Source: an uncultured Prochlorococcus sp. (GTDB lineage Bacteria > Cyanobacteriota > Cyanobacteriia > PCC-6307 > Cyanobiaceae). Taken from it: a stretch of 38,644 bases of DNA. Below, in pieces: positions 1-38,644 of the stretch. The notes under the pieces are model-generated. The model was not told the origin of the DNA and searched no databases. It saw nothing but the letters and a program-made list of their open reading frames with translations. How positions within the stretch are numbered: position 1 is the stretch's first letter; every line of letters begins with the position of its first letter. The stretch covers positions 1 through 38,644 of the forward strand of contig CABYJE010000008.1 in the NCBI GenBank assembly GCA_902519235.1. Direction: 5' to 3'. The translations under genes and the position numbers were made by a program.

Positions 1-18
1 ATTAAAGATCATAAAAGT

Positions 19-723
19 TTGCAAAACTCAAGAATTCTTCTTGTAGAGGATGATAAGAGTATTAGGCTTACAGTCAGTGAAACCTTGAGCAGCGAAGGTT
101 TTAGAGTATTAAGTTTCAAAGACGGTTTAAGTGCCTTAGATTTTATTAATAATGATATTAAAAAAGATGTTGACCTAATAATTCTAGATTTAATGTTGCC
201 AGGACTAAATGGATTAGAGTTATGCAGAAAAATAAGAAATGACGAAGACTATACACCCATATTAATTTTGAGTGCTAAAGATAATGAATCAGACAGGGTT
301 CTTGGATTAGAGGTTGGTGCAGATGATTATTTAACAAAACCTTTTGGTTTAAATGAATTAATTGCTAGATCAAGAGCCTTAATAAGAAGATCTAAACGTA
401 ATAAAAAATATATAGAAAAATCAAAAACTGTTCTCGAGTTTAATCATATAAAAATGTTTTTGGAAGAATGCAGGGTAACTTCTTTTGATAAAGAAATAAC
501 ATTATCTCCCAAAGAATTTAAATTATTAGAGTTATTTATGAAAAATCCAAAAAGAGTTTGGTCAAGGGATTTAATACTTGAAAAAATATGGGAAATTGAC
601 TTTATTGGTGATACTAAAACCGTAGATGTTCATGTTAGGTGGTTAAGAGAGAAATTAGAAGAAGATCCCTCTGCTCCAAAGTTTCTTAAAACTGTTAGAG
701 GTTTTGGCTATAAGTTTGGATGA
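19..723 (+). CDS. phoB: Phosphate-regulon response regulator PhoB
   Basis: OmpR/PhoB-type response regulator that, when phosphorylated by PhoR, binds Pho boxes and activates phosphate-scavenging genes. The receiver domain (about residues 4-120) has the acidic pair D11/D12, phospho-acceptor D57 in LILDLML, and K107 in LTKPFG. A winged-helix DNA-binding domain fills the C-terminus (about 140-232; SPKEFKLLELF and DVHVRWLREKL are typical). The length of 234 aa is normal for the family. The start used is TTG at 19, just before MQNSRILLVEDD; only 18 bases precede it, so a slightly earlier start cannot be excluded. The 3' end overlaps phoR by 4 nt, indicating translational coupling. Assignment to Pho rather than another OmpR regulator rests on the neighbours (phoR, phosphatase, porin, pstS). 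Confidence 0.93.
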   Translation: MQNSRILLVEDDKSIRLTVSETLSSEGFRVLSFKDGLSALDFINNDIKKDVDLIILDLMLPGLNGLELCRKIRNDEDYTPILILSAKDNESDRVLGLEVGADDYLTKPFGLNELIARSRALIRRSKRNKKYIEKSKTVLEFNHIKMFLEECRVTSFDKEITLSPKEFKLLELFMKNPKRVWSRDLILEKIWEIDFIGDTKTVDVHVRWLREKLEEDPSAPKFLKTVRGFGYKFG

Positions 724-1880
724 AAATGAAAACACTACAAGAAGTATTATTTTTTTTACATCAGAAGTGGAAAATAAAAGTCAAGCATTTTTCTCAATCA
801 AAAGAAAAAAAATTTGAAGTTGATAAAAATAAGTATAAAAAAACTATTGATTTCCCATTTGATAAAATTAGACCTCAAGAAGTGTTATCTTGGCTAGATT
901 ATTCATCGCAAGGGTGGATAATCTTATCATCTGATCTAACAATAAAATTTATCAATCAGAAAGCTTTATCTCTTATTAGGGTTATCAAGTATAAAGATGT
1001 TATTGGAAAAGCAATTAATGATATTAATGAGCTTGAAGTACTTAGTAATAAAATTCTATATTTAAGAAAAAAAGATTTCCCATTCAACCTTGATTTCATA
1101 ATTGCGGGAGTACCCATTTCGGTAAATATTGTTAGAGGAAGAAAAAAGAATTATTTAATATTATTGGAAAGTAAATTATCAATTGAATCGATAAAAAAAC
1201 GACAAAATCAATTAATTAATGATGTGTCTCATGAACTGAAAACCCCTCTTACATCACTTATCTTAATTGGGGAAAGACTTGAATCAGTAGTATCAAAAAA
1301 GGATAGGTATCTTGTTAAAAGACTTAAGAAAGAGTCAAAAAGATTAAGAAAAATGGCCGAAGAGACTTTAGAGCTTTCTAAGCTAGAAAGTAGCGAAGAT
1401 TTTAATAAAAACAAAAAAATATCTATTTCAGATTTGATTATGGAATCTTGGCAAACACTAAAACCGCTTGCAGAAAAAAAGGATATAAAAATAAATTTAT
1501 TTTCTCCAACAAAATATTATATATCTGGGGATATTGAAAATTTAAAAAGAGCATTTATAAATATTTTAGATAACGCTATTCGTTATTCCCCAACAAAAGA
1601 GGGCATACAAATTGAAATTTTTAAGAGAGCTAGCTCTGTTGTTATAAGAGTTAGAGATAAAGGTATTGGATTAGAAGAAAATGAATCAAATGACATTTTT
1701 TCTCGTTTTTATCGTGGGGATCCATCAAGGACTAAATTTAAGAAAAGTGGAAGTGGTTTAGGTCTTTCAATTACAAAAAAAATAATTAATAACAATAAAG
1801 GTTTTATAAAGGCATTTAATCATAAAGATGGTGGAGCGATTATTGAAACTATCTTTCCGTGTCTTAATACAGATTTATAG
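720..1880 (+). CDS. phoR: Phosphate-sensing histidine kinase PhoR
   Basis: Sensor kinase partner of PhoB. The HisKA dimerisation/phospho-acceptor box is NDVSHELKTP with His at about residue 171, followed by a HATPase_c domain (N-box LDNAIRYS, G1 box DKGIGL, G2 box GSGLGLSI). Residues about 50-130 resemble a degenerate PAS domain (WLDYSSQGWIILSSDLTIKFINQKA). The N-terminus is basic and not convincingly transmembrane, so the protein looks cytoplasmic or membrane-associated; in established systems PhoR/SphS senses through the Pst transporter. It overlaps phoB by 4 nt and converges on the small minus-strand gene that ends 8 nt downstream. 386 aa is ordinary for the family. Confidence 0.92.
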   Translation: MKMKTLQEVLFFLHQKWKIKVKHFSQSKEKKFEVDKNKYKKTIDFPFDKIRPQEVLSWLDYSSQGWIILSSDLTIKFINQKALSLIRVIKYKDVIGKAINDINELEVLSNKILYLRKKDFPFNLDFIIAGVPISVNIVRGRKKNYLILLESKLSIESIKKRQNQLINDVSHELKTPLTSLILIGERLESVVSKKDRYLVKRLKKESKRLRKMAEETLELSKLESSEDFNKNKKISISDLIMESWQTLKPLAEKKDIKINLFSPTKYYISGDIENLKRAFINILDNAIRYSPTKEGIQIEIFKRASSVVIRVRDKGIGLEENESNDIFSRFYRGDPSRTKFKKSGSGLGLSITKKIINNNKGFIKAFNHKDGGAIIETIFPCLNTDL

Positions 1881-1887
1881 GGAAAAT

Positions 1888-2214
1888 TTAAAAAATATTA
1901 GGACATGATTTTTCTGCAATAAATTTTTTTAAATTCAAAACCCCTTCTCTTGTAAAAAGAATGCTTCCTTCTTTGGAGTCATCTGCCCAATAAGAATCTC
2001 TTTTGCCAATAGCTAACCAAAGCCTATCAGGTAATGTTGGCATGTACATACTCTCGAAAGCAGATGTTCCAATGTCATTTTCTTCTTTCATATCTTTGCA
2101 TGCTTCTATCATTAGTTTCGGTCGATTTAAATAATGCCTGACACCCTGCCAATAATATTTTGTTTCAGCTTTAACTGGGGCTATGAATAAAATAGTAAAT
2201 ATTAGGTATTTCAT
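1888..2214 (-). CDS. Small secreted hypothetical protein
   Basis: 108-aa protein of no family I recognise. It begins with a short signal peptide (MKYLIFTILFIAPVKA, probable cleavage before ETKYYW), so it is probably periplasmic. The mature part is mixed and soluble, with cysteines near the middle (EACKDM) and the end (EKSCPNIF) that could form a disulfide. It lies between phoR and the phosphatase-like gene inside the phosphate cluster, on the phosphatase strand and separated from it by a terminator-like hairpin. No Pho box is visible directly upstream. A role in phosphate stress is only suggested by position. Confidence 0.7.
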   Translation of the reverse strand: MKYLIFTILFIAPVKAETKYYWQGVRHYLNRPKLMIEACKDMKEENDIGTSAFESMYMPTLPDRLWLAIGKRDSYWADDSKEGSILFTREGVLNLKKFIAEKSCPNIF

Positions 2215-2246
2215 GATTTAACTTTTTTTAATTATAAGAACTGCAA

Positions 2247-2278
2247 AAAAAAGCCACCTTATATAAAAGGTGACTTTT
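2247..2278 (-). terminator. Terminator after the phosphatase-like gene
   Basis: In the minus-strand transcript the stem AAAAGUCACCUU pairs with AAGGUGGCUUUU (one U-G wobble) around a short A/U loop, followed by a run of U. It starts about 15 nt past the stop of the gene ending at 2293, as expected for an intrinsic terminator. In the plus orientation the wobble becomes a C-A mismatch, which favours the minus orientation. Confidence 0.7.
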
Positions 2279-2292
2279 ATTAGTAGTTTTAA

Positions 2293-4575
2293 CTAGATTT
2301 TTCCAATATTTAGGAAAAGAGTTTCACCAGTTGATTTCTTTCCAGTCCCGTCGTTGTCAGTTGAAATCCATGCTTGCCCTTCGCTTGTTATTGCTAAGCC
2401 TTCAACCTTTTCAAGGATAAAACCACCCGTAGATTTCATTACTGGTTTTAGATCAGTAACTAACTCTTTTTCAACTAAAGGATAAAGTCTGGGAGGCATA
2501 TTAGTCTGAAGATCTTCGAAAATAACATCATCTAAATCTATTTTATATATAGCTTTCAATTTCGCTTTCTTTCCATAGAAACTATCTCTTTCGATTACGT
2601 AAAGTGCCCCGTCATGGTAAGTCAATTCTGAAATACCAACCCCACCTTTTTTGATCCTATCTAATTGATAATTTACGGCCCCCCACTGTTTAGTTTTTAA
2701 ATTATAGGAAAGAATCTTAGTAGTATTGAAAGTATCATCACCCCAAGGCTTCTGTTGAGCAATATAAAGAATATCCCCATTTCTTGTTATGCCTTCAAAA
2801 CCAGGGTTTCTAGCATAATTAAGATATGAAAGTGGTGGAGTTATCTTCTCTAAAATTTCACCATCTGAGCTTACATGGTAGATTGCAGGAGGATGTTCAT
2901 CTAGCTTTTTCTTGATTCCTTCAGTAGAAATGTAGAATCCACCATTACCATCAGTAGTAATACCCTCTTGATCCATAAATAATGCAGTCTTACCATCTAG
3001 CTTTATATCTATAGCTCTTTCTAATAGTGCTGGGGAAGATGAAGGATCAATAACGTAAATTCTTGGCTGAGTTTTAAAAGTCCCATCATTTACAGCATAA
3101 ATTTTACCGTCATCACCAGCCACCATTCCACTTATCGCACCCCAAGATACAAATTCAAGGCCATTTTCATTTGTTAAATGTGGGTATGAAGCAGGAGCAT
3201 CTTGTAGTTGATAAATAGTCACATGAGAAGATAAACCAGGTTCTTTTTTGTTGTAGTCTTTTTCATTTGCTGAGGCAATTAATCCCCTCTCTGGAATTGC
3301 GACAAATCCCTCTGGTCCAATGCCTGATGGAAGTAATTGAGTAAGCAAAGGTTGATTTAGTTCTGTAATATCGTAAACAGCTACTATCCCAGCTCGTTCA
3401 GCTCCAACAAATAAATAGGGCGTTCCATTAATTTTTGAATATGTAACTGACTCAGGTTCTACTCCCTTTTTACCTGCTCTTCCATCTTGGAAATGACCTA
3501 TTTGTGCAATTGCTCTTTCTAGTCTATTTGCATCTTCATAAACTACTGTTCCATCTTTTTTAAAAATAGTCCAGGATCTTGAACCACCTCTTTTTGCCTG
3601 ATTTGGATCAATATGCTTGTAATCGCCTTCATTTGCTGTTGCAAAATGATCATTATCAATCCAAGTAAGACCATCGGGTTCTCTTCTTACATTTTTTAGT
3701 TTGCTTTTAAATTTATGTGCTCCATCTTTCTTTGTATCCATTCCTGCCATTTGTTTTACAATCCCTGCAGAGAAATGTGATATAACATTTCCATCTTTAT
3801 CAATTACTGCAAGATGGTTGTTTTCTTGAAGAGAGACAACTGTTTCACCAAGATCATTAATAGCAACGAATTCTGGTTCGGGATCAAAAGGAGCTATTTC
3901 GGATAAGCCTGTTAAATCTACTTTTTTAATTGAGTTACATTGTATTTTTCCTCTTTTGTTTAACTTCACAAGAGAAACATAACCTGCAGGATTAATTTGA
4001 ATGCCATTGTCATCAATTTGAGGGATAAATCCATTTTTATATTCTTCATCCCTCTCATTTTCTATAGCGACAGCTAGAAATGTTCCGTCTGGTGAAACAA
4101 AAACGCTATCAGGCTGCCCACCTAAATCACATTCTTTTACTGCTTTTCTTGTTTCTAAATTGTATTGAACTAATGCTCCTGAAGGATTTGTATAACTTTC
4201 AGATGTATTTGAACCTATATAAGCATTGTTTCCAAGTGCTGCAATTCCAGTTGGTTCTGCTTCCAGTTCAACAACTCCCAATGCTTTAGGTTTTGCAGGG
4301 TCTGAGATATCAACTAAACCTACTACTCCTAGATCGCTATCTGTATACATCAATGTCTTTCCATCTTCTGATGCTGTAACTACCTCTGAAGAAGTTTTGG
4401 TTGTAGATTTTGATCCCTCTGGTAAATTATCACTTACATTGAAAGAAGAAATTCTGTTGAAGTTTTTTTCATTGGCCCAATATTTTGTATTCCAATTTGC
4501 AAATCCGCTACTTGTAGAGGAGGCGACGATTGCAAGTAATGCAGAAAAACTTGCAGCTGCTAATGTTTTTTTCAT
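2293..4575 (-). CDS. Secreted alkaline phosphatase/phytase-like protein (PhoA/PhoX locus)
   Basis: 760-aa exported protein probably releasing phosphate from organic esters in the periplasm. A signal peptide is clear (MKKTLAAASFSALLAIVASS). Residues about 50-450 look like a beta-propeller with motifs such as VGLVDISDPAKPKALG and AVYDITELNQP. Residues about 480-755 resemble the 'esterase-like activity of phytase' domain (SGMVAGDDGKIYAVND, EGITTDGNGGFYISTEG, GFEGITRNGDILYIAQQ, EGLAITSEGQAWISTDND). The classical PhoA catalytic motif and a twin-arginine leader are both absent. From memory, the Prochlorococcus homologue at this locus has been called phoA or phoX; the fold seen here fits neither classical family, so no symbol is given. 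The Pho-box promoter upstream strongly supports a phosphate-stress role. Confidence 0.8.
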   Translation of the reverse strand: MKKTLAAASFSALLAIVASSTSSGFANWNTKYWANEKNFNRISSFNVSDNLPEGSKSTTKTSSEVVTASEDGKTLMYTDSDLGVVGLVDISDPAKPKALGVVELEAEPTGIAALGNNAYIGSNTSESYTNPSGALVQYNLETRKAVKECDLGGQPDSVFVSPDGTFLAVAIENERDEEYKNGFIPQIDDNGIQINPAGYVSLVKLNKRGKIQCNSIKKVDLTGLSEIAPFDPEPEFVAINDLGETVVSLQENNHLAVIDKDGNVISHFSAGIVKQMAGMDTKKDGAHKFKSKLKNVRREPDGLTWIDNDHFATANEGDYKHIDPNQAKRGGSRSWTIFKKDGTVVYEDANRLERAIAQIGHFQDGRAGKKGVEPESVTYSKINGTPYLFVGAERAGIVAVYDITELNQPLLTQLLPSGIGPEGFVAIPERGLIASANEKDYNKKEPGLSSHVTIYQLQDAPASYPHLTNENGLEFVSWGAISGMVAGDDGKIYAVNDGTFKTQPRIYVIDPSSSPALLERAIDIKLDGKTALFMDQEGITTDGNGGFYISTEGIKKKLDEHPPAIYHVSSDGEILEKITPPLSYLNYARNPGFEGITRNGDILYIAQQKPWGDDTFNTTKILSYNLKTKQWGAVNYQLDRIKKGGVGISELTYHDGALYVIERDSFYGKKAKLKAIYKIDLDDVIFEDLQTNMPPRLYPLVEKELVTDLKPVMKSTGGFILEKVEGLAITSEGQAWISTDNDGTGKKSTGETLFLNIGKI

Positions 4576-4597
4576 TTAGTGCGTAAGGAAACACATT

Positions 4598-4655
4598 ATT
4601 ATGTTCTCTTTAAAAAGTTAAGAAAAAAAAATAAATTCGTTAAGAACAAATTAAG
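4598..4655 (-). promoter_or_regulatory. Pho-box promoter of the phosphatase-like gene
   Basis: Read on the minus strand, CTTAATTT (4648-4655), CTTAACGA (4637-4644), a degenerate TATTTTTT (4626-4633) and CTTAACTT (4615-4622) lie on an exact 11-bp period. This is the established cyanobacterial PhoB/SphR site layout of 8-bp direct repeats with 3-bp gaps. A -10 hexamer CATAAT (4598-4603) follows after exactly 11 nt, so the Pho box replaces a -35. It lies 22 nt upstream of the ATG. Confidence 0.8.
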
Positions 4656-4672
4656 CTTCTAAAGCTATAAAA

Positions 4673-4699
4673 AAAAGACCTACCATAGGTAGGTCTTTT
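4673..4699 (-). terminator. Terminator after the phosphate porin
   Basis: Perfect stem AAAAGACCTACC / GGTAGGTCTTTT with a 3-nt loop and flanking A/T runs. It sits between the porin stop (4730) and the Pho-box promoter of the next minus-strand gene, insulating the two transcripts. Its symmetry would let it work in either orientation, but only minus-strand genes flank it. Confidence 0.85.
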
Positions 4700-4729
4700 G
4701 ATGTGTGTAAGATTTTCTAATTTATTTAA

Positions 4730-6049
4730 TTAGAAAGAGAATGATACGAATGCACCAGCTCCAGTTGAATCATCTTTTCCAGCTACTGTTTCAGCAACAT
4801 AAACAAATGGAGTGATTGTAATTCCATCATTGATTGGATATTCATAAGAAATATCGTATGCATAAATTTCTTCAGCATCATCAACTATTGCTCCATTAGT
4901 ACCATAGTTAAGACTGATTGTTCCTTCACCTAGTTCAGAACTGATACCAAGAGCCCATTGTGATTTATCATCACCAACATCTGGATCAGTATTTTCAAAT
5001 CCTCCACTTATCATTGGCATACCTTCAGGATTGTAATAAGCAACTACACCAGTATGTGTAGCAGTGTCTTTGTCTGAGTAGGCCACTGTGAATCCAAATA
5101 ATTCTTGCTCATAACCTAGGGCTACACCATAGTAATCAGCACCTTCTTTTGTAAACATACCTGCTGATGTTTCGCCATCATTTGCAGATGCACCGACACC
5201 AACTTCCCATCCATTTCCAAATCCTCTACCAAAGCTTAATGATTGATCACCGCTTAGGTCAACAGAGTTTGCAGCACCACAATCTCCTAGGTTATCAACC
5301 ATGTTATTCATTGAACATGCATTAGGCCAAACCTTGGAGGCATCCATAGAATCCCCAACAGCCACTGTCCATTCACCTAGTGGGAAAGTGTAGTTAACAT
5401 CTGAAATCTTAAGGACGTCACCAGCATCTGAACCCCAATCTAATGCTGTTTTATCTGCACCAACACCTGATCCAGTAGCATTTCCTGTTTCAATTTCAAT
5501 GTTTAATTTATCATCTCCAGTGAAACTTGTATTCAGGTCAACTTCGAAGAAATATTCATTCATAAGTTTGTCACCTGCAATTGAAGAGTCAGTATCAGTT
5601 GCACCCAATAAAAATCCAACTGAACCACTCATGGTTGTGGTTTCAGAAAAACCTCCAGCTTCAATTCCATTAACGCGAGCTTCAAGACCATCCACTCTTC
5701 CTTTCATAATTGCCAACTCAGAACCAAGCTCATCACTTAGTCTATCTATTGCAGCTCCATTCATTAAGCCTTCACCACCTGCAATTAGATTGCTTAATTC
5801 AGCAGCAGCTTCTAAACGAGAGACTGAGTTTCCATTGAATTTTGAACTATTTGTAAGATCCTTTAATGAATCGTAAGCCCAATCTCCAGGAAATAAAGTA
5901 TCTGATTTGAAATCTCCAAAAGATACTAATTTATTAGAGTTTGTAAATTTACTAAGATCTGTTGAATTGATCTCAGATGCATTTACTGCGAAACCTGATG
6001 CCATAGAAATGATGGCAGGAGCAGCAATTAATTTTTGAAAAAGTTTCAT
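4730..6049 (-). CDS. phoE: Phosphate-stress outer-membrane porin (PhoE/Som type)
   Basis: 439-aa cyanobacterial porin, probably a trimeric channel for anions in the outer membrane. It has a signal peptide (MKLFQKLIAAPAIISMASGFAVNA). A short SLH-like N-terminal region includes WAYDSLKDL and SVSRLEAAAELSNLIAGGEGL, followed by a coiled-coil-like linker (SELAIMKGRVDGLEARVNGIEAG). A beta-barrel from about residue 135 ends with the aromatic C-terminal strand GAGAFVSFSF typical of BAM substrates. Two cysteines in NACSMNNMVDNLGDCG recur as a pair in the porins at 18.8-21.3 kb. A Pho-box promoter lies upstream and divergent pstS beyond it, so phosphate is the likely cargo; phoE is the name used for such porins in marine cyanobacteria. 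Selectivity cannot be read from sequence. Confidence 0.85.
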   Translation of the reverse strand: MKLFQKLIAAPAIISMASGFAVNASEINSTDLSKFTNSNKLVSFGDFKSDTLFPGDWAYDSLKDLTNSSKFNGNSVSRLEAAAELSNLIAGGEGLMNGAAIDRLSDELGSELAIMKGRVDGLEARVNGIEAGGFSETTTMSGSVGFLLGATDTDSSIAGDKLMNEYFFEVDLNTSFTGDDKLNIEIETGNATGSGVGADKTALDWGSDAGDVLKISDVNYTFPLGEWTVAVGDSMDASKVWPNACSMNNMVDNLGDCGAANSVDLSGDQSLSFGRGFGNGWEVGVGASANDGETSAGMFTKEGADYYGVALGYEQELFGFTVAYSDKDTATHTGVVAYYNPEGMPMISGGFENTDPDVGDDKSQWALGISSELGEGTISLNYGTNGAIVDDAEEIYAYDISYEYPINDGITITPFVYVAETVAGKDDSTGAGAFVSFSF

Positions 6050-6085
6050 GAACCCTCAACACGTAAAAATGGATAAATATCCAAA

Positions 6086-6121
6086 TCTATAAGAACGAAT
6101 TTAGGTTAAGAAACGGGTAAG
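6086..6121 (-). promoter_or_regulatory. Pho-box promoter of the phosphate porin
   Basis: On the minus strand CTTACCCG (6114-6121) and CTTAACCT (6103-6110) are direct repeats with an 11-bp period. A -10 hexamer TATAGA (6086-6091) follows after exactly 11 nt. The promoter lies about 37 nt upstream of the porin ATG at 6049. Only two repeats are good; the next positions up and down are degenerate. Confidence 0.75.
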
Positions 6122-6142
6122 AAATAAAGTCAAAAAGGAAAA

Positions 6143-6172
6143 TTTAAAAAAACCTTAAACTTCCCTTAAATT
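6143..6172 (+). promoter_or_regulatory. Extra Pho-box-like repeat cluster between porin and pstS
   Basis: TTTAAAAA (6143-6150), CTTAAACT (6154-6161) and CTTAAATT (6165-6172) again follow the 11-bp period. They are oriented toward pstS but lie about 220 nt upstream of it, and no convincing -10 is found 11 nt downstream. It may be an upstream PhoB site assisting either divergent gene, or drive an unrecognised short transcript. A TATACT at 6226-6231 is a possible -10. Confidence 0.5.
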
Positions 6173-6288
6173 TAAATCAAAAAATGTTTATTTATTCCGA
6201 GATTTTTTTAATAAAAGTTAAAAACTATACTATGTTTATTCCAAAATATTTTTAAAACAAAACGAAAAAACGTCTAATTGATATTTAG

Positions 6289-6335
6289 TTTAAGGTTGGG
6301 TTAAAAAATAATTAACCACAGGATAAAATTTTAAT
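6289..6335 (+). promoter_or_regulatory. Pho-box promoter of pstS
   Basis: TTTAAGGT (6289-6296), GTTAAAAA (6300-6307) and ATTAACCA (6311-6318) form three direct repeats on an 11-bp period. A -10-like TTTAAT (6330-6335) begins exactly 11 nt after the last repeat, as at the two other Pho promoters here. The predicted leader to the pstS ATG is about 50 nt. Confidence 0.78.
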
Positions 6336-6391
6336 TAATGAGTATTTGTGTATAAATTCGGTGCTATATATATGTAGTCTTTCATTTAATA

Positions 6392-7387
6392 ATGACATCC
6401 ATGAACATAGCTAAGAAAGCTTTGGTTTTCACTTCTGCAGTAGCCATTGCTGCTGGTACAAGTGTTCCTGGCACAAGTGTTTCTGCTAGAACAAGATTAA
6501 GTGGTGCTGGAGCATCATTTCCTGCCAAAATTTACACTCGTTGGTTCAAAGATTTAGCCTCTTCAGGAGGGCCAAGAGTAAACTATCAAGCTGTTGGTTC
6601 AGGCTCTGGAAGAAAAGCATTTATTGATCAAACTGTTAACTTCGGTGCATCAGATGATCCAATGAAAGATGCAGATATAGCAAAGGTTACCAGAGGTTTA
6701 GTTCAGATACCTATGGTAGGTGGCACAATTGCTTTTGGTTATAACTATGATTGCGATTTGAAACTTACTCAAGAGCAAGCAGTAAGAGTTGCTATGGGTA
6801 TGGTTAAAAACTGGAAAGAATTAGGCTGTAAATCAGGTAAGTTAACTTGGGCACATCGTTCTGACGGATCAGGCACAACCAAAGCTTTTACTAACTCTAT
6901 GGAAGCTTTTTCAAAAACTTGGACACTAGGAACAGGTAAATCAGTTAAGTGGCCAGCAGGCGTTGGAGCAAAAGGTAATTCAGGTGTAGCAGGTGTTATA
7001 CAAAATACTCCTGGTGCAATTGGTTATGTTAACCAGTCTTACATAAAAGGTAATGTGAAAGCTGCTGCACTTCAGAATCTTTCAGGTGAGTTTCTAAAAC
7101 CATCTGTAGAAGCAGGAGCTAAGGCTCTTAATGGTATTACTCTAGATGAAAATCTTGCTGGTAAAAATCCTAACCCAACTGCAAAAGGAGCATACCCTAT
7201 AGCTTCATTAACATGGATACTTGCTTATGAAGAGGGTAATGGTAGAAACACTAAAGCTATCAAACAAGCCTTTAACACATTGTTAAGTGATGAGTATCAA
7301 GATAAAGCTCCATCACTTGGATTTGTCCCCTTAAAAGGAGATATTCTTGAGAAGTCAAGAGCTGCTGTAAAAAGAATCGGTAAATAA
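6392..7387 (+). CDS. pstS: Periplasmic phosphate-binding protein PstS
   Basis: High-affinity phosphate-binding protein that delivers phosphate to the PstCAB ABC transporter. It has a signal peptide (about residues 1-32: NIAKKALVFTSAVAIAAGTS). The mature start RLSGAGASFPAKIYTRWF is the classical PstS opening. Ligand-loop motifs FGASDDPM and RSDGSGTTKAFT supply the Ser/Asp/Arg/Thr contacts known in the family. 331 aa is normal. ATG at 6392 is used; ATG at 6401 is an equally usable start. It is monocistronic here, with its own Pho-box promoter and a strong terminator at 7405-7434. pstC, pstA and pstB are not in the window. Confidence 0.96.
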   Translation: MTSMNIAKKALVFTSAVAIAAGTSVPGTSVSARTRLSGAGASFPAKIYTRWFKDLASSGGPRVNYQAVGSGSGRKAFIDQTVNFGASDDPMKDADIAKVTRGLVQIPMVGGTIAFGYNYDCDLKLTQEQAVRVAMGMVKNWKELGCKSGKLTWAHRSDGSGTTKAFTNSMEAFSKTWTLGTGKSVKWPAGVGAKGNSGVAGVIQNTPGAIGYVNQSYIKGNVKAAALQNLSGEFLKPSVEAGAKALNGITLDENLAGKNPNPTAKGAYPIASLTWILAYEEGNGRNTKAIKQAFNTLLSDEYQDKAPSLGFVPLKGDILEKSRAAVKRIGK

Positions 7388-7404
7388 ATCTTAAGACAAT
7401 ATTT

Positions 7405-7434
7405 AAAAGGAGGAATTTATTTCCTCCTTTTTTT
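7405..7434. terminator. Bidirectional terminator between pstS and chrA
   Basis: Stem AAAAGGAGGAA / TTTCCTCCTTTT with a 4-nt loop and a T run on the pstS side, plus an A/T run on the other side. pstS (+) and chrA (-) converge here, and the distal end overlaps the chrA stop codon at 7433, so it probably serves both. Confidence 0.85.
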
Positions 7435-8659
7435 ATGCAAACAAATATTTTGACAAGCCTAATATTAAAGAAAAAAGAATAAGTATGTATGTTGGAACTA
7501 TTTTTAAAAAAGATAATAGTGTGGAGATTAAAACTATAAAAATAGAGCTAATTAAAAAGTATTTTGATGAAAAACTATCTTCAATTAAATTAAGTCCAGA
7601 AAAAATAACTGCTCCTGGAATTGTATTGATTACTCCTTCGATAAAGTAATTAATCGATTTAATTCTGTTTTTTATAAAGCCTTTTCCAAAAACAAAAATC
7701 AATAAAAAACTTGGTAAAAAAATTGCAAAAGTTGATATAAATGAATACTTTAAAGCTTCATTTATTCCTCCAATTGAAAAACCTGCTTTGTATCCAATAA
7801 AACTTGTAGTTAATAAGACAGGACCAGGTGTTATCTGGCCAATCATTATCCCATCTATAAATTCATTAGTTGTTAACCATCCTTGCGAGACAACATAATC
7901 ACTCATTAGAGGAATAATTACCAATCCGCCTCCAAATATAAAAAGCCCCGATTTGAAAAAGAATAAAAATAGATTAAGGTAATCTATTAAAAACTTTGAG
8001 TTTAAAGAATCCTTCAAGAAATTATAGAATTTAAAAATATCTAAAAAGAGTGTACTACTCAAAAATGAGGTTGTTGAAAATATAGATAAGGGAACCAAGC
8101 TATAAAAAATATTTTTCCATTTCTGTAAGATAATATTTATCAAACCTGCAATAGTAAGAATTGTTATGAGTGGAAATTGAATATTATTATGTTTGGCAAA
8201 TATAAGTAGAAATAATATTGAGCTAGAGAATAATATTCGATCTAACTTTAATCTTTTTTTTAATAGAACTAAAGAGAATGAAAAAATTATTCCTGCAATA
8301 ATAGGAGGATTAAAATAAATTAAATCATTTAGAAATTTTGATCCAGAATAAATTTGCCAAAAAAAGCTTATAGCTAATACCGAAATGAATCCTGGGATAA
8401 TGAAACTTATACCTGATATCAATCCACCAAGATAACCATTGATTTTAAGACCTATATATATTGCCAATTGAGTAGATATTGGTCCTGGAAGTATTTGACA
8501 TAATCCAATACCTTTTTCAAAAGATTGATTTGATATCAATTTTTTATTATTTATAAGTTCATCTTCGAATAAGGAAATATGAGCATAGGGTCCTCCAAAA
8601 CTTAAAATACCAATTTTTAGGAAAGTTTTTGCAAGTTCAATTAAGGATATTTTTGCCAT
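7433..8659 (-). CDS. chrA: Chromate transporter family protein ChrA
   Basis: 408-aa polytopic inner-membrane protein with the two-fold CHR domain layout. The N-half motif is [18 protein letters not shown] with [16 protein letters not shown]; the C-half repeats it as [12 protein letters not shown] with [17 protein letters not shown]. In characterised relatives ChrA effluxes chromate. It is the last gene of the apparent gap1-arsJ-chrA operon, 30 nt after arsJ, so it may serve oxyanion resistance under the same ArsR control. The substrate is unproven, since many CHR proteins are uncharacterised. Very hydrophobic and A/T-rich, like its neighbours. Confidence 0.88.
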
Positions 8660-8689
8660 TAAAATATTCTAATTCCTAAAAATTAGTCT

Positions 8690-9949
8690 TTATGGAGCTG
8701 ATAAGATTTGTTTGATTGATGGTAATTTAAGACTCGAAATCCAAGATAAGAATATTAAAAGTGATGAAAAATAAAGACAATATTGAAGACCAATACTCGG
8801 ATTTCTCCCAATCATAAATAGTAAGCCAGATAGTAATGTTCCAACTAGTCTTCCAGCAGCATTTGCCATGTAATAGAAGCCAACATTTAAACTGACTTTT
8901 TCATTATCAGAGTAGGCCAAAATCATATAAGAATGTGTAGAGGAATTCATTGCAAAAACAAATCCAAAAATAGTAAGTCCTAAAATTATTGCTATTGATG
9001 GAGAACTTTCTCTCCATAATGCGACTCCTATCAAAGATGGTATTACCATTAATACGGCACTCCAAAATTGGACAGCTTTACGATCTGGACTTTCTTTCTG
9101 GCCCCATATCTTTCTAATTGCTGGAGCAGAAGCCTGAACAATTCCATAACCTATTACCCAGGCCCCAAGAAATAATCCTATTTCCATGTAGTCCCAACCA
9201 AATGCCATATCTAGGAATACTGGAAGAGCTACAACAAACCAAACATCTCTTGCTCCAAAAAGAAAGAATCTTGCTGCAGAAAGAATATTTATGGCATTTG
9301 ATTTTGAAAAAAGATCATTAAAAGCTGGTTTGGTTTTCATCTTGCCAATTTCTCCAGGTAAAATTAATGTCAATAAAAAGGCTAAGCAGAGTCCAAAACC
9401 CATAATTCCTACAGCATTATTGAATCCAAATAACTTATATAAAAGTCCACCCAAGAAAAAACCAACTCCCTTAAGAGCATTTTTAGATCCAGTTAAAATA
9501 GCAACCCATTTAAAAAGTTGTTTTTGGCCAGTATCATTGCCATCATTTGTCTCTGGGACTACTGTCTTAACAGCACTTTTAGCACTCATTTTGTTTAAAT
9601 CTTTTGCTATTCCACTAACTGCTTGAGCAACCATAACGTATGCGACACTAAAAATTACAGGCCAATCTTCCTTAACTGGAATAAGCATAAAAAGAGCGAT
9701 GATTTGCAGGATAGTCCCAATCCATAAAGTAAGCCTTAATCCATATCTTGCTCCTATCCAGCCACCATAAAGATTAGTAATTATTCCAAAAAACTCATAA
9801 AAAAGGAAAAGTAAAGCAATTTGTAGAGTTGTGTAACCTAGCTCATGAAAGTGACCAACAACTAATAATCTTAATGCGCCGTCAGTAAGCGTGAACGCCC
9901 AATAGTTTGCTGTTACAACACTATATTGTTGAATATTAGATAAATTCAT
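8690..9949 (-). CDS. arsJ: MFS organoarsenical efflux permease, ArsJ type
   Basis: 419-aa major-facilitator transporter with about twelve hydrophobic segments. Typical ArsJ-like stretches are NYWAFTLTDGALRLLVVGHFHELGY at the start and TGSKNALKGVGFFLGG in the centre. In characterised systems ArsJ works with a dedicated GAPDH: the enzyme forms 1-arseno-3-phosphoglycerate from arsenate and glyceraldehyde 3-phosphate, and ArsJ exports it. That partner gene lies only 11 nt upstream here, and an ArsR gene is divergent from the operon, which is the diagnostic context. Without this context it would be called only 'MFS transporter'. Confidence 0.85.
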   Translation of the reverse strand: MNLSNIQQYSVVTANYWAFTLTDGALRLLVVGHFHELGYTTLQIALLFLFYEFFGIITNLYGGWIGARYGLRLTLWIGTILQIIALFMLIPVKEDWPVIFSVAYVMVAQAVSGIAKDLNKMSAKSAVKTVVPETNDGNDTGQKQLFKWVAILTGSKNALKGVGFFLGGLLYKLFGFNNAVGIMGFGLCLAFLLTLILPGEIGKMKTKPAFNDLFSKSNAINILSAARFFLFGARDVWFVVALPVFLDMAFGWDYMEIGLFLGAWVIGYGIVQASAPAIRKIWGQKESPDRKAVQFWSAVLMVIPSLIGVALWRESSPSIAIILGLTIFGFVFAMNSSTHSYMILAYSDNEKVSLNVGFYYMANAAGRLVGTLLSGLLFMIGRNPSIGLQYCLYFSSLLIFLSWISSLKLPSIKQILSAP

Positions 9950-9960
9950 AAAGACATAAA

Positions 9961-10986
9961 TTAAATCTCTTTTTTGATTACATATTCAGTAAGATCTGCA
10001 AGTCTGCAGCTGTAACCCCACTCGTTGTCATACCAAGCGTATATCTTTAATAAATTTGAATTAACAACCATCGTTGATAAACTATCAACTATTGAACTTC
10101 TAGAGTCATTTACATAATCTGCAGAAACTAAAGGTCTTTCTTCGTAGCCAAGAATTCCTTTTAAATAAGTTTCTGAAGCTTCCTTTAGTGCCATATTCAC
10201 TTGTTCAGTTGTCACTTCTTTATTTAATTCAAAAACTGCATCTGTTAAAGAACCATTAAGTAGAGGAACTCTTACTGCATGTCCATTTAATTTTCCTTTT
10301 AATTCTGGAAAGATCTCAGCGATAGCTTTAGCAGATCCAGTGGTAGTAGGTATTAAACTTTGCATACATCCTCTTGCTCTCCTCAGATCACTTTTATAAA
10401 AATCTACAGGAACTTGAGTGTTCGTTACATCGTGAATAGTTGTAATAGCACCGTGTTTAATAGAAAAATTTTCATTAATTACCTTTACTATCGGAGCTAA
10501 ACAATTTGTAGTGCAGGATGCTGCAGTTACTAATTTATGTTTGGTAGGGTCATAAAGACTTTGATTTATACCGTAAACAATATTCAGTGATTCAGCTTCT
10601 GCAACAATTCCTTTGACCGGACAAGCTACTATTACTCTTTTCATCCCAAGAGTATCAAAATAGGGATTTAGTTTGTCTGGCTTTTTATTCTTTCCTGTAC
10701 ATTCCAAAATAATATCTACAGAAGATTTTTCCCAAGGAACATCAAGGTAATTTTTAAAAGATGTGTAGGTTAATTTCTTTCCATCAATTATTATTTCTTC
10801 TTCTTTAACCTTTATATCTTTCACCCATCTACCATGGACTGAATCGAATTCGAGTAAATGCGCAGCAGCATTCGAATCTCCTGCTATCTCATTTATATGA
10901 GTTATTTCTATATCAGCTCTATCCCATAATGCTCTGAAAACTAATCTGCCAATTCTTCCAAAACCATTAATTCCAATTTTCATCAC
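9961..10986 (-). CDS. gap1: Glyceraldehyde-3-phosphate dehydrogenase, arsenate-linked (Gap1)
   Basis: 341-aa GAPDH. The N-terminal Rossmann fold opens with [18 protein letters not shown]. The catalytic cysteine is C158 in AASCTTNC. Substrate-binding stretches ([21 protein letters not shown]) and the C-terminal WYDNEWGYS box are present, so it looks fully active. First gene of the operon with arsJ (11-nt gap) and chrA. Its promoter carries two ArsR operators, so it is more likely the arsenate-detoxifying paralogue than the photosynthetic Gap2. A glycolytic role cannot be excluded. ATG at 10986 is supported by the canonical N-terminus. Confidence 0.93.
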
Positions 10987-11006
10987 TGTTGAAATTTTCT
11001 TTATTA

Positions 11007-11047
11007 ATTATACATCAAAATATTTTGATGTATCAAGTTGTTTTGAT
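11007..11047 (-). promoter_or_regulatory. gap1-arsJ-chrA promoter with two ArsR operators
   Basis: On the minus strand -35 TTGATA (11031-11036) and -10 TATAAT (11007-11012) are separated by 18 nt. The spacer is filled by a perfect 22-bp palindrome (11011-11032) containing ATCAA-N6-TTGAT (11014-11029). A second ATCAA-N6-TTGAT (11032-11047) covers the -35. This spacing is the established ArsR/SmtB operator form. Binding would block RNA polymerase and could also act on divergent arsR. Confidence 0.85.
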
Positions 11048-11101
11048 TAATGAAATCTTTTTTATTTAAGCTATATTTAGGAAAATTTAATTACTTTAAA
11101 A

Positions 11102-11422
11102 TTGTTAAAAAATATTAGCAAAGTAAAAAAAGAAGATATATCTAAGTTGATGGTTTCATTTTCTGATCCTTTTAGGCTAGAAATAATAGACCTAATGATG
11201 GAGGGAGAAGTTTGTGTTTGCGATATTATGAAATTAACTAAGTTATCTCAATCCAGAATTTCATATCACATAAAAATTTTGAAGGAAGCTGGTCTTATCT
11301 CAGACAGACAAGAAGGTAGATGGGTGTATTACAGCCTAAAGAAAGAAGCTTTCTTTTTGATCAAGGAATGGATAACTTCTTTGACAGATTATTCTTCAAA
11401 TAAAAAACGTTGCTGCGAATAA
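11102..11422 (+). CDS. arsR: ArsR/SmtB family arsenic-responsive repressor
   Basis: 106-aa winged-helix repressor. The helix-turn-helix segment is KLTKLSQSRISYHIKILKEAG. The metalloid-sensing motif EVCVCD places C38 and C40 at the position used for As(III) binding in R773-type ArsR, and a CC pair (C104/C105) near the C-terminus may add a third thiol. It is divergent from gap1-arsJ-chrA with two operator palindromes between them, so it probably represses that operon and itself until arsenite binds. The start is TTG at 11102; the first ATG would delete the N-terminal helix. Confidence 0.9.
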   Translation: MLKNISKVKKEDISKLMVSFSDPFRLEIIDLMMEGEVCVCDIMKLTKLSQSRISYHIKILKEAGLISDRQEGRWVYYSLKKEAFFLIKEWITSLTDYSSNKKRCCE

Positions 11423-11440
11423 ATTATATTTTAGATTTTA

Positions 11441-11647
11441 TTAATTAACTTCTGATTCCCTGTCATAAGTCATTCCTGATTGTTCCATCCACTCAGCTTT
11501 AGTTTTGCAATTTTGTTTGTGATTAAAGATGTGAAAACCTTCAATAATAATCATTATGGATAGAAGCAAAACAGGAATAAAATATACAGGTGAAGATATT
11601 ACTTCTTTATATTTGATTTGAGCTATGAATTCCCTGTATTTAAACAT
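11441..11647 (-). CDS. Small single-pass membrane hypothetical protein
   Basis: 68-aa ORF with one transmembrane helix (about residues 18-40, SSPVYFIPVLLLSIMIIIEGF) and a hydrophilic tail containing one cysteine and several acidic residues. I do not recognise the family. It converges with arsR (18 nt apart). AAGGAG abuts the ATG with no spacing, which is unusual for a Shine-Dalgarno and leaves the start uncertain. Function unknown. Confidence 0.5.
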   Translation of the reverse strand: MFKYREFIAQIKYKEVISSPVYFIPVLLLSIMIIIEGFHIFNHKQNCKTKAEWMEQSGMTYDRESEVN

Positions 11648-11726
11648 CTCCTTAGTTTTTATTTAATAAATAATATTCACCTATGGTTAAGTAAAGTTAA
11701 AGAAAAAATCTTTATATAATGCTATA

Positions 11727-11758
11727 TTTTGGGTGCAACCTTTTTTGGGTGTAATTTA
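11727..11758. repeat. Direct repeat, left copy (GGGTGCAA...GGGTGTAATTTA)
   Basis: TTTTGGGTGCAACC, a T6 run, then GGGTGTAATTTA. It matches the copy at 12887-12919 except for one base and one T of run length. The pair brackets the disrupted methyltransferase gene; the left copy ends about 50 nt upstream of it. Confidence 0.75.
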
Positions 11759-11808
11759 TTAAGTAAGAATGTGGTACTCTTAATTCTAAATTAGTTTATT
11801 AATTAAGA

Positions 11809-12598
11809 TTGAATCAATTAAAAAATTTAATATCTGATTCAAAATTCTATCCAATATTTAGGAAATTATATTGGATAATATTTTTTCCATTTTTATCAAT
11901 AATTTTAATCATAATAAATTATAAAAAAAGAAGATTATTTTCTAAACCTTTCGAACATGATCATAGTAGAAAATATTTTTTATCACTATTAGAAAAAAAG
12001 TCAAAAATATTAGATATTGGTTGTGGATCTAATTCTCCATTAAACACTAAGAAAATTTTGCCAAATTGTTACTACATTGGTATGGATGTTAAAGATTGCG
12101 AACAAGAAGAAAAAAGCATAGCATCTGCAGATGAATACATAATTGTAAGTCCCGAATCATTTGATTCAAAAATTCTTGATTTTGATCAAGAAATAGATGT
12201 AATAATTTCTTGTCATAATCTTGAGCACTGTAATAAAAGAAGAGAAGTTATAAAAAATATGGTAAAAGTACTTAGACCGGGGGGGGAAATTTTTCATATC
12301 TTTCCCCTCAAATGAATCACAATTCTTTCCAGGATATAGAGATGGTTGTCTAAATTACTATAATGACAAAACGCATAAACTATCCCCTCCTGATTTTGGA
12401 GAGGTTATTTCAATTTTAACTGAAGGTAATTGCAGAATTATTTATGCTAATACTAATTATCAAAATATATTCGAGTGGCTTTATGGTTTATTTCATGAAA
12501 ACAAATCATTTACTTCAAATAAAATACTTAAAGGTACTTGGGCTTTGTGGGGGTTTGAAACAATAATTTGGGCCGAAAAAATTGAAAAAAAAACTTAA
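11809..12598 (+). pseudogene. Class I SAM-dependent methyltransferase, frameshifted at a G8 tract
   Basis: The first frame (TTG 11809) gives a membrane-associated N-terminus (hydrophobic IIFFPFLSIILIII), SAM motif I ILDIGCGSN, a motif-II-like acidic segment and the motif LRPGGE, then stops at 12315. Removing one G from the G8 run at 12279-12286 yields LRPGGKFFISFPSN, a canonical methyltransferase strand, and an open frame to TAA at 12596-12598 (ending IIWAEKIEKKT), for about 262 aa. The gene is thus an intact methyltransferase carrying a +1 indel in a homopolymer. This may be a true null allele, a phase-variable state or a sequencing error. The substrate is unknown; family members of this layout often act on glycans or lipids. 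Confidence 0.8.
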
Positions 12599-12886
12599 TT
12601 CAAAAAAAGAATGACTAGATTTGTTACGAGAATTCCAAATGTTGAGTCTATTGAAGATGCCAGACAAGAGTATAAGAACCACTAGCTGATGTTTTGGAAA
12701 AGAATATTTTTTTAATCTTATTTTTTGTTAATGTGAGTGATAAATACTCCAAAGTTATTCATAGATGCGAATCCTTTTGATTGGGGTCTTACTTTGCAGC
12801 AGAGATTGGCTGCTGGAGAACTTCTTCTTCAAATATCTTAAACAAAGTTATACCAATTATTCTGGAGAAAATAATTTTTGGGTGCA
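12599..12886. other. Intergenic region with only doubtful tiny ORFs
   Basis: No confident gene is seen. It contains a 24-codon ATG ORF (12611-12685, MTRFVTRIPNVESIEDA start) and the 34-codon GTG ORF listed at 12737-12841. Both could be chance or remnants of genes lost between the direct repeats. Confidence 0.5.
12737..12841 (+). CDS. Possible 34-aa small protein
   Basis: GTG-initiated ORF of 34 codons with protein-like composition (PKLFIDANPFDWGLTLQQR, then LAAGELLLQIS). No transmembrane segment is visible. There is no good ribosome-binding site apart from weak GTGAG just upstream. It could be a real Prochlorococcus micro-ORF or the tail of a degraded gene. Confidence 0.25.
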   Translation: MINTPKLFIDANPFDWGLTLQQRLAAGELLLQIS

Positions 12887-12919
12887 TTTTGGGTGCAAGC
12901 TTTTTTTGGGTGTAATTTA
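12887..12919. repeat. Direct repeat, right copy, next to tRNA-Pro
   Basis: TTTTGGGTGCAAGC, a T7 run, then GGGTGTAATTTA. Near-identical to 11727-11758, and preceded by an extra TTTTTGGGTGCA half-copy at about 12875. It ends 30 nt from the 3' end of the minus-strand tRNA-Pro. Weaker similarity (a shared GTACT) continues beyond both copies, suggesting an older, longer duplication. Confidence 0.75.
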
Positions 12920-12949
12920 GTATTAGCTGAGACGTACTGCTATAACTGA

Positions 12950-13023
12950 TCGGGGCGACAGGATTCGAACCTGCGACCTAGTGCTCCCAAAGCACCCGCG
13001 CTACCAAGCTGCGCCACGCCCCG
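12950..13023 (-). tRNA. trnP: tRNA-Pro (anticodon TGG)
   Basis: 74-nt cloverleaf on the minus strand. Acceptor stem CGGGGCG/CGCCCCG has discriminator A. The D arm has GCGC-AGCTTGGTA-GCGC, the anticodon loop reads CTTTGGGAG with anticodon TGG, and the T arm is GGTTCGAATCC. No CCA is encoded. Its 3' end faces the repeat-flanked accessory segment. Confidence 0.96.
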
Positions 13024-13211
13024 TATAAAAGATTTTACTTCATAACAATCATATATAAAAGACTAAATTGCTAAATTTTTTATATCATTTTGAATTATGA
13101 TCAAAATCTTTCCACACAAAGAATCAAATTCAGTTTTAAAAAATATTTCGAAGCTAAAATATTTGTAATGATAATTTAATTGTCTAAGAACAGTTACATT
13201 AATTTTGAACT

Positions 13212-13724
13212 ATGAAAAAGCTAGAAGATTTAATTTTAACTTATAAAGATTTTCCAAAAAAAGGAATTAACTTTAAAGATGTACTTGGAATTATCCAAGA
13301 GCCTGCAGTTTTTAAGGAACTAATTTTAAAAATGTCCAGTAGTAAAATTATAAAAAATTGTGATGCAATAATTTCAATAGATGCTAGAGGCTTCATATTT
13401 GGCTCGGCAATTTCTTTCCAAACTTCTAAGCCAATGGTAGTCGCAAGAAAACCAGGAAAGTTACCCGGAGATATAATCAAACAGAACTACAATTTAGAGT
13501 ATGGTGAAAGTTCTCTTTCATTACAAAGAAGTGTTTTAAGAAAATATGATTCATTTGCTGTCGTAGATGATCTTCTCGCAACTGGTGGTACTGTTAATTG
13601 CGTTTCAAATTTACTTAGGAATAATGGGAAGGAAGTATTGGGTTTAATAACTGTTGTAGAATTGACAAAGCTTGGGGCTAGGTCAAAATTTGACTTCCCA
13701 ATAGAATCTATAATTTGTTTTTGA
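13212..13724 (+). CDS. apt: Adenine phosphoribosyltransferase
   Basis: 170-aa purine-salvage enzyme converting adenine plus PRPP to AMP. The N-terminus YKDFPKKGINFKDVLGI is typical of Apt. Further motifs are SIDARGFIFGSAIS, ARKPGKLPG, the LEYGESSLSLQ strand and the PRPP-binding loop VVDDLLATGGT (about residues 117-127). Length and motifs are complete. The ATG at 13212 is the natural start. It stands alone, downstream of tRNA-Pro. Confidence 0.95.
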   Translation: MKKLEDLILTYKDFPKKGINFKDVLGIIQEPAVFKELILKMSSSKIIKNCDAIISIDARGFIFGSAISFQTSKPMVVARKPGKLPGDIIKQNYNLEYGESSLSLQRSVLRKYDSFAVVDDLLATGGTVNCVSNLLRNNGKEVLGLITVVELTKLGARSKFDFPIESIICF

Positions 13725-13861
13725 AAGTTTAAAAAATTGTCTTTGAAGACATAGAATCTTAAAGTGAAGATTAATATAACCATCTTTCAAATTAGTTTTT
13801 AGGAATTTACTGTAAATTTAAAGTCTGGTCTATTTTGTGAAATTTGAATTCTCTTTTTTAA

Positions 13862-14533
13862 ATGACTAAAGAAATTAAAACACCTTGGGGAAAAATTACA
13901 CCAGAGGTTAGTCTGTTTCCAATTTATTATTTGTTTTTTATTTATTGTTTGGTTTATATACTTCCTTATGGAAAATTTTTTATAGGAATTAGTTGGTTTG
14001 ATTGGCTTAGAAGTGAAGATGGTCCTCTTGAATGGATTCAGTTTATTGAATATGCACTATCTTCTTTTTTATCTCTAATTATATTTTTTAGGCAAAAGAA
14101 GAAAAAAGAAATTAATGCAATCATTTGGCTTTTAATATCATTATTTTGTTTTTTAATTGCTGGAGAAGAAATCAGCTGGGGAGAAAGATTAACTGGTATT
14201 GGAATAAATTCAATATCAAGTTTAAATGTGCAAGGTGAAACTAATTTACATAATTTGCCTTTTTTTCACAATTACTTATTAGACCCTGTTTTTGAAATCA
14301 GTTGTATTTTCTTAGGATGGATTGGTTGGAAAAGATTTAAAAACATTGATGCATTCCCAAGTAAAAAATTCTCGTTATTTTTTTTATTTGTGGCTTTATT
14401 TTATTTTTATTTTGATATTTCGTGGGCTTCAACAACAGAACAAATAAGAAACGATCAAGAAATATTTGAGTTTTTATTATCAACAGGTATTTTTCTACAT
14501 TGTAGAAGAAATCTTGAAAACTTAATAATTTAG
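13862..14533 (+). CDS. Multi-pass membrane hypothetical protein
   Basis: 223-aa protein with about five or six hydrophobic segments (near residues 18-38, 60-80, 88-105, 140-158, 172-195, 200-215). A conserved-looking polar motif, AGEEISWGERLTGI, follows the third helix, and short loops hold charged residues. I do not know a function for this family. It lies in the accessory stretch between apt and the TPR-sulfotransferases, and some relatives of this layout sit in surface-polysaccharide islands. No catalytic motif can be named. Confidence 0.7.
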   Translation: MTKEIKTPWGKITPEVSLFPIYYLFFIYCLVYILPYGKFFIGISWFDWLRSEDGPLEWIQFIEYALSSFLSLIIFFRQKKKKEINAIIWLLISLFCFLIAGEEISWGERLTGIGINSISSLNVQGETNLHNLPFFHNYLLDPVFEISCIFLGWIGWKRFKNIDAFPSKKFSLFFLFVALFYFYFDISWASTTEQIRNDQEIFEFLLSTGIFLHCRRNLENLII

Positions 14534-14576
14534 ATAAGCAAAAATTACAGGATTTAAAATTTTCAAGACTGATATT

Positions 14577-14681
14577 TTAAATTAAACCTATTGATCCGGC
14601 GGTAAAACCAACAATTAGAAAAAGAGAAAATTCTAGTAAATCTCTGGGTAAAGAATTTACAAGTAAATTAATATGAGTCAT
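14577..14681 (-). CDS. Possible 34-aa single-helix membrane protein
   Basis: MTHINLLVNSLPRDLLEF followed by one transmembrane helix (SLFLIVGFTAGSIGLI) and a stop. AGGAG lies 13 nt upstream and AAGG 4 nt before the ATG, so it has translation signals. A short polar amphipathic N-terminus plus one C-terminal helix is the architecture of small photosynthetic or NDH-1 accessory subunits, but no family is assigned. Confidence 0.5.
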   Translation of the reverse strand: MTHINLLVNSLPRDLLEFSLFLIVGFTAGSIGLI

Positions 14682-14907
14682 TTGACCTTGTGCTCCTCAG
14701 GTATTTAAATTTTTAAAAATATAACTAACAAATTTTTTTCTTGAGAGAATTTTTCAAATTTTTTTCTTTTTTCTAAAGAATTCAAAAATACATTAAAAAC
14801 TTACTATGAATTGGAATTTCATATTTTGTGAGCAAAATTTTTGAAATTGAACATTTTTAGGTAAGAATTTTCTAAGGTGCTATATTTAAAATAATTATGT
14901 ATTCCTT

Positions 14908-15075
14908 ATGGACTACAAGAAAAAATCTTTGAAAAACTTAAATCGCAGTGAGAGCTACGAAGAAATTGATACCAGATTGGCTTCAGGATGGTATGTAGAT
15001 TCAGCTGATAGCAATAAGAAAAAAAAATACAAAACTAAGGAGATAACTTTCAAAATTTCAAAAAAAAATCCTTAG
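14908..15075 (+). CDS. Small basic hypothetical protein (55 aa)
   Basis: 55-aa lysine- and serine-rich soluble protein (MDYKKKSLKNLNRSESYEEI start, central LASGWYVDSAD, basic tail). The central segment resembles small picocyanobacterial proteins of unknown function. The ATG is preceded only by weak signals. Between 14682 and 14907 no other gene is seen; that stretch is A/T-rich with poly-T runs. Confidence 0.45.
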   Translation: MDYKKKSLKNLNRSESYEEIDTRLASGWYVDSADSNKKKKYKTKEITFKISKKNP

Positions 15076-15225
15076 TTATTATTAATACCTATAAATAATT
15101 TTGAAAATATAAACTAAATTAGTGAATCAAATCAGTTTTAAAAGAAAATTTCCTATTAAACCAAATTGAATTTATCAATTAATATTTAGTACTATAATTT
15201 CTCCCATAAGAGAAAGCTTTAAAAA

Positions 15226-16917
15226 ATGAAAGGTTTTGGAGAACACAAGAAATCTTTGCATAAATACAGCAAGAAACCAAATATAGAAAACTTACAAAAA
15301 CTTTTAATTAATCAGGCAATTCAATTTCATTTAAAAGGCAATATTCCAGAAGCAAAAAAATATTATAAAAAAATAATCGATCAAGGATGTAATGACTATA
15401 AAGTTTTTGCTAATTATGGCGTTATATTGAAAAATCTTGGAAAGCTCAAAGAAGCAGAAAAATCTACTTGCAAAGCAATAGAACTTAATCCCGATTACGC
15501 AATGGCATATTGTAATCTCGGAGCTATTTTAAAAGATCTTGGAAAGTTAAATGAAGCAGAAAAATCTACTTGCAAAGCATTAGAACTTAATCCAGATTAC
15601 GCTATGGCATATGGTAATCTCGGAGCTATTTTAAAAGATCTTGGAAAGCTCAAAGAAGCAGAAAAATCGACGCGTAAAGCAATTAAACTCAGTCCTGATA
15701 TAGCAGAGGTTCAATCTAACTTAGGCACTATTTTAAGAAATCTTGGGAAGTTAAAAGAAGCAGAAAAATCTACTCGCAAGGCAATAGAACTTAAACCTGA
15801 CTATGCCATGGCATATTGTAATCTTGGAGCGATTTTAAAAGCTCTTGGAAAGTTAAAAGAAGCAGAAAAATCCACTCTCAAAGCAATAGAACTTAATCCT
15901 CATTTAGCAAGCGCCTATTTTTCTCTATCAACTCTTAAATACGGCAAAGAAATTAAAATATGGAAGAAACATCTTTTTTCTGAAAATATATTAAAGAATA
16001 AATCTAATAAAGATAAAATTAACATTTATTTTGCAAGGGGAAATATTCTTCATAATGAAAAGAAATACCAAGAAAGTTCAAAATATTATACTTTAGCGAA
16101 TAATCTAAAACTTGATATTAAACCATCTCAATTTGAAGATAGAATTAAAAAGTCTGAAGCATTATTTATTGAAACTGGCAAATTAGAAATATATAAAAAA
16201 GAATGCATTAATTTTCCTAAGAGTATATTTATTGTAGGAATGCCTAGGAGTGGATCTACATTAATTGAGTCAATACTTAGTATGAATGATGATGTATATG
16301 ATTTGGGTGAAATTAACATACTCGAGGAATCATTCTTGGAGCAAAAACAAATTGATCAAGAATCACATCTAATTGATATTTATTTCAAAAAAATAAGCGG
16401 ATATACAAATAAATTTAAAATCACAACAAATAAATGGCTCTATAACTATCAATACGCGGGTATTATCGCTAGCCAAATTCCTGAAGCCAAAATAATTCAC
16501 TGTTATAGAAATCCTTTGGACAATATCCTGTCAATTTATCGATCAAATTTTGAAACTGGAAACGAATATTCTTCTTCATTAGTTGATTGCACAAGAATTT
16601 ATTTAGATCAAGAAGAAATAATGAGTAGATATAAGGATGAATTTCGACCAAAAATATATGACATGAATTATGACTCATTAGTAGGAGAATCCAAAAAAGA
16701 AATAAAATCATTGATTGCCTGGTTAGGTTGGCATTGGGACGATTCATACTTATCTCCCCATCTAAATACTCGCTCAGTATCTACTGCAAGCAGTGTTCAA
16801 GTTCGCTCCCCAATTAATTCAAAGTCAACGGGTGGATGGAAGAACTACAAAGATATGCTTAAACCTTCTATAGAAATCCTTAAAGAAACTAATAAATATG
16901 GAGATTCGCTTTCATAA
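15226..16917 (+). CDS. TPR-repeat sulfotransferase family protein (copy 1)
   Basis: 563-aa two-part protein. Residues about 25-235 are tetratricopeptide repeats, including five near-identical 34-residue units (consensus NLGAILKxLGKLKEAEKSTxKAIELNPDY). Residues about 325-560 are a sulfotransferase domain with the PAPS 5'-phosphosulfate loop IFIVGMPRSGSTLIESIL and a 3'-phosphate-binding segment HCYRNPLDNILSIYRSNF. The family transfers sulfate from PAPS to protein, lipid or glycan acceptors. No signal peptide is seen, so it is probably cytoplasmic and may modify cell-surface precursors. The start MKGFG is shared with the next gene, a close paralogue, which supports this start codon. Confidence 0.85.
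   Translation: MKGFGEHKKSLHKYSKKPNIENLQKLLINQAIQFHLKGNIPEAKKYYKKIIDQGCNDYKVFANYGVILKNLGKLKEAEKSTCKAIELNPDYAMAYCNLGAILKDLGKLNEAEKSTCKALELNPDYAMAYGNLGAILKDLGKLKEAEKSTRKAIKLSPDIAEVQSNLGTILRNLGKLKEAEKSTRKAIELKPDYAMAYCNLGAILKALGKLKEAEKSTLKAIELNPHLASAYFSLSTLKYGKEIKIWKKHLFSENILKNKSNKDKINIYFARGNILHNEKKYQESSKYYTLANNLKLDIKPSQFEDRIKKSEALFIETGKLEIYKKECINFPKSIFIVGMPRSGSTLIESILSMNDDVYDLGEINILEESFLEQKQIDQESHLIDIYFKKISGYTNKFKITTNKWLYNYQYAGIIASQIPEAKIIHCYRNPLDNILSIYRSNFETGNEYSSSLVDCTRIYLDQEEIMSRYKDEFRPKIYDMNYDSLVGESKKEIKSLIAWLGWHWDDSYLSPHLNTRSVSTASSVQVRSPINSKSTGGWKNYKDMLKPSIEILKETNKYGDSLS
15412..15921 (+). repeat. Five 102-bp tandem TPR-coding repeats
   Basis: Five direct units of exactly 102 bp (starting at 15412, 15514, 15616, 15718, 15820), each encoding one 34-aa TPR unit. 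DNA identity between several units is very high, with long shared runs around GGAAAG...GAAGCAGAAAAATC, much higher than TPR protein constraint needs. This indicates recent slippage or unequal crossover. Confidence 0.88.
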
Positions 16918-17089
16918 ATGTTCAATAAAACGATATCTATATGACTAAGTATTTTGCGAGATCTAAGAATTCTTTATTAATCTAGAAGGTATGTCAAAAA
17001 AATAATTTTTGTATTATTTTAATTTGATTACGACATCATTATCATTTTAAATTAAACCATATAAGATATCCTCAGAGATTTAAAGTAAT

Positions 17090-18583
17090 ATGAAGGGGTT
17101 TGGAGATAAAAATCAATCAAAAAAGAAAAATATTAGATATAAAAATGAAAAATTCAATACTGATAAGTTAATTAAAAAAGCATTTCAACTTCAAGCTGAA
17201 GGTAAAAAATTAGAAGCAGCAAAGTATTATTTGTATCTTATTAAAAATGGATTGCAAAATTATATTGTTTTTTCTAACTATGGAACATTCCTAAAAGAAA
17301 TTGGAAAACACAAAGAAGCAGAAATAGAACTAAAAAAAGCAATTACGTTAAATCCCAAATATGCCAATGCATACTATAATCTTGGAGGTTTATTTCTTGA
17401 AAAGGGTAATTTATCTAAAGCAGAAATTTACCTTAGGAAAGCAATTGAACTTAAGTCTGATTTTGCTAGTGCTTACTACAATCTTGGATTTATATTAAAA
17501 AATCTGGGTAAATTACAGGAAGCAAAATTATATATTCAAAAAGCACTTGAAATAGATCCTCAATTGACTGATGCATACTTGTCGCTATCGAATATGCAGC
17601 AAACAGAAAAAGACCAAAATTGGATAAGCCAACTTTTTTCTGAAAGTTTCTTAAATAACAAAAAAAATATAGAGTTAGTAAATATCTTTTTTGGAAGGGC
17701 AAACATTCTTCACAAAAGAAAGAAATATAGAGAAAGTGCAGAGAACCTTTTAAGAGCAAATAATTTAAAACTCAGTATGTTTAAGTCAGAAGCAGACTTG
17801 TTAATTAAAAAAACTAATAAATTAAAAATTTCCTCAAACAATTTTCAGAGAAATTTTCAAGATTACTCTGATGATCCAATAAGTATTTTTATAGTTGGAA
17901 TGCCCAGATGCGGTTCAACTTTGGTGGAGTCCATTATAAGCCTAAATTCCCGAGTAAATGATCTTGGAGAAGTTAATATATTTGAAGAATCTTATAGAGA
18001 ATATAAACAATTGAAATCTAATAGAGAAGCAACACTTGCAGAAATATATAAACGATATTCACAAAATAATATTGCTGAATTAACAATAACCACTAATAAA
18101 TGGTTATTTAATTATCAATATGCAGGAATAATTGCAAGGACTATTCCAAATGCAAAAATAATTCATTGTTATAGAAATCCTCTAGATAATATTCTTTCAA
18201 TTTATCGGGCCCATTTCAGCACAGGTAATATTTTTTCTTCTTCCTTAGTTGATTGTGCACAAGTTTATATTGATCAAGAAGAGATTATGGATTTATATAA
18301 AAAAGAATTTAGATCATATATTTACGATTTAAATTACGAAGAATTAGTTACTAACCCTTTAAAAGAAATAAAGTCTTTAATAAATTGGTTGCAATGGGAA
18401 TGGAATGACAACTACCTATATCCAAACCTAAATCAACGTTCAGTATTTACCAGAAGTAATGTTGAAATTAGATCACCTATTAATTCAAAATCTGTAGGAG
18501 GATGGAAACATTATGAGGATATGCTTCAACCAGCAATAGAAATTTTAACGAAGAAGGATAGATATAAAAATCTTATTTCTTAA
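17090..18583 (+). CDS. TPR-repeat sulfotransferase family protein (copy 2)
   Basis: 497-aa paralogue of the gene 172 nt upstream. About four divergent TPR units lie at residues 25-165, followed by a sulfotransferase domain with P-loop IFIVGMPRCGSTLVESII (Ser replaced by Cys relative to copy 1) and the 3'-phosphate segment HCYRNPLDNILSIYRAHF. Both share the C-terminal block RSPINSKS-GGWK-Y-DML-P-IEIL. The shorter length is due to fewer TPR units. The start MKGFG is followed by a basic stretch, as in copy 1. Tandem placement indicates duplication then divergence; different acceptors are plausible but not shown. Confidence 0.85.
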   Translation: MKGFGDKNQSKKKNIRYKNEKFNTDKLIKKAFQLQAEGKKLEAAKYYLYLIKNGLQNYIVFSNYGTFLKEIGKHKEAEIELKKAITLNPKYANAYYNLGGLFLEKGNLSKAEIYLRKAIELKSDFASAYYNLGFILKNLGKLQEAKLYIQKALEIDPQLTDAYLSLSNMQQTEKDQNWISQLFSESFLNNKKNIELVNIFFGRANILHKRKKYRESAENLLRANNLKLSMFKSEADLLIKKTNKLKISSNNFQRNFQDYSDDPISIFIVGMPRCGSTLVESIISLNSRVNDLGEVNIFEESYREYKQLKSNREATLAEIYKRYSQNNIAELTITTNKWLFNYQYAGIIARTIPNAKIIHCYRNPLDNILSIYRAHFSTGNIFSSSLVDCAQVYIDQEEIMDLYKKEFRSYIYDLNYEELVTNPLKEIKSLINWLQWEWNDNYLYPNLNQRSVFTRSNVEIRSPINSKSVGGWKHYEDMLQPAIEILTKKDRYKNLIS

Positions 18584-18815
18584 AACTATCTATAAGGTTT
18601 ATTTAATTTCTCAATCCCTCCAAGAGAAAATAGACCCTTTTTTTAAACTCTCGAAAGTAAAATTTTAAATAACACTCTTTCCTAATGTATATAAATGTTT
18701 TTAAGGTTTTCGTTGTATAGGTTTAAAAACTGGTACAACTCTTTTGATAATGTATTGTTTAATACTTGATTTTGTAATTAGAAATGTATTAATATTGAGT
18801 GTACTTTAAAATTTC

Positions 18816-18824
18816 GTGTGAGGA
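18816..18824 (+). promoter_or_regulatory. Ribosome-binding site with Yfr1-complementary motif (porin A)
   Basis: GTGTGAGGA, with the GAGGA Shine-Dalgarno 5 nt before the ATG at 18830. It is the reverse complement of TCCTCACAC, part of the conserved single-stranded core of the cyanobacterial sRNA Yfr1, which is reported to repress porin mRNAs in Prochlorococcus. Pairing would mask the ribosome-binding site. Confidence 0.7.
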
Positions 18825-18829
18825 AATTT

Positions 18830-19957
18830 ATGAAGCTTTTTAAAAGCTTGCTTGTAGCACCTGCGACTATAGGATTATTAGCTCCTATGTCCGCTACAGC
18901 AAACGAAGTTACAATTAGTGATTTCGCCCCTGCAGAAGAACTTGCTATTACTAACAGCCGTGTAGATGGTTTAGAAGCAAGAATGAACAACATTGAAGCT
19001 GGTAGCTTCTCAGAAACAACAACTGCATCATTCGGTGTTGATTTCTACTTAGGTGCTCAAGATGATGAGGAGAGCGCTTCTGGAGCTGAAACAGATGCTT
19101 CTGATGATGCTCTTACTTTTGGTTACAGTCTAGGAATAGGTCTTAACACAAGTTTTACTGGCGAAGATTCTCTTGATATCACACTTGATGCTGGTAACTC
19201 TACTGAAGGTGTTGCTGAATTCGATGGAAACACAAACGGTGACGCACTTACAGTTGATGGAGTTTCTTATACATTCCCAGTTGGTGAGGCAACATTCATT
19301 GTTGGTGACTCTACAGACGGTAGCGCACTTTTCACAACAGCTTGTGTTTACGGCGGACCAGGTAACTTATTAGATGATTGTGCCAACGTAAATGCTGGTA
19401 TTACTGGTGGTGCAGCAACTCTTGGTGCTAGTTACGACTTCGGTAATGGATTTACTGCTGCTACTGGTTTCCAGACAGGTAGTGAAGTTACAGGTATGTT
19501 CACTGATGAAACACTTGATGCTTATGCCTTCAACGCAGCTTACATAGCTGACACTTACGGTGTTTCTTTAACTTACGGTATCGTTGAGACATCTTCTATA
19601 AATGAAGATAAATTCACTGCATTAAATGCTTACTACACTCCTGAAGGTTATTTCCCTTCTATAAGTGTTGGTTATGAAGCCGGTGACATCGGTGGAGCTG
19701 ACGCAAGTGTTGATGAAAAAACAAGTTTCATGGTTGGTTTATCATGGGATGAAGTAGGACCAGGAACTGCTGGTGTTGCTGTAGGTCACAGTAATACTAT
19801 CGAAGGTACAGATGAGGCGTATCAGTACGAAGCATACTACTCATATGATATTAACGATGGCATGACAATTACTCCATTGATCTTTACTAAGGACAATGTG
19901 ACATCCGGTTTAGATGATACAACTGGTGTAATGGTTAAGACTTCATTCAGCTTCTAA
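18830..19957 (+). CDS. Outer-membrane porin A (Som type)
   Basis: 375-aa porin. The start chosen is ATG 18830 (MKLFKSLLVAPATIGLLAPM), matching the paralogue and sitting after GAGGA; the GTG at 18818 lies inside the ribosome-binding site. After the signal peptide the N-terminal domain is very short, keeping only the linker NSRVDGLEARMNNIEAG found in the phosphate porin and losing its SLH-like part. The barrel begins at FSETTTASFG and ends in VMVKTSFSF. Two cysteines (TACVYGGPGNLLDDCAN) match the pair in the phosphate porin. The barrel is rich in acidic residues. From FSETTT to the stop it is identical to porin B. Confidence 0.88.
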   Translation: MKLFKSLLVAPATIGLLAPMSATANEVTISDFAPAEELAITNSRVDGLEARMNNIEAGSFSETTTASFGVDFYLGAQDDEESASGAETDASDDALTFGYSLGIGLNTSFTGEDSLDITLDAGNSTEGVAEFDGNTNGDALTVDGVSYTFPVGEATFIVGDSTDGSALFTTACVYGGPGNLLDDCANVNAGITGGAATLGASYDFGNGFTAATGFQTGSEVTGMFTDETLDAYAFNAAYIADTYGVSLTYGIVETSSINEDKFTALNAYYTPEGYFPSISVGYEAGDIGGADASVDEKTSFMVGLSWDEVGPGTAGVAVGHSNTIEGTDEAYQYEAYYSYDINDGMTITPLIFTKDNVTSGLDDTTGVMVKTSFSF

Positions 19958-20010
19958 ATTTATTGATTTAATTTAGAAAATCTCCAACACACAAAAAGGC
20001 CTGCTAAAAA
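19005..20010 (+). repeat. 1,006-bp identical direct repeat, copy 1
   Basis: Line-by-line comparison with 20338-21343 (offset 1,333) shows no difference across the porin barrel, stop codon, 3' UTR and the left arm of the terminator. Identity breaks at the hairpin loop (A5 versus A6). Confidence 0.93.
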
Positions 20011-20023
20011 GCAGGCCTTTTTT
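19993..20023 (+). terminator. Terminator of porin A
   Basis: Stem AAAAAGGCCTGCT / AGCAGGCCTTTTT with an A-rich loop, directly downstream of the porin. Strong G+C stem core and U tail. Confidence 0.92.
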
Positions 20024-20105
20024 GTTAATAAGGACAAATTTATTTTTGTCTATAGCTTCTTGTCAATATATTATTTATGAATTATTTTAAGAGTATTAAA
20101 TTTCT

Positions 20106-20114
20106 GTGTGAGGA
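20106..20114 (+). promoter_or_regulatory. Ribosome-binding site with Yfr1-complementary motif (porin B)
   Basis: GTGTGAGGA recurs here, with GAGGA 6 nt before the ATG at 20121. The bases just after it differ from porin A, so this 9-mer, the ATG and the signal-peptide codons are the conserved part of the leader. Confidence 0.7.
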
Positions 20115-20120
20115 ATTATT

Positions 20121-21290
20121 ATGAAGCTTTTTAAAAGCTTACTTGTAGCACCTGCGACATTAGGATTATTAGTTCCTATGTCCTCAAATGCTACTGAAGT
20201 TAACCTGAATGAAATTGCAAATTACTCTGATGTTGAGGGTATAGAATTTGTAAATTCTTTTGAAACTGTTGATTCTGATGAAGAATCTTTGCTTGCAGGT
20301 GGAGAGGGATTAGTCGAAGACAGTAGTTATGATGGCGGCTTCTCAGAAACAACAACTGCATCATTCGGTGTTGATTTCTACTTAGGTGCTCAAGATGATG
20401 AGGAGAGCGCTTCTGGAGCTGAAACAGATGCTTCTGATGATGCTCTTACTTTTGGTTACAGTCTAGGAATAGGTCTTAACACAAGTTTTACTGGCGAAGA
20501 TTCTCTTGATATCACACTTGATGCTGGTAACTCTACTGAAGGTGTTGCTGAATTCGATGGAAACACAAACGGTGACGCACTTACAGTTGATGGAGTTTCT
20601 TATACATTCCCAGTTGGTGAGGCAACATTCATTGTTGGTGACTCTACAGACGGTAGCGCACTTTTCACAACAGCTTGTGTTTACGGCGGACCAGGTAACT
20701 TATTAGATGATTGTGCCAACGTAAATGCTGGTATTACTGGTGGTGCAGCAACTCTTGGTGCTAGTTACGACTTCGGTAATGGATTTACTGCTGCTACTGG
20801 TTTCCAGACAGGTAGTGAAGTTACAGGTATGTTCACTGATGAAACACTTGATGCTTATGCCTTCAACGCAGCTTACATAGCTGACACTTACGGTGTTTCT
20901 TTAACTTACGGTATCGTTGAGACATCTTCTATAAATGAAGATAAATTCACTGCATTAAATGCTTACTACACTCCTGAAGGTTATTTCCCTTCTATAAGTG
21001 TTGGTTATGAAGCCGGTGACATCGGTGGAGCTGACGCAAGTGTTGATGAAAAAACAAGTTTCATGGTTGGTTTATCATGGGATGAAGTAGGACCAGGAAC
21101 TGCTGGTGTTGCTGTAGGTCACAGTAATACTATCGAAGGTACAGATGAGGCGTATCAGTACGAAGCATACTACTCATATGATATTAACGATGGCATGACA
21201 ATTACTCCATTGATCTTTACTAAGGACAATGTGACATCCGGTTTAGATGATACAACTGGTGTAATGGTTAAGACTTCATTCAGCTTCTAA
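20121..21290 (+). CDS. Outer-membrane porin B (Som type)
   Basis: 389-aa paralogue of the porin 164 nt upstream. The signal peptide MKLFKSLLVAPATLGLLVPM is nearly shared. The mature N-terminus then differs completely: an acidic stretch (SFETVDSDEESLLAGGEGLVEDSSYDGG) that retains the AGGEGL segment of the phosphate porin but lacks the GLEAR coiled-coil linker kept by porin A. From FSETTTASFG to the C-terminal TSFSF the protein is identical to porin A. The two genes therefore encode the same channel with different periplasmic N-termini. It has its own ribosome-binding site and terminator. Confidence 0.88.
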   Translation: MKLFKSLLVAPATLGLLVPMSSNATEVNLNEIANYSDVEGIEFVNSFETVDSDEESLLAGGEGLVEDSSYDGGFSETTTASFGVDFYLGAQDDEESASGAETDASDDALTFGYSLGIGLNTSFTGEDSLDITLDAGNSTEGVAEFDGNTNGDALTVDGVSYTFPVGEATFIVGDSTDGSALFTTACVYGGPGNLLDDCANVNAGITGGAATLGASYDFGNGFTAATGFQTGSEVTGMFTDETLDAYAFNAAYIADTYGVSLTYGIVETSSINEDKFTALNAYYTPEGYFPSISVGYEAGDIGGADASVDEKTSFMVGLSWDEVGPGTAGVAVGHSNTIEGTDEAYQYEAYYSYDINDGMTITPLIFTKDNVTSGLDDTTGVMVKTSFSF

Positions 21291-21343
21291 ATTTATTGAT
21301 TTAATTTAGAAAATCTCCAACACACAAAAAGGCCTGCTAAAAA
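20338..21343 (+). repeat. 1,006-bp identical direct repeat, copy 2
   Basis: Second copy of the repeat at 19005-20010. It covers the barrel-coding part of porin B and its 3' UTR. No synonymous differences are seen. Confidence 0.93.
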
Positions 21344-21356
21344 AGCAGGCCTTTTT
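21326..21356 (+). terminator. Terminator of porin B
   Basis: Same hairpin as after porin A (GGCCTGCT / AGCAGGCC with A/T flanks), with one extra A in the loop. Confidence 0.92.
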
Positions 21357-21537
21357 ATATTTCTATGAATATAAATTCTTATAGATAAATTATCTATATT
21401 TTCAAAATTATTTCTAGATTTTTATATAAAAAATTTAAAATTTCAACTTATAAAATATTAAAAACAATTAAAGAATTCCTATTAATGCTTTCATAATATT
21501 ATTAATATTCTCATTAAATTTATCAAATATCTTCAAA

Positions 21538-21669
21538 ATGTCTCCAATCTTTAAATGTTTGATTTGTAAAAGAGATATAGAAAGATCAACTAAGACTTTT
21601 TGGATAAAGAAAGGTCACTTATTGTGTTCGACTTGTTTGGATAATATAGAAAAAAATGTAAAAAAATAA
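21538..21669 (+). CDS. 43-aa zinc-ribbon-like small protein
   Basis: ATG ORF encoding MSPIFKCLICKRDIERSTKT and then GHLLCSTCLDN. Two CxxC pairs (C7/C10 and C30/C33) are spaced 19 residues apart, the pattern of a minimal zinc ribbon. It is basic and has no signal peptide. Such proteins can bind nucleic acid or act as small adaptors; no family is assigned. The regular cysteine spacing argues against a chance ORF. The rest of 21357-21851 has no other recognised gene. Confidence 0.6.
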   Translation: MSPIFKCLICKRDIERSTKTFWIKKGHLLCSTCLDNIEKNVKK

Positions 21670-21851
21670 AAGCCTTTAAAATTAAAGACTTTTGGTATTA
21701 GAAGATAATTTGCAAAATTTAAAAAATACTGGATGCTATTAATACAAAGAGAAATTATAAACAGCTATGAAATCAATCAGGGCTGGAAATTAATTTGTCT
21801 TTTTTGCAATAAACCAATAATTTTGAATTTAAGAAATTTTGATATTTAAAG

Positions 21852-21959
21852 TTAGAACCAACCTGGAATGATTTGCCCAGTGGTTACATATGCGCCAACA
21901 GCTGCAACGAAACCTAACATTGCTGCCCAACCATTAAAACGTTCTGCTTCAGGAGTCAT
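21852..21959 (-). CDS. hli: High-light-inducible (one-helix) protein
   Basis: 35-aa one-helix chlorophyll-binding stress protein. The diagnostic motif is AERFNGWAAMLGFVAAVGAY with Glu and Asn chlorophyll ligands, ending TTGQIIPGWF. The usual NGR is NGW here, as often seen in short picocyanobacterial Hli proteins. It acts in thylakoids, binding pigments and protecting photosystems under light stress. The start is the internal ATG at 21959 (MTPEAERF); the 29 extra codons upstream read as cysteine-rich nonsense. Confidence 0.9.
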   Translation of the reverse strand: MTPEAERFNGWAAMLGFVAAVGAYVTTGQIIPGWF

Positions 21960-22317
21960 AATAATAAATGAAAATGTATGTAAATTATTGTAACAGCATT
22001 GATGAAGCTTTGTAAAGTATTTCGTAGTTTTTTTACAAAAACACACTTAAAAATGATTAAAAGCTCTATATTTACAGCATTGATACATTTGTGTGTAATT
22101 TAAATTTATTTTTTAAATGCTCAGGAATATGCAATATATAATTCTTGGGTAGTTAGTTAATACGGTTTTGAACTAAATAAATCTATAATGAGCATTCAAA
22201 TATTTGGAAATTACCGATTTAAATTTAAAAAACACTGATTGAAATGCCCAAAATTTTACGAGGGACAGATATATTTATAAAAAATTTATGAAATTTACTT
22301 ATTCAATAATTTTGATG
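21960..22317. other. Gene-free interval between hli and tRNA-Lys
   Basis: No gene is supported. An 11-bp direct repeat ACAGCATTGAT occurs at 21993-22003 and 22074-22084, close upstream of hli, and might be regulatory. The rest is A/T-rich with no hairpin I trust. Confidence 0.5.
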
Positions 22318-22389
22318 TGGGTCGCCTGAGATTCGAACTCAGGACCAGCCGGTTAAAAGCCGGATGCTCTACCGCTGAGCTAGCGACCC
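22318..22389 (-). tRNA. trnK: tRNA-Lys (anticodon TTT)
   Basis: 72-nt cloverleaf on the minus strand. Acceptor stem GGGTCGC/GCGACCC has discriminator A, the D arm is GCTCAGCGGTAGAGC, the anticodon loop CTTTTAA has anticodon TTT, and the T arm is GAGTTCGAATCTC. CCA is not encoded. Confidence 0.96.
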
Positions 22390-22564
22390 ATTATGTAATA
22401 TTGAGTACATTAAAAATTATCCCTTTTTAAGGTAAAAAAAACAACTTATTTTCTTAACTTGAACAATTGAAATATAATTCTTAACTAATAAAATAAAAAA
22501 TTAAAAATTCTCCCTTTATTTTTATTTGAAAGCTAATATATAATATGAATTATTATTTACTCAG

Positions 22565-22681
22565 ATGTTAAGAACTATTGTCGTTTTTGCTCCAATTATT
22601 GCTGCTCTTGCGTGGGTCATTTTCAATATACAAAAGCCTGCGAGGGAACAATTTAATAGAGATTTTTTGGGGAAGGACTAA
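22565..22681 (+). CDS. psbY: Photosystem II protein PsbY
   Basis: 38-aa single-helix protein. [20 protein letters not shown] is the membrane helix, followed by [16 protein letters not shown]. The pattern R-x-IVV-x-xP-x-x-x-A-x-x-W-x-x-FNI with a basic tail matches PsbY, a peripheral low-mass subunit of photosystem II near cytochrome b559. It ends 6 nt before trmFO and is probably cotranscribed with it. Confidence 0.87.
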
Positions 22682-22687
22682 TTTAAT

Positions 22688-24091
22688 TTGATAGATAAAG
22701 AGGTAATAGTAATAGGGGCGGGTCTAGCTGGATCAGAGGCAGCTTGGCAAATAGCAAACGCAGGAATAGCCGTTAAATTAGTTGAAATGAGACCGCTATC
22801 TTCAACTCCAGCCCACCATTCAAGTGAGTTTGGTGAACTAGTATGTAGCAATAGTTTTGGAGCCTTGAGTAAGGACAGAGCTGCAGGACTTTTGCAAGAA
22901 GAATTAAGGACGTTCAATTCACTAATAATTAAAACAGCAGATATGTACTCTGTCCCAGCTGGTGGAGCACTAGCGGTGGATAGATCAAAATTTAGTAAAT
23001 CTTTGACAGAGATTTTATCTTCACATTCACTTATTGAAATCAAAAGGATTGAACAATTAGATATCCCAGAAAAAGAGACCATAACTATAATTGCTACTGG
23101 TCCTTTGACATCTAATGCATTAGCTACAAAAATTAAAAACTTTACAGGTTTTGATTATTGCCATTTTTTTGATGCAGCAAGCCCTATCATCTATGGCGAC
23201 ACTGTTGATCACGAAATTGTCTTTAAAGCAAGTAGATATGACAAAGGGGATCCAGCATATTTAAATTGCCCAATGAACGAAAATGAATACGTAAATTTTA
23301 GGAATCAATTAATTAAAGGTCAGCAAGCCACTTTGAAGGATTTTGAAAAAGATTCAGCAAATTTCTTTGAAGCCTGTTTACCAATCGAAGAGATAGCGAG
23401 AAGAGGAATTGAAACAATGCGATATGGTCCTTTGAAATCTATTGGTTTATGGAATCCAAAATGGGGAGATTTATTCGATAGAGAAAATAGATTTAAAAAG
23501 AGGCCCCATGCAATTGTTCAGTTAAGGAAAGAAGATCTAGAAGGTAATTTACTAAATATTGTTGGATTTCAGACTAACCTCAAATGGTCAGAACAAAAAA
23601 GAATATTTAGAATGATTCCTGGCTTAGAAAAAGTTGAGTTTGTTCGTTTTGGTGTAATGCATCGAAATACATTTTTAGAATCTCCTAAACTCCTTTTGCC
23701 AACACTTCAATTTTTAAAAAGGGAATCACTTCTGGCTGCAGGCCAAATTACAGGGACAGAGGGCTATGCAGCTGCAGCTGCAGGTGGCTTATTAGCTGGA
23801 ATTAATGCTTCTTTACTGGCGATGAATAAAAGTCCAGTTACTTTCCCTAAGGAATCAATGACAGGTTCTCTAATGAACTTTATTAGTAATAAAAATGTAA
23901 TAATGTCTAATCAGAAAAAAAATAAGTTTCAACCAATGCCTCCATCTTTTGGGCTCCTGCCAGAATTAAAAAACAAAATAAAAGACAAAAAAATAAGATA
24001 CAGAGCTTACCAAGAAAGGTCTTTAAAGGCCATGCAAAGTTTTAAAAAAAAATTAGATTCGTGTTTCGAAAAAGAACAATTATTTGTCTAG
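22688..24091 (+). CDS. trmFO: Methylenetetrahydrofolate-tRNA (uracil-5-)-methyltransferase TrmFO
   Basis: 467-aa folate/FAD-dependent enzyme that forms m5U54 in the tRNA T loop. The FAD Rossmann motif [16 protein letters not shown] is at residues about 7-22. TrmFO signatures include [61 protein letters not shown] and [16 protein letters not shown]. Full length. The start is TTG at 22688, 6 nt after psbY. The next gene, crtH, follows after 32 nt. Confidence 0.95.
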
Positions 24092-24123
24092 ATTAATTAA
24101 AATGAATTTTTAAATAATTTAAA

Positions 24124-25665
24124 ATGCAAGCAAATAAAGAAAATTTTGATGCAATTATAATCGGTTCAGGAATAGGAGGATTGGTTACAGCTTCACAATT
24201 GGCTGCAAAGGGTGCAAAAGTGTTGGTACTCGAAAAATATGTTATTCCTGGGGGTAGTGGAGGATCTTTCAAGAGAAAAGGGTATACCTTTGATGTTGGA
24301 GCATCAATGATTTTCGGATTTGGAGACAAAGGTTATACAAATTTATTAACTCGAGCTCTAAAAGATGTAAACGAGAAATGTGAAACTATTCCTGACCCTG
24401 TCCAATTAGAGTATCATCTTCCAAACAATTTGAGTATTTCAGTTGACAGAGAATATGAGGCATTTATTAGTAAATTAATTGATCGGTTCCCGAAAGAAAA
24501 AGAAGGTATTAAGAATTTTTATGGAACGTGTAAAAAGGTATTTAACTGCCTTGATTCTATGCCTCTTTTGTCAATTGAGGATCCTAGTTATCTTTTTAAG
24601 GTCTTTTTAAAAGCGCCTTTATCCTGCTTGGGTCTTGCTAGATGGCTACCAATAAATGCTGGAGATGTTGCAAGAAAATTTATTAAAGATTCAGAACTCC
24701 TAAAGTTTATTGATATTGAATGTTTTTGTTGGTCAGTTATGCCTGCTCTTAAAACCCCAATGATAAATGCAGGAATGGTTTTTACAGATAGACATTCTGG
24801 AGGTATAAATTATCCAAAGGGTGGGGTAGGTAAGATTGCAGAGAAATTAGTTACTGGTCTTGAAAAATTTGGGAGCAAAATACGGTTCAGAGCCAATGTT
24901 ACTAAAATACTCTTAAAAGATAAAAAAGCTGTGGGGGTAAAGTTATCTAATGGAGAAGAAATTTACTCCGATATAATTGTCTCTAATTCCACAAGATGGG
25001 ATACTTTCGGACTAAGTAATAATAAGGGTTTAATTGCAAGAGATTACGTACCAAAAAGTGAATATAAGTGGTCTGAAACTTATAAGCCTTCGCCATCTTT
25101 TGTTTCAATACACTTAGGAGTCGCTGAAGAGTTAATTGATAAAAAATTTAATTGTCATCATATTATTGTTGAGGATTGGGAAGAATTAGAAAATGAAAAA
25201 GGAGTAATCTTTATTTCTATTCCCACCCTTCTTGATTCTTCTTTAGCTCCAGATGGTAAACATATCATTCATGCATTTACACCTTCTTCCATCAATGAAT
25301 GGGACAATCTTTCAAGAGAGGAATACCTTGCTAAAAAAGAAAATTATTATTCATTTTTAATTGAAAAGATTTCTAAAATAATCCCAAGACTATATCAAAA
25401 TATTCACCATAAAGAAATTGGTACGCCTAGAACTCACAGAAAGTTTCTTGGAAGATTTGAGGGTAGTTATGGACCTATTCCTAATAAAAAATTACTTGGG
25501 CTTCTCCCAATGCCCTTTAACACAACAAATATTGAAAATCTTTATTGTGTAGGTGACTCATGTTTCCCAGGACAAGGTTTAAATGCCGTAGCTTTTAGTG
25601 GTTATGCATGTGCACATAAAATTGGATCAAAATTAAATATTAATGATTTTAAATTGCCTGATTGA
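24124..25665 (+). CDS. crtH: Carotenoid (prolycopene) isomerase CrtH
   Basis: 513-aa FAD-dependent isomerase converting poly-cis lycopene to all-trans lycopene in carotenoid synthesis. The dinucleotide fold is AIIIGSGIGGLVTASQLAAKG, followed by the CRTISO-type VIPGGSGGSFKRKGYTFDVG. The C-terminal FAD motif is YCVGDSCFPGQGLNAVAFSGYACA. Length and motifs fit CrtH better than the desaturases CrtP and CrtQ. It lies downstream of trmFO and 16 nt before a small membrane-protein gene. Confidence 0.9.
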   Translation: MQANKENFDAIIIGSGIGGLVTASQLAAKGAKVLVLEKYVIPGGSGGSFKRKGYTFDVGASMIFGFGDKGYTNLLTRALKDVNEKCETIPDPVQLEYHLPNNLSISVDREYEAFISKLIDRFPKEKEGIKNFYGTCKKVFNCLDSMPLLSIEDPSYLFKVFLKAPLSCLGLARWLPINAGDVARKFIKDSELLKFIDIECFCWSVMPALKTPMINAGMVFTDRHSGGINYPKGGVGKIAEKLVTGLEKFGSKIRFRANVTKILLKDKKAVGVKLSNGEEIYSDIIVSNSTRWDTFGLSNNKGLIARDYVPKSEYKWSETYKPSPSFVSIHLGVAEELIDKKFNCHHIIVEDWEELENEKGVIFISIPTLLDSSLAPDGKHIIHAFTPSSINEWDNLSREEYLAKKENYYSFLIEKISKIIPRLYQNIHHKEIGTPRTHRKFLGRFEGSYGPIPNKKLLGLLPMPFNTTNIENLYCVGDSCFPGQGLNAVAFSGYACAHKIGSKLNINDFKLPD

Positions 25666-25681
25666 ATAAAAAATTAACCTC

Positions 25682-26188
25682 ATGCCTGAAAAATTTAAAA
25701 CACTTTTTCCAGTAAAAAGCTCTCTAATTTCTTTATATGTAGCTCTCACACTCCCTATTACATTTTTTTCAAGTGAACAATCAAAAATACCTTCACTATT
25801 TTTATTTATTTTAGGTCTGTTTTTGATTTTTAATATTACTAGTGATTATGTAGAAACTTGTGAAAAGAAAATTTCTTATCAAACAAGTTTTATTTCTAGG
25901 GCCTTTGGCAAAAATAATTGGGAAATATTTTGGGATGAAATTAAGTCTATTAAATCCATACCAACAAGCCAAGGTAGTAGAGTTTTTTATTTTATTGGTG
26001 AAAAAGGGAAAAATTATTTGGTACCACAACGTATCCAAAATTTTGATATTTTCTTGGATAAAATTGAGGAAAAAACCAAAATCAGTACAAAAGATATCTC
26101 TTACATCTCACCACTATGGACATATAAATTACTTACATGTTTATCAGTTCTAATGATTATTGGTGAAATTATCTCTTTTATGGTTTAA
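25682..26188 (+). CDS. Small membrane hypothetical protein
   Basis: 168-aa protein with two N-terminal hydrophobic segments (about residues 14-30 and 38-55), a soluble central domain (about 60-140, containing NNWEIFWDEIKSIKSIPTSQG) and a C-terminal helix (LLTCLSVLMIIGEIISFMV). The central beta-rich segment could be a bacterial PH-like domain, which is inference only. It is probably cotranscribed with crtH. Its stop overlaps the 3' end of the convergent response-regulator gene by 4 nt. Confidence 0.75.
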   Translation: MPEKFKTLFPVKSSLISLYVALTLPITFFSSEQSKIPSLFLFILGLFLIFNITSDYVETCEKKISYQTSFISRAFGKNNWEIFWDEIKSIKSIPTSQGSRVFYFIGEKGKNYLVPQRIQNFDIFLDKIEEKTKISTKDISYISPLWTYKLLTCLSVLMIIGEIISFMV

Positions 26189-26922
26189 ATATTATCAACA
26201 CTAAATCTATATCCTTGTTGCCTAACTGTTGTTATCCCCCCACCTTCTCCTAGGCCAGCCTGTTCTAATTTTCTTCGAAGAGTTAATACTTGAGTGTCAA
26301 CAGACCTTGGACCTCCACTAAAAGGGGGCCAGGCCATCCTCAAAAGCTCCTGTCTACTTCTAACCATCCCAGGAGGCATCAATAAGGCACAAAGTAATGC
26401 AAACTCCCTAGGACTTAATTCAACGGGTTTTTCACTAAGAGTTACCTGTCTAAGGAGAAGATGAACTTCTAACGGTCCAACTTCAACTTTTTCCTGTAGT
26501 CCTATTCTTCCTCTCTTCAATAATGTTCTACATCTTGCTGCTAATTCTTCAAGACCAAATGGTTTTCTTAGGACATCATCAGCTCCTTCATCTAGAAGAC
26601 TAACTAATGCTTCAACTCCCGATCTTGCCGTTAAAACAATAACTGAACATCCCAATTGTTGGGCTAGTCTCATTGCAGTATTTTGCTCCAGGATTTCGGC
26701 ACTTACTAAGAGGTCTGGTGACTGTTCCCTGCATAAATCTACCGCTTCTGCAGCTGATCCAACTGCTGCAGCAAGGTGACCATCTTGACGAAGTCTTTGG
26801 ACAAGGACAGTTCTAAGTGTGGGGTGGGGTTCAACAACAAGTACTCTCGAAGGAGTTTGAGAACTTGTAGGCAATTGTGCAGTGCCAGGGGTTGAAGCTA
26901 AGATTTGCTCAGTTGATTGCAT
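26185..26922 (-). CDS. Atypical OmpR-family response regulator without phospho-acceptor site
   Basis: 245-aa regulator with a 25-residue extra N-terminus, a receiver-like domain (about 26-135) and an OmpR/PhoB winged-helix domain (about 145-243; ELSPREFALLCALL, DTQVLTLRRKLEQAG, TVRQQGYRFSV). The receiver lacks the phosphorylation pocket: the acidic pair is E31-P32, the phospho-Asp position reads S74-A75-E76, but K120 in LRKPFG and the T98 region are kept. It is therefore likely phosphorylation-independent, as known for some cyanobacterial regulators. Codon use is slightly more G+C-rich than its neighbours. Target genes are unknown. It is divergent from the small gene at 27009. Confidence 0.85.
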   Translation of the reverse strand: MQSTEQILASTPGTAQLPTSSQTPSRVLVVEPHPTLRTVLVQRLRQDGHLAAAVGSAAEAVDLCREQSPDLLVSAEILEQNTAMRLAQQLGCSVIVLTARSGVEALVSLLDEGADDVLRKPFGLEELAARCRTLLKRGRIGLQEKVEVGPLEVHLLLRQVTLSEKPVELSPREFALLCALLMPPGMVRSRQELLRMAWPPFSGGPRSVDTQVLTLRRKLEQAGLGEGGGITTVRQQGYRFSVDNI

Positions 26923-27008
26923 TCTTATTTACTGTTGGGCCAGGCAATTTTTTGTCATCCTTAATAAGGTATAACAAATGCTAAATAAAAATCGGAATCT
27001 ATCAAATT

Positions 27009-27278
27009 ATGACATCATTTGAAAACCCTAATGCAATTCGACATTTTCAATCAATTTGCGATAGTTGCCAAGACTTAGTTACTCGTTTTCATACACCAAC
27101 TGATCTTAAATTATATAGTGATGGTTATCTTCAAGCCTTAAGGAATTGCAGTAGTTTAGAGCAAAAAGATCAAGAGAAATTAGAGAGATTGATAGAGAGA
27201 TGGATCCTAGATCCTTCTAGTTTTATTGATCCAAATGGAGGAGGAAATAAAGGTTTTTTTGATAAAAAAATAACTTAA
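27009..27278 (+). CDS. Conserved cyanobacterial small protein (DUF6761-like)
   Basis: 89-aa soluble, mostly helical protein (FENPNAIRHFQSICDSCQDL, QALRNCSSLEQKDQEKLERL). I believe this is the cyanobacteria-restricted family listed as DUF6761, but this is from memory. A CDSC motif near residue 20 could bind metal or form a disulfide. Divergent from the atypical response regulator with an 86-nt gap, so it is a possible target of it. Function unknown. Confidence 0.75.
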   Translation: MTSFENPNAIRHFQSICDSCQDLVTRFHTPTDLKLYSDGYLQALRNCSSLEQKDQEKLERLIERWILDPSSFIDPNGGGNKGFFDKKIT

Positions 27279-27326
27279 AATATTAATTTTTATTAACTAA
27301 ATCAGTATTTATACTTATCAATTGTT

Positions 27327-27650
27327 TTAAGACGCTAATTCAATTTCTATTTTTTCTTTAAGGGATCCTGAATTATACATTTCTATTAGTATGTCTGATC
27401 CACCAAGAAACTCTCCTTTTAAATAAACTTGAGGAATAGTTGGCCAATCTGAATATTCTTTGATTCCTTCTCTGATTTCGTAATCGCTTAAAACATCAAA
27501 AGTACCAAATTCTATACCTAGGGAATTTAGAATTTGAACTACATTATTGGAAAAACCGCATTGAGGCATTAACTTAGTTCCTTTCATAAATACCATTACT
27601 GGATTTGAGTCAATTAATTTTTGTATCTTATCTTTTGTTAGGTTGTCCAT
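27327..27650 (-). CDS. grxD: Monothiol glutaredoxin, CGFS type
   Basis: 107-aa Grx4/GrxD-type glutaredoxin. The CGFS active site lies in [19 protein letters not shown] forms the first strand and the glutathione-contact regions are WPTIPQVY and GGSDI. CGFS glutaredoxins carry a [2Fe-2S] cluster with glutathione and hand it on, often with a BolA partner. That partner is 3 nt upstream in the same operon. Confidence 0.95.
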
Positions 27651-27653
27651 AAT

Positions 27654-27884
27654 TTAATTTGGTGTTTCTGTTTTTAATGCCAGTGCATGAATAGCCTCTG
27701 AAGCTAATTCTTCTTTCAAGGCAGAATAGACCAGCTGATGTTGTTTAACTAATGATAATCCATTAAATTCATTTGCAATTACAGTTACTTGCAAATGATC
27801 ATTTCCCTTAAGGTTTTCAACAAAAACTTGGGAACTTGGTAATTTTTTAGTGATTAAATTAATGACTTCTTCTTTTGTAATCAT
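27654..27884 (-). CDS. bolA: BolA family protein
   Basis: 76-aa BolA-like protein with the family pattern GNDHLQVTVIANEFNGLSLVKQHQLVYSAL, including the conserved His in KQHQLVY. It probably forms a heterodimer with the adjacent CGFS glutaredoxin to bind a [2Fe-2S] cluster and report or deliver iron-sulfur status. The gene order bolA-grxD with a 3-nt gap supports joint function. Confidence 0.93.
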   Translation of the reverse strand: MITKEEVINLITKKLPSSQVFVENLKGNDHLQVTVIANEFNGLSLVKQHQLVYSALKEELASEAIHALALKTETPN

Positions 27885-27896
27885 AATTAACTTTAA

Positions 27897-28412
27897 TTAA
27901 CCTTTGTATTTTGTCTCAACAAATCCTAGTTGGATCAATCTTTCATAAGCTTCTTTGCCTTCTCGGCTATTGGGAGACATTATTCTAATTGTTTCAACAA
28001 GTAAAGGTACCGCAACTTCAGGTTCTTCAGTTTTTATGTACATTGAGGCTAATCTTTCATTTGATTTTGCCAATATTTTTAATGTTTGCTTACCCTTCCT
28101 TTGCATTTCATTTGGTATTCTCGCATCAATTCCTTTGAAAGAAGTATTAAGATCGGAATAAAAAGACGCAAGTTGCTTGGCTAATTTTCTAGCGTCTAGA
28201 TAAAAATCCTTAGCTTTATCGTCATCTCCGTTTTTAATATATTTATCGCCTTGTTTTATAAAATACTCTACGTTTGAAATCGATAGCTTTTTACTATCAT
28301 TCGAAAGCACTTTATAGTCTTTTGGACCCTTGATTTCTGCATGAACTACATTTCCATAAGGAACTTTTCCAAAAAATATAAATAAAATTGGGATTAACTT
28401 TAGGAATTTCAT
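27897..28412 (-). CDS. Exported helical hypothetical protein
   Basis: 171-aa protein with a signal peptide (FLKLIPILFIFFGKVPYGNVVHA) and an all-helical mature part resembling one or two TPR-like hairpins (EYFIKQGDKYIKNGDDDKAKDFYLDARKLAKQL; SNERLASMYIKTEEPEVAVPLLVETIRI). It is probably periplasmic or thylakoid-lumenal, possibly a protein-interaction scaffold. It ends 12 nt before bolA on the same strand, so may be cotranscribed. No assigned function. Confidence 0.75.
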   Translation of the reverse strand: MKFLKLIPILFIFFGKVPYGNVVHAEIKGPKDYKVLSNDSKKLSISNVEYFIKQGDKYIKNGDDDKAKDFYLDARKLAKQLASFYSDLNTSFKGIDARIPNEMQRKGKQTLKILAKSNERLASMYIKTEEPEVAVPLLVETIRIMSPNSREGKEAYERLIQLGFVETKYKG

Positions 28413-28458
28413 TTCTTAATCAAATTATTATTAAGGTTTATAGTAACTTATAACAGAT

Positions 28459-29133
28459 TCATCTACCTACAATTTTTAATGCTTTTTCTTCCTCTTGGAT
28501 CATTTTTTCATGTAGAAATATATTAAATTCCTTGATGGTGGAGTTTAAGTAATCATTAATTGCTATTGGTTTTCCAAAGGATAAACAAAATTCGCTCCTA
28601 AAATTCGGAGGTACTTTGCTGTAGGCTATTCCAATTGGAATTACCATAATGGATGTTGTTTTTTTTGTAGCTAATCTAGCTAATCTATATAATCCTTCTT
28701 TGAGAACTAATTTTTTCCCAAATTTATTAATCTTTCCTTCGGGGAAAACAACAAGTTGTTCTCCTTTTTCTATGAGATCAATCGCATATCTTAACGTTGA
28801 GAGAGATGGCGATAATTGATTTATCGAAAAACATCCAAGTCTTTTTAAAAACCAACCTTGTATCCCTCTCATTTCGGATTTAGTAACCATAAATCTACAA
28901 TCCTTTTTTGTTACTCTTCTCCCCATTGCCATGGTGAGTACTAAGCCGTCCCATCTTGATCTATGGCTTGGAGCCAAAATGATAGAAGAATTTTTGGGAA
29001 TTGAAAAACCATTATTTAATATTTTCTTTTTTTTAAAAAAGAACCTTAAAACAACGTCCTGAGTAACAAACATTGCAATAAATCCCAATAAAGGGTTGAT
29101 TTTATGCCAAAGATTTAAGGATTTCTTTTTCAA
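28459..29133 (-). CDS. plsC: 1-acyl-glycerol-3-phosphate acyltransferase (PlsC family)
   Basis: 224-aa acyltransferase that adds the second acyl chain to lysophosphatidic acid at the membrane. The catalytic HX4D motif is SHRSRWD, and the acceptor-binding block is [10 protein letters not shown] hydrophobic N-terminus ([17 protein letters not shown]) anchors it. Length is typical. First gene of the minus-strand group plsC-hypothetical-bolA-grxD and divergent from pdxJ. Substrate preference cannot be told from sequence. Confidence 0.9.
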
Positions 29134-29233
29134 ATTCTATTTACTATATATTAATAATTTAAGTCTTTGCCTTTTTTTATTAGCTATTATTGGGCGGTTA
29201 CTGGATTGTCTAGAAACTAAGATTTTCAAAATT

Positions 29234-29950
29234 ATGGCTACTTTAGGGGTAAACATTGATCATATTGCAAATGTAAGGCAAGCAAGGAAAACTGTCGAGC
29301 CTGACCCTGTGCAATTTGCTTTTTTAGCTGAATTAGGAGGGGCTGATTCTATAACAGTGCATCTAAGAGAAGATAGGAGACACATACAAGATAGGGACGT
29401 ATTCCTTCTGAAAGAGACTATAAAAACAAAACTCAATTTAGAGATGGCTGCTACAGAAGAAATGTTAGAAATTGCCAAAAAAATTCTTCCCGATTATGTA
29501 ACGCTTGTACCCGAGAAAAGAGAGGAAGTTACTACTGAGGGCGGGTTGGATTTAAAAAGTAATGTGCAATACCTTAAGAAGGCTGTTGGGAATTTAAAAG
29601 ATTCAAATATAGAAGTAAGTGCATTTATTGATCCTCTTGGAGAACAGATAAATTATTCCAAAGAAATAGGCTTTGATTTTATAGAATTACATACTGGAAA
29701 ATATGCTGAATTATCGGGATCTGAACAATACAAAGAGCTCCAAAGGATTATAGAGTCTACACATTTAGCAAATGACCTTGGGTTAATTGTTAATGCTGGT
29801 CATGGCCTGAACTACAATAATGTTAAAAAAATTGCATCAATTAATAATATGAACGAGTTGAACATAGGTCATAGTATTGTTGCAAGGGCTTTAGCGATAG
29901 GATTAGAAAAGTCTGTACGTGAAATGAAGTCCCTTATCACATCAAATTAA
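29234..29950 (+). CDS. pdxJ: Pyridoxine 5'-phosphate synthase PdxJ
   Basis: 238-aa TIM-barrel enzyme condensing 1-deoxyxylulose 5-phosphate with 3-amino-2-oxopropyl phosphate to make vitamin B6. Key motifs are [16 protein letters not shown] at the start, [54 protein letters not shown] and [12 protein letters not shown]. The open frame extends upstream to 29096, but the conserved N-terminus [13 protein letters not shown] begins at ATG 29234, so the longer form is rejected. Ends 9 nt before ycf54. Confidence 0.96.
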
Positions 29951-29959
29951 ATTTCAAAA

Positions 29960-30277
29960 ATGACAACATATTTTTTCGTTGCGGCAAGTGAAAAGTTTTT
30001 AACTGTTGAAGAACCACTTGATGAAATTTTGAAAGAGAGGATGAGGAACTATAAAGAAAATAATAAAGAAATAGATTTTTGGCTTTTAAAAAATCCATCA
30101 TTTTTGCAAACAACCCAATTTGCTGATCTAAAAGCAAAAATTCCATCTACCCCAGCAGTTGTTTTATCGACTGATAAAAAATTTATAACTTTCTTAAAGC
30201 TTCGTTTGGAGTTTGTTGCTGTGGGGGAATTCGAATGTCCTAATGCAGAAATAATTGATCCATTTAAAGTTGAGTAA
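29960..30277 (+). CDS. ycf54: Ycf54 (Mg-protoporphyrin monomethylester cyclase accessory factor)
   Basis: 105-aa protein recognised by MTTYFFVAASEKFLTVEEPL, NNKEIDFWLLKNPSFL, STDKKFITFLKLRLEFV and GEFECPNAEI. Ycf54 is needed for the oxidative cyclase step that forms ring E of chlorophyll, by stabilising the AcsF/ChlE complex. Complete and ordinary. Downstream of pdxJ by 9 nt and followed 17 nt later by recC. Confidence 0.95.
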   Translation: MTTYFFVAASEKFLTVEEPLDEILKERMRNYKENNKEIDFWLLKNPSFLQTTQFADLKAKIPSTPAVVLSTDKKFITFLKLRLEFVAVGEFECPNAEIIDPFKVE

Positions 30278-30294
30278 TATAACCATCTAGTAAA

Positions 30295-33200
30295 TTGCTC
30301 AATCTTTATAAGTCAAATAAAATTGAAGTAATTAGTGAACTGTTAGCAGAGGAATTAAAAATATGTCCTCCGCCTATAAATGAGAAATTAGAAATAGTAG
30401 TTCCCAATTACTTTTTGGGTAATTGGTTACGTGAACAAATAACTATAAAAAACAAAATAAGTGCTCTTTATGAATTAAAGACAATATCAACTTTTACTGA
30501 GTCATTATTGACAAATTTTTTCCCTGCAATTGACATGAGCGCATGGAATTTTGAGTCAATTAAATGGGGCATTATTGATTCCTTGGAAGAATTAAATAGC
30601 TTTAAAGAATCATTTCCGCTTAGAAATTGGATTAATAAATATTTGGATAATAAAAAGACAATTGATGGGGACATATATAATCTGACAAAAAAGATCACGA
30701 ATAATTTTATTGATTATCTGATTTTTAGACCTGAAATGATTGCTCAATGGAATAGATATGAAATTAATTCATCTAATCTATTTAAGAATTTAAACTCAGA
30801 TCAATTTTGGCAACCTATTTTATATAAATTATTAGAGGAAAAGATATCTGAAAAGCCATCATGTTTATACATGATTGAAGTAATAAAGAATTTAAGAAAA
30901 ATTAAAAACGTTGAATTTCAAGTACCAAATCAAATTTATATTTTTTCAGATAATAACTTATCTAAATTACATATTAATTTTTATTCAGAACTTTCAAAAT
31001 TTATTAAGGTAAATTTGTATTTATTATCTCCTGGAGAAGATTTATGGAATAGAATAAATTGTCTTGAAGGTGAGTTGGAATTTGATGATAATGAAAGTAA
31101 ATTGAATTTAAACAATACAAATATAGAGAAAATATTTGGTAAATTTGGAGCAAACTTTCAGAAATTAATTGATGAAAATATTTATTCAGAAGGTATAAAT
31201 TTAAAAAATAATCTTATTTATCTCGATCCAACAACTAATTTTCATAATAAGAAAGATATTCCTCTTCTTAATCAAATACAAAAAAGACTAATTGATAATA
31301 ATAGAGTTGATTTTATAGTAAGTGAAAGGGATGATTCAATATTACTTTGTGAGCATTTTAATCAGAATAGTCAATTTGAATATTTAAGAAATAAAATTAT
31401 AGAAATAATAAATTCTTGCGAGAATATTAAATATAGTGATATTGCTGTTTTATCTCCACAAACTAATTTAATTAAACCTTATCTAAGGTACATTTTTAAT
31501 AATGAGTTAATTAATGGTGAAAAGATACCTTATTTTTTTATTGATGAGGATAATCATGACTCTTCAGGCATCTATGAATTTCTAATTGACATCACTGAAA
31601 TAGCAAGTGAAAAAATTACACTTGAAAAAATAGATTACATTCTTTCGAAAAAAGTAACTCAGAACATTTTTGATTTTAATATTACTGAGAAGGATGAAAT
31701 TATTTTCTTACTTACCCAAGCGGGGTTTCATTGGGGATTAGATGATAAAGAAAGATTAGGTGAAGAGAAAAATACTCTAGATTGGTGTATAAATAGAATC
31801 ACTTTAGGCTTAATTTATGACAAAGAAGTAAATTTAAGTACTTTTAATTTAAAACCATTTAGCTATAAAAATATAAGTTTGGATTTGAATAAATGGGTTA
31901 AAATATTAATTCATTTAAAAAAATATATTAATTTGATAAGGGGGTCTTTTTCTTACTCGAATTGGGTTGAAAAGATAAAGTTTATATTAAAAAGTATTGC
32001 TGATTCTAATGAAAATTTCAATTTAGAAATAAGTGAAATAAATAGAATTCTTGACAATCACGCAATACCTTTAATACCTGATGATCTTATCTTGTTAAAA
32101 GTTTTTAGAGAAATATTAATTTCTTGCATAAATAAAGTTAAATATCAAAGTAAATCACGAGTCAACAAGATCCTAGTAAGTGATATTGAGAATTCAAGGC
32201 ATATTCCACATAAGGTTATCTTCCTAATAGACATGAATAGTGTTAATTATCCAAAATTACCAAAGAGTGAAAACATTAATTTATTAAAAAACAAATATCA
32301 ATTGGGTGATCCATCTGTTTTTGAAAGAGAGAAATATGCATTTCTGGAGTTGTTAATTGCCTGCAGAGATAAATTTATAGTTACTTGGGTAAAAAATGAT
32401 AAAGACAATAAAAAATTAGATGTTTCATTTCCTATTAAAGAATTAATTTCTTTTTTTGATAGTTTCTTAAACCAAAGCCAAAGAGAAGTAATAGTTAAAA
32501 GTTCTGATTTAAATAAAAATGAAATAATTGATCTTGATAAATCTAAGATTGTTAAAAGTAATTATTGTTTAATAGAAGATATAAATTGGAATGAAAAAAA
32601 ATCTGATATTAAAAATTACAAATTATCAGAACTGATTTATTGGTTCAAGACTCCACAAAAATATTGGCTTAATAAAAACAATATTTCTCCTAAGGAAATA
32701 TTTATTCATCATCCAGACGATGAGTATGTAAGCAATCTGCAAAAGTCACAACTAATTACAAAAATAATCCAGCAAGTAGAGATTGATAATCATAATATTA
32801 TTGATGATTTAAATGAATTAGATATTAATGATCAATTGGCTGAAAATGGTATTATTATGCCCAAAAATAGTATTATTACAAAAGAAAAAGAAATCAAAGA
32901 CTTATTAAGCAGTCTATGTGCAAGTTTGAGTCAACATAATAAGATTAATAAAATCTATGTAAAGTTAAATGCGAATAAAGAAGAATATTTAATCGCTGAT
33001 GACACCGTAATTGAATTAATTAATGCGAAGTTAAGTTTAAACCGGTTGACTGAGGCTTGGATAAAATTACTCTTTATTTCTTCTTTAAAGAGTAATATAA
33101 AAATGACTAAAGTAATTTATAGAACAGAAAATGATTATAAATCGCAAATTATTCAATCACCCGGAGCAACTGAATCAAATCTAATTTTGGAGGACTACAT

Positions 33201-33477
33201 AAATATTTTTAAAAATTATTCTGAAAAATGTTTACCTCTTCCTCCAGAAAGTGCTTATAAATATGTAGAAGCAAAAATAAAATCAAAAAATGAAAAAAAA
33301 GCTTTTACAGATAAATGGGTTGGTAATAAAAATTTTTCTAAAGGAGAAAGAGATAATATCGAAATGAAAATGTGTTTTGGTAATGAAAAAGAACCAGATT
33401 TCTTTCTTGGAAATAATAATTTTGATCAATTATCATACAGATTATATGGTCCTCTGATTAAAGCATTAAAGAAATAA
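30295..33477 (+). CDS. recC: Exodeoxyribonuclease V gamma subunit RecC
   Basis: 1060-aa RecC-like subunit of RecBCD, which recognises Chi-type sites and channels the 3' strand. It has a degenerate helicase-like fold with no Walker A. Family-like stretches are the N-terminal PPPINEKLEIVVPNYFLGNWLRE, the central RNKIIEIINSCENIKYSDIAVLSP and NKILVSDIENSRHIPHKVIFLIDMN, and FEREKYAFLELLIACRDKFIVTW. Start is TTG at 30295 (MLNLYKSN). recB and recD follow on the same strand, which confirms the call. Extremely Lys/Asn/Ile-rich because of low G+C. Confidence 0.92.
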   Translation: MLNLYKSNKIEVISELLAEELKICPPPINEKLEIVVPNYFLGNWLREQITIKNKISALYELKTISTFTESLLTNFFPAIDMSAWNFESIKWGIIDSLEELNSFKESFPLRNWINKYLDNKKTIDGDIYNLTKKITNNFIDYLIFRPEMIAQWNRYEINSSNLFKNLNSDQFWQPILYKLLEEKISEKPSCLYMIEVIKNLRKIKNVEFQVPNQIYIFSDNNLSKLHINFYSELSKFIKVNLYLLSPGEDLWNRINCLEGELEFDDNESKLNLNNTNIEKIFGKFGANFQKLIDENIYSEGINLKNNLIYLDPTTNFHNKKDIPLLNQIQKRLIDNNRVDFIVSERDDSILLCEHFNQNSQFEYLRNKIIEIINSCENIKYSDIAVLSPQTNLIKPYLRYIFNNELINGEKIPYFFIDEDNHDSSGIYEFLIDITEIASEKITLEKIDYILSKKVTQNIFDFNITEKDEIIFLLTQAGFHWGLDDKERLGEEKNTLDWCINRITLGLIYDKEVNLSTFNLKPFSYKNISLDLNKWVKILIHLKKYINLIRGSFSYSNWVEKIKFILKSIADSNENFNLEISEINRILDNHAIPLIPDDLILLKVFREILISCINKVKYQSKSRVNKILVSDIENSRHIPHKVIFLIDMNSVNYPKLPKSENINLLKNKYQLGDPSVFEREKYAFLELLIACRDKFIVTWVKNDKDNKKLDVSFPIKELISFFDSFLNQSQREVIVKSSDLNKNEIIDLDKSKIVKSNYCLIEDINWNEKKSDIKNYKLSELIYWFKTPQKYWLNKNNISPKEIFIHHPDDEYVSNLQKSQLITKIIQQVEIDNHNIIDDLNELDINDQLAENGIIMPKNSIITKEKEIKDLLSSLCASLSQHNKINKIYVKLNANKEEYLIADDTVIELINAKLSLNRLTEAWIKLLFISSLKSNIKMTKVIYRTENDYKSQIIQSPGATESNLILEDYINIFKNYSEKCLPLPPESAYKYVEAKIKSKNEKKAFTDKWVGNKNFSKGERDNIEMKMCFGNEKEPDFFLGNNNFDQLSYRLYGPLIKALKK

Positions 33478-33480
33478 AAA

Positions 33481-33954
33481 ATGTCAAAATTTCAGTTAAA
33501 AAATTTTTTTAAAGCTGCTTATGATCTAATACTTGTTTTTTTACAGTTCTTTATTATTAGTCTTCATTTTTTTCAATGGGAATTTCTTCCACAAAAACAA
33601 ATAATTCAAGAAAGTCCTTTTTCTAATTTCCTGGGTATTTTAATTATCATAATCGCTTTCATAATAATGTTAGTTTCTATTAAAGACTTAGGTAGAAATT
33701 TATCCCCTTTCCCAAGACCTATCAAAAAAAGCAATCTAGTTACTAAAGGTATTTATCGATTTACGCGTCATCCTATGTACTATTCTTTAATATTTATTTC
33801 CACTGGAGTTTTTATAATAAAATTATCTATTTATTATTTATTTTTGACAATAAGTTTAGCTTTAATAATTAAATTTAAGATTGCCTTGGAAGAGAAATAT
33901 TTAATGAATAAATTTAAGAATTACTTACTTTATAAAAATAAGGTCAGAGTTTAA
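33481..33954 (+). CDS. Isoprenylcysteine methyltransferase-like membrane protein (ICMT/PEMT type)
   Basis: 157-aa protein with about four transmembrane segments. The C-terminal signature of small membrane methyltransferases is present: GIYRFTRHPMYYSLIFISTG, then ALEEKYLMNKFKNYLLYK. Family members methylate isoprenyl-cysteine, phospholipids or small acceptors using SAM. It begins 3 nt after recC and ends 12 nt before recB, so it is embedded in the recombination operon without an evident functional link. Substrate unknown. Confidence 0.85.
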   Translation: MSKFQLKNFFKAAYDLILVFLQFFIISLHFFQWEFLPQKQIIQESPFSNFLGILIIIIAFIIMLVSIKDLGRNLSPFPRPIKKSNLVTKGIYRFTRHPMYYSLIFISTGVFIIKLSIYYLFLTISLALIIKFKIALEEKYLMNKFKNYLLYKNKVRV

Positions 33955-33966
33955 TTTAATAAATAA

Positions 33967-36900
33967 ATGGATATTAATCAAATTAAATTAGATAATAAGT
34001 TTAAATTAGTAGAAGCAAGTGCAGGAACTGGTAAAAGTTTTACTTTGTCTCACATAGTTTTAAGAAATGTTTTGGAGAAAAAAGTTAAACCAGATGAGAT
34101 ACTCCTGCTAAGTTTTACAAAAAATACTTGTTCTGAATTAAGAGATAAAATACTCTCGAGATTTCATAATTTAAAATTATATTTGCAAAGTCATAATGAA
34201 AGTAATATAGATAATACTCTTAAGGATTGGTATCTAAATTTTAAGGATAAAGATAAATCTAAGGAAAAAATAATTTCCGAAATTGATAATTTTATAAATC
34301 AATTCTATAAGTTAAAAGTAACTACGTTCCATGCTTTTTGTAATAATATTATTGATGAATATAGTATTGAAATAGGTCTAACTCAAGATCCATATATTGA
34401 GAATAATATTGATAATTTGTATAAAGATGTAATAGATAATTTGTGGATTGATGATTTTCTGAATCTTAATCATGAGCTTATATCAGCAATCAACGCAAAA
34501 AAAATAAGTTCTAGATTTGGTAGTAGGATCAATAAGTCATTTTTTGTAGAAATTTTAAAAAATATAGATCAAGAAAATATCTGTGAATTTAAAATAAATA
34601 ATAAATATAAGATTATTGATTTAAATAATTATTTTAATGAATTTTTTTATTTAAATTGGAACGAGTTTTGTTTTGAATGGAATAAGAATGGTAAGGAATT
34701 ATTTTTACAACTCATAGAGTTGGGAAAATTAATTAAGGAGAGTGGTGGAAAAAGTCAAATATATGCTGCAAAACCAAGAAATGATAAGTTTAATCAAATA
34801 AATTGTTGGATTGAAGAAATTAACAAAAGGCTTAATTCTCAAAATATTATTGATTTTATATATGATATTTCTAAGGATGATCTTTTATCTAAATATTTTT
34901 ATATTGAAAATATATCTAAAGAAATTAATAAACATAATCTAAAATTAGATTTTACTAAATTTAATTTATTACAACATAAAATTTATAAAATAAAAGAAGG
35001 TTTCTTTACTGAATTTGTAAGAATATTTACCCAATTAGCTTATATAAAATTAATTGAATTAAAGAAAAGTTTATCTATTTTCAACTTTAATGATCTTATA
35101 AAGACTGTAGAAAATACATTTATAGATTCGGAAATTATTAATAGTAATACTCTATCTAAAATTCAAAAAAGATTTAAATGTGTCTTAGTTGATGAGTTTC
35201 AAGATACAGATATTACTCAGTGGAGTTTAATAAAAAAGTTCTTTAATACAAAAAATCATTTTTTACTTTGCGTAGGTGATCCAAAACAAGCAATTTACAA
35301 ATTTAGAGGTGGAGATATTGAAACTTACTTAGATGCAAGATCTAATGCAATCGAAATTTTTAGTCTTACAGATAACTATAGATCCTCAAAAAGGTTAATC
35401 GATGTTCTTAATAAACTTTATAAGAATGGACTTAAACAATCAAAACTAAACTACAGTAAATTAACCTCAAGAATTAATGAAAATATTAATCCTGAATTTA
35501 AATTTAAGGATGTATTTGAAATTGTAGAATTTTCAAAAAAAGAGACTGATTTAGAGGATCTTGTAATTCATTACATAGTTAACTTTATTTTAAATAATAA
35601 AGAAATTGATATTAATAAAATAGCGATTCTTACATTAAATAATTCGCAATGCATAGATTTTAAAAAAAAATTAAATCAGTTTAACCTCCCATGCAAAATT
35701 CAAAATAAACAAAATATTTTTGATACCGAAGCAAGTTCTCTACTATTTTTATTCATTGAATGTTTATTAAATCCGAGGTCTTTAAAAAATATAACTTTGC
35801 TTGCCACTTCAAAGTTTATAGAAATGAAATTAGATGATTTACTTGATCATGGAATTAGTAATAATTTAGAAATTTTAATTAATAAATGCATTACTTGGTC
35901 CCAAGAACTAAGAGAAAAAGGTTTTTTAAACATTGTTAATGAACTAATTATAAATTACAAGTCATCCTCTATTATTCAAGATTCAGATTTAAATTCAAAT
36001 TTATTTCAACTTTCAGAAATTGTTGAAATAGAATTAATAAATAATGATTTTGAACTCAATATAGTCTTCAATTGGTATAAAAATCAGTTAGATCATATTT
36101 TAAGAATTTCTACTGGAGAAGATTTCTTGACTAAAAACTATAATCTTCAAAATGGAATAAATCTTTCTACCATTCATAGTAGTAAAGGCCTAGAATTTGA
36201 AATAGTCCTATGTCCATATCTCTCATTTATTTCAAATAAATCAAATAAAATTAAAGGACCCCTTTGGAAATCAAATATTGATAGAAATATATACGTAAAT
36301 ATTTCTAATAATTACGCGAAGGTGGAAAATTTTAAATTAATAGAAGAAGAAGATTTATTTAAAGAGAGTGAGAGGTTAATTTATGTAGCACTTACAAGGA
36401 GCAAATATAAACTTATTGTTTTTAATGATTTAGAGGATACAAATAATATTTTAAATAATGATTTGCTTAATAATTTGGAAAATATCAATATTTATAAGTC
36501 TACTTTTGAAGTTAGCTTAGAAAAAGAGAAAATAAAAGAAATTTTTTCTAAGTTCCAAATCAACCTATTGAATAATAATCTTTGGAAAATCGATAATGTT
36601 AATAAAAAAATATCTAATGTATTTAATTCTGATCAATTTATTTCTTATTCAAGTTATTCTTCTTGGATACGAAAAGATAAAAATATTGATGCAGTCATCA
36701 ATCAATATAGGGATTATGAAGATAATATATCAATTATCAAAGATTCTAATTTTAAGAATTTAAAGAATTATCCTAATTATTTTTCTTATCCAAATCCCTT
36801 AAGTGAATTTCCAAGAGGAAATATTGCTGGGACTTGCCTGCACAAAATAATAGAAAGATTTGAATTTAGAAACGATAATAATCAAGATTTAGTTGATTTA

Positions 36901-37593
36901 ATTATTGAGGAATTGAACTTTCATCAAATTGATACTTCTTTGGCTTTTAAAGTAAAAGATGCGATTTTAAGAATCATAAATATATCTTTAGGAAGAGAAT
37001 TACAAAATAAGAAACTAGTTGATATTCCAAATGAATACTTAATTAAGGAACTCAAATATGATTTAACCCTATCTTATGAAGGTAGAAATATTAATTCTAA
37101 TGATATATCAAATTGCTTTTTTTTAGATCAGGAATATGAATTTGGTGAAGAATATGCAAATAAAATAAATGATCTTCAAATTATGAATAAAGGCTTTCAT
37201 TCAGGATGTATTGATTGTGTTTTCCCTGTAGGAAATAAATTAGAAGATAGTAAATGGTGGGTAATTGATTGGAAAAGTAATTTGATTTCTGGTAGTGATA
37301 ATAGTGATTGTTTACCAAGAAACTATAACTATGAGAACATGAGAAATGAAATGATTAAACATCATTATCCATTGCAATCTCATCTTTATTTATTAGCATT
37401 GCATAGATTATTAAAGTGGCGACTTAAAAATTATCAACCACATAAACATCTAGGAGGATATATTTATTTGTTTTTAAAGGGATTGCCAGATTTTGAATTA
37501 TTTGAAAAATCTAACTCTGAAGATATATCTCCAGGTATTTTTATTAGCAAAGCACCCTTAAAAAGAATTAATTATTTAGATAACCTTTTTTAG
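33967..37593 (+). CDS. recB: Exodeoxyribonuclease V beta subunit RecB
   Basis: 1208-aa helicase-nuclease. SF1 (UvrD-like) motifs: Walker A EASAGTGKSF (K23), Ia LSFTKNTCSELRDKI, II LVDEFQDTD (D409/E410), III GDPKQAIYKFRGGD, IV LTDNYRSSKRL, V STIHSSKGLEFEIVLCP, VI RLIYVALTRSKYKL. The C-terminal RecB nuclease domain has H959 in GTCLHKIIERF, D1083 in SGCIDCVF and D1101/K1103 in VIDWKSN, so both activities appear intact. It ends 1 nt before the recD ATG. The length is close to that of enteric RecB. Confidence 0.95.
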   Translation: MDINQIKLDNKFKLVEASAGTGKSFTLSHIVLRNVLEKKVKPDEILLLSFTKNTCSELRDKILSRFHNLKLYLQSHNESNIDNTLKDWYLNFKDKDKSKEKIISEIDNFINQFYKLKVTTFHAFCNNIIDEYSIEIGLTQDPYIENNIDNLYKDVIDNLWIDDFLNLNHELISAINAKKISSRFGSRINKSFFVEILKNIDQENICEFKINNKYKIIDLNNYFNEFFYLNWNEFCFEWNKNGKELFLQLIELGKLIKESGGKSQIYAAKPRNDKFNQINCWIEEINKRLNSQNIIDFIYDISKDDLLSKYFYIENISKEINKHNLKLDFTKFNLLQHKIYKIKEGFFTEFVRIFTQLAYIKLIELKKSLSIFNFNDLIKTVENTFIDSEIINSNTLSKIQKRFKCVLVDEFQDTDITQWSLIKKFFNTKNHFLLCVGDPKQAIYKFRGGDIETYLDARSNAIEIFSLTDNYRSSKRLIDVLNKLYKNGLKQSKLNYSKLTSRINENINPEFKFKDVFEIVEFSKKETDLEDLVIHYIVNFILNNKEIDINKIAILTLNNSQCIDFKKKLNQFNLPCKIQNKQNIFDTEASSLLFLFIECLLNPRSLKNITLLATSKFIEMKLDDLLDHGISNNLEILINKCITWSQELREKGFLNIVNELIINYKSSSIIQDSDLNSNLFQLSEIVEIELINNDFELNIVFNWYKNQLDHILRISTGEDFLTKNYNLQNGINLSTIHSSKGLEFEIVLCPYLSFISNKSNKIKGPLWKSNIDRNIYVNISNNYAKVENFKLIEEEDLFKESERLIYVALTRSKYKLIVFNDLEDTNNILNNDLLNNLENINIYKSTFEVSLEKEKIKEIFSKFQINLLNNNLWKIDNVNKKISNVFNSDQFISYSSYSSWIRKDKNIDAVINQYRDYEDNISIIKDSNFKNLKNYPNYFSYPNPLSEFPRGNIAGTCLHKIIERFEFRNDNNQDLVDLIIEELNFHQIDTSLAFKVKDAILRIINISLGRELQNKKLVDIPNEYLIKELKYDLTLSYEGRNINSNDISNCFFLDQEYEFGEEYANKINDLQIMNKGFHSGCIDCVFPVGNKLEDSKWWVIDWKSNLISGSDNSDCLPRNYNYENMRNEMIKHHYPLQSHLYLLALHRLLKWRLKNYQPHKHLGGYIYLFLKGLPDFELFEKSNSEDISPGIFISKAPLKRINYLDNLF

Positions 37594-37594
37594 A

Positions 37595-38644
37595 ATGACT
37601 AAAACTACTACAGATATTGAAAGGTTCCAATACGATCATATATTTAATTTAATCTTAAGTATTTTCAAATTTAGTGAAAAAAAATATGGAAATTTCGTAA
37701 AAGATTTAATAAGAATTTTATTAGAGTTTGAAAAAAATGGTGAAACTATAATTGATGTTGATAATAGTTTAATAATCTTTGAATTATTAGAAGATGGCTG
37801 GCCCAATAAACATATAGATGTTCTAAAAAATATAGGTTTGATCGGTTCCCTTCATTCTCCATTCATATTAGTAAATAGAAAATTATCCTTATCAAAATGG
37901 TCAAAAAAGATAGAAAGAGTTATTAATTCATTTCTAAAAAAAATAGATACCGATAATTTAATTAACTCAATAATTTATAAAGATGATAATAAAATTGATC
38001 AAATTAAAAATATATTTAAATATTCAAACTTAGTTTTCCTTCAAGGAGGACCGGGTACGGGTAAAACCACTTTAATAATAAAGTTAATACTAGAACTCCT
38101 GCAAATTGATAACTTTTTAAATATTGGTTTATCCGCTCCAACTGGTAAAGCTACAGCTCGTTTAAAAGAAGCTCTTAATGATAAAAAAAATATTTCCTTA
38201 AGCAAATTTCTAGACCAAATAGAATTTCAAACTTTACATAGATGGATTTTAAATTCCCAAAATAAATCTCTTAAGTTGAAATTTAAACTAAAAGAGCTTG
38301 ATATTTTCATAATTGATGAAATGTCAATGGTTAATATCGATTTGATTGAATCAGTTTTAGATTTGCTAGCAAAGGATTGTAAAATTATTTTAGTTGGAGA
38401 TAAAAATCAATTGTCTCCAGTAAATAACTGTTCTATATGGAATTACTTGTTTGAATATTCCGATAATAGTTCAATTAAATCTTGTGTAGTAAATTTAGAA
38501 AAAACTTATAGAAATATTGGAGATATAGCATTAATTAGTAGTTTAATATTTAATAATGATTTTTCTTTACTTAATCAAAAGATAAAAGATTTAGAAAAAG
38601 ATAATAATTCAAAAGAAATTACTATTCTAAAGAGTAGAGAAAAA
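37595..38644 (+). CDS. recD: Exodeoxyribonuclease V alpha subunit RecD (3' truncated by window end)
   Basis: Open from ATG 37595 (MTKTTTDIERFQYDHIF) for 350 codons to the window edge. SF1B helicase motifs: Walker A FLQGGPGTGKTTL (about residues 149-161), GLSAPTGKATARLKEAL, TLHRWIL, Walker B IFIIDEMSMV, ILVGDKNQLSPV and LEKTYRN. RecD is the 5'-3' motor of RecBCD. It starts immediately after recB (TAGA-ATG), so is translationally linked. The missing part should hold the C-terminal helicase motifs V and VI. Confidence 0.93.
   Translation, partial: MTKTTTDIERFQYDHIFNLILSIFKFSEKKYGNFVKDLIRILLEFEKNGETIIDVDNSLIIFELLEDGWPNKHIDVLKNIGLIGSLHSPFILVNRKLSLSKWSKKIERVINSFLKKIDTDNLINSIIYKDDNKIDQIKNIFKYSNLVFLQGGPGTGKTTLIIKLILELLQIDNFLNIGLSAPTGKATARLKEALNDKKNISLSKFLDQIEFQTLHRWILNSQNKSLKLKFKLKELDIFIIDEMSMVNIDLIESVLDLLAKDCKIILVGDKNQLSPVNNCSIWNYLFEYSDNSSIKSCVVNLEKTYRNIGDIALISSLIFNNDFSLLNQKIKDLEKDNNSKEITILKSREK

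Follow-up and report, generated by a model that had tools for sequence, protein, structure and literature searches.

Linked porin genes kept alike by gene conversion have been described in Brucella, where omp2a and omp2b are 85-100% identical and sometimes fully homogenised, with conversion affecting the surface loops (PMC7050475). In Prochlorococcus MED4, the sRNA Yfr1 targets the porins PMM1119 and PMM1121, which are regarded as products of gene duplication (PMC6778093); their transcripts are abundant and stable, both genes being strongly transcribed (PMC3898218). The passages of PMC6778093 consulted make no mention of barrel homogenisation in the two genes, and a literature search on concerted evolution or gene conversion of Prochlorococcus porins, which left subscription papers mostly outside its reach, found nothing on the pair. 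A further point of comparison is OmpM and SlpA, in which one SLH-headed protein is reported to act both as an outer-membrane channel or connector and as a tether to the cell wall (PMC10628300, PMC9388160).

We analyzed a window of 38,644 nucleotides, one whole contig of a draft Prochlorococcus genome (56 contigs, 1.17 Mb, approximately 71% complete), that carries two porin genes in tandem on the + strand. Porin A (18830..19957, 375 aa) and porin B (20121..21290, 389 aa) each consist of a signal peptide, a head and a barrel, and they are of the same locus type and gene family as PMM1119 and PMM1121. MED4-like genomes have a TPR-sulfotransferase gene between the porins, whereas the window pair is separated by only 163 bp; in the window two tandem TPR-sulfotransferase genes (15226-18583, +), 73% alike in stretches of their DNA, lie immediately before porin A instead. 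Porin A starts at the ATG at 18830, and the upstream GTG at 18818 given by the open reading frame list is unnecessary. On the right, a trmFO/GidA-like gene (22688..24091, +; Pfam GIDA) served as a syntenic anchor in 20 of 20 genomes examined. An Rfam scan of the window returned two tRNAs and nothing else.

Self-comparison of the sequence revealed an exact direct repeat of 1,006 bp (copy 1, 19005..20010, +; copy 2, 20338..21343, +) made up of the barrel, the stop codon, the 3' UTR and the first arm and loop of the terminator. All silent sites are included, and the barrel codons of A and B are identical at 316 of 316 positions. The 5' edge of the block lies 2 nt upstream of the TTC of FSETTT (19007 in A, 20340 in B). 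The 3' edge is in the terminator loop, where porin B is longer by a single A (terminator of A, 19996..20024, +, AAAGGCCTGCT AAAAAG CAGGCCTTTTTT; terminator of B, 21328..21358, +), and the right-hand arms match again after this 1-nt slip. A 1-kb exact direct repeat cannot have arisen by chance in a 38.6-kb window. The first-pass annotation had claimed identity from FSETTT into the terminator arm, silent sites included, with an abrupt onset at the domain boundary, and both statements were borne out by the exact block. It had also called the mature N-termini unrelated, which applies to the mature heads only (38% nucleotide identity from residue 26 to FSETTT): the signal peptides are 85% identical in DNA, and the ribosome-site region is of the GTGTGAGGAA type in both 5' leaders (18818..18829, +, for porin A; 20107..20120, +, for porin B).

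The mature heads are the parts that escape homogenisation. The type 1 head of porin A (18905..19006, +) is short and helix-prone and includes ELAITNSRVDGLEARMNNIEAG, and the type 2 head of porin B (20196..20339, +) includes EVNLNEIANYSDVEGIEFVNSF and, further on, LLAGGEGLVEDSSYDGG; with their signal peptides they measure 59 aa and 73 aa, and both are without an SLH segment. Across the genus, type 1 heads end in ELAVTNSRVDGLEARLNNFEAG, and type 2 heads carry NLNDISNYSDVES and then LLAGGEGLVDS. Each head is accompanied by its own leader, with GTGTGAGGA no more than 40 nt from the start in 51 of 56 type 1 genes and 33 of 34 type 2 genes. The GTGTGAGGAA-type leader region is presumably complementary to the Yfr1 sRNA motif. 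That the heads are periplasmic is inferred from the porin family, in the absence of a usable structure model. It is likewise an inference, without functional data for the heads, that the two would provide a single kind of channel with two modes of tethering or of regulation.

To place the pair in its genus, we used a comparison sample of 100 other Prochlorococcus genomes, one per species, and split the porin genes at FSxTT. The core set comprised 29 species with one full type 1 and one full type 2 copy at one syntenic locus. Within these genomes the two barrels had a median nucleotide identity of 1.000, with exact identity in 17 of the 29 and values of at least 0.99 in 27; between genomes the median was 0.605 and the maximum 0.959. 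The pS of the barrel was approximately 0 within genomes and never below 0.088 between them. Because even the closest genomes are this far apart, nearly every terminal branch requires a conversion of its own. Averaged over the porin pairs, identity rose to approximately 1 at the F codon that opens the barrel and dropped off approximately 70 nt beyond the stop, immediately after the terminator. The first-pass annotation had named as a refuting pattern paralogues that diverge more than orthologues do, and what we observed was the reverse; the criterion for concerted evolution, that paralogues be more alike than orthologues with silent sites included, was met.

Porin function is constrained, and one might suppose that strong purifying selection or convergence made the barrels alike without any copying of DNA, although no result of this analysis supports it. 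We give this virtually no credence, as the identity extends to silent sites and 3' UTRs and the barrel is only 50% identical in amino acids between genomes. Zero synonymous differences over 316 codons, together with the UTR identity, rule out convergence. Among type 1 genes of different genomes the amino-acid identity was 0.88 for the head versus 0.50 for the barrel, in which variable blocks are interspersed with conserved short turns, as expected if exposed loops vary.

Homogenisation was weaker or absent in three cases, G061 (0.89), the L034 genome (0.93) and G022 (0.47), and the type 1 gene stood alone at the locus in at least four genomes (G050, G043, G034 and G090). From the less homogenised genomes and the type 1-only loci it follows that barrel identity is not indispensable. 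In L043 (G067; 1492-2687) and L046 (G026; 1492-2070), we also observed porin copies at the pair locus that bear a frameshift or a premature stop codon. In G026, both copies have a type 1 head, and conversion may sometimes cross the head.

The first-pass annotation had left two options, ongoing gene conversion or a duplication followed by replacement of one N-terminus, and phylogeny separated them. In the head tree, the types were split by one change (SH-aLRT 99%), whereas the barrel tree required 32 changes of head label and placed the two genes of the same genome as nearest neighbours. The order of the locus in 20 genomes was type 1 porin, with or without TPR-sulfotransferase, type 2 porin, trmFO and amine oxidase, with only the type 1 gene in G043 and G050. 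The head segments were orthologous at one syntenic locus, which met the criterion for a duplication older than the species. Since the heads split by type and share synteny, the duplication must be old and shared between lineages, and the barrels have been re-matched repeatedly. A recent strain-specific duplication followed by replacement of one head would equally give identical barrels with different heads, if the 1,006-bp pattern were all we had. It is most improbable given that the heads form two conserved groups across species at the same syntenic positions, so that almost every lineage would have had to re-acquire the same second head independently at that position. As a general account, a single recent duplication and head swap is ruled out by the head and barrel trees and the synteny. 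Conversion is favored because each head type is one group across species while the barrels pair by genome, and it is highly probable, in our judgment, that the porin pair undergoes domain-limited concerted evolution by gene conversion. In one family sample of 80 genomes, nothing outside the genus was closely homologous to the A/B type.

The porin pair in the window comes without long-read proof, and its draft origin raises the concern that a short-read assembler duplicated one barrel or collapsed two distinct ones, the more so because the repeat exceeds usual short-read inserts and many drafts break within the porin gene. Two single-contig genomes address this directly. The pair barrels are 0.993 identical, with six differences, in G015 (1,657,990 bp) and 0.998 identical, with two differences, in G041 (1,738,790 bp), so the pattern is not only an effect of draft assembly. 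Moreover, a collapse cannot yield two distinct heads that are conserved across species, or distinct flanks with different terminator loops, and repeats that are truly identical would themselves break assemblies at the barrel. In 5 of 6 genomes of 2-4 contigs (G024, G039, G042, G060 and G083) a contig end lies inside the type 1 barrel, as expected of unresolved identical repeats. We consider an artefact very unlikely for these reasons, and as a general account a pure assembly artefact is ruled out by the two single-contig genomes. Most of the comparison genomes are nevertheless drafts, in which near-identical copies can be smoothed during assembly until they match exactly; exact identity was commoner in drafts than in G015 and G041, and the figures of exactly 1.000 may be partly inflated in this way. 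If the barrel is a swappable allele kept matched in two genes, this is also precisely the locus that would be broken or blurred, systematically, in genomes and metagenomes from short reads.

Two further results, the replacement of barrels and a third porin as donor, are additions to what the first-pass annotation had proposed. In pairwise identity, the amine oxidase gene correlated with trmFO at 0.89, and the two correlated with the barrel at only 0.38 and 0.34. G007 and G009 have flanks that are 96.2% identical, yet for both gene copies the barrels of the two genomes are only 0.587 identical (pS 0.60). Inside each genome the two barrels are matched, at 0.998 (G007) and 1.000 (G009). Clades defined by the flanks were rejected by the barrel data (p-AU 2e-7 and 2e-62). 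Barrels have been replaced wholesale between lineages. In G009 the type 1 head resembles that of G007 (0.90), and the type 2 head (0.94) and both barrels (0.83) resemble those of G015, which suggests that a type 2 gene was imported from another lineage and subsequently passed its barrel on to the type 1 head. A single-block import holding both barrels is not excluded for this genome.

Such an import can be generalized: both barrels, along with the intervening DNA, might be acquired together and already matched, without any conversion inside the genome. The incongruence of barrels with flanking genes is compatible with this, as is the resemblance of the G009 type 2 head and both barrels, though not the type 1 head, to G015; with only a 2-kb TPR gene between the porins, a single tract from the type 1 barrel to the type 2 terminator would suffice. 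The difficulty is that this merely passes the question on to the donor lineage: matched barrels still have to originate somewhere. In addition, the barrel differences between G019 and G038 (0.959) are common to both copies in each genome, which needs conversion after the two split, and the third-porin case of G022 lies within one genome. We regard block import as unlikely, though not so remote as to be dismissed.

G022 itself is a single contig (L048, L119) in which the type 2 barrel is only 0.466 identical to the neighbouring type 1 barrel. Its match is instead a third porin, located at a distance of 105 kb: over approximately 1,240 nt, a stretch that takes in the terminator and DNA downstream of it, there is 1 mismatch. 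This third porin carries a different head, type 3, and the junction is again at FSETTT. For an ectopic donor, this is a case of the kind that argues against block import, one barrel being replaced and the sister keeping its old allele. In G073 (L125, 1131-3961), type 3 and type 2 heads stand in tandem at another place with barrels identical over 1,213 nt, and in G028 a type 3 head at the pair locus is joined to a barrel of the A/B class. G009 and G022 only hint at the direction of the presumed non-reciprocal transfer.

We next consider the family to which the pair belongs. Cyanobacterial SLH porins (SomA/SomB, NCBIfam NF033921) share barrel homology and an N-terminal layout with A and B, but the type 1 and type 2 heads lack the SLH segment and the genes score under the family cut-off. 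The NF033921 por_somb scores were 61.9 bits for A, 40.4 for B and 80.5 for the window's SLH-like porin at 4733..6049, with the cut-off of 100 not met, and neither A nor B satisfied the requirement of an N-terminal SLH before the barrel. A Pfam search with porins A and B found no family, OprB (PF04966) included. Their relative at 4733..6049 (-), a full-length porin with an SLH-like head that adjoins pstS, does pass OprB (25.1 bits versus a gathering cut-off of 22.9). An AlphaFold model built from five sequences contained a regular run of predicted strands, but with a pLDDT of 31 it was unusable, and no homologue of solved structure was found for the porins by sequence. The assignment of A and B as putative outer-membrane barrels is better supported by their homology to the OprB-scoring protein than by the model.

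The SLH-like porin also bears on where the two heads came from. Its head contains LSNLIAGGEGLMNG followed by SELAIMKGRVDGLEARVNGIEAGGFSETTT, and it holds both the GGEGL motif, which belongs to type 2, and the GRVDGLEARVNGIEAGG motif, where RVDGLEAR..EAG is the type 1 motif. Porin A and this porin are 43% identical; its barrel is 51% identical to those of A and B in nucleotides and takes no part in the homogenisation. The SLH call rests on sequence pattern and family knowledge, as Pfam gave OprB only. In L034 (AG-418-C09), an SLH-headed gene occupies the type 1 position of the pair locus, 162 bp before the type 2 gene and with trmFO downstream, and the two barrels are 93% identical. The simplest reading, which remains an inference from motifs, is that types 1 and 2 may be two different cut-downs of an SLH head, in which type 1 would keep the helical linker and type 2 the segment around GGEGL. 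Compared with OmpM and SlpA, A and B would have lost the SLH tether in two different ways with the barrel common to both. The SLH-like porin lies in a phosphate-type cluster with a PstS-like binding protein (6392-7387, +), a phytase-like gene (2293-4575, -) and a histidine kinase (720-1880, +) preceded by a probable response regulator.

The pair resembles Brucella omp2a/omp2b in being linked porins made alike by gene conversion; unlike that locus, it leaves two conserved heads untouched, and the swapped unit is the whole barrel. The features of the omp2 type, an inverted pair with segmental conversion along the gene and one copy unexpressed, are not met by A and B: they are direct repeats, the conversion is bounded by the head, and both MED4 orthologues are strongly transcribed (PMC3898218). 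In the literature searched, porin gene conversion is already known from Brucella, and the form with fixed heads and a swappable barrel appears to be undescribed.

Our proposed history would begin with an old duplication of a Prochlorococcus "som"-type porin, after which the conserved heads were kept and the barrel halves evolved in concert. We infer that homologous (RecA-type) conversion between the 1-kb direct repeats copies the barrel and the terminator, with tracts that would end where homology runs out: on the 5' side this is at the diverged heads, and on the 3' side shortly beyond the terminator. A new barrel would enter one copy by horizontal recombination, and conversion would spread it to the sister gene. 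The same direct repeats could also delete a copy, as the loci of G050, G043, G034 and G090 with only the type 1 gene may illustrate. Selection would keep the copies matched and renew the barrel. In our view the likeliest drive, which is inferred and not shown, is pressure from phage or grazers to renew the exposed face, in which both copies would need to change, since one susceptible copy would suffice for attack by phage or grazers. The main alternative, also not shown, is subunit matching in mixed trimers or oligomers. No cyanophage carriage of the porin pair was found among viral contigs. Synechococcus phage S-SRM01 has a porin gene of its own (L127, 184931-186391) that is 32% identical to porin A.

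A broader interpretation, for which we see the chances as evenly balanced, is that a few conserved heads (SLH and types 1, 2 and 3), stable within lineages and equipped with separate leaders, serve as fixed docks, and the barrel is an exchangeable allele. The exchanged unit would extend from the FSxTT codons to the terminator. Its source would be another strain or another porin, and an imported barrel copied to the sister dock would change both surface channels at once. If the barrel is indeed a swappable allele matched in two genes, then the permeability of the outer membrane and the surface face would be set by recombination and not by slow mutation, in an organism that is the commonest marine phototroph. 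If true, this interpretation would amount to surface renewal by way of housekeeping genes, under pressure from phage or grazers, and the porin pair offers a natural test of why surface proteins evolve in concert, whether for escape from phage and grazers or for the matching of subunits.
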